This document shows positions 1 to 64,000 of a stretch of DNA of 64,000 bases, one piece after another. Under the pieces are notes generated by a model that saw only the letters and a list, made by a program, of their open reading frames with translations, had not been told where the DNA came from and ran no database searches. Made by a program: the position numbers and the translations under genes. This DNA is from Synechococcus sp. UW69 (GTDB lineage: Bacteria > Cyanobacteriota > Cyanobacteriia > PCC-6307 > Cyanobiaceae): assembly GCF_900474185.1 (NCBI RefSeq), contig NZ_UCNW01000008.1, positions 1-64,000 of the forward strand, given 5' to 3'. The stretch's first letter is position 1. Every line of letters begins with the position of its first letter.

Positions 1-801
1 ACTTTCACCAAAGATTGTGTCACCGTGCGTACTGCCTCTTAGGTCATCATTTCCCATGCCTCCATAGAGGAGGTCTTTGCCTCCGGATCCTTTCAAAGTG
101 TCATCGCCCGCTATACCTTTCAAAGTGTCATCGCCAGCTCCACCTTTCATCACATCATTGGATGTGACATGGAATTTGTCGCCTTCAAAAAAAAGATTAT
201 CCCCGTTGTTCAATGATTCACCATCTTCAACGCCAAGACCTTTAAGCATTGGTTGATTTGGATATAGATCCTTGTACTTGCAGTAAGCCCATCTTTCCAA
301 CCTTATGTCCCCCCATAGGGCGACTTCATTCTCTGTTAGAAGGTGTAAGTTTTGAATTCCCCATGTTTCCAGGTCTGTCCAATTTCTTGTTACTCCTAGC
401 TCCGCCAGCCTTGATTTATCTTGAGCAATAGATGTGTCAAAGCCGTTTTTTTGACTTGGTGGCACTTCTGCGGCTATTAACTTTCCTTCTAAGTCAAAGG
501 TGTAAACCTCAAAAAAGTTTTGATCCAGCCTGGCCTCGCTTCTTATATTGTAAGAAGGGTTCGCTATTGTCCTTCTATTTTTTGCAATAAGTTTAATGTA
601 TGATCCCTCCTTTTCTGCAGAGTGAAAGTCCCAGGGGACGGATGAATAAAGCTGCTTGGTGAATCTTCTGCCGTCAGAGAGAGTAAAAAATATTTTTTTA
701 CCATTTAGCTGTGTGTATATTTGTTGTGAATTATCTGAAAGAAGGCCAAGGCTTCCTTCGGTCTCAAAAACTGTTTGCTGTATATATGTTGTATATGTCA
801 T
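1..801 (-). CDS. RTX-type (hemolysin-like) calcium-binding repeat protein, C-terminus outside window
   Basis: The gene reads leftward from an ATG at 801 and is still open at base 1, so only 267 N-terminal residues are seen. From about residue 218 onward there are glycine/aspartate nonapeptides of the RTX type (GGAGDDTLKG, GIAGDDTLKG, GGKDLLYGG, GMGNDDLRG), which in known proteins form calcium-binding beta-rolls in surface or secreted proteins, usually exported by type I secretion. The first ~215 residues match no family I recognise and show no signal peptide, as expected for type I substrates. Two adjacent repeats share nearly identical DNA. The gene is clearly more AT-rich than the rest of the window, which suggests transfer. 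No Shine-Dalgarno motif is seen before the ATG. Exact function unknown. Confidence 0.85.
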   Translation of the reverse strand, partial: MTYTTYIQQTVFETEGSLGLLSDNSQQIYTQLNGKKIFFTLSDGRRFTKQLYSSVPWDFHSAEKEGSYIKLIAKNRRTIANPSYNIRSEARLDQNFFEVYTFDLEGKLIAAEVPPSQKNGFDTSIAQDKSRLAELGVTRNWTDLETWGIQNLHLLTENEVALWGDIRLERWAYCKYKDLYPNQPMLKGLGVEDGESLNNGDNLFFEGDKFHVTSNDVMKGGAGDDTLKGIAGDDTLKGSGGKDLLYGGMGNDDLRGSTHGDTIFGES

Positions 802-931
802 TTTAGGCGCAATTCTGGGTTTATTCCGTTACCTTTTGTCTGTATTTTGTCCATCAAAATTCTGTGTATTTGTGGTTTGTTGAATTGACGATTAGGGCTT
901 CTCCTAATTTTCTTTTGTAATTCTACAGGTT

Positions 932-1165
932 TCAGCGCCTCTCCAACTCATCACCGCATCGGATCCGTTGACGGTCGAGTTTGCGTTGAATGTGCGGAGT
1001 GATTCCCAGTTCAGCGGTGTCCCTGAGGTGATCCATGACGCGGGTGAGGTGTTTGACGAGCTGAGGTGAGTGGATCACCAGCAGAGTTTCATCGTTGGTG
1101 TGTGCAGCAGAGGGTGACCAGTTGAAGGACCCCGTGATCACTTTGCGTTGCTGTGGTTGAGCTGA
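932..1165 (-). pseudogene. 3' fragment of a phospholipase D-like (HKD superfamily) gene
   Basis: The reading frame encodes the C-terminal end of a PLD-superfamily domain: the GSFNWSPSAA stretch matches the conserved G-S-x-N part of the second HxK(x)4D(x)6GSxN motif and is followed by NDETLLVI, also typical. Going upstream the frame reads RKVITGSFNW and then meets a stop at 1166-1168, so the HxK half and the whole first HKD motif are absent. About 70 residues remain of a protein normally over 150. It lies in the accessory left end of the window beside the RTX gene. I read it as a remnant; a GTG start at 1141 could give a short product but it could not be a PLD enzyme. Confidence 0.7.
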
Positions 1166-1348
1166 CTACGAAATTCCAGTGCAATTTTCCGAGCCCTAAC
1201 TACATGCACATCACGGCGTGAAAACCCCCATAGCCTCTCTGCAGCTCTAAGGCTCAGCAGAAGCTCCCCAGCAAGGGTCCACTTGTTGCCAGCCCACGCG
1301 GTGCAACTCCTTCCAGAGCTGCTCTCCTATGTCTTCGGATTCAGCGCT

Positions 1349-1591
1349 CTAAACCCAATCGTCCGAGTACTGCGTCCTTTTGGCTGTCATCACAGCGTTG
1401 TCCTCAGCGAGGTGCTCTGCTGCCCACATGCCTTTGACCTCATGGCAGACGCCTTCTCGGTCGCAAACCCTGTAGAGCTCGAAGCCCTCTGGAGAGGTGG
1501 TGAGTTTGGTCTTGGTCCCTTTCATGCCTCTATCTCTGCTAACCCAATAAATAGGCAGCAAATCGAGTCCCGTATGGGCAAGTTGAGACAA
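1349..1591 (-). CDS. small hypothetical protein (uncertain)
   Basis: An 80-codon frame starting with TTG at 1591; another TTG at 1561 would give 70 residues beginning LLPIYWVSRD. The product is charged and soluble-looking (SPEGFELYRV, EVKGMWAAEHLAED), which looks more protein-like than the competing frame on the plus strand, which is hydrophobic and cysteine-rich. No domain recognised. It sits between a PLD fragment and a DUF3104 gene in a gene-poor, accessory-looking stretch, so it may be a small island gene or a decayed one. Confidence 0.4.
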   Translation of the reverse strand: MSQLAHTGLDLLPIYWVSRDRGMKGTKTKLTTSPEGFELYRVCDREGVCHEVKGMWAAEHLAEDNAVMTAKRTQYSDDWV

Positions 1592-1697
1592 AAAGTTCGG
1601 CTCGTTACATAACCTTGGGTGGCTTAACGATTCGGGTTGCAGCAGGTAACGCTGCTCTATCGACGGTCAGCCGAACTTCAATCGTCGGTTTCACCCA

Positions 1698-2015
1698 TTG
1701 CAGTTCACGTGTACTACTGCTTACCTGATGGATAGCGACAAGAGAAGTGGAATGTCGGTTGATCATTCGGTCGTTACGCAACGGACTGACCGCGACCCAC
1801 TGATCCTGCACGTCAAAGCAGGGATGACCGTGATCGTTGAAGAGAACGGTGACTGGTGGATGGGGGATGTCGTGTTTGTCGAAGCTGGAGCAAGGAACAC
1901 CAAGGTTCCGACCCTTTTCCAAGTGGCAAATGTGGACACCGGTTTTATCCGTTGGATTAACGCCGACCTGGTGACCCATATCGTCCCCAGAATCCACGAA
2001 GCAGTAGCTGCTTAA
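1698..2015 (+). CDS. DUF3104 family protein
   Basis: A 105-residue soluble protein. The core from about residue 38 (VKAGMTVIVEE, then WWMGDVVFVE, PTLFQVANVDTG and WINADLVTHIV) matches my memory of DUF3104, a small family found almost only in marine Synechococcus and Prochlorococcus. Function is unknown. The ATG at 1698 is the longest start; ATG at 1728 or 1752 would also leave the domain whole and the family core is usually near the N-terminus, so the true start may be one of these. The minus-strand frame over the same bases is a shadow. Its neighbours are accessory genes, and the family is commonly seen in such regions. Confidence 0.75.
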   Translation: MQFTCTTAYLMDSDKRSGMSVDHSVVTQRTDRDPLILHVKAGMTVIVEENGDWWMGDVVFVEAGARNTKVPTLFQVANVDTGFIRWINADLVTHIVPRIHEAVAA

Positions 2016-2052
2016 CGCTGCCAGTCAACGCGATATAACTCCTGCAAGACCT

Positions 2053-2146
2053 GCTTTGCAGCGTCCCTACTTAGGTGCACGCGTGTCTTGAGGAGTGGTG
2101 TCTATGGAGATTCTGTGCTGCACTCCTGCCGAAACTGCTGCAAAGC
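2053..2146. repeat. nested inverted repeats
   Basis: GCTTTGCAGC at 2053-2062 is the exact reverse complement of GCTGCAAAGC at 2137-2146. Inside it AGGAGTG (2091-2097) pairs with CACTCCT (2121-2127). The two stems are compatible and could fold together in RNA. A T-run follows about 14 bases after the outer arm. May be chance or a remnant structured RNA. Confidence 0.45.
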
Positions 2147-2173
2147 CTGTCCCAGTCTTGTTTTTTCCGATCA

Positions 2174-2331
2174 GTTGGTATCGATGGTCAGAAGAGTTGG
2201 TATCAAAGATTTTTTAAACTGGATGCACCACCGGATTGAGCGGCGCGGTCGAGTCGACAGCCGGTATGCGTGAACCCGAGTCATGCGATCTGTTGAAGGC
2301 CATCAGCGCCTAATACCAACCAGATACCAAC
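2174..2331. repeat. four copies of GTTGGTAT / ATACCAAC
   Basis: GTTGGTATC occurs at 2174-2182 and 2196-2204 (22 bases apart). The reverse complement occurs as ATACCAAC at 2313-2320 and GATACCAAC at 2323-2331, offset by one helical turn. The last copy ends about 37 bases before the dapF start. Such an arrangement can be an operator or recombinase arm sites; nothing here decides which. Confidence 0.5.
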
Positions 2332-2367
2332 CGCTCAAAACCGCTCTAACCCCATCTATATAAACAA

Positions 2368-3450
2368 ATGCTGCAGTTCAGCAAATATCAGGGACTTGGC
2401 AACGACTTCCTGATTGTGGAGGGCCGGCAGGGACAACTGCCCGATGCCATCAGTGATCCCGATCCCGCCTGGGTGCGCCATATCTGCGATCGGCGTTTCG
2501 GTGTTGGCGCGGATGGCCTGATCCTGGCGCTTCCACCTCAGGCCGAGGGTGAACTGCGCATGCGGATCATCAATGCCGATGGAAGTGAGGCCGAGATGTG
2601 CGGCAACGGCATTCGTTGCCTGGCGCGTTATCTGGCCGATACCGATGGAGATGCGCCAGGACGAAGTTGGGACATCGAAACCCTCGCGGGAATGATTCGC
2701 CCTGAACTCATGGCGGACCGCCAGTTGCGGGTGGATATGGGGCCTCCGTTCCTCACGCCGGAAGGCATCCCCACAACACTGATGCCGGAGGACGGTCTGC
2801 CCCAGGGGGTGCTGATGTTGGAGGACGATCAACTGAGAGTGGCCGCTGTTGGTATGGGCAACCCTCACGTGGTGGTTCCCGTTGAGGATCTCGCCAGCAT
2901 TCCCTTTGAGGCCTGGGGAGCTGCCCTGGAGGTGCATCCAGCGTTCCCGGCCAAAACCAATGTTCATTTCCTTCAGGTTCACAGCCGTGAGCGTTTGGAG
3001 ATCCGGGTATGGGAGCGGGGTGCAGGTCCGACCCTGGCCTGCGGCACCGGAGCCTGCGCCACCCTCGTGGCGGCAGTGTTGTTGGGCCTCGCCGATGACT
3101 GTGCCGAGGTTCTACTTCCCGGCGGTCCGCTGATGATCGAATGGCGCGATCGAAGCGGTTCGGTGCTGATGACTGGACCGGCGGAGGCAGTGTTTGATGG
3201 TGTCCTGACGCCAGAGTTGGTTCCTGGTCCGTCTGCCGTAGCTCCCCAGGTCAGTCCCGTTAACCAGGTCAGCACCAATCCCTCACCCGCCAAAGAGGTG
3301 ACGCCTGCAGCGAGTCCAGAGGACGAAGCGGCCGCCCTGGAGCAGGTGCAGAACTTTCTGAACTCCACCTCTCTCGATTCGATGCTCAATCTCGCCAGTG
3401 AGTCACTGGAGCAACGCACCAAGGCGCGGTTCGAGCGTGACACGCCCTGA
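2368..3450 (+). CDS. dapF: diaminopimelate epimerase with C-terminal extension
   Basis: Converts LL- to meso-diaminopimelate for lysine and peptidoglycan synthesis. Both catalytic cysteines are present in their usual settings: Cys78 in MCGNG and Cys225 in ACGTGAC; the N-terminus KYQGLGNDFL and GVGADG are also standard. The catalytic domain ends near residue 280, the usual full length. About 80 further residues follow, rich in Pro/Ser/Val then an acidic helix-like end (AAALEQVQNFLNS), with no known domain. The stop overlaps the start of the cysteine desulfurase gene by 14 bases, so the two are probably cotranscribed. Only about 10 bases separate a TATATA from the ATG, so a very short leader is possible. 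Confidence 0.95.
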   Translation: MLQFSKYQGLGNDFLIVEGRQGQLPDAISDPDPAWVRHICDRRFGVGADGLILALPPQAEGELRMRIINADGSEAEMCGNGIRCLARYLADTDGDAPGRSWDIETLAGMIRPELMADRQLRVDMGPPFLTPEGIPTTLMPEDGLPQGVLMLEDDQLRVAAVGMGNPHVVVPVEDLASIPFEAWGAALEVHPAFPAKTNVHFLQVHSRERLEIRVWERGAGPTLACGTGACATLVAAVLLGLADDCAEVLLPGGPLMIEWRDRSGSVLMTGPAEAVFDGVLTPELVPGPSAVAPQVSPVNQVSTNPSPAKEVTPAASPEDEAAALEQVQNFLNSTSLDSMLNLASESLEQRTKARFERDTP

Positions 3451-4609
3451 GCTGTATCTCGATGCTGCCGCCACGACACCGCCGCTGCCGGAGGTGATCG
3501 CAGTCATGCAGCAGCTCCAGCAAACGGCCTGGGCGAACCCCAGCAGTCTTCATGGAGCAGGGCTGGCAGCTGCGGAGGCCCTCGAACGGGCCCGCTGGTG
3601 TACTGCTGATCGTTTTGGTGTCAGCGCGGATCAGTTGATCGTCACCTCGGGGGCGACTGAATCCGTCCATCTCGCCCTTCTCGGCAGTGCCGCGGGTCTT
3701 GCTCCCGGCCGTGTGGTGATCTCTGCAGTGGAGCATCCAGCGGTGATCGCTGCGGCTTACCAACTCGAGGCCCAGGGATGGAGCGTTGCTGAATGGCCTG
3801 TCGATGGGCAGGGGGTGGTGCGACTGAACCAACTCGATCAGCTGTTGTCTGCTCCGACGCGGTTGGTGTCCCTCACAGCTGCCCAGGGTGAGATTGGTGC
3901 GCTTCAACCTCTGATCGAGGTTGCCCAGGCCTGCCGCGAGCGCGGCATCGTGATCCACAGCGATGCCACCCAACTCGTACCGCAGGGCTGTTTCCCGTTC
4001 GAGCGGCTCGGGGTCGACTTGCTGACCCTCTCCGCCCACAAGTTCCGTGGTCCCCGCGGCGTGGGCCTGCTGATTCGCGCCCCAGGTGTTGCCCTCTCAC
4101 CGCTCCAGGGCGGTGGTGGACAGGAGCATGGCCTGCGCTCCGGTACTGAACCCGTCGCTCTTGTCAGCGGTATGGCAGAAGCTCTGAAGGTGCTTCCAAG
4201 CTTTGACCCCGTTACGCATCCCGTACCCCCTGGCAGCGCAGTGAAGATCCGTCGCCAACGCGATCAACTGCTTGAGCGCCTACTGGAGCTTCCCCAGCTC
4301 CGGCTTTGCGGCCCCCAGCTGTCAGGCCGTCTGCCCCACCACATCGCGCTGCTGGTGAAGTCGACCGATGGCATGCCTCTGCCGGGTCGCGATCTCGTGC
4401 GGCGGCTTGCAGCGGCGGGTGTGGCCTGCAGCAGTGGCAGCGCCTGCAGCAGTGGAAGCAGCTCAGACAGTGTCGTTCTCACGGCCATGGGGATTCCCGA
4501 GCCTGAACGGCAGTCAGGGCTGCGCCTGACCCTTGGCCCATGGCTCTCTGATCAGGACCTCGACGCCGTTCCAGGCCGTTTTGAATCCGTATTGAGGGCT
4601 TTTCCCTGA
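3437..4609 (+). CDS. cysteine desulfurase (class V aminotransferase, NifS/IscS-like)
   Basis: PLP enzyme that takes sulfur from L-cysteine for Fe-S clusters and thio-cofactors. Seen: GATES near residue 73, the PLP lysine (about Lys202) in LSAHKFRGPRG, and the sulfur-accepting cysteine (about Cys337) in CSSGSACSSG, the IscS/NifS (group I) form. Length 390 fits. I chose the GTG at 3437 because the protein similarity begins at PELYLDAAATT; an earlier in-frame start would only add residues inside dapF. The 14-base overlap with dapF suggests translational coupling. It is a separate gene type from SufS, which carries RxGHHCA instead. Confidence 0.92.
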   Translation: MTRPELYLDAAATTPPLPEVIAVMQQLQQTAWANPSSLHGAGLAAAEALERARWCTADRFGVSADQLIVTSGATESVHLALLGSAAGLAPGRVVISAVEHPAVIAAAYQLEAQGWSVAEWPVDGQGVVRLNQLDQLLSAPTRLVSLTAAQGEIGALQPLIEVAQACRERGIVIHSDATQLVPQGCFPFERLGVDLLTLSAHKFRGPRGVGLLIRAPGVALSPLQGGGGQEHGLRSGTEPVALVSGMAEALKVLPSFDPVTHPVPPGSAVKIRRQRDQLLERLLELPQLRLCGPQLSGRLPHHIALLVKSTDGMPLPGRDLVRRLAAAGVACSSGSACSSGSSSDSVVLTAMGIPEPERQSGLRLTLGPWLSDQDLDAVPGRFESVLRAFP

Positions 4610-4621
4610 CATGCTTTGGCG

Positions 4622-5338
4622 ATGACTCAATCCGACGCCCCCTGTCTCGACCTCCCCGCGGATCTGCTTGCAGCCGAGGAGGCTATGTTGCAAGCCGCCC
4701 TGGCAGCGGTGGGTTCTGGCGACGGCCAACGCTGGGCAGCAAGCCTGCGTTTTGAGGGGTTGCGACTGCTGCCGGTGGCGGTGCGGCTGGCCCGTGCACT
4801 CATCGCTACCGGTCAGCAGCTGGTGATGGTCTGGCCCGACGCCGGCGCTGCAGCCCTGGCGCGGCGTGATGCGGAGGACCTCAAAGACGTGATCCTCGAC
4901 TTCAATCAGCTGAAACGCTCGGACAGCACAACTCCCGATACGCGCCTGCTCCTCGCGGTGAATCCTTCGCCCGCTGATTACGAGGAGTTCCAGGCCTTGT
5001 GCGAAAACCATGCCGGAGTGATCCTGATGCTGAATGGACGTCTTGAAGACGCCGCTGTCGGGATCGGCAGCGTGGCCCGGGAGCGCCGCAAGGGTTTCGT
5101 GGCCAGTTGGCAACAGGCCTATTGGCTCCAGCCGTTGGATGGAGGAGCGTTGATGCGCTGCTTCCCCGATGACTGGCGTCTCTATCGCCAGGATCCCGAT
5201 GGGTACCGGCAATTGGAGGTGCTTCCCGAACGCCCGGACCCTGACACCACCGCAGCTCTGCTGGCTGGGGAAGATCCTGACAGCATCAAGCAACAGCTCT
5301 CCGGAGTTGATCGCTTCCTTGATGGTCTTCGCAATTGA
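4622..5338 (+). CDS. DUF1995 domain protein
   Basis: A 238-residue soluble protein of the DUF1995 type, found in cyanobacteria and plant chloroplasts. Recognised by the overall pattern: an N-terminal helical start, FEGLRLLPVAVRLARAL, VWPDAGAAALA, and the C-terminal AYWLQPLDGGALMRCFPDDWRL segment. Molecular role is not established to my knowledge; some plant relatives affect thylakoid complexes. ATG at 4622 is preferred over an in-frame TTG six bases earlier. It follows the cysteine desulfurase after 12 bases and may share its transcript. Translation is uninterrupted. Confidence 0.8.
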   Translation: MTQSDAPCLDLPADLLAAEEAMLQAALAAVGSGDGQRWAASLRFEGLRLLPVAVRLARALIATGQQLVMVWPDAGAAALARRDAEDLKDVILDFNQLKRSDSTTPDTRLLLAVNPSPADYEEFQALCENHAGVILMLNGRLEDAAVGIGSVARERRKGFVASWQQAYWLQPLDGGALMRCFPDDWRLYRQDPDGYRQLEVLPERPDPDTTAALLAGEDPDSIKQQLSGVDRFLDGLRN

Positions 5339-5400
5339 GATGCGGTTGGCTTGATCCAGGATCAGACACTCTTTAAGGTTCGTGCCCAAGCTCCCCTTCG

Positions 5401-5907
5401 ATGGTGCTCAACAGGCTGCGATCCTTTTCTCCCATCGATGCAGTGGCAGCTGTTGTCGCCCTGGCAGCTCTGGGTGGAGTGATCTGGTCCCCAAAGCTCT
5501 CTAATGCAGTCGCGAAAGCGACTGGTGCCGTGAAGCCTGTGCAGGTCAGCGTGGATGTGCGTCATCTGTACAGCGCCAATCCTGAGCAACTGCTGAATTC
5601 AGCCCGGGAGGAAGCGGCGCTCAACATCGTGATACGGAACCAACCGGCCGGCCGTGTGACTTTGGTTTCGGTGGATGACCTCACCAATTCCCTGACGGCA
5701 GTTCAGCCCGATGGTTCGGTGGTTGTTGCTGATGCCCCCAGCACCGCCCTCCCCCGACACGCTCGTTTTGTGATGGAGGCCAATGCGGAGATCAAACCTT
5801 CAGGTGTTGTGATCGGCGGGACCAAGCTCAAGGTGGGTGTCCCCGTCGAGCTTGAAGGACGTCTCTACCGCTTAAACGGTGTCGTCAGTGGAGTGACGCC
5901 TCTGTGA
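5401..5907 (+). CDS. DUF4330 domain membrane-anchored protein
   Basis: 168 residues. A hydrophobic segment near residues 13-31 (DAVAAVVALAALGGVIW) anchors it, probably with the rest outside the cytoplasm or in the lumen. The remainder is beta-rich (VQVSVDVRHLY, ALNIVIRNQPAGRVTLVSV, GGTKLKVGVPVELEGRLYRLNG), the pattern of the cyanobacterial DUF4330 family, whose role is unknown. The stop TGA overlaps the ATG of the following peptidase gene (TGATG), which points to translational coupling and perhaps a cell-envelope role. Confidence 0.8.
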   Translation: MVLNRLRSFSPIDAVAAVVALAALGGVIWSPKLSNAVAKATGAVKPVQVSVDVRHLYSANPEQLLNSAREEAALNIVIRNQPAGRVTLVSVDDLTNSLTAVQPDGSVVVADAPSTALPRHARFVMEANAEIKPSGVVIGGTKLKVGVPVELEGRLYRLNGVVSGVTPL

Positions 5908-7211
5908 TGCGCTCTGCTCTATTCACCCTGCTTTTGCTGGCGCCCCAGTTGCCTCTGAGGGCAGCAACTCCGTTGCTGGCACCTCCACCGGTGGTTCAAC
6001 GCCAAGGCCAGGCGCTGCTCTCCGGTGGAGCGCTTTGTCCCGCATTGCAATCGGCCCTGGAAACCGCAGTAGGTCCGGAAAAGCGGGTGTGGAGCGTCAG
6101 CGTTGTGGATCAACGCGGCCAGTTGCTGGCTGATTTGAACGGGGGGGTTCCCCGTGTTCCAGCATCCAATCAAAAACTGGTCAGCACGGCCTTTGCTCTG
6201 GATCGCCTCGGTCCCGACTTCAGGCTGAAAACGCAGTTGTTGCGTCATGCCGATGGGACGCTTGAAATTGTTGGGGAAGGGGATCCCGACCTCAGCATTG
6301 CGGAGATCCAGAAGTTCGCCATGGTGGCGCTCGGCCAGGGCGGCTCTCGCACCCCGACCAGTCTTTCAACAGTGCCTGTGCAGTTGATGGTGCGAGAGGA
6401 ACCGCGGCAGCGCTGGTGGCCCGCCGACTGGGACCCGGCGGATCGCTCTTATGCCTATGGCGCTCCGATCACCCGCCTCGCTCTCACCAGCAATGCACTG
6501 CATATGGCGGTGATGGATCCAGCGGCACGGTTGCAGCGGATTCTGAATTCCACCATCCGTCAGCAGGGGGGGCAGATCCGTCTTCAGATGGTTGACCAGC
6601 AGACCCGAGAAGCGGTAACTGCGCGGAGTGATGAAGCGAGTGTGGTGCTGCATAGCGAGGATTCAGCGCCGATGCATGCTCTGCTCAGCCTTGCCAACAC
6701 GGAGAGCCATAACTTCACCGCCGAAGTACTGATGCGCGAAGCCGCAGACGCCTGGGATGTCAATCGTGCGGCCCTGGCTACCACCCGTTGGATGCAGGCG
6801 CAGGGACTTCCCATGACGGGTCTACGGGTGAGGGACGGAAGTGGACTCTCAAGGGGCAACCGTCTCACCAGTCGTTCCCTCTCCGTTCTGCTGTGGCGCA
6901 TGGCGCAACATCCCCTGGGGGCCTACTACCAGGCGTCGATGGCGATCGCCGGGCAGAGGGGAACGCTGCGCAACTACTTCCGGGGTACGTCGCTCCAAGG
7001 GCGTTTTTGGGGCAAAACAGGAACCCTGACCGGTGTTCGCTCGATTTCGGGAATTCTTGAAACCGCTGATGGGCCTCGATACCTGAGCATGATCGCCAAC
7101 GGGGCCTATGCACCCAACAGCGTGATGGGTGAAATCCTTCTGGCAAGCCAGCGGGTCAGCCGTTGCCCCTCATGGAACGCAGGCGGGACGCCGCACGGTG
7201 TGCCCGACTAA
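5907..7211 (+). CDS. dacB: D-alanyl-D-alanine carboxypeptidase/endopeptidase, PBP4 type (S13)
   Basis: Periplasmic peptidoglycan hydrolase that trims or cuts D-Ala-mDAP cross-links. Signal peptide at residues 1-20 (SALFTLLLLAPQLPLRA). Active-site motifs: SNQK (SxxK, residues 87-90), SHN (SxN, about 267-269) and KTG (about 370-372). Length 434 is usual for the family. ATG at 5907 overlaps the stop of the DUF4330 gene; a GTG three bases upstream is possible. Its last 56 bases overlap the 3' end of the convergent coiled-coil gene, so transcripts of the two would be complementary there. Confidence 0.92.
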   Translation: MRSALFTLLLLAPQLPLRAATPLLAPPPVVQRQGQALLSGGALCPALQSALETAVGPEKRVWSVSVVDQRGQLLADLNGGVPRVPASNQKLVSTAFALDRLGPDFRLKTQLLRHADGTLEIVGEGDPDLSIAEIQKFAMVALGQGGSRTPTSLSTVPVQLMVREEPRQRWWPADWDPADRSYAYGAPITRLALTSNALHMAVMDPAARLQRILNSTIRQQGGQIRLQMVDQQTREAVTARSDEASVVLHSEDSAPMHALLSLANTESHNFTAEVLMREAADAWDVNRAALATTRWMQAQGLPMTGLRVRDGSGLSRGNRLTSRSLSVLLWRMAQHPLGAYYQASMAIAGQRGTLRNYFRGTSLQGRFWGKTGTLTGVRSISGILETADGPRYLSMIANGAYAPNSVMGEILLASQRVSRCPSWNAGGTPHGVPD

Positions 7212-8262
7212 TCGGCACGGTCTTGGAGTCCTCTCCACCGTTGGCCGCAGGGGTAGCTGAACGGATGGTCTGAATCTTGGATAGCTCCTGACGCCCGGCC
7301 ATGACCACCTGGGCCATTTCTTTCAAACGCACTTCCAGCTCGCCCAGGGTCTGTTCCGCGTAACGGTTAGCGCCATCCTGAACACCTGCAGCCTCCTGAC
7401 GGCTGCGCTGGATCAGCGATTCGCACTGCTGCTGGGTCTGCTGGCGGAACTGAAGCGCATCGTTGTGGATCCGTTCGGCCTCGTCGCGGCCTTCCTTCTG
7501 AAGGCGCAGGGCTTCACGGCGGATGGTTTCCAGGTCCTGCAGTGCTTGTTGGCGGGTGTTCTCGTGTTGCTCAAGATGTTGACGCTTGAGCTCGGCAATC
7601 TCCTTCTCCATCGACTGAAGCTGAAGCTGCGCCTGCTGGCGGTTGGCTTCATGCTGATCTGCGTGTTGCCGCTTGAGCTCAACAGCGTTTTTCTCAATCT
7701 GCTGGATTTGTTTCTGGGCCTGTTGGCGGCTCGCTTCGTGTTGTTCGGCGTGCTGACGCTTCAGTTCAATCGCCTCTTGATCCAGCTGCTGGCGACGCTC
7801 CAGGGCCTCCTGCTCCAGCTGCTGCCGGCGGGCAGAGAACTGTTGCTCCATCTGTGCCAGCTTGCTTTGCATCTCCTGTTCGAGCTTGGCGCCCTGCTGA
7901 CGCGTCGTTTGAAGCAGTTGCTCACACTGCTGGCGGGTCTGATCACGCATCTCATTCACCTGCCGCTCCGCTTCCTGGCGGATGGCGGCATTGTTCACCA
8001 GCTGTTCGCGCTGGCGCTGGGCCTGATCAACGATCTCCTCTGCGCTCTTGCGGGCGGTGTTAATGAACTCGTCGCGCCGATCAATCAGCTTGGCGGCACG
8101 CTCAAGATCTGTTGGCAGTCCTTCCCGTACGGCATCGAGAAGCTCCACGGCATCTGTTTCATTGACCAGACGTCCGCCGGTGAAAGGGAGTCGACTGCCT
8201 TCCAGAACAACTTCCTCCAACTGGTCGAGTTGATCGAGAACGGTGAACCGGACGTCGTTCAT
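7156..8262 (-). CDS. long coiled-coil protein with three 29-residue repeats (DivIVA-like)
   Basis: 368 residues from ATG 8262. The first ~90 residues (DQLDQLEEVV, then DAVELLDAVREGLPTDLERAAKLIDRRDEFI) resemble a cyanobacterial family loosely annotated as DivIVA-like; the rest is almost all Gln/Glu/Arg coiled coil. Residues 166-252 contain three back-to-back 29-residue units beginning ELKRQH and continuing with EQHE or DQHE and RQQA. No membrane segment or enzyme motif. It follows coaD on the same strand with one base between them, so it is probably in that operon. A structural or division-related role is inference only. The plus-strand frame over the same bases is a long hydrophobic shadow. 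Confidence 0.8.
   Translation of the reverse strand: MNDVRFTVLDQLDQLEEVVLEGSRLPFTGGRLVNETDAVELLDAVREGLPTDLERAAKLIDRRDEFINTARKSAEEIVDQAQRQREQLVNNAAIRQEAERQVNEMRDQTRQQCEQLLQTTRQQGAKLEQEMQSKLAQMEQQFSARRQQLEQEALERRQQLDQEAIELKRQHAEQHEASRQQAQKQIQQIEKNAVELKRQHADQHEANRQQAQLQLQSMEKEIAELKRQHLEQHENTRQQALQDLETIRREALRLQKEGRDEAERIHNDALQFRQQTQQQCESLIQRSRQEAAGVQDGANRYAEQTLGELEVRLKEMAQVVMAGRQELSKIQTIRSATPAANGGEDSKTVPISRAHRAASRLRSMRGNG
7507..7767 (-). repeat. three tandem 87-base repeats inside the coiled-coil gene
   Basis: Units at 7767-7681, 7680-7594 and 7593-7507 (minus strand) each encode 29 residues starting ELKRQH. Exact unit length with no indels, and more similarity between units 1 and 2 than with 3, indicate stepwise tandem duplication. 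Copy number may differ between strains. Confidence 0.85.
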
Positions 8263-8263
8263 C

Positions 8264-8755
8264 TCAGCTGGTTGGGAAAGCCGAATTAAAGAGCCTGTTG
8301 AGGTCCTTCGCCACCTCTGGCGGCACCATGTGGTCGATGGATCCGCCAAAGCGGGCCACTTCCTTCACCACGGAGCTGCTGAGGAAGCTGTGCCGAGCAG
8401 TCGTGGCCATGAACACGGTCTCCAGATCCTCCGCTAGCGACCGGTTGGTGTGGGCGATCTGTAGCTCATATTCGAAGTCACTCATCGCTCGCAGGCCCCG
8501 CAGGATTAAGTCGGCGCGATGGGTGACAGCGCAGTTCACCGTGAGGCCATCGAAACTGATCACCTCAACGCCAGACAAATGGTGTGTCGATGTGCGGATC
8601 TGTTCGATTCGTTCTTCGATCGTGAAGGCAGGTCGCTTGCTCGGATTGCTGAGCACGGCAACGACCACTTCGCCAAAGAGACTTACCGCCCGCTCAATCA
8701 GGTCCATATGACCGTTGGTGAGGGGGTCGAAACTGCCTGGGTAGAGCGCCCGCAT
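8264..8755 (-). CDS. coaD: phosphopantetheine adenylyltransferase
   Basis: Transfers AMP from ATP to 4'-phosphopantetheine, the fourth step of coenzyme A synthesis. The nucleotidyltransferase signature is at the N-terminus: [19 protein letters not shown] with the (T/N)xGH motif, and the second ATP-binding motif appears as [11 protein letters not shown] near residues 124-134. Length 163 is normal. The ATG at 8755 fits, with the [11 protein letters not shown] start usual for CoaD. The coiled-coil gene follows downstream after one base. The gene is divergent from the flavin reductase gene, with a 69-base shared control region. Confidence 0.97.
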
Positions 8756-8824
8756 CGGGAATCAGCGATGGGCGGATCCTATGCAGCGGATTGCTGTTTA
8801 GATTTCGTCCATCGCACCCGTGCC

Positions 8825-9307
8825 ATGAGCCTCGACGCTGACGCCAAGAAGGTCCTGCTCCGCAAGATCCCCCATGGGCTTTTCATCTGCGGCGTTCGCA
8901 ACGGCGATGAGGTCAATGGTTTCACCGCCAGCTGGGTGACCCAGGGATCCTTCGAACCACCTCTGGTGGTGATGGGCGTTCGAGCCGACAGCAGCAGTCA
9001 CGCCATCATCGAAGCCACCGGCAAGTTCTCCCTGAATGTGCTGCGGGCCGACCAAAAAGATCTGGCTGCCGTTTTCTTCAAGCCCCAAAAGGCGCTTGGT
9101 GGTCGTTTTGAGGCGGCACCTTTTGAAGAGGGAGAGCTCGGCTTGCCTCTCCTCACCGATGCCGTCGGTGGTGTGGAGTGCGAACTCGTGGGGTCGATCA
9201 AGCATGGTGACCACACGGTCTTTGTTGGAGAAGTGAAAACAGCGCGTCTGATCGCTGATGGTGATGCGCTGAATCTGGCCAGCACCGGCTGGAATTACGG
9301 CGGCTGA
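8825..9307 (+). CDS. flavin reductase-like FMN-binding protein
   Basis: 160 residues of the flavin reductase-like domain family (FMN-binding split barrel). Typical features: an N-terminal GLFICGVRNGDEVNGFTASWVTQGSFEPP region where FMN phosphate binds, FSLNVLRADQ in the middle, and a C-terminal GDHTVFVGEVKTARL strand. In cyanobacteria such domains occur alone or fused to flavodiiron proteins; this one is stand-alone. The true substrate is not evident. ATG at 8825 is selected because homology starts there; upstream in-frame codons overlap the divergent coaD. uvrC begins 9 bases after its stop. Confidence 0.85.
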   Translation: MSLDADAKKVLLRKIPHGLFICGVRNGDEVNGFTASWVTQGSFEPPLVVMGVRADSSSHAIIEATGKFSLNVLRADQKDLAAVFFKPQKALGGRFEAAPFEEGELGLPLLTDAVGGVECELVGSIKHGDHTVFVGEVKTARLIADGDALNLASTGWNYGG

Positions 9308-9316
9308 GCTGACGAG

Positions 9317-11308
9317 GTGGATCCAGCTCCAGCTCCCGGTTCACCGCTGCTGACGCAGCCTGAACGTCTTGAACACCGCCTGAAGGAGATTCCCGCTGAA
9401 CCGGGTTGCTATCTGATGCGGGACGGCGACGACCGGATCCTCTACGTCGGTAAGTCGAAGTCCTTGCGCAGTCGGGTGCGCAGTTATTTCCGCAGTCGGC
9501 ACGATCTGTCGCCACGGATCCGCCTGATGACGCGCCAGGTCTGCGAGATCGAGTTCATCGTGACCGACAGCGAGGCGGAAGCCCTCGTTCTTGAATCCAA
9601 CCTGATCAAGAACCATCAGCCGCACTTCAACGTGCTGCTCAAGGACGACAAGAAATACCCCTACCTCTGCATCACCTGGAGTGAGGCCTATCCAAGGATT
9701 TTCATCACCCGTCGCCGTCGTTTCCGCAGTCCCCTGGATCGCTTCTATGGGCCCTATGTCGATGTTGGGCTGTTGCGTCGCACGCTGTTCCTGGTGAAAC
9801 GCGTCTTCCCGCTGCGGCAGCGGCCACGACCGATGTATCCCGACCGCACCTGCCTCAACTACAACATCGGCCGTTGTCCTGGGGTTTGTCAGGAAAAAAT
9901 CAGCTCCGAGGACTACCACCGCACCATTCGCAAGGTGGCGATGGTGTTTCAGGGCCGCAGCGATGAGTTGCAACAGCTGCTTCAGGAGCAGATGGGGCGT
10001 TACGCCGAGCGGATGGATTACGAATCGGCAGCCCGCGTGCGTGATCAACTTCAGGGTCTGGATCAGCTCACCGCAGACCAAAAGATGAGCCTGCCGGACT
10101 CTTCCGTGAGCCGTGATGTTCTTGCCCTTGCGTTTGATGATCGGCTGGCGGCCGTCCAGCTGTTTCAGATGCGGGCCGGGAAGCTGGTGGGACGTCTCGG
10201 CTACACCGCCGATGCGTCTGGTTTGGAGCCTGGCCTGATCCTGCAGCGCGTGATTGAAGAGCACTACAGCCAGGTGGATTCCGTTGAGGTTCCGCCCGAG
10301 CTTTTGGTTCAACACGCTTTGCCCCAGCAGACGCTGATGGAGGACTGGTTGTCGGAACAACGGGAGCGTCGGGTGCAGATCCACTGCCCGCAGCGCCAGC
10401 AAAAGGCCGACCTGATCGAACTGGTTCAGCGCAATGCTGAGTTTGAGTTGCTTCGCGCCAAGCAGGGGCAGGAGAAGCAGTCTTTGGCGACGGAGGATCT
10501 GGCGCAGCTGCTGGAGTTACCGACCCCGCCGCGGCGGATTGAGGGGTATGACATCAGCCACATCCAGGGCAGCGATGCCGTGGCCTCGCAGGTGGTGTTC
10601 ATTGATGGACTGCCCGCCAAGCAGCACTACCGCAAATACAAAATCCGCAGCAGCAGCATCCGAGCTGGCCACAGCGACGACTTCATGGCGATGGCGGAAA
10701 TCATGCGTCGCCGTTTTCGACGTTGGGCTCGGGCGAAAGCTGAGGGGGTGGATGTGGGGGCGCTGCGACACAAAGGCGGCAGTGCGCTGCAAACCGACGG
10801 CCTTAACGACTGGCCCGATGTGGTGATGATCGATGGGGGCAAGGGCCAGCTTTCCGCCGTGATGGAGGCCCTGCGCGAACTGGATCTACATGAGGATCTG
10901 AACGTCTGCTCGCTCGCCAAACAGCGCGAAGAGGTTTTTCTCCCGGGTGAAAGCCAACCGCTGGAGAGTGAACCGGACCAGCTCGGTGTTGTGCTTCTGC
11001 GCCGGTTGCGGGACGAAGCTCACCGTTTTGCCGTCACCTTCCATCGCCAGCAGCGGGGAGAACGGATGAAGCGGTCTCGCCTGTCTGACATCCCAGGGGT
11101 TGGGCCGAAGCGGGTGAAGGATCTTCTGGCCCATTTCCATTCGATCGATGCCATCCAGTTGGCGTCGATCGAGACCCTCTCCAAAGCACCTGGTGTGGGC
11201 CCCGCGCTGGCCCGCGATATCCATGACTTCTTCCACCCTTCAGAGGACGGGGACGACGGTGTTGACGGGGCTGCTTTAGAAGAACAGCCTCAGGAACTCT
11301 CCGCATGA
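9317..11308 (+). CDS. uvrC: excinuclease ABC subunit C
   Basis: Makes the dual incisions in nucleotide excision repair after UvrAB finds damage. Domain order: GIY-YIG nuclease at about residues 27-110 ([21 protein letters not shown]), a cysteine-containing segment [13 protein letters not shown] near 176, UVR motif near 215-250, an RNase H-like endonuclease domain ([15 protein letters not shown] and [12 protein letters not shown]), and two helix-hairpin-helix motifs at the C-terminus ([25 protein letters not shown]). 663 residues. Start is GTG at 9317. The end overlaps the next start (ATGA at 11305). Confidence 0.97.
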
Positions 11309-11592
11309 TCCGTCATCTCTGCATGGCCCTGGCAGGAGTGCTTCTATTCGCCACCCCGGTTTGGGCGTCTCCCGGCCTCTGCACAGGGCCTGTGTGTGCC
11401 GACGGCATCACCCGCAGTGCCAAGAATCATTGGCAGTTGGTGCTGCGTCTCAACGACCAGCAAGGCCATCACGAAAAGGTGGTGATGAATTGCCGGGCCG
11501 GCCAGCTGAGCCCCATGTCCGGTCCTGTGGACCGGGCCTATGCCACCGCCCTCGGTCGTCGTGCCTGCCGTCTTGCGGGTGAGGACAGCTGA
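11305..11592 (+). CDS. small exported hypothetical protein
   Basis: 95 residues with a clear signal peptide (residues 1-21, [16 protein letters not shown] then S) and a mature part with four cysteines ([24 protein letters not shown]), so disulfide bonds are likely outside the cytoplasm. No named domain recognised. It overlaps the uvrC stop by four bases (ATGA), so it is translated from the same message, and the photolyase gene begins two bases after its stop. Similar small exported proteins are common in marine Synechococcus. Confidence 0.75.
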
Positions 11593-11594
11593 CG

Positions 11595-13082
11595 GTGGAC
11601 CTCAGCCTCGTTTTTCCCCATCAGCTGTTTGAGCATCATCCTGCGATTCGTCCAGGACGGCCCGTTGCCCTGATCGAGGATCCGCTCTTCTTTGGTTCCG
11701 ACCCCACCTGGCCGATGCAGGTGCATCGGCAGCGTCTTCTCCTTCATCGAGCATCGATGACGGCCTACGCCGAGATGCTTCAAGCCAAGGGCCTCACCGT
11801 TCTTCGCGTTCTGCAGGGGCAGGTGGGCGACACCGCTGAGATCCTGGCTGATCTTGTGGCCCAGGGATACCGCTCTTTTTATCTGGCGGATCCGGTGGAC
11901 GACGTCCTCTCGAAACGGATCTCAGCCTTTGCATCGCGGCATCAATGCGGCCTAGAAATCGTCCCCACACCGATGCTGCTCACCCCAGCTGCGGTGATCG
12001 ATGAACACTTCGCTGCTGGCAAGAAGCCCTTGATGGGTCGCTTCTACGAGATGCAGCGCAAGCGACTGGATCTGTTGATCGAACCTGAGGGTGGCCCCGT
12101 TGGCGGGCGCTGGAGTTTTGATGCCGATAACCGCAAGAAGCTGCCCAAAGGCATCGTTGTTCCTGATCCACCAGTGGAGCGCTCGACGGCAGCCGTTGAC
12201 CAAGCGCGGCAGCAGCTGATCGAGGAGGGTGTGGCTGGTATCGGCAGCTGGGATTCGTTTCATTACCCCGTGACCCATTTGGATGCTGCCCGCTGGCTGG
12301 ATGCGTTTCTCGACCAACGGTTGCGAGAGTTCGGGGCCTATGAAGATGCGATCAGCACCCAGCACCGGGTGATGTGGCACAGCGTGCTCACACCGATGCT
12401 GAACATCGGGTTGCTCACGCCACAACAGGTGCTGGATCGCACGCTCGAGCGAGCTGCGAGCGGCGATGTTCCCTTGAATTCACTTGAAGGATTTCTGCGT
12501 CAGGTCGTCGGCTGGCGGGAGTTCATGGCCGCGATGTACCGGCGCCATGGGGTGGAGATGCGAAAGGGCAATTTCTGGGGTTTCGAAGACCGACCGATTC
12601 CCTCTGCCTTCTACACCGCATCAACGGGCCTGCCCCCGATTGATGACGCCATCCGTCATGCGCTCGAGACCGGCTACTGCCACCACATCGAACGCTTGAT
12701 GCTCCTGGGCAACGTGATGCTCCTCTGCGGATTCCATCCAACCCGGATCTACACCTGGTTCATGGAGCTTTTTGTCGATGCTTACGACTGGGTGATGGTG
12801 CCCAACGTTTATGGAATGAGTCAGTTCGCCGATGGTGGGCTGTTCACGACCAAGCCCTATCTGTCGGGTTCGAATTACGTGCGCAAGATGTCGGACTACC
12901 GCAAGGGGGAGTGGTGCGACACCTGGGATGGATTGTTCTGGACCTTCATCCACCGCCATCAGGACTTCTTCCGTCGCCAATACCGGCTGGCGATGATGGC
13001 CCGAAACCTGGATCGCATGGGCCCTGATGCTCTCTTGGCCCATCAGCGCCGGGCCAGCGATTTTCTTGACGGGCTCACCTGA
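11595..13082 (+). CDS. photolyase/cryptochrome family protein, FeS-BCP type, with altered Fe-S ligand region
   Basis: 495 residues. The order and conserved motifs fit the bacterial (6-4) photolyase-like group (FeS-BCP): N-terminal antenna domain, FYEMQRKRLDLL near 150, and the FAD-binding C-terminal half with GWREFM, YCHHIERLMLLGN (361-373), DAYDWVMVPNVYGMSQFADGG and TKPYLSGSNY. Characterised members bind a 4Fe-4S cluster with four cysteines. Here Cys362 and Cys441 remain, but the YCxxC pair is replaced by SDYRKGEWC with about ten residues missing, so a normal cluster is unlikely. Probably a light-driven DNA repair enzyme, fitting its place next to uvrC. GTG start at 11595. Confidence 0.85.
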   Translation: MDLSLVFPHQLFEHHPAIRPGRPVALIEDPLFFGSDPTWPMQVHRQRLLLHRASMTAYAEMLQAKGLTVLRVLQGQVGDTAEILADLVAQGYRSFYLADPVDDVLSKRISAFASRHQCGLEIVPTPMLLTPAAVIDEHFAAGKKPLMGRFYEMQRKRLDLLIEPEGGPVGGRWSFDADNRKKLPKGIVVPDPPVERSTAAVDQARQQLIEEGVAGIGSWDSFHYPVTHLDAARWLDAFLDQRLREFGAYEDAISTQHRVMWHSVLTPMLNIGLLTPQQVLDRTLERAASGDVPLNSLEGFLRQVVGWREFMAAMYRRHGVEMRKGNFWGFEDRPIPSAFYTASTGLPPIDDAIRHALETGYCHHIERLMLLGNVMLLCGFHPTRIYTWFMELFVDAYDWVMVPNVYGMSQFADGGLFTTKPYLSGSNYVRKMSDYRKGEWCDTWDGLFWTFIHRHQDFFRRQYRLAMMARNLDRMGPDALLAHQRRASDFLDGLT

Positions 13083-13111
13083 ACCCTGCGTAAGGTCGCT
13101 TCAGATCGGCT

Positions 13112-13690
13112 GTGTTGATGACGTTCTCGCCCGAGGCCTACCTCTGGTTCAAGACCCTGCACATCGTTGGGGTTGTGGTGTGGTTTGCGGGCCTCTTTTA
13201 TCTGGTGCGCCTGTTCATCTACCACGTCGAAACCGAGGAGCTGGCGCCGGAACTGCAACAGCCGTTCCGGGATCAGTACACCTTGATGGAGAAACGTCTC
13301 GCCAACATCATCACCACGCCCGGCATGGCTGTGGCTGTCTCGATGGCCATCGGCCTGCTGTTGGCTCAACCGTCTTGGCTTCAGCAGGGCTGGATGCACG
13401 CCAAACTTGCTTTTGTGGCAGCCCTGCTGGCCTATCACGTGTTTTGTTATCGGCTTATGGGCCAACTGCACGCGGGCACCTGCGCCTGGTCGGGCAAGCA
13501 GCTTCGGGCTCTTAATGAGCTGCCCACCCTGCTGCTGGTGATCGTGGTGATGCTGGTGGTGTTCAAGACGCAATTCCCCACAAGCGCGGCGACCTGGTTC
13601 ATCGTTGCCCTGGTGGTGTTCATGGCCGCGTCGATCCAGTTCTATGCCCGCTGGCGGCGTCTGCGGGCTGAAGCCTCTGCTAAAGCCTGA
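13112..13690 (+). CDS. hemJ: protoporphyrinogen IX oxidase, HemJ type
   Basis: Membrane protein that oxidises protoporphyrinogen IX to protoporphyrin IX in haem and chlorophyll synthesis; most cyanobacteria use HemJ instead of HemG or HemY. About 192 residues with four or five hydrophobic helices. The conserved start (YLWFKTLHIVGVVVWFAGLFYLVRLFIYH) with its histidine and the LMEKRLANIITTPGM segment are typical, as is WMHAKLAFVAALLAYH. Starts at GTG 13112 or ATG 13118. The PHP-domain gene begins one base after its stop, so the two likely form an operon. Confidence 0.95.
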   Translation: MLMTFSPEAYLWFKTLHIVGVVVWFAGLFYLVRLFIYHVETEELAPELQQPFRDQYTLMEKRLANIITTPGMAVAVSMAIGLLLAQPSWLQQGWMHAKLAFVAALLAYHVFCYRLMGQLHAGTCAWSGKQLRALNELPTLLLVIVVMLVVFKTQFPTSAATWFIVALVVFMAASIQFYARWRRLRAEASAKA

Positions 13691-13691
13691 G

Positions 13692-14339
13692 ATGACCCAC
13701 CCCCTCAAGGCCGTCCTCGAGCAGGTGGGACCGTCGAGCTGCCCCACCACGCACAACTTTCACTGCCACACCGTCTGCAGTGACGGAAGCCTCGAACCGC
13801 TCGAGCTCATCCAACAGGCCACCGAGCTGGGGCTCCAGCACCTGGCGGTGACGGATCACCACAGCTCCCAGGCCCACAGGGAGATCCGTGCCTGGTTAGA
13901 TCAGCAACGCGGCGCCGGTGCTGTGTGTCCCATGGTCTGGAGCGGGATGGAAATCAGTGCTTTGCTGAAGGGATGCCTTGTGCATGTGCTGGCCCTCGGC
14001 TTTGAGCTGCACCATCAAGCACTTCAGCCTTACAACCGCGGTGATGCCGTCGTTGGTGAACCGTTGCGTGCCGAGGCGGTGGTCAAGGCCATTCATGCCG
14101 CCGGCGGATTGGCGATCCTTGCTCATCCCGCCCGGTATCGCCTTGACCATGACGTTCTGATCAACGAGGCGGCTCGGCTGGGTTTCGATGGGGGTGAGGC
14201 CTGGTACGACTACGACATGCAAACGACCTGGTCTGCCAGCCCGTTGATCTGCGACTCCATCGATCGTCAGCTCGGCAACCTTGGCCTTTTGCGTACGTGT
14301 GGCACTGATACCCATGGAATTGACCTTCGTGGCCGCTAA
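13692..14339 (+). CDS. PHP-domain phosphoesterase
   Basis: 215 residues of the PHP family (metal-dependent phosphoesterases; several members act on nucleotide 3',5'-bisphosphates or RNA ends). Metal-binding motifs: HCHTVCSDG at about 19-27, TDHH near 55, an LAHPARY histidine near 143, and CGTDTHG near the C-terminus. Substrate not evident; similarity to the RNase AM/YciV group is the best guess. ATG 13692 is taken because homology begins soon after it. It follows hemJ by one base. Confidence 0.85.
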   Translation: MTHPLKAVLEQVGPSSCPTTHNFHCHTVCSDGSLEPLELIQQATELGLQHLAVTDHHSSQAHREIRAWLDQQRGAGAVCPMVWSGMEISALLKGCLVHVLALGFELHHQALQPYNRGDAVVGEPLRAEAVVKAIHAAGGLAILAHPARYRLDHDVLINEAARLGFDGGEAWYDYDMQTTWSASPLICDSIDRQLGNLGLLRTCGTDTHGIDLRGR

Positions 14340-14366
14340 GTTCGGTCCATCTCAGTTCCGGTCGAC

Positions 14367-14921
14367 ATGGGCTTCTTGGATCGTCTGCTGAAAAAGGATT
14401 CCGCAGAGTCCGACTCCTCGATTGAGCCTCGCAAGCCAGCGAAGGAGAAGCCGGCGGAGTTCTTCCTCGATGCAGATTCCTCATCCTCACTGGGGGATGT
14501 GAACTACATGCGGGAGTCGAAAACGATTCGCCGCACCTTCCCCGGCACGGCTGCCAGCCCCGGAACGAAGGAACAGATCATGGAGGTGGCTGCCGAAACC
14601 GAGAAGCTTGAGAAGCGCAGCGAAGGCCTTGGCGGTGTCGTCAAGAAGGATGAATCCGTCAACATCACAGCCGGCATTCCCAAGCCGGTGAAGAAAACCT
14701 TTGCTGAACAGGTGAGCACGAAGGAGATGAGCCAGCGCCTCAAGGGCACGGCCATCACCGGGGTGAATACCCCTGCTGCGGCTGATGCAGCTCCTGTCGG
14801 TCGCAAGGAAGAGCTAAAGGCCCCGGCGGAACCGACGGCCAAGGTTGGCTCCTCTGCACCATCCTCCAAGCCTGGATCGATCGATCCCTTCCGTCAGATG
14901 GTCCGCGATCTCAACAAATAG
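14367..14921 (+). CDS. conserved cyanobacterial hypothetical protein, disordered
   Basis: 184 residues, highly charged and low in hydrophobics. The N-terminal MGFLDRLLKKD start, an acidic FFLDADSSSSLGDVNYMR stretch at about 37-54 followed by SKTIRRTFPG, a lysine-rich middle and an Ala/Pro/Ser tail ending DPFRQMVRDLNK form a pattern I remember from unannotated proteins in marine Synechococcus and Prochlorococcus. No catalytic motif and no membrane segment. Likely largely disordered. The last 11 bases overlap the 3' end of cobN on the other strand. Confidence 0.75.
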   Translation: MGFLDRLLKKDSAESDSSIEPRKPAKEKPAEFFLDADSSSSLGDVNYMRESKTIRRTFPGTAASPGTKEQIMEVAAETEKLEKRSEGLGGVVKKDESVNITAGIPKPVKKTFAEQVSTKEMSQRLKGTAITGVNTPAAADAAPVGRKEELKAPAEPTAKVGSSAPSSKPGSIDPFRQMVRDLNK

Positions 14922-17900
14922 AGCTGCCCCGTTCAATCTTGGCTTCGCTGCTGTTCACCAGCCGTTGCAGCAGCTGCAACTGTTCAGCAGTTGCGGTACC
15001 CCAAAGGCCTCGATTTGAGGCTTCCAAAAGTCGTTCCGCCATATCCCTAAGCACCCAGGGATTGCTGGTGCCTAGGAACTCCTGGATCCTGGGCTGGTTC
15101 AACCACTGGTCACAGAGTGCTCCGTAACACCAATCGGGTACACGATCGGTGGAGGCGTCATAGGCGAACAGGTAATCAAGACTGGCCCCCATTTCGAAGG
15201 CCCCCTTGTAGCCGTGTTGCATCATTCCCTCGATCCAGCGGGGATTGAGCATCCGGCTGCGAATCACCTTGTCGATTTCCTTCTCGAGATGGTGCATCCG
15301 AGGCCGTTCATGGCGTGAGTGGTCCCCAAACCACAGCTGCGGACGCGCCCCGGACACCTCTTCCACGGCTGCACTCAGCCCACCCTGGAACTGGTAATAG
15401 TCGTCTGAATCGAGCAGATCATGCTCGCGGTTGTCCTGGTTGTGCAGAACCACCTGCACCCTGCCCAGTGCCTGCTCGAGTCCGGAGCGATCAAGGCTGG
15501 GAGCGTCGGAGCCGTCATAGGACCACTGACTCCAGCTGAGGAAAGCCTGCGCGAGGTCCGAGCGTGACTCCCAGCTGCCACTGTCGATCAGGGCCTGAAG
15601 ACCGGCTCCATAGGCTCCTGGGGCTGATCCATAGATGCGGCCCTGGGGTCCCCCTTCACGGGTCAGACCCGCCAGAGGATTGACTGAGTCCGGTTCATCG
15701 AGCACTGCGACCATCGACTGGGCTTGATGCACCCAGCCCACCAACTGGGGAAAGGCATCGCGGAACAGTCCAGAGATGCGCAGCACAACATCCACTCGCG
15801 GTCGACCCAGCAATCGAGCCGGAATGACCTCGAGATCCACCAACCGCCGGGTGGGGCCATCCCAGACCGGCCGAACACCGATCAGGGCCAGCAGTTGGGC
15901 GATGTCTTCTCCGCCATTGCGCATCGTGGCAGTTCCCCAGACCGATAAAGCCATATGGCGCAATGGCTCCCCTTGCTCCAGCAGATGAAGGTCCAGCAGC
16001 TGCTCCGCTGACCGACGCCCGAGATCCCAGGCCGCTTCCGTGGGCAAACCCCGTAGGTCGACCGAATAAAAATTTCGGCCCGTGGGAAGCACATCGGGAC
16101 GTCCACGACTCGGAGCTCCTGAGGGTCCTGCTGCAATGCGCTGGCCTTGAATGCCCCGCAAGAAGGCCGATTTTTCGGCGCCGGCACAACCGTTCAAGCG
16201 GGGCCAGAGCTCGTTGCGGAGGTTGAACAGGCAGCGATCATCCGGGTCCCAGTTCTTGAAGGGTTCGGCCAGCCCGTCGCTTCGTTCTCCGTGGACAACC
16301 TGTCGAATCAACAGAAGCGCCTGCTGCTCAAGCCAGTCACAGCCATCTCCGACCCGACGGCAATCCGAGCCGCCCAGCCTGCTTAGCCGGTTCTGGTCCG
16401 TCTCAGACAGCCGCTCACCTTCATCCTGTTGCCAGGGGTCGAACGCCAGGCTCGCTTGCTGGGCCATGGCCTGAAGCAACCCTGGCTGACCTTGCCGGGG
16501 CGGTCGGGCGAGTGCGATCAGCAGTTCATCGGCGGCGGCGGCAGAAGGAGCGACGCCGAACCGATGCAGCCCGGTGCGGATCTGCGATTCCTTCAGTTCG
16601 CAGAGATAGGTCTCTGCCTGATCCAGGCAGGTCTCAAGGAGTTCCGGTTGACGTCGAAGCTCCTCCTCACTGGGAATTCCAGGCCAGTTGAGGGTCAGCA
16701 AGGTGGCATGAACCGACTGTTCCAGCACCCGCGCCCGTTCACCCCCGAGCTGACGAACCTCTACCAGTTCATCGAGAAGCCCTTCTAAGCGCTGCAATGG
16801 TCCATGCAGACCTGCACGGCCGAGAGGAGGTGTGAGGTGGTCCAGAACGACGGCGTGTCCACGTCGTTTGGCCTGGGAGCCTTCTCCGGGGTCGTTGACG
16901 ATGAAGGGATAGAGGTGGGGGATGGAACCGAGGGCCAGGTCGGGGCCGCAGTTCTCGCTCAGTCCCACCGATTTGCCCGGCAACCATTCAGAACTGCCGT
17001 GTTTTCCCACATGCAACATCACCTGCGTCTGATGCACCTTGCGTAGCCAGAGGTATTGGGCCAGATAACGGTGCGGTGGTGGAAGATCTGGTGAATGAAG
17101 ATCAACGATCTGATCAGCGTCGTAACCACGATCCGGTTGGATCAACACCAGCACGTGACCGAAGCGCAGCCCGTGAATCGCAAAACCCTTGCTTCCGTCC
17201 AGATCGCAGGCGCTCTCCGGCGGGCCCCAACGGGACGCGATCAAGCGTCGTGCCGGCTCAGGAATTGTGCTCCACCAGTCCAAATAGATGGCAAGGGGAA
17301 GATGATCCAGTGGCGGTCGGTTCTGTCCCTCCGGTGCATTGGTCCGTCCGGCCAGCAGCTGTTGCATCAAGGCATCCCCCGTGCTTGGCAAAGACTCCGT
17401 CCCGAGGCCATAGCCCGCTTCCGCTAGCCAGGTGAGCATCCGCCACGTGCTGTCAGGAGTGTCGAGACCGACGCCATTGGCAACACGGCCATCCCGGACG
17501 GGATAGTTGGCCAGAACCATGGCGATACGACGGTCAGCGCATGGCGTCTGGCGCAGCTCGATCCAGCGGCGGCTGTGCTCTGCAAGCCATCCAATCCCCC
17601 TTGAATCCGGCTCTAGGGAGGGAATGGCTGTGGCTAGAGGTCCGGTGGCCTTCCGGTGGTCACGAAAAGCGCACGGGCGCGTGGTGATCCGCGCATCCAG
17701 TTCCGGCATCACAACCTGCAGCGAAAGATCCATCGGATTGAGCCCTTGGCTGCTCTCCAGCCACTGGGCGCGGCTGCGGCTGCTGCTGAGCAGCTGCAAC
17801 ACCGGTCGATCCAGGCGATCCCACAGCGGACTGCCCAAGCCGGCTTGTTCCGCCTGGACCGAGGCAAAAGACGTGCCTGAGATGACGAGCTCTGCCCGTT

Positions 17901-18639
17901 GCTGCAGGAGCAGGTCATGCACTCCGGCCTGGACTGCGGGGTCTCGCAAGCTGCTGACCCAGAGCAGACAGGGTCGCAGTCCCTGCCTCCGCAGGGCTTC
18001 ATTCAAGGCATCCGCCAGGGCGAGATCACCTGCTTGAAACTGGGCTCGGTAGAGCACCACTCCCACCGTGGCCCCGGATTCATCCCGCCAGTCCCAGGGC
18101 ATGGGGTCCGGGCATGGCACCACCGCAATGCTCTTTGGGGACGGTGGGCTGCCGTCAAGCAGGGCCTCGAGGCATCGCAGCAGTTGGCCCATGTTCTCGA
18201 TACCTCCCTCCCGCAGTAGTGCCGACAGCTGATCAGCTAGTTCAGGGCTGCAGGAGCCAAGTCCATGGAGTTCGTTGGTCTGGTCGGCGGTTCCGGCCAG
18301 GACGATCAATTCCCGGTGCGGTGCATCACTGCACCATCGCTGCAGCTGCTCGAACCCGTAGCTCCAGTGCCCACGGCTTCCCAGCAGTCGAACCACGATC
18401 AACTGAGCAGCCTGGGCGGTGGTGTTGAGGTAGTGGTCCAGCTGAGCTGGGTGTTCGAGACAACTCAGGGGCAACGCGCGGATCCGCTCGTTCCAGGCCG
18501 GGATGAGTGGAAGGCAGGCGTCGAGGCAACTGATATCTGTGCCGGCGCTGGTCAAGAACAGCACATCTGCGCCTGGCTGCTCGACGAGCACCACGTCTTC
18601 GGGTGGGTCCAGACCCGGACAGGTGGCAAGACGATGCAT
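14911..18639 (-). CDS. cobN: aerobic cobaltochelatase large subunit
   Basis: Inserts cobalt into hydrogenobyrinate diamide in cobalamin synthesis, working with CobS/CobT-like AAA partners (ChlI/ChlD proteins may stand in for these in cyanobacteria). 1242 residues, near normal CobN length. CobN/BchH family segments: VMLHVGKHGSSEWLPGKSVGLS, FIVNDPGEGSQAKRRGHAVVLDHLTPP, LPTGRNFYSVDLRG and YGSAPGAYGAGLQ. CobN is favoured over ChlH by sequence type and the nearby metH and cobU. ATG at 18639; 65 bases upstream lies the divergent ilvE start. Overlaps the convergent hypothetical by 11 bases. Confidence 0.93.
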   Translation of the reverse strand: MHRLATCPGLDPPEDVVLVEQPGADVLFLTSAGTDISCLDACLPLIPAWNERIRALPLSCLEHPAQLDHYLNTTAQAAQLIVVRLLGSRGHWSYGFEQLQRWCSDAPHRELIVLAGTADQTNELHGLGSCSPELADQLSALLREGGIENMGQLLRCLEALLDGSPPSPKSIAVVPCPDPMPWDWRDESGATVGVVLYRAQFQAGDLALADALNEALRRQGLRPCLLWVSSLRDPAVQAGVHDLLLQQRAELVISGTSFASVQAEQAGLGSPLWDRLDRPVLQLLSSSRSRAQWLESSQGLNPMDLSLQVVMPELDARITTRPCAFRDHRKATGPLATAIPSLEPDSRGIGWLAEHSRRWIELRQTPCADRRIAMVLANYPVRDGRVANGVGLDTPDSTWRMLTWLAEAGYGLGTESLPSTGDALMQQLLAGRTNAPEGQNRPPLDHLPLAIYLDWWSTIPEPARRLIASRWGPPESACDLDGSKGFAIHGLRFGHVLVLIQPDRGYDADQIVDLHSPDLPPPHRYLAQYLWLRKVHQTQVMLHVGKHGSSEWLPGKSVGLSENCGPDLALGSIPHLYPFIVNDPGEGSQAKRRGHAVVLDHLTPPLGRAGLHGPLQRLEGLLDELVEVRQLGGERARVLEQSVHATLLTLNWPGIPSEEELRRQPELLETCLDQAETYLCELKESQIRTGLHRFGVAPSAAAADELLIALARPPRQGQPGLLQAMAQQASLAFDPWQQDEGERLSETDQNRLSRLGGSDCRRVGDGCDWLEQQALLLIRQVVHGERSDGLAEPFKNWDPDDRCLFNLRNELWPRLNGCAGAEKSAFLRGIQGQRIAAGPSGAPSRGRPDVLPTGRNFYSVDLRGLPTEAAWDLGRRSAEQLLDLHLLEQGEPLRHMALSVWGTATMRNGGEDIAQLLALIGVRPVWDGPTRRLVDLEVIPARLLGRPRVDVVLRISGLFRDAFPQLVGWVHQAQSMVAVLDEPDSVNPLAGLTREGGPQGRIYGSAPGAYGAGLQALIDSGSWESRSDLAQAFLSWSQWSYDGSDAPSLDRSGLEQALGRVQVVLHNQDNREHDLLDSDDYYQFQGGLSAAVEEVSGARPQLWFGDHSRHERPRMHHLEKEIDKVIRSRMLNPRWIEGMMQHGYKGAFEMGASLDYLFAYDASTDRVPDWCYGALCDQWLNQPRIQEFLGTSNPWVLRDMAERLLEASNRGLWGTATAEQLQLLQRLVNSSEAKIERGSSIC

Positions 18640-18704
18640 GGCTCCATTCTCCGTCTCGTGGTGCCCGGTGGTGAGAAGATTCAGCGATCGGATTCATCAA
18701 GGTG

Positions 18705-19619
18705 ATGCATCAGTTCCTGCCCTATGCCTGGTTCCAGGGCCAGTGCGTTCCCTTCGAGGAGGCCAGGATCTCCATCGCCACCCACGCCCTGCACTACGGC
18801 ACCGGAGCGTTCGGCGGGATGCGGGCCATTCCCGATCCGCAGAACAGCGACACGATGCTGTTGTTTCGCGCTGATCGGCATGCACGCCGCTTGAGCCAGA
18901 GCGCCAGGTTGCTGCTGACTGATCTGAGTGAGGAGACAATCCTCTCCGCACTCACCGCAATGCTGAGGGCCAACAAGCCTGACCAGCCGATCTATCTGAG
19001 GCCCTTCGTTTACACCAGTGATCTGGGCATCGCTCCGCGACTGCACAACATTGAGACCGATTTCCTGATCTACGGACTCCCCCTGGGGGATTACCTCTCC
19101 CCGGAAGGGGTGAGCTGCAGGATCAGCAGCTGGACCCGCCAGGAGGATCGCTCGCTGCCGTTGCGCGGCAAAATCTCCGGCGCTTACATCACCAGTTCGC
19201 TAGCCAAGACGGAAGCCGTACAGAGCGGTTTCGACGAGGCCCTGCTGCTGAACAGCCGCGGCAAGATCAGCGAAGCCAGCGGCATGAATCTTTTCCTGGT
19301 GCGCGATGGCCAACTGATTACGCCTGGGGTCGATCAGGACATCCTCGAGGGGATCACCCGCGCCAGCGTGATTGAGCTGGCGAAAGCGATGGAGATCCCT
19401 GTGATCGAGCGGCCAGTCGACAAAACCGAGTTGTTCATCGCCGATGAAGTGTTTCTGTCAGGCACGGCCGCCAAGGTGACGCCGATTCGGCAGATCGAAT
19501 CCACGGTTCTGAACGCCGAGCGTCCCGTGATGAATGCTTTGAAGACCAAGCTTGTGGCCATCACCGAAGGTCGGGACCCCGCCTATGAGCACTGGGTGAC
19601 CCGTATTCCGATCGCCTGA
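18705..19619 (+). CDS. ilvE: branched-chain amino acid aminotransferase
   Basis: PLP enzyme for the final step of Leu, Ile and Val synthesis (class IV aminotransferase). 304 residues. Seen: [17 protein letters not shown] near 26-42, the catalytic lysine in [12 protein letters not shown] near 159, [13 protein letters not shown] near 205, and the phosphate-binding [15 protein letters not shown] near 225. ATG at 18705 follows a GTG three bases before it. Divergent from cobN with a short shared control region of about 65 bases; metH starts 43 bases after the stop. Confidence 0.95.
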
Positions 19620-19662
19620 AGTTCGTCCTGAGCTTTTCCTAGGATTAGCTGTCTTCCCGGGA

Positions 19663-22600
19663 GTGAACGGAATGGTGGTGGCGCATGCAACCCGGCAACT
19701 CACCACCTCCCGCTTCCTGGACCATCTGCACGGTCCCGACAGGCCTGTTCTGGTGTTCGACGGTGCAACAGGCACCAGCCTTCAGGACCTTGGTCTCACG
19801 GCTGACGATTTCGGTGGGCCAGAACTGGAGGGTTGCAATGAAAACCTCGCCGTCACCAAACCGGACGCGGTTAAGGCTGTGCACCGCAAGTTCCTGGAGG
19901 TGGGCTGCGATGTCATCGAGACCGACACCTTTGGTGCGGCATCCATCGTTCTGGCGGAGTACGGCCTTGAGGACAAGGCCTTTGAGCTGAACAAACGGGC
20001 GGCGGAGCTGGCCCGGGAGATCGCCGATGAATTCAGCACCTCTGACAAACCCCGATTTGTGGCTGGGTCCATGGGACCAACCACCAAGCTGCCCACCCTG
20101 GGCCACATCGACTTCGACACGATGCGGGCCTCGTTCCGCGAGCAAGCCGAGGGCCTGATTGCCGGCAACGTCGACCTGTTCATTGTTGAGACGTGTCAAG
20201 ACGTGCTGCAGATCAAGGCAGCTCTGCAGGGCATTGAAGAGGCATTTGAGGCCACCGGTGAGCGGCGGGCGCTGATGGTGTCGGTGACCATGGAAACCAC
20301 TGGGACCATGCTCGTCGGCACGGACATCGCAGCGGTGGTGTCGATCCTGGAGCCCTTCCCAATCGACATCCTCGGTCTGAACTGCGCCACCGGGCCCGAG
20401 CAGATGAAGGAGCACATTCGCTACCTCTCGGAGCATTCCCCCTTCACCGTCAGCTGTATTCCCAATGCTGGTCTTCCGGAAAACATCGGTGGTGTGGCTC
20501 ATTACCGCCTGACCCCGGTGGAGTTGAAGATGCAGTTGATGCACTTCGTTGAAGATCTCGGGGTGCAGGTGATCGGTGGCTGCTGCGGCACCACTCCCGC
20601 CCACATCGGCAGCCTGGCAGAACTTGCTCAGGAGCTCAAGCCAGCGGAACGCCCATCCCGCTGGCACTGCGCCACGGCTGAGGACGTTCGCCCCAGCCTC
20701 AACTATGAACCGGCCGCATCATCGATTTACGGCGTCACGCCGTATTACCAGGACAACTCTTTTCTGATCATTGGCGAACGGCTCAATGCCAGCGGCAGCC
20801 GCAAGGTGCGTGAACTGCTTGCGGAGGAGGACTGGGACGGTTTGGTGTCGGTGGCCCGCGGCCAGGTGAAGGAGAACGCCCACGTGCTCGATGTCAACGT
20901 CGACTACGTCGGTCGCGATGGCGAACGGGACATGCATGCGCTGGTGAGTCGTCTGGTCACCAACGTCAACCTTCCCCTGATGCTCGACTCCACTGAGTGG
21001 CAGAAGATGGAGGCTGGCCTGAAGGTGGCTGGTGGTAAATGCATCCTCAATTCCACCAACTACGAAGACGGCGATGAGCGCTTCTTCAAGGTGCTTGAAC
21101 TGGCCCGGCGCTACGGCGCTGCCGTGGTCGTCGGCACGATCGATGAAGACGGAATGGCCAGAACGGCTGAGAAGAAGTTCGCGATCGCCCAACGGGCCTA
21201 TCGCGACGCCCTTGAATTCGGCATTCCGGCCCACGAGATCTTCTACGACCCTCTGGCGCTGCCCATCTCCACTGGCATTGAGGAAGATCGCCTGAATGCC
21301 CGGGCGACCGTCGATTCCATTCGAATGATCCGGGAGAACCTCCCAGGCGTTCACGTGGTGCTGGGAGTCAGCAATGTGAGTTTCGGCCTGTCACCGGCGG
21401 CACGGATCACCCTCAACTCGGTGTTCCTGCACGACTGCTGCCAAGCCGGCATGGATGCGGCCATCGTCAGCCCCGCCAAGATTCTTCCGCTGATCAAGAT
21501 CAGCGAAGACCACCAGAAAGTCTGTCGTGATCTGATCAACGACAACCGGCGCTTTGACGAAGGCATCTGCGTTTACGACCCGCTCACCGAGCTCACCACG
21601 CTGTTTGAAGGCGTCAGCACCAAAGAAGCCCGGGCGTCAGGCCCCTCATTGGCGGATCTCCCAATCGAGGAACGGCTGAAGCAACACATCATTGATGGGG
21701 AACGCATCGGCCTGGAACCGTCTCTCAATGAGGCGCTGCAGACCTATCCCCCCCTGCAGATCATCAACACCTTCCTGCTTGATGGCATGAAGGTGGTGGG
21801 TGAGCTGTTTGGCAGTGGCCAGATGCAGCTTCCCTTCGTGCTGCAAAGCGCCGAGACGATGAAATCCGCAGTGGCTCATCTGGAGCCGTACATGGAGCAG
21901 ATCGAAGGGGAGAGCACCAGCAAGGGCAAGTTTCTGATCGCCACGGTGAAAGGCGATGTGCACGACATCGGCAAGAACCTTGTCGACATCATCCTCACCA
22001 ACAACGGCTATGAGGTGATCAACCTGGGGATCAAGCAGAGCTGTGAAGCCATCGTTGAAGCCCAGCGCGAGCACCAGGCCGATTGCATCGCTATGAGCGG
22101 ACTGCTGGTGAAGTCCACGGCCTTCATGAAGGACAACCTCCAGGCCTTCAATGATGCAGAAATCGATGTTCCTGTGATCCTTGGCGGTGCGGCGCTGACG
22201 CCACGCTTTGTTCAGAAGGATTGCCGCGAGGTTTACGACGGCAAGGTGATCTACGGACGAGATGCCTTCGCTGATCTGCGCTTTATGGACGCGTTGATGG
22301 ATGCCAAGCGGAACGACAACTGGACCAACTCCAAGGGATTCCTGGCAGACGCACCTCAGGGCGTTGGCTTGGATGAAGAATCGAAACTCTCTGAGGAGGC
22401 TGTCGAGGCTTCCGCCTCCGCTACGGATGCTCCAGCAGCGGATTTGCCTCCCGTCACCTCAGATCGATCTGAGGCTGTCCCCGCTGAAGACGCACCGAAG
22501 CCGCCCTTCCTGGGGTCTGCTGTGATCACCGAAGACGACATCGACATTGCCGAGGTCTTTGACTACCTCGACCGCAATGCCCTGTTCGCCGGTCAGTGGA

Positions 22601-23298
22601 TGCTTCGCAAAACGAAGGAGCAGAGCCGGGACGATTACGAGGCGATGCTGGCTGAGAAGGCGGAGCCGGTGTTGCAGGAGTGGATGCAGCGCTGCATCGA
22701 CGAGTCACTCTTGACCCCGCGGGCGGTTTACGGCTACTTCCCTGTGGGGCGCGATGGGAACAGCCTCAGGGTGTTCGATGCCGATGGCACGAGGGAATTA
22801 GGCCGATTTGATCTGCCCCGTCAACGGTCCGGCAACCGCTACTGCATCGCCGATTTCTTCAATGATCTGGATTCTGATGGACGCCCCACCGACGTGCTGC
22901 CCATGCAGGCCGTGACCATGGGACAGAAGGCGTCAGTTGTGGCGCAGGACTTGTTCAAGGGCGATCGCTACAGCGACTACCTGTACTTCCATGGTCTTGC
23001 CGTTCAGATGGCTGAGGCGATGGCGGAGTGGGTGCACGCGCGGATGCGTGCGGAACTCGGCTTTGCTGATCCCGACGGCATGGTGCTGCGGGATGTTCTG
23101 GCTCAGCGTTATCGCGGAAGTCGCTACTCCTTCGGATATCCCGCATGCCCCAATGTGGCCGATTCCAGGCAACAGTTGGAGTGGCTTGATGCCGAACGGA
23201 TCGGCCTCACGATGGACGCCAGCGATCAGCTCGAACCGGAGCAGAGCACAACAGCACTCGTAGCTCTTCATTCGCAAGCTCGGTACTTCAGCGCCTGA
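19663..23298 (+). CDS. metH: B12-dependent methionine synthase
   Basis: Methylates homocysteine with 5-methyltetrahydrofolate through cobalamin. 1211 residues in standard order: homocysteine-binding barrel (zinc cysteines in LNCATGPE and GGCCGTTP), folate-binding barrel ([16 protein letters not shown] onward), cobalamin cap and Rossmann domain ([12 protein letters not shown] with the axial histidine; [10 protein letters not shown]), and the SAM activation domain ([11 protein letters not shown]). An Ala/Pro/Asp/Glu-rich linker of roughly 60 residues separates the B12 and activation domains. GTG at 19663, or ATG nine bases later. Only 43 bases follow ilvE and I see no cobalamin riboswitch there. 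Confidence 0.97.
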
Positions 23299-23344
23299 GC
23301 CAAGCAGGACGTCCCATAACCTGAGGCGCCCTGTTCTGTTCACC

Positions 23345-23617
23345 ATGGCCATTGCCGGACCTGATGGTGTTGATGCCGCCATCAAGGCGGGTGTTGATCT
23401 GGATGGAAGTCCAATTCCCGAAGCAATGCTCGCTCTCTACAACCAGGTGATGGATCTTGAGAGTCAGCGTGCTCGTAGTGGTGTTGTTAAGTCGATGCGC
23501 AACCGGGTGGTCAAGACCGGAGCCAAGCATTTCGACCAGGAGACTCTGAATCAGAGGCTGCAGGAGGCCGGATGGGAGGGTCTGAAGGACAAAGAGATCG
23601 CCTTCTTCTACGGATGA
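23345..23617 (+). CDS. small conserved cyanobacterial protein
   Basis: 90 soluble residues: GPDGVDAAIKAGVDLDGSPIP start, a helical middle (ALYNQVMDLESQRARSGVVKSMRNRVVK) and a short FDQETLNQRLQEAGWEGLKDKEIAFFYG end. The aromatic, ordered C-terminus and lack of low-complexity suggest a genuine folded protein; I recall similar proteins in marine picocyanobacteria but no function. ATG at 23345 lies 46 bases after metH. A hairpin between its stop and the next convergent gene may end transcription. Confidence 0.75.
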   Translation: MAIAGPDGVDAAIKAGVDLDGSPIPEAMLALYNQVMDLESQRARSGVVKSMRNRVVKTGAKHFDQETLNQRLQEAGWEGLKDKEIAFFYG

Positions 23618-23621
23618 TTCC

Positions 23622-23658
23622 GGACTGATAGAGAGACTGCCTCTGCCTGACTCAGTCC
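23622..23658. terminator. possible weak shared hairpin
   Basis: GGACTGA (23622-23628) is complementary to TCAGTCC (23652-23658). It lies between two convergent stop codons and includes the stop of the minus-strand gene, but no T-run follows on either strand, so intrinsic termination is doubtful. Confidence 0.3.
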
Positions 23659-23882
23659 TGGCAGAGCTTCTCCATGGTGTCGATCACCTCCTGCTGAAAC
23701 GACTCCAGGGCGCTGGACTCACTCAGGTCAAGGCCTTCCCCTGCGGCGTTCTGGGCCAGGTCCTGGAAATGAAAAGCTCCCTCTCCATTGGCAAGGAACT
23801 CGATCGGTGAGCTTTCGCCGCTCTCGCGAAATGCATCGCAGAGCGCCAGAAACGCAGCGTCTTCAGTGAACTCCCAATCCAT
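23652..23882 (-). CDS. small acidic conserved hypothetical protein
   Basis: 76 residues, strongly acidic, beginning MDWEFTEDAAFLALCDAFRESGES and ending TMEKLCQD. Likely a small alpha-helical protein; one cysteine near each end. I recall no named family. Convergent with the 90-residue protein gene and divergent from the DUF2237 gene. ATG at 23882 has no competing start nearby. Confidence 0.65.
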   Translation of the reverse strand: MDWEFTEDAAFLALCDAFRESGESSPIEFLANGEGAFHFQDLAQNAAGEGLDLSESSALESFQQEVIDTMEKLCQD

Positions 23883-23993
23883 CGAGTGGACATGACTGAA
23901 TGACCTTTAACCCGCTCCCCCAGGGGTTCGTCAACCGTCTGGAGTGAAAATGTGCCAGTCCTTGGGCAGACTCCCCTTCTCTCCAGCAGTCAG

Positions 23994-24389
23994 ATGTCCA
24001 GCAATAGCCCCGAATTTTCACCGGCCAGCAACGTTCTCGGGGAACCGCTTCAGAGTTGCAGTTGCGAGCCGATGACGGGCTGGTATCGCAATGGTCTCTG
24101 CCAAACCGATCCAACGGATCACGGCCAGCACAGCATCTGCTGTGTGATGACCGAACAGTTTCTTCGTTACAGCAAGGCCCAGGGCAATGACCTGATGACC
24201 CCAGTGCCAGCGTTTCAATTCCCCGGGTTGAAACCTGGGGATCACTGGTGTGTTTGTGCACCGCGATGGAAACAGGCCTATGAAGACGGCGTTGCGCCCC
24301 TTGTCCGGTTAGAGGCGACAGAAGACACAGCTCTGAACGTGGTCAGCCTCGAGCAGCTGAAGCAACACGCTCACCAGTCGATCGACTGA
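23994..24389 (+). CDS. DUF2237 family protein
   Basis: 131 residues. The pattern SNVLGEPLQSC, EPMTGWYRNGLC, GQHSICCVMTEQFL, FPGLKPGDHWCVCAPRWKQAYEDGVAP and VRLEATEDTAL matches the DUF2237 family, widespread in bacteria and with conserved cysteines; role unknown. ATG at 23994 gives the normal length; a GTG at 23952 would add 14 residues outside the family. The 3' end overlaps the convergent SDR gene by 19 bases. Confidence 0.85.
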   Translation: MSSNSPEFSPASNVLGEPLQSCSCEPMTGWYRNGLCQTDPTDHGQHSICCVMTEQFLRYSKAQGNDLMTPVPAFQFPGLKPGDHWCVCAPRWKQAYEDGVAPLVRLEATEDTALNVVSLEQLKQHAHQSID

Positions 24390-25099
24390 CCATCCCAAGC
24401 GAGAAAGCTTCCTGACTTGGCTGGGGTCTGTTGAAGCAGCACCTCGACCAACTGCCGGGCAGCTCGCTCGGGTTTGAACAACTTCTCGGGGGCGACAAAG
24501 CTCTGGAACGGACGAGACAACGCTGTGTCCGTTGTGCCCGGATGCAACAGGCTGACTGTGGCCAGGGGCCAGCGGCGGGACCATTCAATGCTCAGAGAGC
24601 GCAGAAGCTGGTTCTGCGCCGCTTTAGCAGCCCTATAGCCGTACCAGCCGCCACTGCGGTTATCACCAATGCTGCCCACCCGGGCACTCAGGCTGGCGAA
24701 ATGGAATGGTTGATCCCGCTCCAGTAGAGGTTCAATCGCTTTGGCCAGGAGGATCGGAGCAATGGCATTGATTCCGAATTGCTGCTCCAACTGGAAGCGG
24801 ACGACCTGTTGAAGACGTTTTTCTGGATGAAGCTCAGGTCCGTGCAGACGGCCGGCGCAGTTGAAGACCAACCTCAGGGGCAGCGTCTGTGTACGCAGCG
24901 TTGCGGCCAGACCGTCCAGATCGCTGTCGTTCTCGATGTCCAAACGCAGCGAGCAGGCTGATGGCCCATGACGTCCAGCCGTCAGAACCTTGAGGCCAGG
25001 ACAGGACCGCCTCAGTTCCGCCGCGACCGCCGAACCGATGCCACCAGGACCGACCACCAAGGCCAGGCCAACCCAATCGGTCGAGGACGCTTCGACCAT
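24371..25099 (-). CDS. short-chain dehydrogenase/reductase
   Basis: 242 residues with an SDR Rossmann fold. N-terminal NAD(P) motif VVGPGGIGSAVA, NCAG near residue 90, catalytic serine within HFASLSARVG and the YxxxK pair in YGYRAAK near 160. The first glycine motif lacks the usual TGxxxGIG form but keeps the GGIG part. Substrate unknown; resembles the CsgA/YciK-like branch found next to unrelated genes in many bacteria. ATG at 25099; convergent with DUF2237 and divergent from the SpoIID gene. Confidence 0.88.
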   Translation of the reverse strand: MVEASSTDWVGLALVVGPGGIGSAVAAELRRSCPGLKVLTAGRHGPSACSLRLDIENDSDLDGLAATLRTQTLPLRLVFNCAGRLHGPELHPEKRLQQVVRFQLEQQFGINAIAPILLAKAIEPLLERDQPFHFASLSARVGSIGDNRSGGWYGYRAAKAAQNQLLRSLSIEWSRRWPLATVSLLHPGTTDTALSRPFQSFVAPEKLFKPERAARQLVEVLLQQTPAKSGSFLAWDGQSIDW

Positions 25100-25175
25100 G
25101 TGATCTTGCTGCGGAGAGGAGTCCGTCTAACGGAAATCGGGCATCATCGGCTGCAAGCTCCGTCGAGCACCTTTG

Positions 25176-26093
25176 GTGGCGAATCGCAGTCGTTACTGGC
25201 CCCCTGCAGCGCTCGGAGCTCTGCTCATGGCGGCCTTGGTGGGCTGGCTTGCACGACCTCTCCCTCAGCAAGCCGACCAGAAGCCTCTCAGCCTGCTTGA
25301 GCTGCTCGAGGATGAATCAACCGATGCTGGCGCAGCCCCATCCAGAACGGCGGCCGTTCAAACACCTAAAAACGTCGTTCCCAAGGTGCCACTGGGGGCT
25401 GAAGCCGTTCCACTGGATATCCGAGTTGGTCTGGTCAGCCAGACGCCGGTCACAGCTTTCTGGCCGGGTCGCAACGTCCTGTGTCGCAACCATGCGGGCT
25501 CAGTGGTCCCTGTCCAGCAGTTGGGCAGAACAATCGCTTCATCCACCCAACAGGAGATTCACTGCTCCGGAGGGCACGTTCAGATCAATCATCAGCGCTA
25601 TCTGGGGGATGTATCTCTGCTCAAAAGCCAACGTGATTGGCTCGCCGTGATTTCCCTTGATTTGGAAACCTATGTGGCCTCGGTCGTTGGTGCAGAAATG
25701 CCCAGTCAGTGGCACCAAGAGGCCTTGAAGGCACAAGCTGTGGCAGCACGCTCCTATGCCCTGGCGCATCTTGCAAGACCAGCAACAACGGCATATCACT
25801 TGGGCGACACGACACGCTGGCAGGTGTATTCGGGTGAGACAAGCACCACCCAGGCCAGTCGATCAGCTACTTGGGAGACCCGAGGGATCATCCTCAGTTA
25901 CGCCGGTGGCATTGTGGAAAGCCTGTATGCATCTAACGAGCATGTCAGTGCTGAAGCCCATGGCCATCTCGGCGCAAGCATGAGTCAAACCGGGGCCCAG
26001 CAACTCGCCCGTCAAGGACTCTCCTTCAATGCAATTCTTGGCAGGTACTACACAGGAGCCTCACTGGCACGGTTGAAACGGCATGACCAGTGA
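25176..26093 (+). CDS. SpoIID/LytB domain protein
   Basis: About 305 residues with one N-terminal hydrophobic segment (WPPAALGALLMAALVGWLA) and then a SpoIID/LytB domain: ISLDLETYVASVVGAEMP, AQAVAARSYALAHL, SYAGGIVESLYASNEH. SpoIID in Bacillus is a lytic transglycosylase, and cyanobacterial homologues are presumed to act on peptidoglycan. Start is GTG at 25176 or TTG at 25173. The next gene starts 11 bases before its stop, so both probably form an operon. Confidence 0.9.
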   Translation: MANRSRYWPPAALGALLMAALVGWLARPLPQQADQKPLSLLELLEDESTDAGAAPSRTAAVQTPKNVVPKVPLGAEAVPLDIRVGLVSQTPVTAFWPGRNVLCRNHAGSVVPVQQLGRTIASSTQQEIHCSGGHVQINHQRYLGDVSLLKSQRDWLAVISLDLETYVASVVGAEMPSQWHQEALKAQAVAARSYALAHLARPATTAYHLGDTTRWQVYSGETSTTQASRSATWETRGIILSYAGGIVESLYASNEHVSAEAHGHLGASMSQTGAQQLARQGLSFNAILGRYYTGASLARLKRHDQ

Positions 26094-26925
26094 ACTGCTC
26101 CGACAAGCGAATGGCGTTGCGGCTGAGGCCAAAGCATCCGGAGCTTTGGTTCCGCTCAAGACCTCGCTAACGCACCTGATGGGAGAGGGAGGCACCAGCT
26201 TTGAGCTGCGCCATCTCCTTAGCGCAACACCAAAACACTTGCGAGCCGCAGGCCCCAAGCCAAATCCTTTCCTCCCCTGGGATCAACGGCTGGAGGTGGA
26301 ACGGATCGGCGATTCGCACATGGTGATTCTGAACAAATATCCGGTTCAGTCCGCCCACATGCTGCTGATAACCCAGACCTGGCAACCCCAAACCGGTTGG
26401 TTGTCCCTTGACGATTGGCGTGCCCTCGCCTTGGTCGATGCAACAACCACTGGATTGTGGTTTTTCAATAGCGGTCCCAATGCTGGCGCCAGTCAGCCGC
26501 ATCGCCATCTGCAGTTGTTACCTCGAGCAGCAGGGGAACCGATTTGCGCAAGGCAAGATTGGTTCCGACGTTGTGCTGCAGATCCAACGGCCCTGGCGGG
26601 TGACCCTCTGTTCCGGAGCAGCCGTGTTGCACCGCTCACTTCACCTCTGACAGGTGAAACGCTCCACCGGATCTATCTTTCGCTTGCTGGAGAACTCGGG
26701 CTGGGATCCCCGTCAAACGACAGCTGTCCAAGGGGTGCCTATAACCTTCTGCTGTCACGCCAATGGATGGCCATTGTTCGGCGTCAAACAGAAGGCATTC
26801 GTGGTTTCAGCGTCAATGCCCTTGGTTTTGCTGGGTCCTTGCTGAGCACCGATGAATCCGATCGTGAATGGATTCATCGATCAGGGCCAGAAGCCCTGCT
26901 TCGAGCTGTTGTTGAAGCGGTCTGA
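26083..26925 (+). CDS. Ap4A phosphorylase-like ATP adenylyltransferase (HIT superfamily)
   Basis: 280 residues. The N-terminal PFLPWDQRLEVERI, VILNKYPVQSAHMLLIT and the histidine triad-like motif SQPHRHLQLLP near 146-156, followed by a C-terminal YNLLLSRQWMAIVRR segment, match the diadenosine tetraphosphate phosphorylase/ATP adenylyltransferase family. It degrades Ap4A, an alarmone-like by-product of tRNA synthetases. The ATG overlaps the SpoIID gene by 11 bases. Confidence 0.9.
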   Translation: MTSELLRQANGVAAEAKASGALVPLKTSLTHLMGEGGTSFELRHLLSATPKHLRAAGPKPNPFLPWDQRLEVERIGDSHMVILNKYPVQSAHMLLITQTWQPQTGWLSLDDWRALALVDATTTGLWFFNSGPNAGASQPHRHLQLLPRAAGEPICARQDWFRRCAADPTALAGDPLFRSSRVAPLTSPLTGETLHRIYLSLAGELGLGSPSNDSCPRGAYNLLLSRQWMAIVRRQTEGIRGFSVNALGFAGSLLSTDESDREWIHRSGPEALLRAVVEAV

Positions 26926-26945
26926 AGTAAGTGAGTCAAAGAGGC

Positions 26946-27425
26946 TCAGGCCTTGGCCTTTGCTTTCTCCAACTGGCTGATGATCACGTCGCGATAGTCG
27001 GAAGCCAAGTCGTGAAATCCCTGTTCAATCAAACCGGCGATGACGTCGATGGCTTCGTCTTCGCACTCGGGAATCAGCACCACCCCACGATTACGACCGA
27101 GGATCATCTTCTGAATGATCGATTGCATTTTGCGTGGTTTTCCTGAGGGGTCGGCGAGAACCTCCTCGGCAGGTATAAACCGAGCACGGTGTTTATTTTT
27201 GGAATTGATCTGTGCGATGAAAAGATACTGATTTCCGTTGATTTCTACCAATCCTCTGAATTCAGAGAGCTTGTCGCTGGCATCAACACAACAGAAATTG
27301 TTGTTCTGTGATGGTGATTCGCCATCAAAGCCACGAATTCTCGAGATCATCGCGTCGGCGTCGAAGGATTCTTGACCCAGGCGGGTCACCAGCAATTCAC
27401 AGATGGCGCGCTGATTCAAGACCAC
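26946..27425 (-). CDS. unknown protein divergent from the sigma factor gene
   Basis: 159 residues from GTG 27425; a longer in-frame reading would cross the sigma gene start and is rejected. A GGAG lies about 11 bases before the GTG; a TTG six bases on is another candidate. The protein is soluble with SQNNNFCCVDASDKLSEFRGLVEING near one third, KHRARFIPAEEVLAD in the middle and a helical C-terminus (ISQLEKAKAKA). No family recognised. Being divergent from an alternative sigma factor with a short shared control region hints at a regulatory link, but that is only inference. Confidence 0.7.
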   Translation of the reverse strand: MVLNQRAICELLVTRLGQESFDADAMISRIRGFDGESPSQNNNFCCVDASDKLSEFRGLVEINGNQYLFIAQINSKNKHRARFIPAEEVLADPSGKPRKMQSIIQKMILGRNRGVVLIPECEDEAIDVIAGLIEQGFHDLASDYRDVIISQLEKAKAKA

Positions 27426-27443
27426 TAAGAAATGATCTCCATT

Positions 27444-27488
27444 AGACCCGTTCTCAGTGCCCCGCTTTGTAGCGAGAGGAACAGGTCT
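27444..27488 (+). promoter_or_regulatory. imperfect dyad in the sigma factor leader
   Basis: AGACC-C-GTTC (27444-27453) pairs with GAAC-A-GGTCT (27479-27488), nine pairs with one mismatch. It ends two bases before the AAGGAG ribosome site, so it could be an mRNA leader hairpin or an operator. Confidence 0.4.
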
Positions 27489-27489
27489 C

Positions 27490-27495
27490 AAGGAG
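27490..27495 (+). promoter_or_regulatory. ribosome binding site that decides the sigma start
   Basis: AAGGAG at 27490-27495 is spaced six bases from ATG 27502. It supports that start instead of an in-frame codon at 27457. Confidence 0.75.
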
Positions 27496-27501
27496 TACCG
27501 A

Positions 27502-28215
27502 ATGGAGTTTGTGCCGTGGTGGCACGGATGCCAAGGCTTACCCCGCTCTGCCAAGGCTGGAGATGAGATCGACTCGCATCCTTTGAACAAGAAATGCCTC
27601 CAGCGTCGGAACCGTCAGATTCAGGACAACTTGCATCTGGTCCGTCCCATTGCGCGCCATTACGCCCTGCAAACAGGCCTCGAGCAAGATGATCTCCTGC
27701 AGGTGGGCTGTCTCGGACTGATCAAGGCTTCAAACCGATTTGAAACCAAGCGAGGAACAACATTCCCCAGCTTCGCTAAACCGCATATCCGGGGAGCCAT
27801 TCTTCACTTTCTACGGGACAAGGTTGGTGTAATCCGCCTTCCAAGAGCCGTTGAGGAACGGGCCATGAGGATGCTGCGAAGCCCTGAAGGCTGCTTAAAC
27901 GCTGCTGATGCTCTGGTCGTTCACCAGTACCGCAGCAAGCATCACTGGGTGGAGTTCAACGATGACCTGGTCGATGACACACCGCAGGGGATCGAATTGG
28001 TCGCACGTTCAGAAGCGTGGCAGCGGGTTCGAGCAATGTTCCTGAGGATTGGAACAGATGAACAACGTGTCCTTCAGATGGTTGTGATCGATGGAATGAG
28101 CCTTAGGCAGACAGCGCGACAACTCGGGATTTCAGCGATGACGGTTCAACGACGCGTCAAACGCGGCCTGAGAAGCCTCGCGAGCCAATTGAACGAAGAT
28201 CACGCCGGGGTTTGA
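27502..28215 (+). CDS. alternative RNA polymerase sigma factor, group 3
   Basis: 237 residues. Region 2 is complete (NLHLVRPIARHYA, LEQDDLLQVGCLGLIKASNRFETKRGTTFPSFAKPHIRGAILHFLRDK at about 48-112). Region 4 is at the C-terminus with a helix-turn-helix (LRQTARQLGISAMTVQRRVKRGLRSL). Region 1 is missing and region 3 is short, as in the SigF/SigG-like group 3 of cyanobacteria, which act in stress responses. ATG 27502 chosen by its AAGGAG site. The 3' end overlaps a small minus-strand gene by 16 bases. Confidence 0.9.
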   Translation: MEFVPWWHGCQGLPRSAKAGDEIDSHPLNKKCLQRRNRQIQDNLHLVRPIARHYALQTGLEQDDLLQVGCLGLIKASNRFETKRGTTFPSFAKPHIRGAILHFLRDKVGVIRLPRAVEERAMRMLRSPEGCLNAADALVVHQYRSKHHWVEFNDDLVDDTPQGIELVARSEAWQRVRAMFLRIGTDEQRVLQMVVIDGMSLRQTARQLGISAMTVQRRVKRGLRSLASQLNEDHAGV

Positions 28216-28307
28216 GTGTCGCGGTCCATTTGTTCCTGGAGTGTCTTGATGGCGGCGTTCAGCGCCGAAAGTTGCCGTTCAGCACTATCCCTCCAAAAAC
28301 GCAGCAT
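28200..28307 (-). CDS. very small conserved-looking protein (35 residues)
   Basis: From ATG 28307 the product is MLRFWRDSAERQLSALNAAI and then a short charged tail ending QTPA. One amphipathic helix. I have seen comparable 35-40 residue proteins in marine Synechococcus. An earlier start at 28385 would add 26 unlikely residues. The 3' end overlaps the sigma gene by 16 bases. Confidence 0.5.
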   Translation of the reverse strand: MLRFWRDSAERQLSALNAAIKTLQEQMDRDTQTPA

Positions 28308-28371
28308 CGACAGCTTCCGCTCCTGATGGTGCCGGCGCAAGGTTGCGTGATCAGTGGTGCCGCTGCAACAG

Positions 28372-28407
28372 AAAGGAGGAAGCATGTCAGCAAAAGCAAT
28401 CCCTTAG
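28372..28407 (+). promoter_or_regulatory. strong Shine-Dalgarno with a 7-codon open frame
   Basis: AAAGGAGGA (28372-28380) is followed after three bases by ATG at 28384 and an open frame MSAKAIP with stop TAG at 28405-28407. The Shine-Dalgarno is one of the best in the window but no real gene follows. It may be a leader peptide for the DUF3370 gene, which starts 134 bases later. Confidence 0.35.
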
Positions 28408-28540
28408 ATCCTGACGGATTTTCAGACGTGATGCGACTCCTCAATCACTTGGCTCTCGCAGGAGGTGGACCTACGGTGTGGATTCAAAACATCTGCACTG
28501 TGGTGTCGACGTCCAAGCGAACACCACAACACCACGCCGC

Positions 28541-30085
28541 ATGAGTCTCAGACGAGTCCCAATATTGGTCTTGCTCTGCGTCTCGTTTGCGGGACTTGAG
28601 TTTGGTTTGCAGGGGAGGAGCGAGGCATACGTCGCCTTGATGGCTGGTCAACGTGCACGCCCCTTAAACGGGACGTTTAACAACGTCCCGGTTCTGCATT
28701 CAAACCAGCCGGAGATTGTCACTGGTCCAGGGATTCTGGTGAACACAGCGCCCGGATCGGCCATCGCTGCTGAGTCCAATCAGCCGCTTCGCAACGCCGC
28801 TTACTCCTTCAACGGTGAGTTCGGCGTTCACATGCATCACAAGTACTACCCCCAGGACCTGTCAAAGCTTGGTGGACGTCGATCCAGGGGCTTGATGACC
28901 CTGGCTCTGATTGCAACGAATCCTGGATCGAAGCCAATCACGCTTCAATTCGACCGTGGTTCCGTCAAAAACAGTTTTGAGGCGCCGTATCACCCAAATC
29001 GCCTGATGGGGGTGAAGCCCCTGGGGAAGCGTCCCTGGAATACAGGACCGGGTGATGCCACTGCCGTTCAACTGCTTCGCGGTGAATTAGACCGCAAACT
29101 GCCCGATCGTCTTGAGATACCCGCTGGAGGACGACGGGTCGTGGTACGAACCGTGCTGCCTGCCCGTGGCATCGCCAACGGTCTGTTGAGGGGACGCAGC
29201 AATGGTCCTTTCACCATGGCTGTCGTTGCTGCTGAGCAATCAGCACAGGATTCCGATCTCTTTGCGGTGTTGCAGTCAGGTCACTTGGCGCCTGGACGGA
29301 TTTATCTCAACCGTATTCGTGAAATCCAGCTGGGCAGGGTCTTCTCGCGCGTGGCTGGAGTGGCTCTCGGCGATGCCTACAAGGCCGAGATCCACCATGA
29401 TCTCGGTCAGGGGGCACTCCATGTTCCCCTTACCAGTACGAAGCGGCATCACTTCGGCACGCGCGACATTCAGGTCAATCCATTAACAACGCGGATGGTG
29501 GATTCCGCTTTGAACAACGTTGGCACCTACGGCGTTCGTTACGACGTGACACTCAACCTTTCAGGTGCGGGCCCCCATCAACTGGTGCTCAGTCACCCGG
29601 TTGTTTCCGGAAAGAAAACGTTCACTGCCTTCCGTGGATCGCTGCAGATTGTTCAGGATCAGACGCTTCAGGAGGTCCATGTCGGCATGCGCTCAGGCGA
29701 GAGCCTGGCCCTGGCGGATCTCAACCTGGCTCCTGGAACAACAAAGGCTGTCAAGGTGAGTTTGGTTTACCCAGCTGATGCCACACCTGGCCACCTGCTG
29801 AGTGTTGTTCCCGTACAGCAACTGGCCATGCTTCACCGGCGCCAGCAGCAACAGCGTGACGCCCAGGTCAAACTCGCTGAAACCAAATCTCGCAAGGTGG
29901 GTCCCAAAACCGCACCGCCACAACCCCCGCTTACGCCTGTTGTTGTGAAGCCAGCTCCCATGCAGCAGAAGCGCAACACCGCACCCCTTCCTTCGACGCC
30001 TGCGATCGTGCCTGCCACCAGTCCTCGCTACAGCGAGGTGATCCAATCGCAGCAGCAGTGGTTGCTTCAGCTGCAGGGTCGATAA
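28541..30085 (+). CDS. DUF3370 family exported protein
   Basis: 514 residues with a signal peptide (SLRRVPILVLLCVSFAGLEFG, residues 2-22). Sequence blocks typical of DUF3370, a cyanobacterial family: GTFNNVPVLHSNQPEIVTGPGILVNTAP, FNGEFGVHMHHKYYP, LVLSHPVVSGKKTFTAFRGS. Probably a periplasmic or surface beta-rich protein; function unknown. The C-terminal ~70 residues are Pro/Lys/Gln-rich and look disordered. ATG 28541 chosen because the signal peptide follows it. A perfect 9-base stem with 4-base loop lies at 28669-28690 inside the gene. Confidence 0.85.
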   Translation: MSLRRVPILVLLCVSFAGLEFGLQGRSEAYVALMAGQRARPLNGTFNNVPVLHSNQPEIVTGPGILVNTAPGSAIAAESNQPLRNAAYSFNGEFGVHMHHKYYPQDLSKLGGRRSRGLMTLALIATNPGSKPITLQFDRGSVKNSFEAPYHPNRLMGVKPLGKRPWNTGPGDATAVQLLRGELDRKLPDRLEIPAGGRRVVVRTVLPARGIANGLLRGRSNGPFTMAVVAAEQSAQDSDLFAVLQSGHLAPGRIYLNRIREIQLGRVFSRVAGVALGDAYKAEIHHDLGQGALHVPLTSTKRHHFGTRDIQVNPLTTRMVDSALNNVGTYGVRYDVTLNLSGAGPHQLVLSHPVVSGKKTFTAFRGSLQIVQDQTLQEVHVGMRSGESLALADLNLAPGTTKAVKVSLVYPADATPGHLLSVVPVQQLAMLHRRQQQQRDAQVKLAETKSRKVGPKTAPPQPPLTPVVVKPAPMQQKRNTAPLPSTPAIVPATSPRYSEVIQSQQQWLLQLQGR

Positions 30086-30109
30086 CCTTCGCTGAGCAGG
30101 ACTGAACTT

Positions 30110-31111
30110 TTGAGCGGCGAGGACTCAAAACGTCAACGGATCTCTGTCGAGATGTCAGAGCCCATGGTCGAGTTGATTGACCAACTCAAGGGTGAATACG
30201 GAGCACGCTCTCGGGGGCGTGTGCTCGAAATGCTTTTGCAGGATCTGCTCGATCCAGGCGATGGGAGCACAGGCCCTGAGGAAACATCCGTCAAGGACGA
30301 AGGTGAACCAGAGGCGACAACCAGCACTGATGAGATAACGAGTCTGGTTTTGATTGGCTCCGGAAGTCTTCTCCACAATGCAGAACCGAGCCAACCTCCC
30401 GATTCCAGCGCACCTTCCGCCAACGTTTCTTCGGGCATTGATCTTCCAGGTTTCGTGAGCAAGCGAACCGGTCAGCTCAAAGCGACACTCCGGTCGCCGC
30501 AGCAACGAGATTCCGCTCAGAACGATCCCTTGGTTTCGACGGTTGATCCTTCTGATTTACGAGATGCCAGTGCTGCGGCTGAAGATCACTGGAGATCTCT
30601 GTATGGACAACCACCGGGCCCCACAGTGATCGAAGCCTCCATGACATGGCTAGCCCGCGACGTCTGGTCCAGCACTGACGCCAGTGATGGCCGGCCGTTC
30701 ACCTGGTCTGCGGCCAATGCTGCTGTTGAGACGCTTTGTGCTGGCTGGGAGTCCCGTGACCCTTCCCTAGGCCGGGTGATGGCCGTTGCAGGTGCGCTTG
30801 AGGATCCATTCGCCACCTCATCCCTGGCGGAACGCATGCCGACGTTGATCCGCCGGTTTGTCAATCGTTTTCGTCGCAGCCGTCAGGTCACCTCCTTCGA
30901 AACTCTTGAGTCCACGATGACGGTCCACGGAGCGCTCAAGCTCTTAGGCCTGTCCACGCGAGCGGGCACAGCGGTGACCTTGAGCTCCATTCGGGATGCC
31001 TATAAACAGCGGGCCCTGGAAGAACATCCCGATGCAGGCGGATCAACCGATGCGATGCGTCGACTCAATGAGGCCTACCGACTGCTGCGCGAGCTGTACC
31101 GCAATCGCTAG
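30110..31111 (+). CDS. ribbon-helix-helix plus DnaJ-type J-domain protein
   Basis: 333 residues. Residues 10-48 (RISVEMSEPMVELIDQL, then SRGRVLEMLLQDLLD) look like a CopG-type ribbon-helix-helix. A disordered acidic/Ser/Pro stretch follows to about 140, then a helical part (TVIEASMTWLARDVWSS, FTWSAANAAVETLCAGWES). Residues 276-333 look like a J-domain: LSSIRDAYKQRALEEHPDAGGS with HPD at 306-308 and MRRLNEAYRLLREL. Such J-domains stimulate DnaK. The start is TTG at 30110, 24 bases after DUF3370. No published function that I recall. Confidence 0.75.
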   Translation: MSGEDSKRQRISVEMSEPMVELIDQLKGEYGARSRGRVLEMLLQDLLDPGDGSTGPEETSVKDEGEPEATTSTDEITSLVLIGSGSLLHNAEPSQPPDSSAPSANVSSGIDLPGFVSKRTGQLKATLRSPQQRDSAQNDPLVSTVDPSDLRDASAAAEDHWRSLYGQPPGPTVIEASMTWLARDVWSSTDASDGRPFTWSAANAAVETLCAGWESRDPSLGRVMAVAGALEDPFATSSLAERMPTLIRRFVNRFRRSRQVTSFETLESTMTVHGALKLLGLSTRAGTAVTLSSIRDAYKQRALEEHPDAGGSTDAMRRLNEAYRLLRELYRNR

Positions 31112-31174
31112 CGCAATCGTCCAAGGCGAGACGCAAGCCTGGATCCTCAATGAGTCGCATCTGAGACCTTTGCG

Positions 31175-31708
31175 CTACCCCTTTTCTTCCGCCCCATGGC
31201 TCCGAACAATCAACCAGGCACTGAGAGCCAGCATCACCACCGATCCACTGAGTGCCAGTAGATCGGTGGCATTTTTCACCTCAAAACCAATTGTCTTTTT
31301 GAACGCTGCGACAATCAGGCCGACAACAATCACGTTGGAGAGATTGTTTTTAAGGCTTTGCAGGCTGTTCACCGAAAGGATGTTGGTGTGTTGTTCAGAG
31401 CCTCCTTCAAGGCGTGGATCAAGGTCTGAAATCACCAATTCATAGATGCCATAGCCAAAGATGAGCAAGGCAATGCCGATGACGAAATAATCAACACCGC
31501 CCACCATCTGAGCGATGGTTTTGGCAGCGAAGCTTTTTGTGCTGAAGGGCATTCGCATGATCACGAGAAAAGCGTTAAAGACTTCAATCGCACCAATAAC
31601 GAAGCAGCCGACGCTGCCGAGAAGGCTCAGCACGACGGGAACAATGCTGATCAGACGAAATTTCCAGATGAGCCGCTCAAACCGCCTTTCAATCCAACGG
31701 GCGACCAT
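31175..31708 (-). CDS. yqhA: YqhA family membrane protein (UPF0114)
   Basis: 177 residues with four hydrophobic segments. Conserved YqhA features: an amphipathic N-terminal RWIERRFERLIWKFRLI, DYFVIGIALLIFGYGIYELVIS, DLDPR and SLQSLKNNLSNVIVVGLIV with a C-terminal SGSVVMLALSAWLIV. Inner-membrane protein of unknown function. Start is ATG 31708, where family similarity begins; a longer reading to 31747 adds 13 residues. Convergent with the J-domain gene, 63 bases away. Confidence 0.9.
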   Translation of the reverse strand: MVARWIERRFERLIWKFRLISIVPVVLSLLGSVGCFVIGAIEVFNAFLVIMRMPFSTKSFAAKTIAQMVGGVDYFVIGIALLIFGYGIYELVISDLDPRLEGGSEQHTNILSVNSLQSLKNNLSNVIVVGLIVAAFKKTIGFEVKNATDLLALSGSVVMLALSAWLIVRSHGAEEKG

Positions 31709-31830
31709 GGGAAATTCACAGCAGCCTCCACGGCTAGCACAGAACACAAAACGAACTCACTTGTCTCACGCGTGACTCATTAGCAGTCTCGCCTCATGTC
31801 TTATGCGCGAGGCTTGCTAATTAATAAGAT

Positions 31831-32014
31831 CCCAAAAAGCTGTTTTTTTATTGGATCATCCCTGAGATGGATTGCAAACCATTCCAGCGAACAATAGTTC
31901 CGTTTGTCGTTCGTCCATGTCCAGTCCAGCTCTTGTGCGCAAGTCGCTAGAAGCATTGATTGCAGCCGGTTTGAGGCTCGCGTACCTGCTGTAGACACAG
32001 GTACGCGAGTTTTT
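31831..32014 (+). ncRNA. candidate small RNA ending at a strong terminator
   Basis: A perfect 12-base stem and T5 tail ends at 32014 with no protein gene upstream on the plus strand for about 900 bases. A TAAGAT box at 31825-31830 could place a start near 31835, giving a transcript of roughly 180 bases. The 5' CCAAAAA can pair with TTTTTGG at the 3' end. This is inference from the terminator and box only. Confidence 0.35.
31977..32014 (+). terminator. strong rho-independent terminator
   Basis: CTCGCGTACCTG (31977-31988), loop CTGTAGACA, then CAGGTACGCGAG (31998-32009), a perfect 12-base stem, followed by five T. No plus-strand gene ends here, which raises the possibility of an unannotated RNA. 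Confidence 0.85.
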
Positions 32015-32193
32015 GGTGCTGGATTTCGAGTTTTGGGGCCTATTCATGTGTATCTCGATTCCCGTACTGGAATTATCGCAAGACTCGCGCTGCGTCTTGA
32101 GCGAGTCAGCTGGGATCGCTCTGTGACTTATTGATCTCAGCCGCGTCTCGTTGTGAGTCTTGCGCTTTGTCTCAAAAGAGATCGCTGGGCATT

Positions 32194-32221
32194 AAAAAAC
32201 CGGGCTCAAGCGCCCGGTTTT
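32194..32221 (-). terminator. rho-independent terminator after apcD
   Basis: AAAACCGGGC (32196-32205) and GCCCGGTTTT (32212-32221) form a 10-base stem with a six-base loop; the minus strand reads into T6. It lies 20 bases past the apcD stop. T4 on the plus strand could make it work in both directions. Confidence 0.85.
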
Positions 32222-32241
32222 AAGTGATGAGGATCCTTGGA

Positions 32242-32736
32242 TCAGGTTGACGTTTGCATGCCTTGAATCAGGTAGTCGAAATAAGGCGACGTGAGCTTCA
32301 CCTGCTGTTCCGACAAAAGCGCCAGGGAGGCGTCCTTCATGCACTTGATGGCTTCCACCATGCCTGGCATCGGAACACCCAGGCTGTTGTACATCTCGCG
32401 TGCGCCCACCAAGCCGATCTCCTGGATCATTTCGGTGCTACCCGCAAGGACTCCGTAGGTGACCAAGCGCAGGTACCAGCTGTAGTCACGCAGGCACTGG
32501 GCGCGCTGACGTTGACCGTAGGCATTGCCGCCGGGGGCGACGTACTCCGGCTTACGACCAAACAACTGCTTGGCAGATTCGTCGACGATCTTCTTTTCGT
32601 TCTCGGTCAGAACCTTGACCACGGACACGCGCATGGCGCCTTGGTCAAGGAAATCCACCATCGTGCGGAGTTCGCCACTGGTGGGATACCGCAGATCGTC
32701 ATCGGCCTGGAGGATGAGATCCCGGACAACGCTCAT
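32242..32736 (-). CDS. apcD: allophycocyanin-B alpha subunit (terminal emitter)
   Basis: A phycobilisome core subunit that passes excitation energy to the photosystems. 164 residues with the phycobiliprotein globin-like fold; the bilin cysteine is in RAQCLRDYSWYLRLVTYGVLAG near 80. The N-terminus ILQADDDLRYPTSGELRTM and the LGVPMPGMVEAIKCMK region match ApcD rather than ApcA, ApcB or ApcF. It stands alone, away from the apcABC operon, as is usual for apcD. ATG 32736; divergent from rlmD; a strong terminator follows. Confidence 0.93.
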   Translation of the reverse strand: MSVVRDLILQADDDLRYPTSGELRTMVDFLDQGAMRVSVVKVLTENEKKIVDESAKQLFGRKPEYVAPGGNAYGQRQRAQCLRDYSWYLRLVTYGVLAGSTEMIQEIGLVGAREMYNSLGVPMPGMVEAIKCMKDASLALLSEQQVKLTSPYFDYLIQGMQTST

Positions 32737-32836
32737 GGAACTGGGCAGGCTTCGTGGAGTTTAGTGGTCTCGACCCGTTCACCCGACCCAACTCCGCCCG
32801 GGTGTTACGCCATTGCAATGGCAGGGAACCTTGAGC

Positions 32837-34234
32837 ATGACCTACGCCGACAGCTCGAACAGCAGTGATCCGCGGCCGGGGCTCACCATCGAGGTGGAAT
32901 CTGTTGACCTCGACCGTGACGGAAAAGGACTGGCCCGTTGGAACAACTGGGTGATTGTCGTGCCTGATCTCCTGCCAGGGGAGCGTGCCATGGTTCAACT
33001 CCAGCAACGCCAACGTTCCCGCTGGCTGAGCCGACGCGTTGAGCTGCTCTCCGTCTCCGAGGTTCGGCGCCGTCCCCCTTGCATCCTTGCTGACGACTGT
33101 GGTGGCTGCACACTGCAACGTCTCGATGATCCAGCTCAGACCCGTTGGAAAGAGCAACAGATCCAGCAGACCATGCAGCGGATTGGAGGAATCAACCTTG
33201 CACCCGCGGCTCCCTTGGTTGATGCCGACCGTTGCTTCGGCTATCGCAACCGAGCCCTGATTCCTTTGAAGCGAGACCAGAACGGACGCCTGAAAGCTGG
33301 ATACTTCCGTCCCAGGTCCCACAAGATTGTCAATCTGAATCACTGTCCGGTGCTTGATCCACGTCTGGATGCACTGTTGGAACCCATTAAAAAAGACCTT
33401 GATGCAGGGGGTTGGCCGGCCGACCATGACCTCATCGATGCCCAAGGTTTGCGTCATCTCGGCCTTCGTTTGGCCAGCGCCACTGGCGATGTGTTGATCA
33501 CTCTGATCAGCAGCCATGGCCAACTTCCTGGACTCCATGACCTTGCCCAGACCTGGGTTCAGCGATGGCCTGAGGTGAAGGGTGTCTGCCTGAACCTTCA
33601 ACCGAAGGCCAACAATCTCGTTCTCGGTCGAACGACCCACTGCCTCGCCGGTTCGTCGACCATCGAGGAACAGTTCTGCGGCATCAAGCTTTCCCTGAGC
33701 AGCACCACCTTTGTTCAGGTGAACACATCACAAGCGGAACGCATTGTTCAGCGGCTGACTGACTGGCTGTCGTTTCAATGTGATGGCGGAACCGTGGTCG
33801 ATGCCTACTGCGGTGTCGGAACCATTGCTCTACCCCTGGCAAAGGCTGGCTTTCATGTTCAGGGTTTGGAATTGAATCCCGACTCTGTGGAGCAGGCTCG
33901 GCTGAACGCCATGCACAACGGCCTTTCCTCACGCTGTGAATTTCATCCAGGTGATGTGGCGGATTTGCTCGCCTCTCAGCTTGAGAACTGCCAAGCCCTC
34001 GTTCTGGATCCACCCCGACGGGGCCTCGATCGCCGCGTGGTAGCCAGCATTCTTGAGCAACCTCCCGCAGTGCTGGCTTACCTCAGTTGTGATCCCGCCA
34101 CCCAGGCAAGGGATCTCAAAGAACTTCTTGCACCATCAGGCCCCTACGAGCTGGAAACTCTTCAGCCCGTTGATTTCTTCCCCCAAACAACTCACCTTGA
34201 GTCGTTGGCGCTGATGAAGCGAATCAGCTCCTGA
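32837..34234 (+). CDS. rlmD: 23S rRNA (uracil-C5) methyltransferase, RlmD/TrmA family
   Basis: 465 residues. N-terminal TRAM-like part (GLTIEVESVDLDRDGKGLARWNNWVIVVPDLLPGERA), four cysteines for a 4Fe-4S cluster (RPPCILADDCGGCTLQ and NHCPV), SAM-binding VVDAYCGVGTIALPLA, and the catalytic cysteine in YLSCDPATQARDL. Methylates a uridine in rRNA with SAM. The exact uridine (1939 or 747-like) cannot be told here. ATG 32837 preferred. Overlaps convergent pheT by 11 bases. Confidence 0.9.
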   Translation: MTYADSSNSSDPRPGLTIEVESVDLDRDGKGLARWNNWVIVVPDLLPGERAMVQLQQRQRSRWLSRRVELLSVSEVRRRPPCILADDCGGCTLQRLDDPAQTRWKEQQIQQTMQRIGGINLAPAAPLVDADRCFGYRNRALIPLKRDQNGRLKAGYFRPRSHKIVNLNHCPVLDPRLDALLEPIKKDLDAGGWPADHDLIDAQGLRHLGLRLASATGDVLITLISSHGQLPGLHDLAQTWVQRWPEVKGVCLNLQPKANNLVLGRTTHCLAGSSTIEEQFCGIKLSLSSTTFVQVNTSQAERIVQRLTDWLSFQCDGGTVVDAYCGVGTIALPLAKAGFHVQGLELNPDSVEQARLNAMHNGLSSRCEFHPGDVADLLASQLENCQALVLDPPRRGLDRRVVASILEQPPAVLAYLSCDPATQARDLKELLAPSGPYELETLQPVDFFPQTTHLESLALMKRISS

Positions 34235-36647
34235 GCTCGGCCTGAAACTGCTTGCTTAATGCAGCCCGCACCTTGTCGTGCACCGGCTGGATTTTGTCGT
34301 CAGTCAAGGTTTCGTTCTTGCCGCGATAGCGCAGACGAAAGGCCTGGCTGACCTTGTTATCACCGAGTTGCGCACCTTCAAACCGATCCACCAACTCCAC
34401 CTGCTCCAGCAGAGGCTTGCCCGCTTTGCGGATGGCTTGAATCAGGTCCGCAGCTGCACTGGAACGATCGACGACGACGGCAAGATCCCGCTCACTGAAG
34501 GGCACGGTTGGGTATGCCTTGAAGGACGGGGTCCAGCGGTTGCTGCGGGTGGCGGCATCCAACAGACGCGTCAGATCAAGTTCAAACAGATATGTCGCTT
34601 CGGGAAGATCCAGCTCCTCAGCCAGGGCAGGGTGGAGTTGACCGAAACAGCCGAGGGGACGACCCTCCAGGACCAGGGTGGCGGCCCGGCCGGGATGCAG
34701 TCGTGGATCGTCAGATAAGCGATGATCAGACAGCTCAAGTTGCAGGGTTTCCATCACCCGGGTCAGAACACCACGGGCCTGGAAATAGTCCGGTGCCTGT
34801 GGCTTCCCACTGGTTCTCCAGATGGAGAGGCGGCGATCTCCGCAAATCACGCCACCGAGTACAGCTGTTTGGTTCACCGCTTCAGCTGATCCGCTGTAGG
34901 TGTTGCCGATCTCGAAGACGGAACACCCGCGCTGGGATGCCTTCAGGTTGCGCACGCAGATCTGAAGATGTTCCTCCCAGAGATTGGTGCGCAGATGGCT
35001 GGTATCGGCCAACAAAGGGTTACTGATGGCGATGCGCTGTTCTTGCTCTGAACTCGGAACAAGCGACAGGGTGGTCACTTCCTGAAGGCCCGTCGCACAG
35101 AACAGCTGCCGTAAGCGCCGTTCCGCCTGCTGGCGCGGTGTCAGTACACCTGGTTCCAGCGGATCAGGCAGATGAGTTCCGAAACGGTCGAAGCCGACCA
35201 GACGCGCAACTTCTTCAATCAGATCAACTTCACGCTGCAGGTCTTGGCGTCTTGAGGGTGGCGCTATGACCTGCCACCCCTCGTCAAGGGCTGAGAGTTG
35301 ACAGCCCAAGGCTGTCAAACAGGTCTCGATGCTGCGGTCGTCTAGATCTTCAGCGCCATCCGGCCCGACGAGAGGGCCAAGCAGTTGATGCAGTGCATTG
35401 CGCCGCAACATCACTGGTGCGGGTTCAGCAGGACCATCCCCACCAACCCAGCGGCCCGTCTCGGTGCAGGCCAACTCCTTGTTTAACAACGCAGAGGCCC
35501 GAGCCGAACAAGCCAGGGTCATCTCTACGGGCAAGCCTTTTTCGTAACGGCTGCTGGCATCCGTTCGCAACCCGAGGGCCCGGGCGGACTGGCGAACCCG
35601 CGGCGGTGCAAACAGGGCGGATTCCAGCCAGATATTCCGTGTCTGGGCGGTCACCCCACTCTCGAGACTCCCCATGACCCCCGCGACGGCCACAGGACGG
35701 TCATGGCAGGTGACGACCTGAACGCGGCTGTCGAGGCTGCGCTTCTGATCATCCAGACCCACAAAGGTTTCCCCGTCGCGAGCGGGACGGACGGCAAAAC
35801 TCTGGGCATCCACCGGTTGCCCTGTTAGTTGTTCCAGCGCATCGGCATCAAAGGCATGGAGGGGCTGCCCCTGCTCCAGCATCACCAGATTGGTGACGTC
35901 GACCACTGCATTCACGCTGTTCACACCACCGCGCTCAAGCCGCTGCTGCAACCAGGTCGGTGACTGCTTGGAGCCATCCACGCCCTCGATCCTGGTGATC
36001 GAGTAAAAGCAGCCATCCAGTTCCGTGGTCAGCGGTGTGGTGCTCGGATCAAGATCCAGCTGGGGCAGGCTCAAGCTCCCACCGGTCAGGGCCGCCACCT
36101 CGCGAGCAATACCCACCATGGACAGGCCGTCGGGGCGATTGGCGGTGATCGCCAGCTCCAAGACGGTGTCATCAAGGCCCAGCAGTGGTGCCACTGGTGC
36201 ACCCGTCGCAGGCAGCGTTGCCTGGAGCTCATCAAGGATGGCGATGCCGTCGGATTGCTCCGTCAGGCCCAGTTCCGTTAGGGAGCAGATCATCCCGTTG
36301 CTGGCAACTCCGCGGAGTTCGCCGGCCTTGATCGTCAAACCAACGGCGGGGAGGGTCGCTCCGACCATGGCGACTGGAACATGAATGCCGGCGCGAACAT
36401 TGCTGGCACCACAGACGATCTGGATCGGCTCCTGGGCACCGACATCGACGCTGCAGACGCTGAGCTTGTCGGCATTGGGGTGTTTGTCCCGTTCGAGCAC
36501 GTGTCCGACCACCACGCCCTGGGCGCGCGCGCTGAGGTCATCAACGTCGTCCACCTCAAAGCCCGCCATGGAGAGACGCTCCGACAGATCGTCCACGGAT
36601 TCATTCACCTGGACCAGCTGTTTCAGCCAGGAGATGGATACCCGCAT
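34224..36647 (-). CDS. pheT: phenylalanyl-tRNA synthetase beta subunit
   Basis: 807 residues in bacterial-type order: N-terminal [14 protein letters not shown], tRNA-binding domain ([27 protein letters not shown]), B3/B4 editing domain, B5 domain, core domain ([24 protein letters not shown]) and the C-terminal ferredoxin-like anticodon-binding domain ([19 protein letters not shown]). Pairs with PheS, which is elsewhere, as usual in cyanobacteria. ATG 36647; divergent from rpmG with 126 bases between. Confidence 0.96.
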
Positions 36648-36773
36648 CGGATCAAAGCCAGACAGCGCGCGATCTTAGGAAGTCCCCCTTGGAGTGCTGC
36701 TCAGAGCCTGTCGGGTCAGGGGGTAAGCTCGATGTTTGTCAATTCGCTTCGCACCTGCGGCGCAACGTCCTTT

Positions 36774-36968
36774 ATGGCCAAGAACAAGGGCGTCCGGATC
36801 GTGATCACTCTCGAGTGCACCGAATGCCGGTCCAATCCCGCCAAGCGTTCACCCGGCGTGTCTCGTTACACGACGGAAAAGAACCGCCGGAACACCACCG
36901 AACGGCTGGAGATCAAAAAGTTCTGTCCCCACTGCAACAAGTCCACGCTCCACAAGGAGATCAAGTGA
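36774..36968 (+). CDS. rpmG: 50S ribosomal protein L33
   Basis: 64 residues: [18 protein letters not shown] then CPHCNK, the four-cysteine zinc form (C+ type) of L33. First gene of an apparent rpmG-rpsR-RNase II group; rpsR starts 38 bases after the stop. ATG 36774 gives the standard start. Reading further upstream would add non-L33 residues. Confidence 0.97.
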
Positions 36969-37006
36969 CCTTGCAGGTCCGTCTTTCCTCCATCCGTTCC
37001 TGAGTC

Positions 37007-37228
37007 ATGTCCAGCTCCTTCTTCAAGAAGCGTCTCTCGCCGATCAAGCCCGGTGATCCCATCGATTACAAAGATGTGGATCTTCTCAAGAAGTTCATCA
37101 CCGAGCGGGGCAAGATCCTTCCCCGTCGCCTCACCGGTTTGACCGCTAAACAGCAGCGCGATCTCACCAACGCCGTCAAGCGTGCACGCATCGTTGCCCT
37201 TCTGCCGTTCGTGAACCCCGAAGGTTGA
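37007..37228 (+). CDS. rpsR: 30S ribosomal protein S18
   Basis: 73 residues with the S18 core [27 protein letters not shown] and [20 protein letters not shown]. Binds S6 and 16S rRNA in the small-subunit platform. Basic as expected. The RNase II-family gene follows after 10 bases, suggesting one operon linking ribosome supply with RNA processing, as also seen in other cyanobacteria. Confidence 0.97.
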
Positions 37229-37238
37229 ACCTCGGGCG

Positions 37239-39269
37239 TTGAGCAACTCCATCCAACCCGGAGACACCGTCGCGGTTGTTCTCAAGGGTTCCCCACTCAT
37301 CGGCCGTCTTCTGTCCATCAAGGGCAGCAAGGCGGTTGTTTCTTTTGGCGGTCAACGTCGGGATCAGGGCCTCCCCCTGCGAGACCTGATTGCTATCGAT
37401 CCGGAGCATCTTTTCGATAACAGCGTTCTGCCCGCCCCCGAGCAGGTGCAGGACAGCGCCCCATCAGCCCGGGCTGTTGTCGAGGCCTGGCAGCTGTTGG
37501 AAACGGATCAACCGGGGGGAATGGCTCGACTCAGCCTCTGCGAACTGGGAGAGCTTGTACTAACACCCCTCAACCTCGAAGGTTTGGCAGCACTGTGGAG
37601 CTGGGTGCAGGGGTCCCAGCAGTTGTTCCGCTGGCGTCGAGACCGCTTGCTCCAACCGCTGACCCTCGAGGAGCGTGCCAGCCAGCGGCGCCAGCGCCGT
37701 TCTGAGCGCCAAGCGCAAAGGAAGGAAGAACGGCAGCTCGAGTTGCTCCGAACGGAGCGCAGTCTCACAACCGATGAACAAGCCGAGCTGGGGCAGATCT
37801 GGATCGAGCGCTTCAGCCATTGGATTCAGTTGCTGAAAGAGAATCCTGCGTCAGTCGGCTCAGACCTCGAGCTTCAGCAATGGTCTATCCCGTTGTCGAT
37901 TGGGTCGGACGCCGCCGATCTGCGGCACTGGTTGATCGTGCGTGGATTGCTCGATCCCAATCAACCGATCGCCCTGAGAGGCAGCGTCTGGTCCCGCAGC
38001 TTTCCCACCGACCTGGAGGCGGAAGCGGAACGTCTCGTTGCGCTCTCTGATGAGGAGCAACCGGGGGATGAGCAACGCATCGACCTCACCCACCTGGCGA
38101 CCTACAGCCTTGACGATGCGGGCACCCGTGAAATTGATGATGCGCTGTCGCTCGAGCGGCGAGATGGATGCGATTGGATCTGGATCCATATCGCTGATCC
38201 CAGTCGTCTCATTGGTGCCGACTCTCCACTCGATCTGGAGGCCCGACGACGGGCAACCAGTCTCTACCTCGCCGATGGGGTCATGCCGATGCTGCCCCTC
38301 GTGTTGGCAGCTGGCCCCCTCAGCCTTCGTGCCGGTCAGCGATGCGCTGCACTGAGTGTCGCCGTCAGGCTTGGGGACGATGGTGCGGTGGTAGAGCACC
38401 GCATTGCGCGCAGCTGGATTCGACCCCGCTACGGACTGACCTATGCCGACGGTGATGAGCTCATCGATTTGGCCCCCCCTGGCGATGAGGCTCTCTCGGA
38501 TCTGTCTCGACTGTTGCTGCAGCGAATGCGCTGGCGTCGCTCCAACGGGGCTGTGATGTTTGACCGGCCGGAAGGACGCTTTCGCCGCTGCGATGAATCG
38601 CTGACACTGCAGGTGATTGACCCGTCACCCTCCCGCTTGATGGTGAGTGAAGCGATGCTTCTGATGGGGGCAGTTGTGGCCAGCTTTGGGCAACAGCACG
38701 ATCTCCCGCTCCCCTACCGCAGTCAACCTGCAGCGGAGTTGCCCTCCAGCGATGAACTCGATCGGATCCCAGAGGGTCCAGCACGCGATGCGGCGATCAA
38801 GCGTTGCTTGAGTCGCGGCGTACAGGGCACGCGACCGATGCCCCATTTCAGCCTCGGATTGGCCGCCTATGTGCAGGCGACATCACCGATCCGTCGTTAC
38901 GCAGATCTCGTGACCCACCGGCAGATTCTTGCGCAGCTCTCTGCTGTTCAACCGATGGGGGAGGAGCGTCTTGGTGAACTGATCGACGATCTCGACGACC
39001 CTCTGCGCCAATCCATTCAGATCAGTCGAGAGGATCAACGCCACTGGCAACAGGTGTGGTTCGCCGAGCGTCAAAGCACCGTTTGGTCAGCAGAATTCCT
39101 GCGTTGGTTGCGCCCCCAGGATCGATTGGCCCTGGTTCATGTCAGCGACCTGGCGATGGATCTGGTGGGATGTGTCGCCTCCACAGACCCAGCTCCAGGC
39201 GACACTCTGGAGCTCAGGGTGGGTTGTGCTGATCCCGTGCGTGGGGAGTTGCAGCTTCTAATCGGTTAA
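37239..39269 (+). CDS. ribonuclease II/R-family exoribonuclease (active-site residues present)
   Basis: 676 residues. A non-standard N-terminal part with a Gln/Arg/Glu-rich coiled stretch (145-175), then the RNB domain. The metal-binding set is retained as LDDAGTREIDDAL (Asp292, Glu298, Asp300, Asp301), and TSPIRRYADL (548-557) is intact. A short S1-like region ends the protein. Degrades RNA 3' to 5'; this is the likely catalytic RNase II of the organism. TTG start at 37239, ten bases after rpsR. The last four bases overlap the convergent oxidoreductase gene. Compare with the degenerate relative at 60319. Confidence 0.9.
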   Translation: MSNSIQPGDTVAVVLKGSPLIGRLLSIKGSKAVVSFGGQRRDQGLPLRDLIAIDPEHLFDNSVLPAPEQVQDSAPSARAVVEAWQLLETDQPGGMARLSLCELGELVLTPLNLEGLAALWSWVQGSQQLFRWRRDRLLQPLTLEERASQRRQRRSERQAQRKEERQLELLRTERSLTTDEQAELGQIWIERFSHWIQLLKENPASVGSDLELQQWSIPLSIGSDAADLRHWLIVRGLLDPNQPIALRGSVWSRSFPTDLEAEAERLVALSDEEQPGDEQRIDLTHLATYSLDDAGTREIDDALSLERRDGCDWIWIHIADPSRLIGADSPLDLEARRRATSLYLADGVMPMLPLVLAAGPLSLRAGQRCAALSVAVRLGDDGAVVEHRIARSWIRPRYGLTYADGDELIDLAPPGDEALSDLSRLLLQRMRWRRSNGAVMFDRPEGRFRRCDESLTLQVIDPSPSRLMVSEAMLLMGAVVASFGQQHDLPLPYRSQPAAELPSSDELDRIPEGPARDAAIKRCLSRGVQGTRPMPHFSLGLAAYVQATSPIRRYADLVTHRQILAQLSAVQPMGEERLGELIDDLDDPLRQSIQISREDQRHWQQVWFAERQSTVWSAEFLRWLRPQDRLALVHVSDLAMDLVGCVASTDPAPGDTLELRVGCADPVRGELQLLIG

Positions 39270-41044
39270 TCCAGAACTCCGGTGATCCGGACCCAGGGTC
39301 CCCATGGATTTTTGATCCCGCGCAGGTTCAGCCTCTGACCTGAGTGATCAGTGGAGGCAAGCCAGTGATGAATCGCTGGTTCCAGGGTGATGAGAGGCCA
39401 GCTTTCATCAGCGCTCTTCAACTCGTATCCCTCTGCGGCGTTGCCAGTGAGCACGCCATTTAATCCGATCTCATGCCGCTGGTTCGGCGCTTGATTCAAC
39501 CCTGGCTGTTTCAGATCTCTTGATGGCAGGCCTGCCAATTCGGCCCATGCATCCAGTTGATCCGGCTGAGCCAAGCCCTGCTTCTGGGCCTCCGCCCAGT
39601 GCGGATGCCAGTGGGGCCAGTCCCAGATCGGGAGCACTGCAGCCGGGGCTTGTGGCTCGTCAATCAGGGCTGACTGGATCTCATCGACCGCCAGATCGCC
39701 AATGGCACATCCCTGTCGAACGGCCAGGGCCGCTGCAAGACCAGCCACCTGGCCCAGATTCAGAATCAACGGCTGCAACCGGGTTGCCCCGTTGGCCATG
39801 TGACTGACGCTGACTCCTTTCTCCGCTGTCACCAGGTTGGTAACGGAATCAGAGATCAGGGCATCGAATGGGATGCAGAATGGGGTACCGCTCCAACGTC
39901 CTCCCCAGCGCACACTTTTCGGAGCCAGGGGCCAGTCTTCACCGGGATAGTGATGGTCATTGGCGTAGGTCCCCACAGCGATGCTGGTGCAGCGTCCCTT
40001 GGCATCGATCGGGAGCGGTCCACGAAGGGCGCCCGTTGAGATCGGCAACAGGTCGCGTTCCGTCACCGTTGTTCTGCCGATCAAGCGCCGACTTTCACGC
40101 CAGTACGGCATCAAAGCCAGGCTGGGGTCTTCTCCCGGAAAGGCGTTGCCGGGGCCAATCCAACCGCCGCTGCATTCCGACAGCGCAGCGAGAAAATCCT
40201 TGCTGTGACGCTGCATCTCATGGGCCAGATCTTCGCGTTCCTGGGCATCGGCACTGATGGCCCGACCGAGTCCGTTGTGCCAGTCATTGCCCTTCAGGGG
40301 CCAGTTCACCATGACCAGGCCCCCCGGCAGACGGCCATAGGTCACAGTTTTTTCAAGGCCAAAATTGGCAGTGCTGCGCTGAAAGGGGGCCCGTGGAATT
40401 GCATTGAGGTGCTGCTGAGCGAGCTCCCCATGCAATTGCCCCATCACCACCCACGTCGGTGACTGAACCGGTTGGCGTTGGAAGAACGTCTCGTTCTCAA
40501 GCCTTGATTGCTCAGGTGCGCTGGGTTCATCCCAGAGCTCCTTGGCTTCCCAACCCCAACGGAAAGGGGCCGAAGTCTGGGCCAGCAGATCACCAAGGTC
40601 ACTGCCATCAATAAAGACCTTCGCTGCAACGGTCTCGACGCCATCAACTCTGAGGATCTGAACTGAGTGGATGTGCCCCTGAAGGCAATGGACTTGCTCC
40701 AGCCTGCAGTTGGCCCGCCACTCAAGCTTCGGCTCAGACGCCACCCAGCGTTGCAGGATCTGTTCCGCTGTCTGCGGTCGGTATCCGAAACAGCTCACCC
40801 AGTTGTGGTCCAGGCCCGTCGGTTCCTCCAGTTCCAGCTGCCGAAGAAAAGCGCCCCACAGTCCGGTCTGCCAGCAACTCAACTCATGGCCATCCGGAGC
40901 ACAGACTCCAGCCGAGCTCACCATGCCTCCAAGCCATGGCCCTGGGGTGAGCAACGTCGTTTCAGCCCCTGATCTCGCGCTTTGCAGGGCGGCTGCGACA
41001 CCCCCGCAGCCTCCGCCCCAAACCACCACATCGCGGTGCGTCAT
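39266..41044 (-). CDS. FAD-dependent oxidoreductase (FAD_oxidored type)
   Basis: 592 residues. N-terminal dinucleotide motif VVVWGGGCGGVAAALQSARSG at 6-26, then LLTPGPWLGGMVSSAGV, FIDGSDLGDLLA near 149, and a C-terminal FAD-binding segment (TAEKGVSVSHMANGATRLQPLILNLGQVAGLAAALA). This is the FAD_oxidored family, with members of mostly unknown substrate. No signal peptide. ATG 41044; divergent from metG. Confidence 0.85.
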   Translation of the reverse strand: MTHRDVVVWGGGCGGVAAALQSARSGAETTLLTPGPWLGGMVSSAGVCAPDGHELSCWQTGLWGAFLRQLELEEPTGLDHNWVSCFGYRPQTAEQILQRWVASEPKLEWRANCRLEQVHCLQGHIHSVQILRVDGVETVAAKVFIDGSDLGDLLAQTSAPFRWGWEAKELWDEPSAPEQSRLENETFFQRQPVQSPTWVVMGQLHGELAQQHLNAIPRAPFQRSTANFGLEKTVTYGRLPGGLVMVNWPLKGNDWHNGLGRAISADAQEREDLAHEMQRHSKDFLAALSECSGGWIGPGNAFPGEDPSLALMPYWRESRRLIGRTTVTERDLLPISTGALRGPLPIDAKGRCTSIAVGTYANDHHYPGEDWPLAPKSVRWGGRWSGTPFCIPFDALISDSVTNLVTAEKGVSVSHMANGATRLQPLILNLGQVAGLAAALAVRQGCAIGDLAVDEIQSALIDEPQAPAAVLPIWDWPHWHPHWAEAQKQGLAQPDQLDAWAELAGLPSRDLKQPGLNQAPNQRHEIGLNGVLTGNAAEGYELKSADESWPLITLEPAIHHWLASTDHSGQRLNLRGIKNPWGPWVRITGVLD

Positions 41045-41130
41045 GGAAACGGGCTTTTGGAGTGGATCGCGATGGGCATGATCGTTAGAGTCTGGCGTCG
41101 CTGCGGTGCAGCGGAGTTCGAGTTTTTCTG

Positions 41131-42675
41131 ATGCCTTACACCCTTACGACTCCGCTCTATTACGTCAACGATCGGCCCCATCTGGGCAGTACCTATACGA
41201 CCTTGGCCTGCGATGCACTGGCGCGGTTCGAGCGCCTATGCCTGCAGGAGGTCACCTTCGTCACCGGCGTTGACGAGCATGGGCAAAAGATTCAACGCAC
41301 GGCTGAACGACAGCAGCTCAGTCCTCAGGACCACTGCGACCGCGTCAGCAGCCGCTACCGCGACCTTTGGAAGCAGTGGGGGATTTCAGAGGATCGCTTC
41401 GTACGAACCACCAACCCGCGCCACTTGAAGTTGGTCGAGCAGTTCTATGAGCGGGTCAAGGCATCAGGCGACATCGTTGTCGGCAATCAGACGGGCTGGT
41501 ACTGCGTCGATTGCGAGGAATACAAGGATGATCCTGCTGAGGCGGAGTCCCCGTCATGTGCGATCCACCGCAAGCCTCTGGAATGGCGCGATGAGGAGAA
41601 CCTTTTCTTTCGGCTTTCCCGTTACCAGTCCGCCATTGAAGAGTTAGTGGCTCGGGACGACTTCATCGCTCCCGCCAGCAGACGTCAGGAGGTTCGAAAT
41701 TTTGTCGCCCAGGGTCTGCGGGACTTCTCCATTTCCCGAGTGAATGTGTCCTGGGGGCTGCCCGTGCCCGATCATCCCGGCCACACCTTCTACGTCTGGT
41801 TTGATGCACTTCTTGGCTATCTGACCGCACTTCTCGATGACGGAGAACCGGTGTCTCTCGATCGACTCGGCTCCTGCGGTTGGCCCGCTTCCGTCCACGT
41901 GATTGGCAAGGACATTCTCCGCTTTCATGCCGTCTTCTGGCCTGCCATGTGCATGTCTGCGGGTCTGCCGGTACCGCAAAAGGTTTTCGGCCATGGCTTT
42001 CTCACCCGCGAGGGGCAAAAGATGGGGAAATCCCTCGGCAACGTGCTGGATCCAGAATTGCTGCTGGAGCGATGCGGCACCGATGCCGTTCGCTGGTACC
42101 TGTTGCGCGATATCCAATTCGGGGACGACGGTGATTTCCAACAGCAGCGCTTTGTCGATTTGGTCAATAACGATCTGGCCAACACCATCGGCAATCTTCT
42201 GAACCGCACCTCATCGATGGCGCGTAAGTGGTTTGACGACAGCGTTCCCCCTGCCGGGGCTGCCACTGACCCTGACCATCCCCTGGCTCTGAAGGCCGCT
42301 GTAACCGTCAGCACGGTGATGGACGCCATGCCGAATCTCGCCTTCAAGACCGCGGCCGAGTCGATTCTTCAATTGGCGATTGCAGCGAACGGCCATCTGA
42401 ATGACACCGCTCCCTGGAGCCGAATGAAAGAACCCGGCCAAGAGGCCAGCGTGGGCGAAGATCTTTTCGCTGTGTTGGAGACCACTCGCATCGTCGGTCT
42501 TCTGCTCGCTCCGCTGCTGCCAGATCTCAGTCAGCGCATCCTGGCCCAGCTGGGGCAGTGTCTTGATTCCAATAACTGGTCGAATCAGCTGATCTGGGGC
42601 AGGCTGAGCTGCGGTTCCGCGCTGCCCAAACCAACCCCGGTGATGCAGCGGTTGGAACTGGATGAACCGCTTTGA
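41131..42675 (+). CDS. metG: methionyl-tRNA synthetase
   Basis: 514 residues. Class I signatures: TTPLYYVNDRPHLGSTYTTLACD (HIGH equivalent HLGS at 17-20) and GQKMGKSLGNVLDP (KMSKS equivalent KMGKS). Anticodon-binding WF..DS and NLAFKTAAESILQLAIAANGHLND. A shortened zinc region (WYCVDCEEY, PSCAIHRKP). It lacks the C-terminal dimerisation domain found in E. coli, as in many cyanobacteria. ATG 41131; the following lipoprotein gene starts within about ten bases of its stop. Confidence 0.96.
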   Translation: MPYTLTTPLYYVNDRPHLGSTYTTLACDALARFERLCLQEVTFVTGVDEHGQKIQRTAERQQLSPQDHCDRVSSRYRDLWKQWGISEDRFVRTTNPRHLKLVEQFYERVKASGDIVVGNQTGWYCVDCEEYKDDPAEAESPSCAIHRKPLEWRDEENLFFRLSRYQSAIEELVARDDFIAPASRRQEVRNFVAQGLRDFSISRVNVSWGLPVPDHPGHTFYVWFDALLGYLTALLDDGEPVSLDRLGSCGWPASVHVIGKDILRFHAVFWPAMCMSAGLPVPQKVFGHGFLTREGQKMGKSLGNVLDPELLLERCGTDAVRWYLLRDIQFGDDGDFQQQRFVDLVNNDLANTIGNLLNRTSSMARKWFDDSVPPAGAATDPDHPLALKAAVTVSTVMDAMPNLAFKTAAESILQLAIAANGHLNDTAPWSRMKEPGQEASVGEDLFAVLETTRIVGLLLAPLLPDLSQRILAQLGQCLDSNNWSNQLIWGRLSCGSALPKPTPVMQRLELDEPL

Positions 42676-42683
42676 GGGGAAGC

Positions 42684-43853
42684 ATGCATTGCCTGTCTCG
42701 CTGTGGTCTGACAGCAGCCCTCGTGGCAACCTCGCTTCTGGCCGCCTGCAGTTCCAGCCGGCAGCTCACGATCGAACCAACGCCTTCGTTCGTCTTCCGA
42801 TCTCTGGATTTGAGTCAGCGAGCCGACAATGGGAATCGCGACTGGGATTTGACCAGCCCAGAGGCGCGCTACGACCTGAGCAGTCGAACCATTCGCGCCC
42901 GGCGCCCCCAGGGGATCTTGTATCGCGACGATCAACCGCACTACCGGATCACCGCTGATCTGGCCACGGTGTTGAGGGATGGTGAACTCGTCATCCTTGA
43001 AGGCTCGGTTCATCTCCGTCAGTTGAACCAACGGGGGTTAACGATCAAGGGGGACAACCTGATTTGGACGCCCACTCAGTCGCGGATGGTGATCAATCAA
43101 AGGCCGATGGCGAGTGATGGCCAGACGCAAATCCGTTCCCGTGAACTGGCCTTTCAACAGGACACGGAACTCTTGGTCTTCGATGGCCCAACAGAGCTGA
43201 AACGTCGAGACGAGGCAAGCGATGACAGCACCCCCACAGACGACAATCCTGATTCAACAGTGGTGCGTGGTGGCAGCGGCACCTGGAATTTGCGGAGCGG
43301 TCTGATGCAGGCTCTGGGCCAGGTTGAGGCTGTTCGACGCGATGGCCGGAAGCTCAGTGCTTCAGGGTTAAGTGGCAACACCCGCGAGGGATTTCTCGAT
43401 CTACAGGAGCCGGTGACGCTTCTTCTCGAGAACGACCGTGGCACCATCACCGCCGGCCGAACGCGCTGGTTGTTCTCTGCGCAGCAGCTCCAGTCCGTGC
43501 AACCAGTTCAGGCTGAATTGCAGAACAGCACAGTTCAAGGCAAGGGTTTCAAGCTTGATGAACGCAGCGGCACGGTGATCATCCCCAGCGACTGTCGTCT
43601 GCAGCAGAAGCAGGAAACCCTCACAGCTCGCCGTTGCAGTTGGAACTGGAACAGTGAACGGGTCGTGGCTGATGGAGATGTGGTGTTGCGCCGAAAGAAA
43701 CCGGAGCAGACCACGCGGGCCTCAAGGATGGAAGCCACGATCACTGACGATGGGGAGATCCGTTTCGGCCAACCGGGTCAGCGTGTTGAATCAACGATCA
43801 AGCTGAATCCCAAGACCGATGCGAAACGTCCTCGGTCTCCAGTGTCGTTCTGA
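42684..43853 (+). CDS. LptC-like lipoprotein (LPS export)
   Basis: 389 residues. Lipobox LLAAC at the end of a signal peptide (TAALVATSLLAAC), so it is probably lipid-anchored at the inner membrane facing the periplasm. Following PEARYDLSSRTIRARRPQGILYRDDQP and repeated beta segments such as ITADLATVLRDGELVILEGSVHL match the LptC/OstA beta-jellyroll type, with two or three such modules, longer than E. coli LptC (191 residues). Moves LPS towards the outer membrane. ATG 42684; a TTG at 42672 overlaps metG. Its last 56 bases overlap the next gene on the other strand. Confidence 0.8.
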   Translation: MHCLSRCGLTAALVATSLLAACSSSRQLTIEPTPSFVFRSLDLSQRADNGNRDWDLTSPEARYDLSSRTIRARRPQGILYRDDQPHYRITADLATVLRDGELVILEGSVHLRQLNQRGLTIKGDNLIWTPTQSRMVINQRPMASDGQTQIRSRELAFQQDTELLVFDGPTELKRRDEASDDSTPTDDNPDSTVVRGGSGTWNLRSGLMQALGQVEAVRRDGRKLSASGLSGNTREGFLDLQEPVTLLLENDRGTITAGRTRWLFSAQQLQSVQPVQAELQNSTVQGKGFKLDERSGTVIIPSDCRLQQKQETLTARRCSWNWNSERVVADGDVVLRRKKPEQTTRASRMEATITDDGEIRFGQPGQRVESTIKLNPKTDAKRPRSPVSF

Positions 43854-44448
43854 GTCGCTGGGCCCATCCCTCCAGCCATCGCTCATCTGAGCGGCTGAAA
43901 CAACGGGGCGACCAGCCCCCCACAATCACCACCCCCTGCTGTCCCATGGGGCACACGAGAATTGCTGGAAGCGACTGCAGCATCCCGTCAAATTCGGCCC
44001 GACCGGGAAAAAGTGTGGTGTTCACGAGAGAGATGGTCTGTTCACGGTCCATGGCTCGCTTGGTGATGGCTCCTGGTTGGAAGGGGTCCTGACTGATCAG
44101 GCCCCTTCGCAACACAACCTGCTGACGCCAAAGCACCAGAACCGAAGCAGCTGGAGTCGCTGTCAGAAGCATGTGACTTCCCCAGGCCAGCTCCTGTTTC
44201 TGAACATCGTTGAGCTGCTCGAACAACACCAGTCCCTGCTCTCCCTTCAACGACACCTTCTCAGCTGATTTCGGGTTGGCCCTTGTCCAGAGAATGGCTA
44301 CCAACATCAGTCCCACCGATGCCATACCTGCCAGAACCTCTGCCCTTTGGAGGTCTGGTGTGACCGTTCCCGCTAACCCCGCATTTGTCACGGTCAGACC
44401 CAGCAACAGGAGCGCACAGATCAGAACGACACGGGCGGGGGCTGGCAT
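43798..44448 (-). CDS. cofactor assembly of complex C protein (CCB2/CCB4 type)
   Basis: 216 residues with two N-terminal hydrophobic segments (VLICALLLLGLTVTNAGLAGTV and LAGMASVGLMLVAILW), then a soluble domain (AWGSHMLLTATPAASVLVLW, LPAILVCPMGQQGVVIVGGWSPRCFSRSDERWLEGWAQRL). This order matches CCB2/CCB4 proteins, which attach haem c(i) to cytochrome b6 of the b6f complex. ATG 44448 is taken (a TTG lies one codon earlier). Convergent overlap of 56 bases with the LptC-like gene. Confidence 0.82.
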   Translation of the reverse strand: MPAPARVVLICALLLLGLTVTNAGLAGTVTPDLQRAEVLAGMASVGLMLVAILWTRANPKSAEKVSLKGEQGLVLFEQLNDVQKQELAWGSHMLLTATPAASVLVLWRQQVVLRRGLISQDPFQPGAITKRAMDREQTISLVNTTLFPGRAEFDGMLQSLPAILVCPMGQQGVVIVGGWSPRCFSRSDERWLEGWAQRLRTTLETEDVSHRSWDSA

Positions 44449-44510
44449 CAACGATGGGGGCTGTCAGAACGCAATCATCCTGCTCAAATACGGACACGTG
44501 TGTCCCTGCC

Positions 44511-44918
44511 ATGACGACTCAAGAGGCCTTTGCCGCCATAGCGCTAGCCGCTGTTGCCTGTGATGGAAGACTCGGGAGGGATGAAGCACACGCCCTCCGC
44601 TGTCAACTGGAGTACCGATCCCTTTACAGCGACAGTTCTGAAGCTGCGATGGGGCAATTGTTTGATCGGTTGCTGCTGCTGCTGAGGGACCAGGGAGTTG
44701 ATGGTCTGATTGCATCCGCCCTGCCCCAGCTCAACGCAAGACAGCAGCAGTCTGCCCTTGCCGTGGCGGCTCATCTTGTCCATGCCGATCGCAAGGTCAC
44801 TTCGGAGGAGACCGAATTCCTGGATCAACTCACCTCTCAAATGTCTCTGCCCGTCAACGAGGCCCGCATGGTCGTTCAAGCAATTGAGGCCCTCAACCGC
44901 GACATGCTGGACAGCTAA
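44511..44918 (+). CDS. TerB-like (tellurite resistance/DjlA N-domain) protein
   Basis: 135 residues, all alpha. Two acidic helix-loop segments typical of TerB domains: AALAAVACDGRLGRDEAHALRCQ at the N-terminus and AVAAHLVHADRKVTSEETEFLDQL (the A-D-x-x-V-T-x-E-E type, near 91-104). Probably cytoplasmic; TerB domains often bind metal or interact at membranes, but the role here is unknown. ATG 44511. It runs divergently from the CCB gene, followed by psb32 after 33 bases. Confidence 0.75.
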   Translation: MTTQEAFAAIALAAVACDGRLGRDEAHALRCQLEYRSLYSDSSEAAMGQLFDRLLLLLRDQGVDGLIASALPQLNARQQQSALAVAAHLVHADRKVTSEETEFLDQLTSQMSLPVNEARMVVQAIEALNRDMLDS

Positions 44919-44951
44919 CGGCAGACTGAGGAAGTTATAACGCTTGATGGG

Positions 44952-45623
44952 ATGTCCCTTTCCGCCCGACGCCTGTTGGCCAGCCTGCTTAGTTTCGGGA
45001 TCTGTCTGCTTCTCTTGGCCCCTGCCAGCTTCGCGATAGCTCCTGCTGCCTTAGGCGGAAGCCTGCCGGAGACACTGGTGATCGACGAAGCGGATGTGCT
45101 CAGCCGTGCCAGTCGTGGCGAATTGGAGGCGAAGCTACGCAGTTTTGATGATCAACGGGTGGATGCCCGTCTGATCACCCTGCGTCGCCTGGATTACGGC
45201 ATCAGTTTGAACAACTTTGGTGAGGAACTTCTCGAAAGCTGGAGTTCTCCGACTGGCAATCCTCTCTTGTTGATGTTGATCGAAACTCAGAACAAGAAAT
45301 CCGCCGTGGTTGCGGATCAGGAGCTGGAAGCTCAGCTCCCCGCCAGCCTTCTTTCCAGTACCGCCCGCACAACGATGACTGTGCCCCTGCGGGAAGGGGA
45401 CCGCTACCGCCAGGCTTCCGTGGATGGTCTGACGCGTCTTTCGACAGTTCTCTCAGGTGGAGAAGACCCGGGCCCCCCGCAGCAAATTGAACGCGTCACC
45501 CTGCCCACCAACATCCCAACCAAGGCGGAAACCGAAGAGAGCGATGCCACCAAATGGGTCATCATCCTTCTGGTGCTTGGAACCATCATTCCGATGGCGA
45601 CCTGGTGGGTGTTCTCGCGCTGA
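44952..45623 (+). CDS. psb32: TPM-domain thylakoid protein Psb32
   Basis: 223 residues. Signal peptide (LLASLLSFGICLLLLAPASFA), then a TPM domain (LVIDEADVLSRASRGELEAKLRSF, DARLITLRRLDYG, NPLLLMLIETQNKKSAVVAD) and a C-terminal membrane anchor (WVIILLVLGTIIPMATWWVF). This is the arrangement of Psb32, a lumenal protein that protects and repairs PSII under high light (TLP18.3 in plants). ATG 44952. Followed by pxcA after 13 bases. Confidence 0.88.
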   Translation: MSLSARRLLASLLSFGICLLLLAPASFAIAPAALGGSLPETLVIDEADVLSRASRGELEAKLRSFDDQRVDARLITLRRLDYGISLNNFGEELLESWSSPTGNPLLLMLIETQNKKSAVVADQELEAQLPASLLSSTARTTMTVPLREGDRYRQASVDGLTRLSTVLSGGEDPGPPQQIERVTLPTNIPTKAETEESDATKWVIILLVLGTIIPMATWWVFSR

Positions 45624-45636
45624 TTGAACGATTGAG

Positions 45637-46785
45637 ATGAGCCGCCGTAACTGGATCAATTTATTCAGCTCCAATCAATCTGTTGAATTCTCCAGTGATC
45701 TTGAGCGTGGTTATGAGGCGGCTCTGCTCATTCAGAGTCTGGAACTGGAGTATTACGGAGACCGGCAGATCCGCCCTGACCTCAAGCTTTCCGTACCGAG
45801 AGCTGTTCAGGCCACGATTCTGCGCCGGTTTAAAACTGCACTGGCCATTTGCCGCAATTCAGCGGTCAATCTTTCTGAACAACGGGCGCAACTTGATTCT
45901 CAGGAGCTACGGCAACTCCAACTGATTGAAACCGTTGTCAGCCGCTATGGACCCCGACGTTCGAGTGGCTCACCCTCTATAAGTCGTTCACCGGACGCGC
46001 TGCCCCGTTCACTTCTGGGTGTCTTTGACAGTATTCGACTGCAGTTGGATCCCTCAACTGAGGACAATGTTGTTGCAGGCTATCGACGCCGTCGTGACAG
46101 CACGCTGATCTCCCTGCGTGTTCTGCTCTTGCTGATTCTGGTTCCCTTGCTGGTTCAGCAGATCGCCGGCACGTATCTGATCTCACCTGCGGTGAATCAC
46201 TTTTCACCTGAACTTCCGTTCCTCAGTTACCCCAAGCCGCAGCTCGAGGAAAAGGCGGCTGAGAAGCTTCGCCTCTACAAACAGGAGCTGGAATTTGATG
46301 CGTTTTTAAAAGGTGTGCCGCCTTTGGATGATGTCCAGTTGCGTGACCAGCTCACCGAGAAGGCGACGGAGCTCAAACATGATGCTGATGAGGAGAGTCT
46401 GAAGGCGATCAAAAACGTCTTTGCTGATCTCGCAGGTCTGATCGCTTTTGCGGTTGTGTGCCTGATCAGTCGCGACGAACTGCGGGTTCTCCGAGGATTT
46501 GTTGATGAGGCTGTATACGGCCTGAGTGATTCCGCCAAGGCCTTCGCCATTATTTTGTTCACCGACATCTTTGTGGGTTATCACAGCCCTGAAGGCTGGT
46601 CTGTCTTGCTGGATGGAATCGCAGAGCATTTCGGCCTTCCATCCAGCCAGAGTTTCGTCAATCTCTTCATTGCGACCTTCCCTGTCGTGTTAGCGACGAT
46701 CTTTAAGTATTGGATTTTCAGGTATCTCAACCGCGTCTCTCCGTCGTCCGTTGCGACCTTGAAAGGTATGAATGGCGGTGGTTGA
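45637..46785 (+). CDS. pxcA: proton extrusion protein PxcA (CemA family)
   Basis: 382 residues. CemA-like C-terminal half with four hydrophobic segments: SLRVLLLLILVPLLVQQIAGTYLI, LAGLIAFAVVCLISRDELRVLRGFVDEAVYGLSDSAKAFAIILFTDIFVGYHSPEGWSVLL and FVNLFIATFPVVLATIFKYWIFRYLN; the HSPEGW motif is diagnostic. Involved in light-induced proton release and inorganic carbon use. Its 3' end overlaps cobU by 14 bases. Confidence 0.95.
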   Translation: MSRRNWINLFSSNQSVEFSSDLERGYEAALLIQSLELEYYGDRQIRPDLKLSVPRAVQATILRRFKTALAICRNSAVNLSEQRAQLDSQELRQLQLIETVVSRYGPRRSSGSPSISRSPDALPRSLLGVFDSIRLQLDPSTEDNVVAGYRRRRDSTLISLRVLLLLILVPLLVQQIAGTYLISPAVNHFSPELPFLSYPKPQLEEKAAEKLRLYKQELEFDAFLKGVPPLDDVQLRDQLTEKATELKHDADEESLKAIKNVFADLAGLIAFAVVCLISRDELRVLRGFVDEAVYGLSDSAKAFAIILFTDIFVGYHSPEGWSVLLDGIAEHFGLPSSQSFVNLFIATFPVVLATIFKYWIFRYLNRVSPSSVATLKGMNGGG

Positions 46786-47356
46786 TCCAACGGCCGCTAA
46801 CGAGCCCATGGTTTCAAGTTTCAACAACGGTTTGATTCTGGTCAGCGGGCCAGCGCGCAGTGGCAAGAGTCGGTGGGCAGAGCATCTGCTGCACAACCAC
46901 CCTGATGTGACGTACATCGCGACGGCAGCTGCCCGACCAGAAGACCTTGAGTGGCAGAAACGTCTTGATGCTCACCGACAGCGTCGTCCTGAGCACTGGG
47001 CTGTAGCTGAATCCGGTGCTGAGCTGGTGGAGGTCATTGAGACCCTGTCGCCAGGTCAGTCCGTGCTGATCGATGCCCTTGGTGGTTTTGTCGCACATCA
47101 TTTGGAGCTCGATGCATCCGCCTGGAATCTGTTGTGTGAACGACTGATCGCTGCCGTCACGTCATCGCGCTGCACTTTTGTGCTCGTGATTGAAGAGACA
47201 GGATGGGGTGTTGTTCCATCAACACGTATTGGTGGGCTGTTTCGAGACCGTTTGGGAGCTCTCGCTCAACAGTTGGATCGTGTTGCCGATGCTGCCTGGC
47301 TTGTTCTCCAGGGACGGGCTCTTGACCTTCATGCCCTTGGACGTGTGGTGCCATGA
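46772..47356 (+). CDS. cobU: adenosylcobinamide kinase / GTP:adenosylcobinamide-phosphate guanylyltransferase
   Basis: 194 residues. P-loop GPARSGKSRWAE at 26-37, ATAAARPEDLEWQKRLDAHRQRRPEHW, and SVLIDALGGFVAHHLE follow the CobU pattern. Activates the corrinoid ring for nucleotide loop attachment. Starts at ATG 46772 within the end of pxcA or ATG 46808. trmL begins four bases before its stop. It fits with cobN and metH in the same window. Confidence 0.92.
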   Translation: MAVVDPTAANEPMVSSFNNGLILVSGPARSGKSRWAEHLLHNHPDVTYIATAAARPEDLEWQKRLDAHRQRRPEHWAVAESGAELVEVIETLSPGQSVLIDALGGFVAHHLELDASAWNLLCERLIAAVTSSRCTFVLVIEETGWGVVPSTRIGGLFRDRLGALAQQLDRVADAAWLVLQGRALDLHALGRVVP

Positions 47357-47844
47357 CTGAGATGGAGCCACTGCGTATTGCACTGTTCGAGCCACAGATC
47401 CCACCAAACACGGGGAATATTGCGCGTACCTCTGCTGCCTTCAGAGTGCCGCTGACGCTGATCGAACCCCTTGGTTTCAAGGTCGATGATCGAAGCGTTC
47501 GCCGTGCCGGTCTCGATTACTGGCCGCACGTACAACTCTCCATCGCCTCAGATTTTCCGGCATTCCAGTCACAACTTCTGCCGGAGCAGAGGTTGATCGG
47601 CTGTAGTCGTCGCGGTGGTGCATCACTCTCCTCATTTGAATTCAAACGGGGTGATGTTCTGCTGTTTGGACGTGAAGACACCGGTCTGCCGGACCCGGTT
47701 CGCGAGGCCTGCAACACCATTCTGACGATTCCGATGCCCGGTGCCGCCGATGACGCTGGACAGGGTGGCGTGCGCAGCCTCAATCTTTCTGTGGCCTGTG
47801 CACTAGTGACCTACGTGGCTGGTCAGCAGTTGAGGTTGTGGTGA
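47353..47844 (+). CDS. trmL: tRNA (cytidine/uridine-2'-O-)-methyltransferase TrmL
   Basis: 163 residues of the SPOUT methyltransferase fold. Motifs: LFEPQIPPNTGNIART near the N-terminus, LLFGREDTGLPD near 110 and the C-terminal knot MPGAADDAGQGGVRSLNLSVA, where the SLNLSVA end is characteristic. Methylates the ribose of the wobble base in tRNA-Leu. Four-base overlap with cobU (ATGA). Confidence 0.93.
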   Translation: MTEMEPLRIALFEPQIPPNTGNIARTSAAFRVPLTLIEPLGFKVDDRSVRRAGLDYWPHVQLSIASDFPAFQSQLLPEQRLIGCSRRGGASLSSFEFKRGDVLLFGREDTGLPDPVREACNTILTIPMPGAADDAGQGGVRSLNLSVACALVTYVAGQQLRLW

Positions 47845-47877
47845 TCACACCACTGCTCCAATCCCCCTTGCGCTGTG

Positions 47878-48966
47878 ATGTTCGGCTCGTTACCTTCAGC
47901 GCGTCTGTTGGGTTTCATGCGCGCACTGCTTGCCGTAGCAACTGCTGTAACCCCTGTTTTGACGCTGGGAGTATGGAGCTCTCTGCCAGGAATTGCTGAT
48001 AACGCCACGTTCAATCTCGCTGAATTACCCCCACTCCCAGTTGTTGAGTCTCCAGAGCCAGTTTCTCTCGCCAGCACAACAGACACCACAACCCGGCTTT
48101 GGTTCAAAGTTCTCTCGTCGACCCCACTGAACAGATTCGCTGATTTGCTTCGGCTGGACGCACAGAAGCTTGCGACGTTGAACAGCGTTTCTCCGGATCA
48201 TGTTTTCGAGCCAACCAGTTGGCTTGCTCTTCCTGATTCAGCTCGGGTGGTTGCTGTGACTCTGTCGTCTCTCGATCGAGCCAGTGAACGCAAAACGCTT
48301 CCTGTTTCGGCCCCACCTCCAGTCAGCACTATCGCGAAAATTCAGCAGGGTGATTCACTCGCTGCATTTCTCAAGCGCCATGGCGTGACCCAAGCGCAGT
48401 TGAAGACCTTTAATCCCGGTGTTCAGCTCAATGCCTTGACGGTCGGTCGAGAACTTCAGATCGCTAACGCATCCTCAGGTCAGTCTGTTCTCGCTGTTCG
48501 TCCGCTCCGGAGCGGCGGTGCTGCCTGGCCTCAGCAAGCTCCATTGTCGACAGCTGACCAGCCTGACAGCCTGAAGCCGCCGATTGTTGGTTATCAGTGG
48601 CCGACAAAAGGTGTGTTCACCTCCGGTTATGGATGGCGTTGGGGTCGGATGCACAAAGGGATTGACATCGCCAACAACACAGGAACCCCGGTTATCGCTG
48701 CACGGGATGGCATTGTCTCCTTCTCCGGCTGGAGCGGTGCCTATGGCTATTTGGTTGAAATCGCCCATAGCGATGGTGAATCCACCCGTTACGCCCATAA
48801 CAGTCGCCTTCTTGTCAAAAAAGGCCAGGTTGTTCCCCGTGGCGCGCGTATTTCTCTCATGGGAAGTACCGGTCGAAGCACAGGGCCCCACCTTCACTTT
48901 GAAATCCGTCGTGCCGGTGGTGCAGCTCTCAATCCTCTAGTCAAGCTGCCTGCTCGAAAGGCTTGA
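47878..48966 (+). CDS. M23 family metallopeptidase with LysM domain
   Basis: About 362 residues. N-terminal hydrophobic segment (RALLAVATAVTPVLTLGVW). Two LysM-like segments (FKVLSSTPLNRFADLLRLDAQKLATLNSV, then IQQGDSLAAFLKRHGVTQAQLKTFNPG). Peptidase core near the C-terminus: SGYGWRWGRMHKGIDIAN with the zinc ligands H and D, and PHLHFEIRR. Probably a periplasmic endopeptidase that cuts peptidoglycan cross-bridges, or a non-catalytic amidase regulator. ATG 47878. Confidence 0.9.
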   Translation: MFGSLPSARLLGFMRALLAVATAVTPVLTLGVWSSLPGIADNATFNLAELPPLPVVESPEPVSLASTTDTTTRLWFKVLSSTPLNRFADLLRLDAQKLATLNSVSPDHVFEPTSWLALPDSARVVAVTLSSLDRASERKTLPVSAPPPVSTIAKIQQGDSLAAFLKRHGVTQAQLKTFNPGVQLNALTVGRELQIANASSGQSVLAVRPLRSGGAAWPQQAPLSTADQPDSLKPPIVGYQWPTKGVFTSGYGWRWGRMHKGIDIANNTGTPVIAARDGIVSFSGWSGAYGYLVEIAHSDGESTRYAHNSRLLVKKGQVVPRGARISLMGSTGRSTGPHLHFEIRRAGGAALNPLVKLPARKA

Positions 48967-49028
48967 GCAGATAACGCTCCAGTCGGAAATAACAAGCATC
49001 TGGCTTGTCCCCAGGTTTGTCCAAAAAA

Positions 49029-49102
49029 TGTCAGAGGGGAGACTTGAACTCCCGACCTCAGGGTTATGAATCCTGTGCTCTAACCAGCTGAGCTACTCTG
49101 AC
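49029..49102 (-). tRNA. trnM: tRNA-Met (anticodon CAT)
   Basis: Reading leftward from 49102: acceptor GTCAGAG, D arm GCTC..GAGC, anticodon loop TTCATAA with CAT at 49066-49068, T arm GGGAG TTCAAGT CTCCC, acceptor CTCTGAC and discriminator A. The 3' CCA is not encoded. Elongator tRNA-Met is favoured over initiator because the first pair is a G:C; a tRNA-Ile2 (lysidine) gene also carries CAT and is not excluded. An A31-C39 mismatch closes the anticodon stem. Confidence 0.93.
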
Positions 49103-49148
49103 GCAGGCCCTTCAGGCCAGTCCCCATCATACATCTCGGGGTTCTGGC

Positions 49149-49451
49149 TCAGCGCATGTCGATGGCATTGAGTCGATCGCGAAATGACTTGGGCTGATCA
49201 TCCAGGTTGGCTAGAGCATCCACCTGGACCGTCGGTCCTGGTGCCGTAGCTGGCTCGACGTTTCGCGCTGGCGCCGAACGACGGGGTGAACCGCGATTGA
49301 CACCCATACTCCTGAGCTGACCTGATCGTTGGTCACGATCCAAGGGCTTTTTGCGCAGATCTCCCTTCAGCTGGTTCAGCAGACGAAAATGTCCGGTAGC
49401 GCTGAACTTTCGAAGCAGTGAAGGGTCCCAGCTCGTGAATTGGTCAGTCAT
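49149..49451 (-). CDS. conserved cyanobacterial hypothetical protein
   Basis: 100 residues. The N-terminus TDQFTSWDPSLLRKFSATGHFRLLNQLKGDLRKKPLDR looks conserved as I remember it from marine picocyanobacteria; the rest is basic and Pro/Arg-rich, probably disordered. No domain or membrane segment. ATG at 49451. It lies between the tRNA-Met gene and the divergent peroxiredoxin gene. Confidence 0.7.
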   Translation of the reverse strand: MTDQFTSWDPSLLRKFSATGHFRLLNQLKGDLRKKPLDRDQRSGQLRSMGVNRGSPRRSAPARNVEPATAPGPTVQVDALANLDDQPKSFRDRLNAIDMR

Positions 49452-49572
49452 CGTCTGAGTTTATGGCGACGGACGGCCATAGCCGTGATAGGTTGAAAAG
49501 TGAAACTGGAAGTCGAATCGACTACGTATTAAGTCGGTTGCGGCCTTCAGGTCATTCATTCTCCCTCCAATC

Positions 49573-50175
49573 ATGACCGACAACGGTTGCCTGCGTGTTG
49601 GCCAGCAGGCCCCTGATTTCACAGCTACCGCTGTGGTGGACCAGGAGTTCAAGGAAATCACGCTGTCCCAGTACCGGGGCAAGTACGTGGTGCTGTTCTT
49701 CTACCCTCTGGATTTCACCTTCGTCTGCCCGACTGAAATCACGGCCTTCAGTGACCGTTATTCCGATTTCTCCAGCAAGAACACCGAAGTACTCGGCGTG
49801 TCCGTCGACAGCCAGTTCAGCCACCTGGCTTGGATTCAGACAGCGCGCAATCAGGGTGGCCTGGGCGACATCAACTATCCCCTCGTCGCTGACCTGAAGA
49901 AGGAAATCTCCACCGCCTACAACGTCCTTGATGACGCTGAGGGTGTTGCTCTGCGCGGGCTGTTCATCATCGATCCCGATGGTGTGATCATGCACGCCAC
50001 CATCAACAATCTGCCCGTCGGCCGCAACGTTGATGAAACCCTTCGGGTTCTCCAGGCCTTCCAATACGTCCAGTCCAACCCCGACGAGGTTTGCCCTGCC
50101 AACTGGACTCCTGGTGAAAAGACCATGAAGCCTGATCCCAAGGGCTCCAAGGAGTATTTCTCTGCCATCGGCTGA
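49573..50175 (+). CDS. 2-Cys peroxiredoxin
   Basis: 200 residues of the typical 2-Cys (Prx1) type. Peroxidatic Cys52 in [12 protein letters not shown] and resolving Cys174 in [10 protein letters not shown]; catalytic partners in [11 protein letters not shown] and GLFIIDPDG. Reduces hydrogen peroxide and organic hydroperoxides, using thioredoxin or NTRC. A strong hairpin terminator is 33 bases after the stop. ATG 49573. Confidence 0.95.
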
Positions 50176-50208
50176 TTGCTTAAGCAGGCCCTTTCACCTG
50201 TTACCTCG

Positions 50209-50239
50209 GCCCTACCCCTCAAACGGGTGGGGCTTTTTT
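50209..50239 (+). terminator. terminator of the peroxiredoxin gene, overlapping a convergent stop
   Basis: GCCCTACCC (50209-50217) pairs with GGGTGGGGC (50225-50233) with one G-U, and T6 follows. Its right arm and loop cover the last codons and stop of the UPF0182 gene on the minus strand, so the same bases serve as terminator and coding sequence. Confidence 0.85.
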
Positions 50240-52966
50240 CATGAGTTGCTCTAAGGCAAGGGACAAGCTTTGATCCATGGCGATTGAGCGACCATCACTG
50301 ACAACGATTCGTGCCAGAGAGGGCAAGCCCACCTTGCTGGTGCGCAGATAAACCGGTTCGACGTAGAGAAGACCTTCGCCAAGGGGAAGCACCAAGAGAT
50401 TGCCCTGGACGAGTTCAAGATCCCCCTGATCCCAGAGGCCAAACACCTTGCTGACTTCCGGATCCTGATGAATCAGAGCCTGCACCTGTTCAGGACCCAG
50501 AATGTTCTTGTCTTTCGGGAAATCGATCAGCTCCAATTCACCGTAGTGCTCGCCATCGTTTCGGGCAGCCAGCCAGGCGGTGAGATTAGGCCGTGCCAGT
50601 GGTGTTAGAGGCTGAAGCAGGAGAAATTCCGAGTTGTCATTGCCCTGAACCTGAGCCGTAACGTGATAGGGCTCCACGTTGACTTTCTCGCCGCCATAAA
50701 TCTCACTGGGGACCTGCCAGACATCATCACCGCTGTAAAAGATTCTTGGATCTTCGACGTGATATCGCTTTAGCTGGTTGACCTGAACATTGAAGAAATC
50801 CTCAGGCACTCTGAGGTGATCACGAACCAGCTGCGGCATGGACTGCATGGATTCAAACAAGCCTGGAAATGCGTCATCCCAGCCGTTCACAATCGGATCA
50901 TCCTTCTCTGAGATATAAAGATGAATACTGCCGTTGTAAGCATCAACGATGGCCTTAACCGAGTTTCTTAAGTACCGATCAGAATCGTCGGAAGAGACCG
51001 CCGCACTGTAGGCAAGCGTGGAACTGTGGGTATAACCTTCAACGACCCAATACTGATGCTGTTGACGTTGAGCGGATCGTGCTTCCATCGTTCCAGCCGA
51101 TTCGGGATAAGTCTCCGGGATCGAAATCAGATAAGGATCGCCACGGAAATCAATGAATGGAGCAATTGCTGAAACACGGCTTCTCACTTCACGACGGATC
51201 AATATTTTTGAATCAGCGGAGATTGCTTTTGTCGTCAGCAGTCGCGGCTCATGGAGATAAACCGCCGCTGCACAACGCTGAAGCCAGGATCCAATAGGGA
51301 TCCCACCTGAACCTCGATAGTGGGTCTCAACATTGAGATCTCCCTCGGGATAATCGAATTCCGGAATCTCTGTTGGAGCAACTGCATAGGGAGATGGGAG
51401 CATCCCGTAGTAGAGAGCAGCATCGCCAACAGGGATCGCATCTCTAACCTCGGATTGATCGATTCCAAGTGCCTCATTTCCCTTGATTCGTGTTTCTGTA
51501 CCGAGATCACTGATGAAATATGAGGGCAGACCATCGTTGCTGCGTTCGTTCACAGGGCTAACGGTGAATCCATAGCCGTGGGTAAAGATGAAATGGCGGT
51601 TCTGCCACGTTTTTGATCGCCTCGGTAACGCTGACTGATCCAATTCACGTGCAGAAACAATCACCTGTTGAGCCGAATCGCTGTCTTGATTGAGCGGATA
51701 ACGGTCTACCGCCGCATTCGAGAATCGGTAGTAGACCCGAAGCTGTTGCAGTTGCCGATTGGCTTCCAGCAAGGGGGCGCTATCCCACAGGCGCACATTG
51801 CCCAGAGTGCTGGCACCTTGCTTCAAATCCATAGCACTGAGCCTTGTCTTTGGTTCATAGACCTGACGTTCAATGTGGTCCAGCTGGAAACCCCATCGGG
51901 TGGCCTTAATTGCGTCTGCCAGATAAGGAGCTTGCAGATTGATCTCCTGCGGTCGGACCAGGAGCCAACGCGTCAGTGGCGTGGCCACCATTTCCAGCGC
52001 CACGAGCGAAGCCAACGTGAGAACAAGTCCTTGACGCAGGCGTTGGCGACAAGGCAAGAGCAGTGCCAGTGCAATCAAAACGAGCAGCAGCGTGGCAGCA
52101 GCCCGTAGCGGAAGCGTGATGTGAGCCTGAAGCCAGCCGGCACCAGCCACCAGTCCGTGTTGGCTCCAAAGCAATTGGTGCCTTGATAACCAGACCAACC
52201 CGGCCATTTGCAAAACCAGAACAGCTGACAGGAATCTGAGCAACTGAAGCTGTCGCGTTGCAAAGGCCGGACTGGCCCAGTCAGAGATGGCTTGCGAGTT
52301 AGCGAGACAACGCCAGAGTTCAAAACAGATGGTGAACGCGGTGCTCAGCACCAGCAGCTCCAGCCCCAAATGCAAGCCCACGAAGCGTCCCAGGCCGAAG
52401 CTGACATCCGCACCAAGCCTGGGATCTTGCAGGGAACTGTTCGGGATCCAAAGGGCTAATGACCAGATTCCCCACGCTCGCGCGACGACAAAAACTAGTG
52501 AACCTGCAACGATCCGTGCCAGCCAGGGGCTCGTTCGACGCCAGGCCATCGCCACGGTGATGAGCACTGCTTTGATGACAATCACAGCAGCCGTGATTCC
52601 GTTGTCAGGCAACAGGCTCGGCACCCATTCCCTCAGCTGAAACGGATCACGGATGGTCAGTGCCACCAGATCAAGGGTCAGCATTGTGCTGATCAGAACC
52701 ACACCGCCACTGAGCAGGAGTGCTGTCCCGTAGGACCAACCGGTCAGGCGCCATCCCTGAGCTGACGTCAGGTTGTGGTGCTTGAACTGTCTTGACCAGG
52801 TCCGTGCTGCCATCAGTGGCAGCAGCGCCAACCCCGCAAAGAGAAACTGCAGAAGCCAGCGCTTCAGGAGAACGTCTGTCCAGCCGAACTGCTCAAACCA
52901 GAGCCACTCGATCTGCATCCGGGCTGCGACAACAACCAGCGGCAGCAGAAGGAGGAGGCGTCTCAT
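50219..52966 (-). CDS. UPF0182 family membrane protein
   Basis: 915 residues. The N-terminal third has about seven hydrophobic segments ([51 protein letters not shown], and others), followed by a long soluble part with the UPF0182 hallmarks FTHGYGFTVSPVN, ADSKILIRREVRSRVSAIAPFIDFRGDPYLI and LYISEKDDPIVNGWDDAFPGLF. Widespread in cyanobacteria and actinobacteria; function unknown. ATG 52966 overlaps the end of ftsH by four bases on the same strand, so the two are probably cotranscribed. Confidence 0.9.
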   Translation of the reverse strand: MRRLLLLLPLVVVAARMQIEWLWFEQFGWTDVLLKRWLLQFLFAGLALLPLMAARTWSRQFKHHNLTSAQGWRLTGWSYGTALLLSGGVVLISTMLTLDLVALTIRDPFQLREWVPSLLPDNGITAAVIVIKAVLITVAMAWRRTSPWLARIVAGSLVFVVARAWGIWSLALWIPNSSLQDPRLGADVSFGLGRFVGLHLGLELLVLSTAFTICFELWRCLANSQAISDWASPAFATRQLQLLRFLSAVLVLQMAGLVWLSRHQLLWSQHGLVAGAGWLQAHITLPLRAAATLLLVLIALALLLPCRQRLRQGLVLTLASLVALEMVATPLTRWLLVRPQEINLQAPYLADAIKATRWGFQLDHIERQVYEPKTRLSAMDLKQGASTLGNVRLWDSAPLLEANRQLQQLRVYYRFSNAAVDRYPLNQDSDSAQQVIVSARELDQSALPRRSKTWQNRHFIFTHGYGFTVSPVNERSNDGLPSYFISDLGTETRIKGNEALGIDQSEVRDAIPVGDAALYYGMLPSPYAVAPTEIPEFDYPEGDLNVETHYRGSGGIPIGSWLQRCAAAVYLHEPRLLTTKAISADSKILIRREVRSRVSAIAPFIDFRGDPYLISIPETYPESAGTMEARSAQRQQHQYWVVEGYTHSSTLAYSAAVSSDDSDRYLRNSVKAIVDAYNGSIHLYISEKDDPIVNGWDDAFPGLFESMQSMPQLVRDHLRVPEDFFNVQVNQLKRYHVEDPRIFYSGDDVWQVPSEIYGGEKVNVEPYHVTAQVQGNDNSEFLLLQPLTPLARPNLTAWLAARNDGEHYGELELIDFPKDKNILGPEQVQALIHQDPEVSKVFGLWDQGDLELVQGNLLVLPLGEGLLYVEPVYLRTSKVGLPSLARIVVSDGRSIAMDQSLSLALEQLMKKAPPV

Positions 52967-54822
52967 GGCAGTCCGGCGATCTCGCGGAATCGATCACCGT
53001 TGATCGTTTCCTCGGCAATCAAAACTTCAACCAGGTGGTCCATCAACTCGCGACGCTGTTCCAGCAGAGTGATGGCCTGCGCCAAAGCATTCTTGGCGAG
53101 CTGGCGGATCTGGGCATCAATGGCCTGGCCAGTTGATTCGGCATAGCCAGGCCGTTGGTTGAACCAGTCACGACCGAGGAAGACCTCCGCTCCTGGCCCC
53201 TCAAGCGCCATCGGTCCGAGATTGGAAAAGCCGAAGCGTGTCACCATCTCGCGGGCCAGTTGAGCCACCATCTGGAGATCTCCACTAGCCCCCTGGGTGA
53301 TCTCGAGGGAGCCGAAGACCACTTGCTCCGCTGCACGTCCACCCAGTGCCACAACCAGATCCGCCAGGCAGGACGCGCGGGTGATCAAACCGGAATCGAG
53401 CACCTCTTCGTCTGGCATGAAGCGGGTGTATCCACCGGCTCCGCCCCGAGGAAGAATCGTGACCTTATCCACCGCATTGGCGGCCGGCAGAAGGGTCGCC
53501 ACCAGGGCGTGGCCCACCTCGTGGTATGCGATGAGGCGTTTTTTTGCGGTGTCCTGCAAGGGTCGGTTGCTCAGCCCCATGGTGATGCGTTCCAAGGCAC
53601 CTTCCAGCTGAAACTGGCCGATGCGGAGCATGTTCTGACGTGCCGTGAGGATGGCTGCCTCATTCAGAAGATTGGCAAGATCAGCACCAGAGAATCCGGG
53701 GGTCCGGCTCGCCCAATCCGACAAAGAGACGGAGTCATCGAGGGGTCTTGTTCTGGCGTGCACCGCAAGAATCGCCTCACGACCACGCCGATCAGGTAGG
53801 CCCACATCAATGCGTCGGTCGAATCGTCCTGGCCTCAGGAGAGCGGCATCCAGCACATCGGCGCGGTTCGTGGCCGCAAGAAGGATCACCCCGGAGTTCT
53901 CCTCGAATCCATCCATCTCCGTCAGGAGTTGGTTGAGGGTCTGCTCACGTTCATCGTTACCGCCGCCGATTCCAGCCCCACGCTGACGACCGACGGCATC
54001 GATCTCATCAATGAAGACGATGCAGGGGGATTTTTCCTTGGCCTGGCGGAATAGATCGCGAACTCTGCTCGCGCCGACACCAACGAAAAGTTCCACAAAT
54101 TCGGACGCTGCCATGGAGAAGAAGGGCACTTCCGCTTCTCCTGCAATCGCCTTGGCTAAAAGAGTTTTTCCGGTCCCAGGGGGGCCGACCAGCAGCACGC
54201 CTCGTGGAATCTTGGCGCCAAGGCGAATGAACGCCTCAGGCTGCTTGAGAAAGGTGACAACCTCTTCAAGTTCGAGCCGTGCATCGTTGATTCCGGCGAC
54301 ATCCTCAAAACGAAGCTGCAGATCTTCCTGTGGTTTCAACCGGGGCTGACTGCGCCCAAAACCCAGGGCACGATTCGCCATCTGTGCTGAACGTTTCAGC
54401 AAAAAAGACAAACCGACCACCACCAGGAGCACCAGGAACAGGGTTCCCACCAGTTCTCGACCTGCTTGTTCGCGTCGCACATCCACGACCGTCAGGGATG
54501 TGCCAGAGCTCTCGGCAGCTCGCAGGATCTGATTGTCGTTCGCGAAGACGGGAACCGTGATTCGTCGCCCGTCGTTGTATTGGACCCTGACCTCCCTCTG
54601 GCCCGGCACGAGATCCAACTGCTTGATCTGTTTTGCGTCGATATCCCGCAGCAGGGTGGAATAACTCACAGTGTCCTGTTTCTTCCAGAACCCCTGAATC
54701 GAGGAAGGTTGAACCTTCTGAGGGGCAGCGGAATTACTAGAGCTGTTCGAACCTGGTGCCACGTCAACGCTGCGCTTTGTTGAGCCTAGCGATTTGACGC
54801 AAGGGGGTTTCAAACGAGACAA
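52963..54822 (-). CDS. ftsH: FtsH-family AAA+ zinc metalloprotease
   Basis: 619 residues from TTG 54822 (599 from the GTG at 54762). One hydrophobic segment ([19 protein letters not shown], 124-142). AAA domain with Walker A GPPGTGKT (213-220), Walker [13 protein letters not shown] and second region of homology; M41 protease with HEVGH (434-438) and Asp515. Degrades membrane proteins such as damaged D1. Unlike most FtsH there is no N-terminal membrane segment before the periplasmic-type part; the first 50 residues are Ser/Asn/Pro-rich. Confidence 0.93.
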
Positions 54823-54849
54823 TCCCTGTTTGGAAATTCACCAGGCGCA

Positions 54850-55026
54850 ATGGCCGTCCCGAAGAAGAAAACATCCAAGGCCAAGCGCAACCAGCGCAGC
54901 GCCACTTGGAAGGCCAAGGCTGCCGTCGCCGCAAAGCGTGCAATGTCTATCGGCAAATCCGTGTTGAGTGGCAGGGCTCAGGGTTTTGTCTACCCAGTGA
55001 GTGAAGCCGAAGACGGCGAATCCTGA
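54850..55026 (+). CDS. rpmF: 50S ribosomal protein L32
   Basis: 58 residues beginning [16 protein letters not shown], with [19 protein letters not shown], the L32 pattern without zinc cysteines. Basic N-terminus as expected. Divergent from ftsH by 27 bases. The last 37 bases overlap the convergent glycerate kinase gene. Confidence 0.95.
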
Positions 55027-55994
55027 ATCGCATTGGGGAGGTGGATTCGCCGCAAGGTTCGATCCAGATCCACCTCCACAACAACATCTGCCAGCGTGTC
55101 TTGAAAACTGCTCGATGGCAGCGAGCAGAGGATCATGCGGATGAAGCGATCCAATTCCGAGGCTGAGAGGGATGCTCCCTTTTGAGCCTGCAGGGTTGCT
55201 TCCTGTTGTCGTTTCCACAGCAACGGAGCGTTGAAATCCGTCGCTCGCAATTGCCAGAGTTGATCGAAGCCATCCCAAATGGCTTCGTACTTGGCGAGCA
55301 CCGGCTGCAGCTTCTGGCGCCACTCCAGCTCCTGTGGACTCAAGGGCGCGTCGAGATGAGGCTCATCTGAGGAGAGGCCACCGGTTGCTCTGCAGCCGAC
55401 AAACCAACCCTCAAGAATCAAAAAGTCGGCGTCACAGCGTCGCCAACCGTTGCGATCTCCACGGCCATTTCTCTTCGCTTTGTCAAAGCAAGGCATCAAC
55501 ACGTCTTGGCCCTGTCGCCATTGCAGAAGGCAATCCTGCAGAAGGTTCAGGTCATGGCTGCCCGGAAGTGCGCGGGGCACACCCCAGGGGTTACCGCGCA
55601 TTGCTGCGTCAAGCTGATCGGCTTCGAAATAAAAATCATCCAGTGAAACCACTTGAATCGATAGGTCCAAGACCTTTGCGGCGGCTTCAATCCATTGCCC
55701 AAGGGTGGTCTTACCGCATCCTGGGAGAGCACTGAGCCCCACCAGACGGCGTTGCCCGCGCCATTGGTTCGCCAGACTCAGAAGGGGTAATCCAATCGAC
55801 CACAACCAATCCGGTGCTGCTTCGGGATGCCAATGGTCGAGAGCAACTTGATGGCGCTCCGTTTTGCGCTGTTCTGCGAACCAGGTCACTGCATCACCCA
55901 GATCAAGGTGCTGGAGCAACCGTTGCTGGTCGTCGCTCGGAATCAAACGTTGGCCCTCAGGATCCAACTTTGAAGGCCTCCAAAACAACGGCAT
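54990..55994 (-). CDS. glyK: D-glycerate 3-kinase
   Basis: 334 residues from ATG 55994. P-loop [15 protein letters not shown] near 91, substrate region [36 protein letters not shown] and [14 protein letters not shown], as in plant-type GLYK. Last step of photorespiration: phosphorylates glycerate to 3-phosphoglycerate. A longer reading to 56066 overlaps DUF565 more and adds atypical residues. Downstream of a DUF565 gene and a HAD phosphatase gene on the same strand; three genes likely form an operon. Confidence 0.9.
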
Positions 55995-56268
55995 AAACAA
56001 AACCGAGCCGCAGGTTGTCGAGCCAGGGGAGTCGACGGCGCCAGAGCACCAGCAGTTCACAGGCAATTAGGGCATAGAGGGCTGTGAATGTTCTGACCCC
56101 TACGGCATTCGCCAGATGCACTGTGAGATTGCTGCCGATAAAAAAGCCAAGCAGAAGAATCAACAACGACGCACTACGTCGCCACCAGGGACCAGACCAA
56201 TTGCGTCGAAGGACTGCTCCCCAACTCTTCTGCAGGCCCGCCAGGCGTGTGCGCTGGATTGAGCTCAT
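55957..56268 (-). CDS. DUF565 (Ycf20-like) membrane protein
   Basis: 103 residues with two or three hydrophobic segments (SASLLILLLGFFIGSNLTVHLANAVG and TFTALYALIACELLVLW), then [26 protein letters not shown], the pattern of DUF565/Ycf20. In algae Ycf20 relatives affect thylakoid energy dissipation, but the molecular role is unclear. Starts at ATG 56268, which overlaps the end of the HAD gene by four bases; its 3' end overlaps glyK by 38 bases. Confidence 0.85.
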   Translation of the reverse strand: MSSIQRTRLAGLQKSWGAVLRRNWSGPWWRRSASLLILLLGFFIGSNLTVHLANAVGVRTFTALYALIACELLVLWRRRLPWLDNLRLGFVYAVVLEAFKVGS

Positions 56269-57044
56269 CGATCAGGCACCGACAGCAGAGTCTCCAAATA
56301 CTTCAGCGTCACTGTTCCGTCCTGGCAAGTGGGACCCGAACGTACGGTCGCCGGCTCCCCAGGTTCCCCAAGGTGATCCAGCACGGCAGCTGCATTTTTA
56401 CTGGCATCACGCAGGGCAGACGTATCCCAGGGGGAGGGGGTGAGCAGACAACACAGACCAGCTGCAGTTGCAGCAGAAAGACCCGCCGCTGAATCCTCGA
56501 CAGCGAGACTTGCCGCTCCATCGGCGCCACTGCGGTTGAGGGCCAGCAGGTAGCCGTCCGGTGCAGGTTTGCCTGCTGAAACGTCGTCGGATGTCACGAC
56601 GCCATCGAAGTGAGGGATGTCGTTCTGAATCTGCTCGAGAAGGGCCATCACGGAGGCGGATCCGCTTGAAGTCACAATCCACTGCTGCACCCCGGCGCGG
56701 TTCAGCTCCTTCAGCAGTCTCCTGACACCCGGGCGCAACTTCACATGGCCCTGACGGACGCGCTCCAGGTAATGCAGCCTTTTGCGATCACGCACTTGTT
56801 CCAATTGATCCTGGCTGAGCATCACCCCACGGTCTTCAGCGTGGACCTTCAGCCTGCGGAGCCCTCCAGGAATTGCCAAAAGCGTGTTGTAAAGCTCTTC
56901 ATCCCAATGAAACGGAAGATCTAGCTCCTCGAAAGTCTTGTTAAAGGCTGGGCGATGACCATCCATTTCCGTGTCGGCCAAGGTTCCATCCACATCCCAA
57001 AAAACCGCTGAAAGCCTGTTCACCTTGATGACCAGCAACGGCAC
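56265..57044 (-). CDS. HAD-superfamily phosphatase (CbbY-like)
   Basis: 259 residues. HAD motifs: FWDVDGTLADTE (I), TSSGSASVMALLEQI (II), KPAPDGYLLALNRSG (III) and VEDSAAGLSAATAAG (IV), with an alpha-helical cap between I and II (FNKTFEELDLPF, LRRLKVHAEDRG). CbbY-type enzymes hydrolyse sugar phosphates such as xylulose-1,5-bisphosphate, an inhibitor of Rubisco, which would fit with glyK in the same operon; that is an inference. GTG 57044, divergent from recJ by 32 bases. Confidence 0.88.
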   Translation of the reverse strand: MPLLVIKVNRLSAVFWDVDGTLADTEMDGHRPAFNKTFEELDLPFHWDEELYNTLLAIPGGLRRLKVHAEDRGVMLSQDQLEQVRDRKRLHYLERVRQGHVKLRPGVRRLLKELNRAGVQQWIVTSSGSASVMALLEQIQNDIPHFDGVVTSDDVSAGKPAPDGYLLALNRSGADGAASLAVEDSAAGLSAATAAGLCCLLTPSPWDTSALRDASKNAAAVLDHLGEPGEPATVRSGPTCQDGTVTLKYLETLLSVPDR

Positions 57045-57076
57045 AATGCTGGGACATCACCGCCTGTTGCGTTCCC

Positions 57077-58975
57077 TTGCCGGCTGTCCCCCTCCACTGG
57101 TCCTGGTCCCTTCCGGCTGTAGTGGAACCATCGCCATTGCTGGGGCTTGATTTACCGCTGGCGTTGCGGTGTGTTCTGCGACGCAGGGGCTTCACGTCAC
57201 GATCCGAGGCGGAAACGTTCCTCTCACCGAGTGATCTGCCGCCCACCAGCGATCACTTCCCTGATCTGGACCAAGCCTGTGCGCGCTTGGTTAAGGCTTG
57301 CCGTGCCAGAGAACGCGTAGCCATCTGTGGCGATTACGACGCCGATGGAATGACCAGCACAGCTCTCCTTTTGAGAGCTTTGGGCCCCCTTGGCGCCGAT
57401 CCAGAGCCAGCGATTCCGTCACGGATGGATGAGGGATACGGCCTCAACCCAGCCATGGTTCAGCGGCTCTATGACGACGGAGTGCGACTTTTGGTCACCG
57501 TCGATAACGGTGTTGCCGCACGGGAAGCACTCGATCTCGCCGCCAGCTTGAACATGCAGGTGATCGTGACTGATCACCACACCATCCCGGCGAAACGGCC
57601 GCCCATGGCTGCCCTGATTCACCCAGCGACTACACCGGACGGCTCTCCTTATCGGGGTCTGGCTGGGGTTGGACTGGCTTATGTGCTTGCCCATGCCGTG
57701 GCCGAAGCCCTGAACAAACCTGAGGCCATCCGCGTGGCTCGGGATCTGTTCTGCATTGGAACTGTGGCCGATATGGCCCCCTTGGTAGGCGCCAACCGAA
57801 GCTGGTTGCTGGAGGGACTGAATCATCTGCATCGTTCCGAGTGCAGGGGATTGCAAGCGCTGCAGCGTCTAGCTGGTCTCGGGGAACGTCCGCTGACGGC
57901 CGAAGACATCGGATTTCAACTTGCACCACGCATCAATGCCGTTGGTCGCTTAGGAGAACCGAAGCTCGTTGTGGATCTACTCACAGCGGAAGACTCTGAT
58001 TCGGCCATGGCGCTGGCGCGACGTTGTGATGATTTCAACCGCCAGCGGCGCGATCTGTGCGATGCGATTGAAGCGGAGGCCGTGGCCCTCGTGGAAGCGG
58101 AGACAAGTGATGCTCTCCCGTCATTTCTTCTATTGGCTCAAAGCCACTGGCATCACGGGGTGATTGGCATTGTTGCTGCGCGTCTGATGGAGCGATATCA
58201 CCGACCCACCGCTCTCCTTGCCGGCGATGGTGATGGCTGTCTACGGGCTTCGGTGCGTGGGCCCGTCGGATTTGCTGTGGATGAGGCCCTCTCCAGTTGC
58301 AGTGATCTGTTGTCCCGTTTTGGAGGTCATCCCGCCGCCGGAGGTTTCACCGTGAAAGCGGAGCATGTGCATGCCCTGCATGAACGCCTCTGCGAACAAG
58401 CGGATGGTTGGCTGATGACCCAGGCCCTCGGCCGACCCGTTCAACCCGATGCTCTGCTGCATTTAAACGACGTGAACTGGGAGCTCTGGCGGCATTTGCA
58501 ATCCTTGGCTCCGTTTGGGATCGGTCATCCGAAACCGTTGTTCTGGTCACGGGGCGTCAACGTTGAGGAGCGCCGTGACCTCAAAGGAGGACACCTAGCC
58601 CTGAGGCTTCGCCAGGGAGACAGCGAGCGCCGAGCCATTGCCTGGCGATGGGATCCATCGGCGGTCGTACCCGAATCCTGTGACGTGGCTTACAGCATTT
58701 CGATCAACCGTTGGCAGGGCGAACAGCGTCTTCAACTGGAGCTCAAAGCAATTCGCGCCCATACGGAGCTAGTGCTGATCGACCGGGGGACACGTCAGTA
58801 CACAGCTTGCTGGACCGAAATGTCAGGTCTCACGCTCACCAATGGTGATGGGAAAACCTTGCAGGCAAAGATTGAACAAGAAAAATCCCTCACCAGTGAC
58901 GACGACCTGGCGAGGGATACACGTGTCGTTCAGTTGATGGAAGAAGCCTGTCTTGGATTGGGGCTTCGTCCCTAA
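57077..58975 (+). CDS. recJ: single-stranded-DNA exonuclease RecJ
   Basis: 632 residues. DHH domain motifs: AICGDYDADGMTSTALL (I), VTVDNGVAAREALD (II), VIVTDHHTIP (III) and GLAGVGLAYVLAHAVAEAL, ending with DHHA1 motif FGGHPAAGGFTV, then an OB-fold-like region (FGIGHPKPLFW, HLALRLRQG). A 5'-3' ssDNA nuclease in recombination and mismatch repair. Starts with TTG 57077. Convergent with psb30, 10 bases apart. Confidence 0.95.
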   Translation: MPAVPLHWSWSLPAVVEPSPLLGLDLPLALRCVLRRRGFTSRSEAETFLSPSDLPPTSDHFPDLDQACARLVKACRARERVAICGDYDADGMTSTALLLRALGPLGADPEPAIPSRMDEGYGLNPAMVQRLYDDGVRLLVTVDNGVAAREALDLAASLNMQVIVTDHHTIPAKRPPMAALIHPATTPDGSPYRGLAGVGLAYVLAHAVAEALNKPEAIRVARDLFCIGTVADMAPLVGANRSWLLEGLNHLHRSECRGLQALQRLAGLGERPLTAEDIGFQLAPRINAVGRLGEPKLVVDLLTAEDSDSAMALARRCDDFNRQRRDLCDAIEAEAVALVEAETSDALPSFLLLAQSHWHHGVIGIVAARLMERYHRPTALLAGDGDGCLRASVRGPVGFAVDEALSSCSDLLSRFGGHPAAGGFTVKAEHVHALHERLCEQADGWLMTQALGRPVQPDALLHLNDVNWELWRHLQSLAPFGIGHPKPLFWSRGVNVEERRDLKGGHLALRLRQGDSERRAIAWRWDPSAVVPESCDVAYSISINRWQGEQRLQLELKAIRAHTELVLIDRGTRQYTACWTEMSGLTLTNGDGKTLQAKIEQEKSLTSDDDLARDTRVVQLMEEACLGLGLRP

Positions 58976-58985
58976 GCCGAGGCGA

Positions 58986-59093
58986 TCAGAGCGCGCCGCG
59001 GCGGTAGAAGAGGATGAAGATGACAGCGGGGCCGGCAATGGTGATCAACGCCAGGGCGGCAAAGTTGGCGATCAGGTGAATGTCAAAGCCCAT
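58986..59093 (-). CDS. psb30: photosystem II protein Psb30 (Ycf12)
   Basis: 35 residues: [20 protein letters not shown] then a short C-terminal [15 protein letters not shown]. One transmembrane helix followed by the RRGAL end. This matches Psb30/Ycf12, a peripheral PSII subunit near PsbE and PsbJ that steadies the reaction centre. ATG 59093; recJ ends 10 bases away on the other strand. Confidence 0.93.
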
Positions 59094-59174
59094 GACGATG
59101 CAGCGCTGTCCGAAATCTTTTCACCTCCCAGGCTACGGGGCTCTGTCCCGAGATCGACGAATTCGTTCCGCTCT

Positions 59175-59193
59175 CTGTGATGGCTTGTCACAG
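59175..59193 (+). promoter_or_regulatory. CRP-like dyad upstream of the YkgJ gene
   Basis: CTGTGA-N7-TCACAG at 59175-59193 is an exact 6-base inverted repeat. The cAMP receptor protein consensus is TGTGA-N6-TCACA, so the spacer is one base too long. It lies 8 bases before the next ATG, where it would block translation or transcription if bound. Confidence 0.3.
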
Positions 59194-59201
59194 CCTCAGC
59201 G

Positions 59202-59576
59202 ATGACCAGAGAGAAGCTTCAGTGGACCTGCATCAAGCACTGCGGTGCCTGTTGTCGACTCGCTCCGGAGGAACGTGCTGATGCTCTAGCGGCTTTGAGC
59301 GAAGATCAACAGCGCACCTATCTAGCCATGGTGGGGGCAGATGGCTGGTGCATCAATTACGACACGGGCAGGCAGCGCTGCAGGATCTACGACGAGCGTC
59401 CTGATTTCTGCCGCGTCAGCGAGCTGGGGCGGTTGTTTCACGTTCCAGATGATGCACTCGACGACTTCGCCATTGCCTGTTGCAACCAGCAGATCCGCAG
59501 CACCTATGGCGGCCGCAGTGGCGTGATGCGTAGGTTCAAGCGCGCGCAGACAGCGGGAGGTCCTGTTGACCAGTGA
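59202..59576 (+). CDS. YkgJ-type cysteine cluster protein
   Basis: 124 residues. The CIKHCGACCRLAPEE start, WCINYD, QRCRIYDERPDFCRV and AIACCNQQI form the eight-cysteine pattern of the YkgJ/CxxCxxCC family, thought to bind zinc or an Fe-S cluster. Function unknown. Its end overlaps the start of the first GDT1 half by about 11 bases, so this gene and the two transporters are likely cotranscribed. Confidence 0.85.
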   Translation: MTREKLQWTCIKHCGACCRLAPEERADALAALSEDQQRTYLAMVGADGWCINYDTGRQRCRIYDERPDFCRVSELGRLFHVPDDALDDFAIACCNQQIRSTYGGRSGVMRRFKRAQTAGGPVDQ

Positions 59577-59898
59577 GCAAACAAGCAGCGAGTCGCGGAG
59601 CTTCGCTGCCGTGCTGTTCAGCACCTTCACAACCGTTTTTGTGGCTGAACTGGGTGACAAGACGCAGCTGGCGACGCTGCTGCTCTCCGCCCAGTCCGGC
59701 TCACCGGTGTTGGTGTTCATCGGTGCCGCGCTGGCTTTGATTGCGTCCAGCCTTGTGGGAGTCCTCGTGGGTCAATGGTTGGCCAAAACGCTTCCTCCTG
59801 AGCGACTGGAGCTGATGGCTGGACTGCTGATGGTGGCCCTTGGCATCTGGCTGGGCCTGCAAGCCGCCCGATCTTTATGGCTAAGTGCTGCGAGTTGA
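59566..59898 (+). CDS. GDT1/TMEM165-family transporter, first half
   Basis: 110 residues with three hydrophobic segments. Carries the family motif ELGDKTQLATLLLSA (E-x-G-D-K-T). The family (UPF0016) exchanges Mn2+ or Ca2+ for protons; cyanobacterial homologues export manganese from the cytoplasm. Full-length members have two such halves; here each half is a separate gene, so a heterodimer is likely. TTG 59566 start, inside the YkgJ gene end. Needed in a PSII organism that must control manganese. Confidence 0.88.
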   Translation: MTSEQTSSESRSFAAVLFSTFTTVFVAELGDKTQLATLLLSAQSGSPVLVFIGAALALIASSLVGVLVGQWLAKTLPPERLELMAGLLMVALGIWLGLQAARSLWLSAAS

Positions 59899-59900
59899 CG

Positions 59901-60218
59901 ATGGATTTTCCCCTTCTGATTTCCACCTTCTTGACCGTGTTCTTGGCCGAACTCGGTGACAAGACCCAACTCGCCACCGTCGCCATCAGCGGCACTTCAA
60001 ATCGCCCTCTGGCGGTGTTTCTTGGATCATCATCAGCGCTTGTTCTCGCGAGCTTGCTTGGAGCATTTGCAGGAGGATCCGTCGCCACAGTGATTCCCAG
60101 CGACCTTCTCCAGTTGGTTGCTTCCATCGGTTTTCTCGTGATTGGTGGTCGCTTGCTGCTGCCTCTGTTCAGCGATGCTGAAAACTCCACAGACGGGGAT
60201 CAGACTTCAGAGCCTTAA
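59901..60218 (+). CDS. GDT1/TMEM165-family transporter, second half
   Basis: 105 residues, three hydrophobic segments, family motif ELGDKTQLATVAISG. Partner of the preceding gene, which ends two bases before this ATG. The two share the E-x-G-D-K-T motif but differ elsewhere, so they are old paralogues, not a recent split. The tail (DAENSTDGDQTSEP) is acidic and cytoplasmic in a typical topology. ATG 59901. Confidence 0.88.
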   Translation: MDFPLLISTFLTVFLAELGDKTQLATVAISGTSNRPLAVFLGSSSALVLASLLGAFAGGSVATVIPSDLLQLVASIGFLVIGGRLLLPLFSDAENSTDGDQTSEP

Positions 60219-60318
60219 ACTGAAGTTCGAAGGGTTGACTCAGCACGGCCAGCTGTTCGGCGTCGGCCACCCCTTCCTTCTCTCCCGGCCCTGATGGTCG
60301 GTTCCTGCGTACGCCACG

Positions 60319-62640
60319 ATGAAATTCACGGTTGCCGATCTGCTGGATCAGCTCTCTACAGAGCATCCTTCTGAACAAGACCAGCTGGCCAAGATCCTGA
60401 AGCTCAATAAGACGGATCAAGCGTCGCTGGAGCTTGCAATCGCCTCACTGGTGAAGCTCGGTGTCGTTGAACGATCGAGCGAGGGTGGACTCAAGCGCCC
60501 ACTTGAAAATGATCTGATTGATGCCCGACTGAGGTGCAGTAGCAAAGGGTTCTGCTTCGCCATTCGTGATGACGGCGGTGAGGACATCTACATCCGGGAT
60601 CATCAGCTCAACCATGCTTGGAATGGTGATCGCGTGTTGGTGCGTGTAACGCGCGAGGGCGGACGACGACGCTCTCCTGAAGGCGGCGTTCAGTGCATCC
60701 TTGAGCGTTCAACCCGCTCTCTGCTGGCCCAGGTGGAGCAACAGGGCCAGCAGCTACTGGCATCACCCCTTGATGACAGGGTGCTGGCTGGTATCGAACT
60801 GCCACCAGAGGATTCCGAACATCTACCTGGAGAAGAGGTCTCAAGCGTTGTCGAGGTGCACATTGACCGCTATCCCGTGGCCCAGAACGCTGCTGCCGGT
60901 CGTGTGGTGCGCTCCCTCCCGCTCAACGGCGGCCCTGCAGCGGATCGTGACCTCTTATTGACCAAGGCTGGGCTTCAAGATCGTCCGGCGGCACCCCGTA
61001 GTTCTGGCAAAACTCCTGCGGCGAAGGGCCGTGTCGATCTGACAGGACAACCCTGCCTCCTTCTCAAAGGCTGGAATCAGGAGGATGCACCGGGCTTGCC
61101 GGCAGTTCATGTTGAAGCCAAGGATGGCGGATGCCGTCTATGGATCCACGTTCCCAGCGTGGGCGAGCGAATCGGATTAGGCAGCAGCCTCGATGTTTGT
61201 CTGCGAGATCGCGGAGAAGCGCTTTGCCTCGGTGAGGTCTGGCACCCCCTGCTAACACCCGCGCTTCACAAAGCGACGAGCTTCGCCACCGGCACAGATG
61301 TCGAGGCCATCAGCGTGCGACTGGACATCGGAGCCAATGGTGAACTCTGCGACTGGGAGTTCATGCTCAGCACGGTTCGCCCCACAGCCGAAGTGAGCGC
61401 TGATCAATTGATCGCTCTGGCGGAACGCAAACCAAAGGCTCGAAGCATTCCGGCGGCACTTAAGCCCATCAAAGATCATTTGGCTCAACTGGAGACCTTG
61501 CGGTTCTGCAGCACTCTCCTGCTGGACTACGAGCGCAGCCTCGGGGCAGTGCAACTGGACCTACGCCCACCCCAGCTTGAGGCGCTTGGTGATCTACGCA
61601 GTGCGGATCCATCCGGTCTTCGTCATCGCTGGGTTGACGCCTTCAACCCGGAGGATCCCCATGCGTTCCTCCAACCTCTGCTGAGGTGTGCCGATCGTGC
61701 CTGGACTGCACACCGGATTGATCTCCAATTGCCCGGGATCAGCATTCAGGCTGAGGAACCCGATGGCAACGTCTTGACCGATGTTGCCAAGACGGCCATC
61801 GCCTTGGACCTCCCCCTTGAACTTGATGACGAGGGTTGTCCGTCAGCGTCTGAGCTGATCCAGGTGTTCAAAGACAGCAGCCAACGACGGGTGCTTGAAC
61901 AACAGCTCAGTCACGCGCTCCCTCCACTCAATTTTGCGGCGTCCACGGAGACGTCCCATGCAGAACAGGAGCCTTCCCCAGCAGAGGAAGGTGATCCAGC
62001 CAGCCATGACGCGTCACTCACCCCTTGGACCTGTGCCACACAGCATTACGGACACCTTGTCAATCAACAGATGCTCGTTGCACTGTTGACGGACGCCAAA
62101 GATCGTCCAACCGTGCGTCACAAGACGCGTTTGAAGCTTGGTTGCAAGGGAGCAGGCGCTGATCTGACTTGGCCCTTATTCACTGCATCTCAGGACGAGA
62201 AATTGAATGGGTTGGTCAACGACCGCACGGTGCAGCGGCTCAATTCGTGTCGCCGGCAGGTGCTGGAGCTGGAAAAAGATCTGCTGTCGATGATCCAGGC
62301 CCGATCAGCACAACCGCTGATCGGCCAGCAGGTGGAAGGCCGTATCAGTGGTGTTCAGAGCTATGGCTTCTTCGTTGAAGTGGGCGAGAGTCGGGTTGAG
62401 GGCCTGGTTCATGTGAGCTCCCTCAACGATGACTGGTACGAATACAGATCACGACAGAATCGATTGGTCGGTCGCAAGAACCGTCAGACCTATCAACTCG
62501 GCGATCAGGTTCAGGTGCGTGTGATCAATGTCGATGTTCTACGCAACCAGATCGATCTCGAGGTCATCAGTCAGGGCGATGAAGTCTCCACCGAGCTTGA
62601 ACCGTCTGAGCCGCTGCCTGTTTCCCTCAGCGAGCGCTGA
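60319..62640 (+). CDS. RNase II/R-family protein lacking catalytic residues (Zam-like)
   Basis: 773 residues: an N-terminal winged-helix-like part (1-55), a cold-shock-like domain (RCSSKGFCFAIRDDGGEDIYIRDH, 72-95), an RNB-like domain and a C-terminal S1 domain (PLIGQQVEGRISGVQSYGFFVEVG, from about 664). In RNB nucleases the D-x5-D-x-DD set binds metal. Here the aligned segment is KGWNQEDAPGLPAVHVEA (250-267): all four positions are changed. The TSPIRRYADL segment reads CATQHYGHL (572-580). It is probably an RNA-binding pseudo-enzyme. It may be the cyanobacterial Zam family linked with acetazolamide resistance; low certainty on that name. Confidence 0.85.
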   Translation: MKFTVADLLDQLSTEHPSEQDQLAKILKLNKTDQASLELAIASLVKLGVVERSSEGGLKRPLENDLIDARLRCSSKGFCFAIRDDGGEDIYIRDHQLNHAWNGDRVLVRVTREGGRRRSPEGGVQCILERSTRSLLAQVEQQGQQLLASPLDDRVLAGIELPPEDSEHLPGEEVSSVVEVHIDRYPVAQNAAAGRVVRSLPLNGGPAADRDLLLTKAGLQDRPAAPRSSGKTPAAKGRVDLTGQPCLLLKGWNQEDAPGLPAVHVEAKDGGCRLWIHVPSVGERIGLGSSLDVCLRDRGEALCLGEVWHPLLTPALHKATSFATGTDVEAISVRLDIGANGELCDWEFMLSTVRPTAEVSADQLIALAERKPKARSIPAALKPIKDHLAQLETLRFCSTLLLDYERSLGAVQLDLRPPQLEALGDLRSADPSGLRHRWVDAFNPEDPHAFLQPLLRCADRAWTAHRIDLQLPGISIQAEEPDGNVLTDVAKTAIALDLPLELDDEGCPSASELIQVFKDSSQRRVLEQQLSHALPPLNFAASTETSHAEQEPSPAEEGDPASHDASLTPWTCATQHYGHLVNQQMLVALLTDAKDRPTVRHKTRLKLGCKGAGADLTWPLFTASQDEKLNGLVNDRTVQRLNSCRRQVLELEKDLLSMIQARSAQPLIGQQVEGRISGVQSYGFFVEVGESRVEGLVHVSSLNDDWYEYRSRQNRLVGRKNRQTYQLGDQVQVRVINVDVLRNQIDLEVISQGDEVSTELEPSEPLPVSLSER

Positions 62641-63252
62641 GTGATGCATCCCTACGTTCTGGCCGTCACCGGTGCGTCGGCACAACCCCTTGCCGAGCGT
62701 GCCCTGCAGTTGCTTCTGCTGCGAGGGCGCTCTGTCCATCTCGTTCTCAGCCACGGCGCCCATGAGGTCTTCCGTGCCGAACAGGGGCTGTCCATTCCCG
62801 TGGATCCCCTGAAGCAAAACGAGTTCTGGAGAGACAGGCTTGGCGTGGAGAGCGGAGATTTGAGATGCCATCGCTGGAATGATCAAGCCGCCTGCATCGC
62901 GAGTGGCAGCTACCGGACACGGGCGATGGTGATCGTTCCTTGCAGCATGGGAACCGTTGGACGCATTCACGCCGGAATTGCCGCTGATCTGATCGAACGC
63001 TGTGCGGATGTTCACCTCAAGGAGCGCCGTCCGCTGGTGATCGCTCCACGGGAGATGCCCTTCAACCTGATTCACCTCCGCAACCTCACTGGTCTGGCGG
63101 AAGCAGGAGCAACCATTGCCGCTCCCATTCCGGCTTGGTACACCCGGCCAGAGTCGTTGAACGAGATGGTGGATTTTCTTGTGGTGCGCCTATTCGATGG
63201 GCTGGAAGATGATCTTGCTCCGTTGAATCGCTGGAGCGGTCCACTGGAATGA
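62641..63252 (+). CDS. ubiX: flavin prenyltransferase UbiX/Pad1
   Basis: 203 residues. VLAVTGASAQPLAERALQLLL near the N-terminus, VPCSMGTVGRIHAGIAADLIERCADVHLKERRPLVIAPREMPFNLIHLRNLTGLAEAGATIAAPIP is the UbiX core. Makes prenylated FMN for UbiD-type decarboxylases; in cyanobacteria it supports plastoquinone-type pathways. GTG 62641 follows the previous stop directly. Its stop overlaps the next start (ATGA). Confidence 0.93.
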   Translation: MMHPYVLAVTGASAQPLAERALQLLLLRGRSVHLVLSHGAHEVFRAEQGLSIPVDPLKQNEFWRDRLGVESGDLRCHRWNDQAACIASGSYRTRAMVIVPCSMGTVGRIHAGIAADLIERCADVHLKERRPLVIAPREMPFNLIHLRNLTGLAEAGATIAAPIPAWYTRPESLNEMVDFLVVRLFDGLEDDLAPLNRWSGPLE

Positions 63253-63722
63253 GCACGCTTCAGCGGCTACTGCTGATCCCCTGCCTGGCTCCTCTACTGG
63301 CGTTGCTCGCCTTTTCTGCGACCAATGTCGGAGACAAGACTCGGCTTCGCTTGCTGGTTTGGACGACCCCAGCCATGCCCCTGGGTGCGTGGACCGCGCT
63401 CGCCGCCGGTGGCGGCGCTGCAGGTGCAGCACTCACAGCGTTCCTGTTGTTGCCAGCGCAACGTCCTCTCAGTCGCAAGCGCCATTCCCCTGTTCATCCC
63501 GACGTCCAAGAGACGGAATCAGCCGTCAACGATTCGCCCCGCCGATCCACTACGACCCCAGGCCCTGAAAGGGATGTGCGCGAACCGGCCCCCACGGTTT
63601 CTGTGGCTTATCGCGTGATTCAGCGCCCTTCGTCTGAGCCCCGGCATCCACAAACCTCAGCCGTACCGTCTCCCTCACAGCAGTTCAGCGACTGGGGGGA
63701 TGATCCTGAAGCGAACTGGTAA
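63249..63722 (+). CDS. hypothetical membrane protein with disordered tail
   Basis: 157 residues. Two hydrophobic segments near the N-terminus (LLLIPCLAPLLALLAFSATNVG and LGAWTALAAGGGAAGAALTAFLLLPA) and a long Pro/Ser/Arg cytoplasmic tail with no known domain, ending SPSQQFSDWGDDPEANW. Similar proteins occur in marine Synechococcus without a known role. ATGA overlap with ubiX; the DUF2996 gene follows after 46 bases. Confidence 0.7.
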   Translation: MSTLQRLLLIPCLAPLLALLAFSATNVGDKTRLRLLVWTTPAMPLGAWTALAAGGGAAGAALTAFLLLPAQRPLSRKRHSPVHPDVQETESAVNDSPRRSTTTPGPERDVREPAPTVSVAYRVIQRPSSEPRHPQTSAVPSPSQQFSDWGDDPEANW

Positions 63723-63768
63723 GCAACGCACCAGGCTGCTTAAAGTTGCCGCAGTAACCCTGGATCGG

Positions 63769-64000
63769 TGAGCGAAACCCCTGTCGAGAAGGAGCCTTCA
63801 GGTCAAGAGACCCCTGCCAAGCCTGCGGCGAAAGCAAAGCCTCCGAAACCGGAGGACAAACCCTTCCCAGAGTTCATCGACTCGCTGTTTGTGCCGGCCG
63901 TCGCCAAACAACTGGCTGATCACAACATCACACCAGAACGGCTGGAGCGCGTGGATGGTCAGCGTCCCGTGGTTGGAGGGGATTGCCCAATGGTCATCGG
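63769..64000 (+). CDS. DUF2996 family protein, cut by the window end
   Basis: The frame starts with GTG at 63769 and stays open to base 64000: 77 residues seen. A Lys/Pro/Glu-rich N-terminus is followed by FIDSLFVPAVAKQLADHNIT and GGDCPMVIG, which fits DUF2996, a small cyanobacterial and plant family of unknown function (possibly chloroplast biogenesis). The downstream part is outside the window. Confidence 0.75.

Follow-up and report, generated by a model that had tools for sequence, protein, structure and literature searches.

A predicted class C J-protein with a ribbon-helix-helix-type N-terminus and an orphan helical domain in Synechococcus and Prochlorococcus

Described J-proteins and DnaK partners on DNA

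J-domain proteins of class C may carry the J-domain at any position and may contain nucleic-acid- or DNA-binding domains (PMC8215388). CbpA of E. coli is a nucleoid-associated, DNA-binding J-protein (PMC4063869). DnaK also acts together with a DNA-bound repressor, HspR (HspR-DnaK-DNA; PMC4063869, PMC10415612).

The window analyzed here, a 64,000-nucleotide stretch of Synechococcus DNA, contains a gene at 30110-31111 (forward strand, TTG start) for a protein of 333 aa, termed RHH-J in the following. It is predicted to consist of a ribbon-helix-helix (RHH) N-terminus, a helical middle domain, and a C-terminal J-domain. The first-pass annotation had recognized both ends and overlooked the conserved middle domain and an IxLPxF motif (residues 110-115).

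Like class C J-proteins, RHH-J has an HPD-containing J-domain, and G/F and zinc-finger regions were not found. As this class allows the J-domain to lie anywhere and includes DNA-binding domains, RHH-J is a class C member in a new arrangement. A J-domain behind a DNA-binding module had been considered odd at first. This does not hold for the C-terminal position, for the same reason, but it does hold for the partner domains. In the literature searched, from which subscription papers were mostly absent, we found neither a prior description of an RHH/J-domain fusion nor the combination of RHH, orphan helical domain, and J-domain.

CbpA resembles RHH-J as a J-protein linked to DNA, a link that is predicted for RHH-J. 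In CbpA and class B, however, the J-domain is N-terminal and client domains are C-terminal, and CbpA has no RHH domain, whereas Pfam and AlphaFold2 (AF2) place the J-domain of RHH-J at the C-terminus, and its RHH is a separate module. HspR is MerR-like and lacks a J-domain of its own, while Pfam finds RHH_1 and no MerR domain in RHH-J; by analogy, one chain might do what HspR and DnaK do separately. With CopG/MetJ/Arc regulators and with stand-alone RHH relatives, RHH-J would share the strand-helix-helix segment and has RxRG at helix 2 in common, but the stand-alone relatives are 51-80 aa long and lack the J and middle domains.

On balance, we lean towards RHH-J being a DNA-tethered, dimeric class C J-protein that recruits DnaK for a DNA-bound client. 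Few photosynthetic cells are as abundant as those of Prochlorococcus and Synechococcus, whose regulator sets are small. The Hsp70 system is normally connected with DNA through separate proteins (HspR and DnaK); a near-universal, single-copy, lineage-specific coupling of RHH and J-domain would provide this connection physically and directly. RHH-J is a candidate recruiter of DnaK to DNA in marine picocyanobacteria.

The RHH-type N-terminus and probable DNA binding

Two orthologue sets were aligned, one of 35 diverse and one of 118 distinct sequences. dN/dS was computed against six close relatives, and AF2 was run on the orthologue alignment.

The RHH/CopG-type domain comprises residues 8-48 (30131-30253, forward strand), with a putative strand at about 10-16 and helices at 17-30 and 32-47, as judged from Pfam, conservation, dN/dS, and AF2. 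The window protein alone matches RHH_1 at residues 10-47 with E = 0.0026 and 18.1 bits, which is below the curated Pfam cut-off of 20.5. As the single-sequence score of the J-domain is also below its cut-off, both domain calls needed support from relatives. RHH_1 matches 24 of the 35 diverse orthologues at E < 0.1 (best 3.3e-5), and the isolated N-terminus of one orthologue clears the cut-off (22.0 bits). Within the same bacterial family, short stand-alone RHH proteins match the segment with profile E-values of 5e-16 to 1e-11, and one of them scores 1e-6 against RHH_1. Profile searches of the PDB gave only weak matches (E 0.17-0.56), including CopG and NikR, but nearly all of these are RHH proteins. 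The AF2 monomer model contains both helices; the strand, which forms only in a dimer, is unassigned. The dN/dS of the segment is 0.02-0.14. Residues from about 10 to 47 very probably adopt the RHH fold. The first-pass annotation had assigned residues 10-48 to this type and would have given the assignment up if no such fold were predicted or the N-terminus were unconserved; both helices of the fold are predicted and the N-terminus is conserved. Among the stand-alone RHH proteins, L186, L187, L190, L188, and L189 are very near to the RHH part, and three of them end in KDNPKS.

The predicted domain probably binds DNA, as judged from its residues. All 118 distinct orthologues have D24, R35, and G36, and 117 of them have R33; in the strand, R10 is kept in 99/118 and S12 in 104/118. 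Basic residues at the start of RHH helix 2 usually contact the DNA backbone. The RHH profile matches together with invariant R35/G36 and near-invariant R33 opening helix 2 argue for a DNA-tethered J-protein, as do the strand residues R10 and S12, the very similar stand-alone RHH proteins, the intact HPD, the J fold, purifying selection on three domains, and the precedents of HspR-DnaK and CbpA.

Other observations point the opposite way. Position 14, which is DNA-facing by analogy with CopG, is D/E in 96/118 orthologues, and in its RHH half, the window protein carries more acidic than basic residues (10 D+E vs 7 K+R); both speak against strong non-specific DNA binding. When the 250 nt upstream were aligned for 68 AT-rich orthologues, neither a conserved palindrome nor an operator-like footprint was found. 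In addition, 7/35 matching criteria rest on single-sequence profile matches under the Pfam cut-offs. The acidic RHH half, position 14, the acidic linker, and the lack of an upstream footprint in these orthologues would all suit a specialized J-protein that uses RHH for dimerization or protein contact only, and whose middle domain selects a clade-specific client, e.g., an assembly intermediate, for DnaK. The middle domain, clade-confined and conserved like both ends, agrees with this role. We nevertheless regard this explanation as rather unlikely, because the basic residues opening helix 2 are invariant and the segment is most closely related to stand-alone RHH proteins of the kind typical for DNA-binding regulators.

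J-domain, middle domain, and proposed action of DnaK

The J-domain spans residues 266-333 (30905-31108, forward strand). In the window protein alone, Pfam DnaJ matches residues 279-327 with E = 9.7e-5 and 22.8 bits, below the cut-off of 27.8. It matches all 35 diverse orthologues (best 1e-7), two of which clear the cut-off (28.6 and 30.3 bits). The AF2 model has J helices at 272-278, 291-305, and 313-332, so that structure prediction recovered this fold as well as the two RHH helices. In Foldseek, the J part comes nearest in structure to Tim14 (2guz_A), with 1.3 Å over 59 columns and a TM-score of 0.73 by target length; probabilities against Tim14 and DnaJ J-domains are 0.9-1.0, although whole-model E-values are at least 0.1. 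HPDxGG is common to both, but Tim14 is a mitochondrial membrane import protein, and the likeness is in fold only.

The HPD motif (residues 306-308; 31025-31033, forward strand), noted as intact in the first-pass annotation, lies within HPDxGG in 118/118 distinct orthologues. In helix II, R295, Y298, and K299 are nearly invariant in the same set; we take them to correspond to R22, Y25, and K26 of E. coli DnaJ. Q300 presumably stands at the position equivalent to DnaJ R27, which is not kept. The G/F region, the zinc finger, and the DnaJ C-terminal domains are absent, as Pfam finds DnaJ and RHH_1 only, and NCBIfam DnaJ_bact scores 13.1 bits against a cut-off of 377. Judged by its fold and HPD and by the absence of class A and B features, the predicted protein belongs to the class C J-domain proteins, and from the intact HPD and the helix II contacts, we infer that the J-domain recruits DnaK.

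Alternatively, RHH-J might be an RHH transcription regulator in which the J fold has ceased to cooperate with DnaK and is a plain protein-binding or oligomerizing domain. This would account for Q300 and for the low Pfam J-domain scores in many orthologues. Proteins that lose DnaK contact, such as Tim16, typically lose HPD. Here, HPD is invariant in the 118 orthologues, R295, Y298, and K299 are kept, and the dN/dS of the J-domain (0.01-0.04) is the lowest within the protein, which makes this alternative improbable. The same genome encodes a second protein with a C-terminal J-domain (L040, G000:C8 about 247460; 266 aa, HPDLGGS), which is kept in related genomes.

Between the two ends lie a linker, a motif, and the middle domain. 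The linker (residues 49-109; 30254-30436, forward strand) is disordered and mostly acidic, with pLDDT < 50 at residues 50-108, and orthologues' linkers are net acidic. Its dN/dS or pN/pS of about 0.17-0.46 is relaxed relative to the RHH, middle, and J segments. It contains a short conserved LVLI motif at about 79-82, in which V80 occurs in 117/118 orthologues. The I-x-L-P-x-F motif and the following helix (residues 110-130; 30437-30499, forward strand) are conserved, with I110, L112, P113, and F115 in 118/118 distinct orthologues; AF2 places the helix at 114-127.

The all-helical middle domain (residues 140-262; 30527-30895, forward strand) reaches pLDDT 91.5 and pTM 0.86 in AF2 when modelled alone. 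It ends in a basic helix (RxPTLIRRFVNRFRRSR). Its conservation, with dN/dS of 0.02-0.04, equals that of both ends. Neither Foldseek against the PDB and viral models (BFVD) nor a profile search in the PDB yielded a convincing relative. The middle domain is a confidently predicted fold, for which no relative in these collections was found by sequence or structure.

For the DNA-tethered J-protein, we propose the following. The RHH strand and helices would hold two chains together as a dimer, and this dimer would bind specific or semi-specific DNA sites. The middle domain, carried on the flexible acidic linker, would probably serve to bind a partner or client. The two C-terminal J-domains of the dimer would recruit DnaK to the DNA-bound assembly and trigger its ATPase, as suggested by HPD and helix II. 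Chaperone-dependent regulation would be the likeliest outcome: as with HspR-DnaK, a DNA-bound partner or the RHH protein itself would be remodelled, stabilized, or released by DnaK. That a DNA-bound protein recruits DnaK, which the first-pass annotation had called unusual, is a reasonable reading of the predicted domains. It is also possible, though we advance it tentatively, that RHH-J is a clade-defining, chaperone-linked regulator in which the DNA-bound dimer's own two J-domains place DnaK on a client bound to the new helical domain. DnaK availability would then feed straight into transcription or chromosome behaviour.

Distribution, losses, and genomic neighbourhood

Residues 1-277, i.e., RHH and middle domain with the J-domain excluded, were found in 250/271 genomes of the same family, which by named records comprises Synechococcus, Prochlorococcus, and relatives. 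Across a class-wide sample, matches that cover RHH and middle domain fall without exception within this family, and other cyanobacteria match at J-domain positions only (best E = 2.2e-11). In a phylum sample, the middle domain is present in 56/57 family genomes vs 0/329 others. The full architecture, whose spread the first-pass annotation had proposed to examine, is thus confined to this family. Phages, viral contigs, and plasmids gave no full-length relative; as matches there were limited to the J-domain or absent, such an origin was rejected. A published list of clade signatures (PMC2823733) has no entry of fitting length, so the gene is not listed there.

Weak single-sequence scores and the TTG start could hint at chance resemblance or a mis-called reading frame. 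The chance of this is negligible, because it is contradicted by full-length conservation in the 250 genomes, an open frame without internal stops, dN/dS well under 1, and folded models. Purifying selection is strong on the RHH, middle, and J segments.

The gene is chromosomal, single copy, and retained in streamlined genomes. This would agree with a nucleoid or chromosome-maintenance factor, in which RHH binds at many sites and DnaK remodels replication or segregation complexes rather than regulating genes. Precedents are CdbA, an RHH nucleoid protein (PMC10313047), and the nucleoid-associated CbpA (PMC4063869). Repeated losses in Prochlorococcus without obvious replacement argue against it, and we consider such a role very improbable. 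In G158 (100% complete; L234, G158:C1), the HIT gene and pheT flank two decayed RHH-J fragments; in G207, G218, and G175, both flanking genes are present with nothing recognizable in between. The gene is also absent from G007 and from all seven g8 genomes tested. As it has been lost repeatedly and from several genomes, RHH-J is not indispensable and its role not vital; the gene is core to the group yet dispensable. Prochlorococcus loci with the gene decayed or missing and the same flanks are L234, L236, L237, and L239.

The widely kept locus order is HIT-type hydrolase, sigma-70-like factor, DUF3370, RHH-J, TrmA-like methyltransferase, and pheT. The DUF3370 gene (28478-30085, forward strand; Pfam PF11850, E = 5.6e-99) ends 24 nt upstream of RHH-J on the same strand, in agreement with the first-pass annotation, and adjoins it at most loci compared. 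It is absent from the site at L072, L073, L077-L079, L087, and L158. Loci of high-light-type Prochlorococcus lack it there and retain RHH-J. At the Prochlorococcus loci L072, L073, L077-L079, and L158, the sigma-70-like gene is absent as well. As RHH-J is retained there, DUF3370 is a conserved neighbour, neither obligate nor a fixed partner. A literature search for DUF3370 found nothing.

The sigma-70-like factor (regions 2 and 4) lies at 27457-28215; it travels with DUF3370, and both are missing at several Prochlorococcus loci. A small frame between the two (28212-28544) has counterparts in L086 and L099 that are 57-62% identical. An Rfam scan of 28000-33000 gave no matches, and a promoter and terminator scan found no promoter-like site and ordinary terminators. 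Over its first 30 codons (30110-30199), RHH-J reaches a synonymous conservation of 0.91, compared with 0.60 over the remainder of the gene. Neighbouring genes share this trend, usually more weakly (pheT 0.84 vs 0.72), and a hidden element in these codons was dropped as a candidate. The start codon in the 118 distinct orthologues is GTG in 63 and TTG in 48 (together 111/118), and ATG in only 7; in 104/118, ATG is absent from the upstream stop to the RHH segment.

Follow-up and report, generated by a model that had tools for sequence, protein, structure and literature searches.

An orthologue of the RNB-family pseudo-nuclease Zam in a marine Synechococcus, with a degenerate catalytic site and a conserved cysteine pair

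Introduction

Zam was described by Thomas et al. in 2022 as a second RNB-family protein, present across cyanobacteria and with a degenerate active site (PMC9145284). It is the OB domains of Zam that are mainly conserved, and the L12 loop of CSD1 carries an invariant pair of redox cysteines, C73 and C79 (PMC9145284). In PCC 7002, the mobility of Zam was shown by gel shift to be redox-dependent, and C-to-S mutants were equivalent to a deletion (PMC9145284). No nuclease activity was seen for the protein, which is prone to aggregation, nor did purified PCC 7002 Zam show direct RNA binding (PMC9145284). Deletion of zam, reported for PCC 7002 and PCC 6803 only, leads to low phycocyanin and to acetazolamide tolerance (PMC9145284). 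In Anabaena, according to a review, the protein Alr1240 binds RNase E and stimulates its cleavage (PMC10989914).

The present report concerns the first 64,000 nucleotides of a contig from Synechococcus sp. UW69, hereafter "the window". From the sequence alone, the product of its gene at 60319-62640 had been predicted to be a retained, RNA-binding pseudo-nuclease. This view is supported here: it matches the published account of Zam (PMC9145284), the loss of the active site is common to 173 Zam sequences, and the gene is under purifying selection. The gene product is the marine Synechococcus orthologue of Zam. For Zam, the loss of the catalytic site, the redox cysteines and a proposed role have already been published, and the observation is therefore real but not new. 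The original prediction overlooked both that the family was known and that the cysteine pair in CSD1 is its most conserved feature.

Identity and domain layout of the window protein

The gene is an ATG-started open reading frame on the forward strand that runs without a break across 773 codons, as had been stated. Its product has an HTH-like N-terminus followed by CSD1, CSD2, RNB and S1 domains. The RNA-binding parts had been called intact, and this holds in Pfam, where OB_RNB (67.9 bits, residues 70-125), CSD2, RNB (118 bits, 238-591) and S1 (54 bits, 668-749) all exceed the curated cut-offs. The score against the RNase R equivalog of NCBIfam (TIGR02063) is 194.4 bits, below the cut-off of 597.85. 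Exactly two RNB genes exist in the genome, this one and that at 37239-39269, and both lie inside the window. The relevant features, all on the forward strand, are as follows.

60319-62640, +: zam orthologue, RNB-family pseudo-nuclease of 773 aa (open reading frame, Pfam, orthologues, tree, model pLDDT 91)
60514-60708, +: CSD1, residues 66-130, with the highest conservation of any domain (column conservation, omega, OB_RNB match)
60535-60555, +: redox cysteines C73 (60535-60537) and C79 (60553-60555) in the motif RCSSKGFCF (PCC 7002 numbering, alignment)
61030-62091, +: degenerate RNB domain, residues 238-591 (Pfam; RNase R fold in the model)
61066-61101, +: dead catalytic loop with K250, P258, L260 and P261 (alignment)
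62023-62061, +: lost SPIRRYxD site, now PWTCATQHYGHLV, residues 569-581 (alignment)
62320-62565, +: S1 RNA-binding domain, residues 668-749 (Pfam, column conservation, omega)
62641-63252, +: ubiX-family flavin prenyltransferase gene, directly 3' of zam (NCBIfam, gene order)
37239-39269, +: rnb, catalytically complete RNB paralogue, after rpmG-rpsR (Pfam RNB 228 bits; D-E-D-D and RRY intact)

The described Zam proteins (Sll1910 of Synechocystis PCC 6803 and A1543 of Synechococcus PCC 7002) resemble the window protein in domain order, in the degenerate RNB site, in C73 and C79 of the CSD1 L12 loop, in their presence as a single copy beside one catalytic Rnb, and in belonging to a clade apart from Rnb. 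They differ from it by sequence divergence only, the window species being placed on the picocyanobacterial branch. The HTH-CSD1-CSD2-RNB-S1 architecture and the fold are likewise common to E. coli RNase R (Rnr) and RNase II (Rnb), whereas the catalytic Asp residues and the RRY of those enzymes are absent from the window protein.

An AlphaFold2 model of the window protein, built on an 86-sequence alignment, reached a mean pLDDT of 91.2 and a pTM of 0.89. Its best PDB matches in Foldseek were RNase R (8cdu and 5xgu), and the yeast protein Ssd1 (7am1), an RNB-family RNA-binding pseudonuclease, appeared lower down. Ssd1 is eukaryotic and presumably lost catalysis independently of Zam; it is not known to have a redox pair in CSD1.

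Distribution, phylogeny and gene order

A Zam-profile match was found in every listed genome of the window's own class, and the listed genomes that lack one come from different classes within the phylum. Within the family, all 121 of 121 genomes gave a match, that of G321 being weak, probably through an assembly gap. A phylum-wide search for RNB-domain genes found none in any listed genome of family f31 or in most listed genomes of other classes. In a tree of 63 rows, computed by a quick method with the active-site columns excluded and with several long outgroup branches, Zam forms one clade apart from Rnb (SH-aLRT 99). Since E. coli RNase II and the sequences of other classes sit on long branches that meet, only the Zam clade, and not the position of RNase R, is used here.

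All 74 picocyanobacterial loci have ubiX directly 3' of zam, and the same arrangement occurs in families f2, f7, f15 and f29. Retention of this order in several distant cyanobacterial families suggests co-transcription of the two genes. Upstream, the window holds two overlapping half-size membrane-protein genes (59566-59898 and 59877-60218), each with an AELGDKTQLAT motif; by this motif they are UPF0016/GDT1-like, and the NCBIfam match, found for the first only, is weak. In 73 of the 74 loci, the second of them is the gene immediately before zam.

Gene order also bears on the Anabaena protein. The rnb gene follows rpmG-rpsR in f7 as well as in picocyanobacteria; here, f7 is assumed to be the Anabaena family, and alr1241 is assumed to be ubiX. 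On these assumptions Alr1240 is probably Zam: zam is followed by ubiX, rnb comes after rpmG-rpsR, and alr1240 is the first gene of the transcription unit alr1240-alr1242 (PMC10287535), in keeping with the published assignment (PMC9145284).

Loss of the catalytic site

In the alignment, the equivalents of E. coli RNase II Asp201, Asp207, Asp209 and Asp210 are Lys250, Pro258, Leu260 and Pro261 of the window protein. The replacement of all four aspartates by non-acidic residues was thus correctly foreseen, as were the two prolines and the leucine; the first residue had been given as tryptophan and is lysine, with W252 lying two residues beyond K250. The loss of the RRY motif was likewise read correctly, the place of SPIRRYxD being taken by PWTCATQHYGHLV.

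An alignment of homologues, proposed at the time as a check for shared loss, extends this picture to the family. None of the 173 aligned Zam sequences has all four Asp, and none has Asp at the D207 position. Among picocyanobacterial Zams all four ligands are replaced, with x-P-L-P in most, and x-x-E-N is the active-site pattern in many other Zam families. In three rows, L005 (f8), L006 (f23) and L007 (f5), D201, D209, D210 and the RRY are kept and D207 alone is missing; the Zam rows of these three families occupy short branches close to the base of the Zam clade. The simplest reading of the sequences is that catalysis would have been lost stepwise, with D207 going first. The Zams of f5, f8 and f23 are possible intermediates of this loss and, as such, candidates for residual activity.

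The retention of three Asp and the RRY in some Zams also lends itself to a different reading, in which Zam still acts as a nuclease, though weak or altered, by way of a rebuilt site with another metal arrangement. A review states, moreover, that Alr1240 degrades unstructured RNA (PMC10989914), whereas the Anabaena protein has been taken as Zam and considered inactive (PMC9145284); the two accounts conflict, and so either one of them is off or some Zams possess residual activity. Against such a nuclease stand the non-acidic ligands and missing RRY of the window protein, together with the pattern of conserved acidic residues. The latter were searched for a set that might rebuild the metal site, an outcome that the original prediction had itself raised, and none was found. 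The RNB columns with an acidic residue in at least 90% of picocyanobacterial Zams (D240, E283, D292, E300, D386, E392, D425, D482, D488, D497, E505, E512 and D592) either occur in active RNB enzymes too or lie dispersed along the domain, with none in the catalytic loop, and therefore no rebuilt metal site is seen. A rebuilt nuclease is accordingly very improbable. Judged by its sequence, the protein of this species is almost certainly unable to bind the catalytic magnesium ions and, for that reason, would not cut RNA.

Selection and conservation

Strong purifying selection on zam emerged from the dN/dS analysis, which had also been proposed as a check. By NG86, with relatives of 84-90% identity, omega is about 0.07-0.09 for the whole gene, 0.006-0.020 for CSD1, 0.010-0.044 for S1 and 0.088-0.122 for the RNB domain. 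With an omega of about 0.1, the dead RNB domain is therefore still under constraint, as would be expected of a scaffold. Across Zam, column conservation is 0.89 in CSD1, 0.78 in S1 and 0.56 in RNB, placing the OB domains far above the RNB domain; 35 of 65 CSD1 columns and 42 of 90 in the S1 region (661-750) are at least 95% conserved.

A degenerate active site could also mark zam as a decaying pseudogene, and in one relative from family f18, the G233 copy, the reading frame does shift near residue 230. On the evidence of selection and distribution we reject such decay, which is scarcely conceivable for a gene that has an open frame and so low a dN/dS, is present in essentially all genomes of the family and is maintained in a conserved order with ubiX.

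The cysteine pair

The window protein has its cysteines at residues 73 and 79, the same numbers as in the PCC 7002 pair. Among the 173 aligned Zam sequences, C73 is found in 172 and C79 in 171, with both present in 171. In the Zam of locus L193 (G278, f29), C79 is replaced by Gly and C73 is kept.

The Zams of f18 (L158 and L210 of G079; L159 and L211 of G233) read RFSRGSFWA in place of RCSSKGFCFA and possess neither cysteine. They also have a smaller RNB domain, and the G079 and G233 copies are 80-87% identical. The redox switch is therefore not indispensable everywhere. Family f18 is possibly the Gloeomargaritaceae (G233 perhaps being Gloeomargarita lithophora), a lineage near plastids. Plastids are without Zam (PMC9145284), and a connection between this absence and the cysteine-free f18 protein is a lead only.

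The catalytic paralogue

The gene at 37239-39269 had been called a catalytically complete paralogue, and its product indeed keeps the D-E-D-D active site and SPIRRYAD. In Pfam, beyond the RNB domain (228 bits), this Rnb gives an S1 match below threshold, and OB domains cannot be recognised in it. Prochlorococcus-type genomes have a shortened rnb of 398-452 aa, which follows rpsR directly and whose open reading frame opens with the RNB domain. With several more of the family's small genomes included, the range is 398-502 aa, and the products align with the window Rnb only from its residue 250-280 or so onward. At three loci read closely (L207, L208 and L209), the short rnb begins immediately behind rpsR, with no space for an N-terminal region, and the Asp and RRY site is kept. 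Zam, by comparison, is full length with every domain in the Prochlorococcus-type genomes examined.

So sparse an Rnb beside so complete a Zam could mean that the two act in trans, the CSD and S1 domains of Zam capturing RNA for Rnb to cut. This arrangement is unlikely: the literature examined gave no instance of Zam and Rnb interacting, whether physically or genetically, PCC 7002 can do without Zam but not without Rnb (PMC9145284), and purified Synechocystis Rnb degrades RNA alone (PMC3293843). It is similarly doubtful that, in the Prochlorococcus type, the work of RNase II is now shared by two proteins, one a bare RNB nuclease without its N-terminal region and the other a full-length, dead Zam that carries a redox switch along with the RNA-binding domains. 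If true, Zam in such a divided system would hand RNA over to Rnb and/or RNase E, and light would govern this step.

Proposed function

The best overall explanation, with a probability of roughly 0.75, is that Zam is an RNase-R-shaped dead nuclease acting through its OB-fold domains under redox control. CSD1, CSD2 and S1 would bind RNA and/or a partner protein such as RNase E. Conservation of the C73-C79 pair suggests that these cysteines, located in the RNA-contact loop of CSD1, may make binding dependent on the redox state of the cell, and the dead RNB domain may be kept as a folded scaffold that positions the OB domains. A role as competitor, suggested in the original prediction, found no support; in the published proposal, Zam works together with RNase E to regulate RNA turnover. 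The most likely effect, to which we would give even odds by analogy with the Anabaena relative, is that Zam tunes RNA turnover to the redox state of photosynthesis, probably by binding RNase E and stimulating it. Prochlorococcus, which is not known to have ordinary phycobilisomes, keeps Zam, and so the published effect on phycocyanin cannot account for all that the protein does.

Zam may thus link the photosynthetic redox state to RNA turnover, and it is for this reason that a clean marine Synechococcus case is useful. The graded loss of the active site, the cysteine-free Zam of f18 and the short Prochlorococcus-type Rnb constitute natural experiments by which redox control could be told apart from RNA binding and from residual catalysis.
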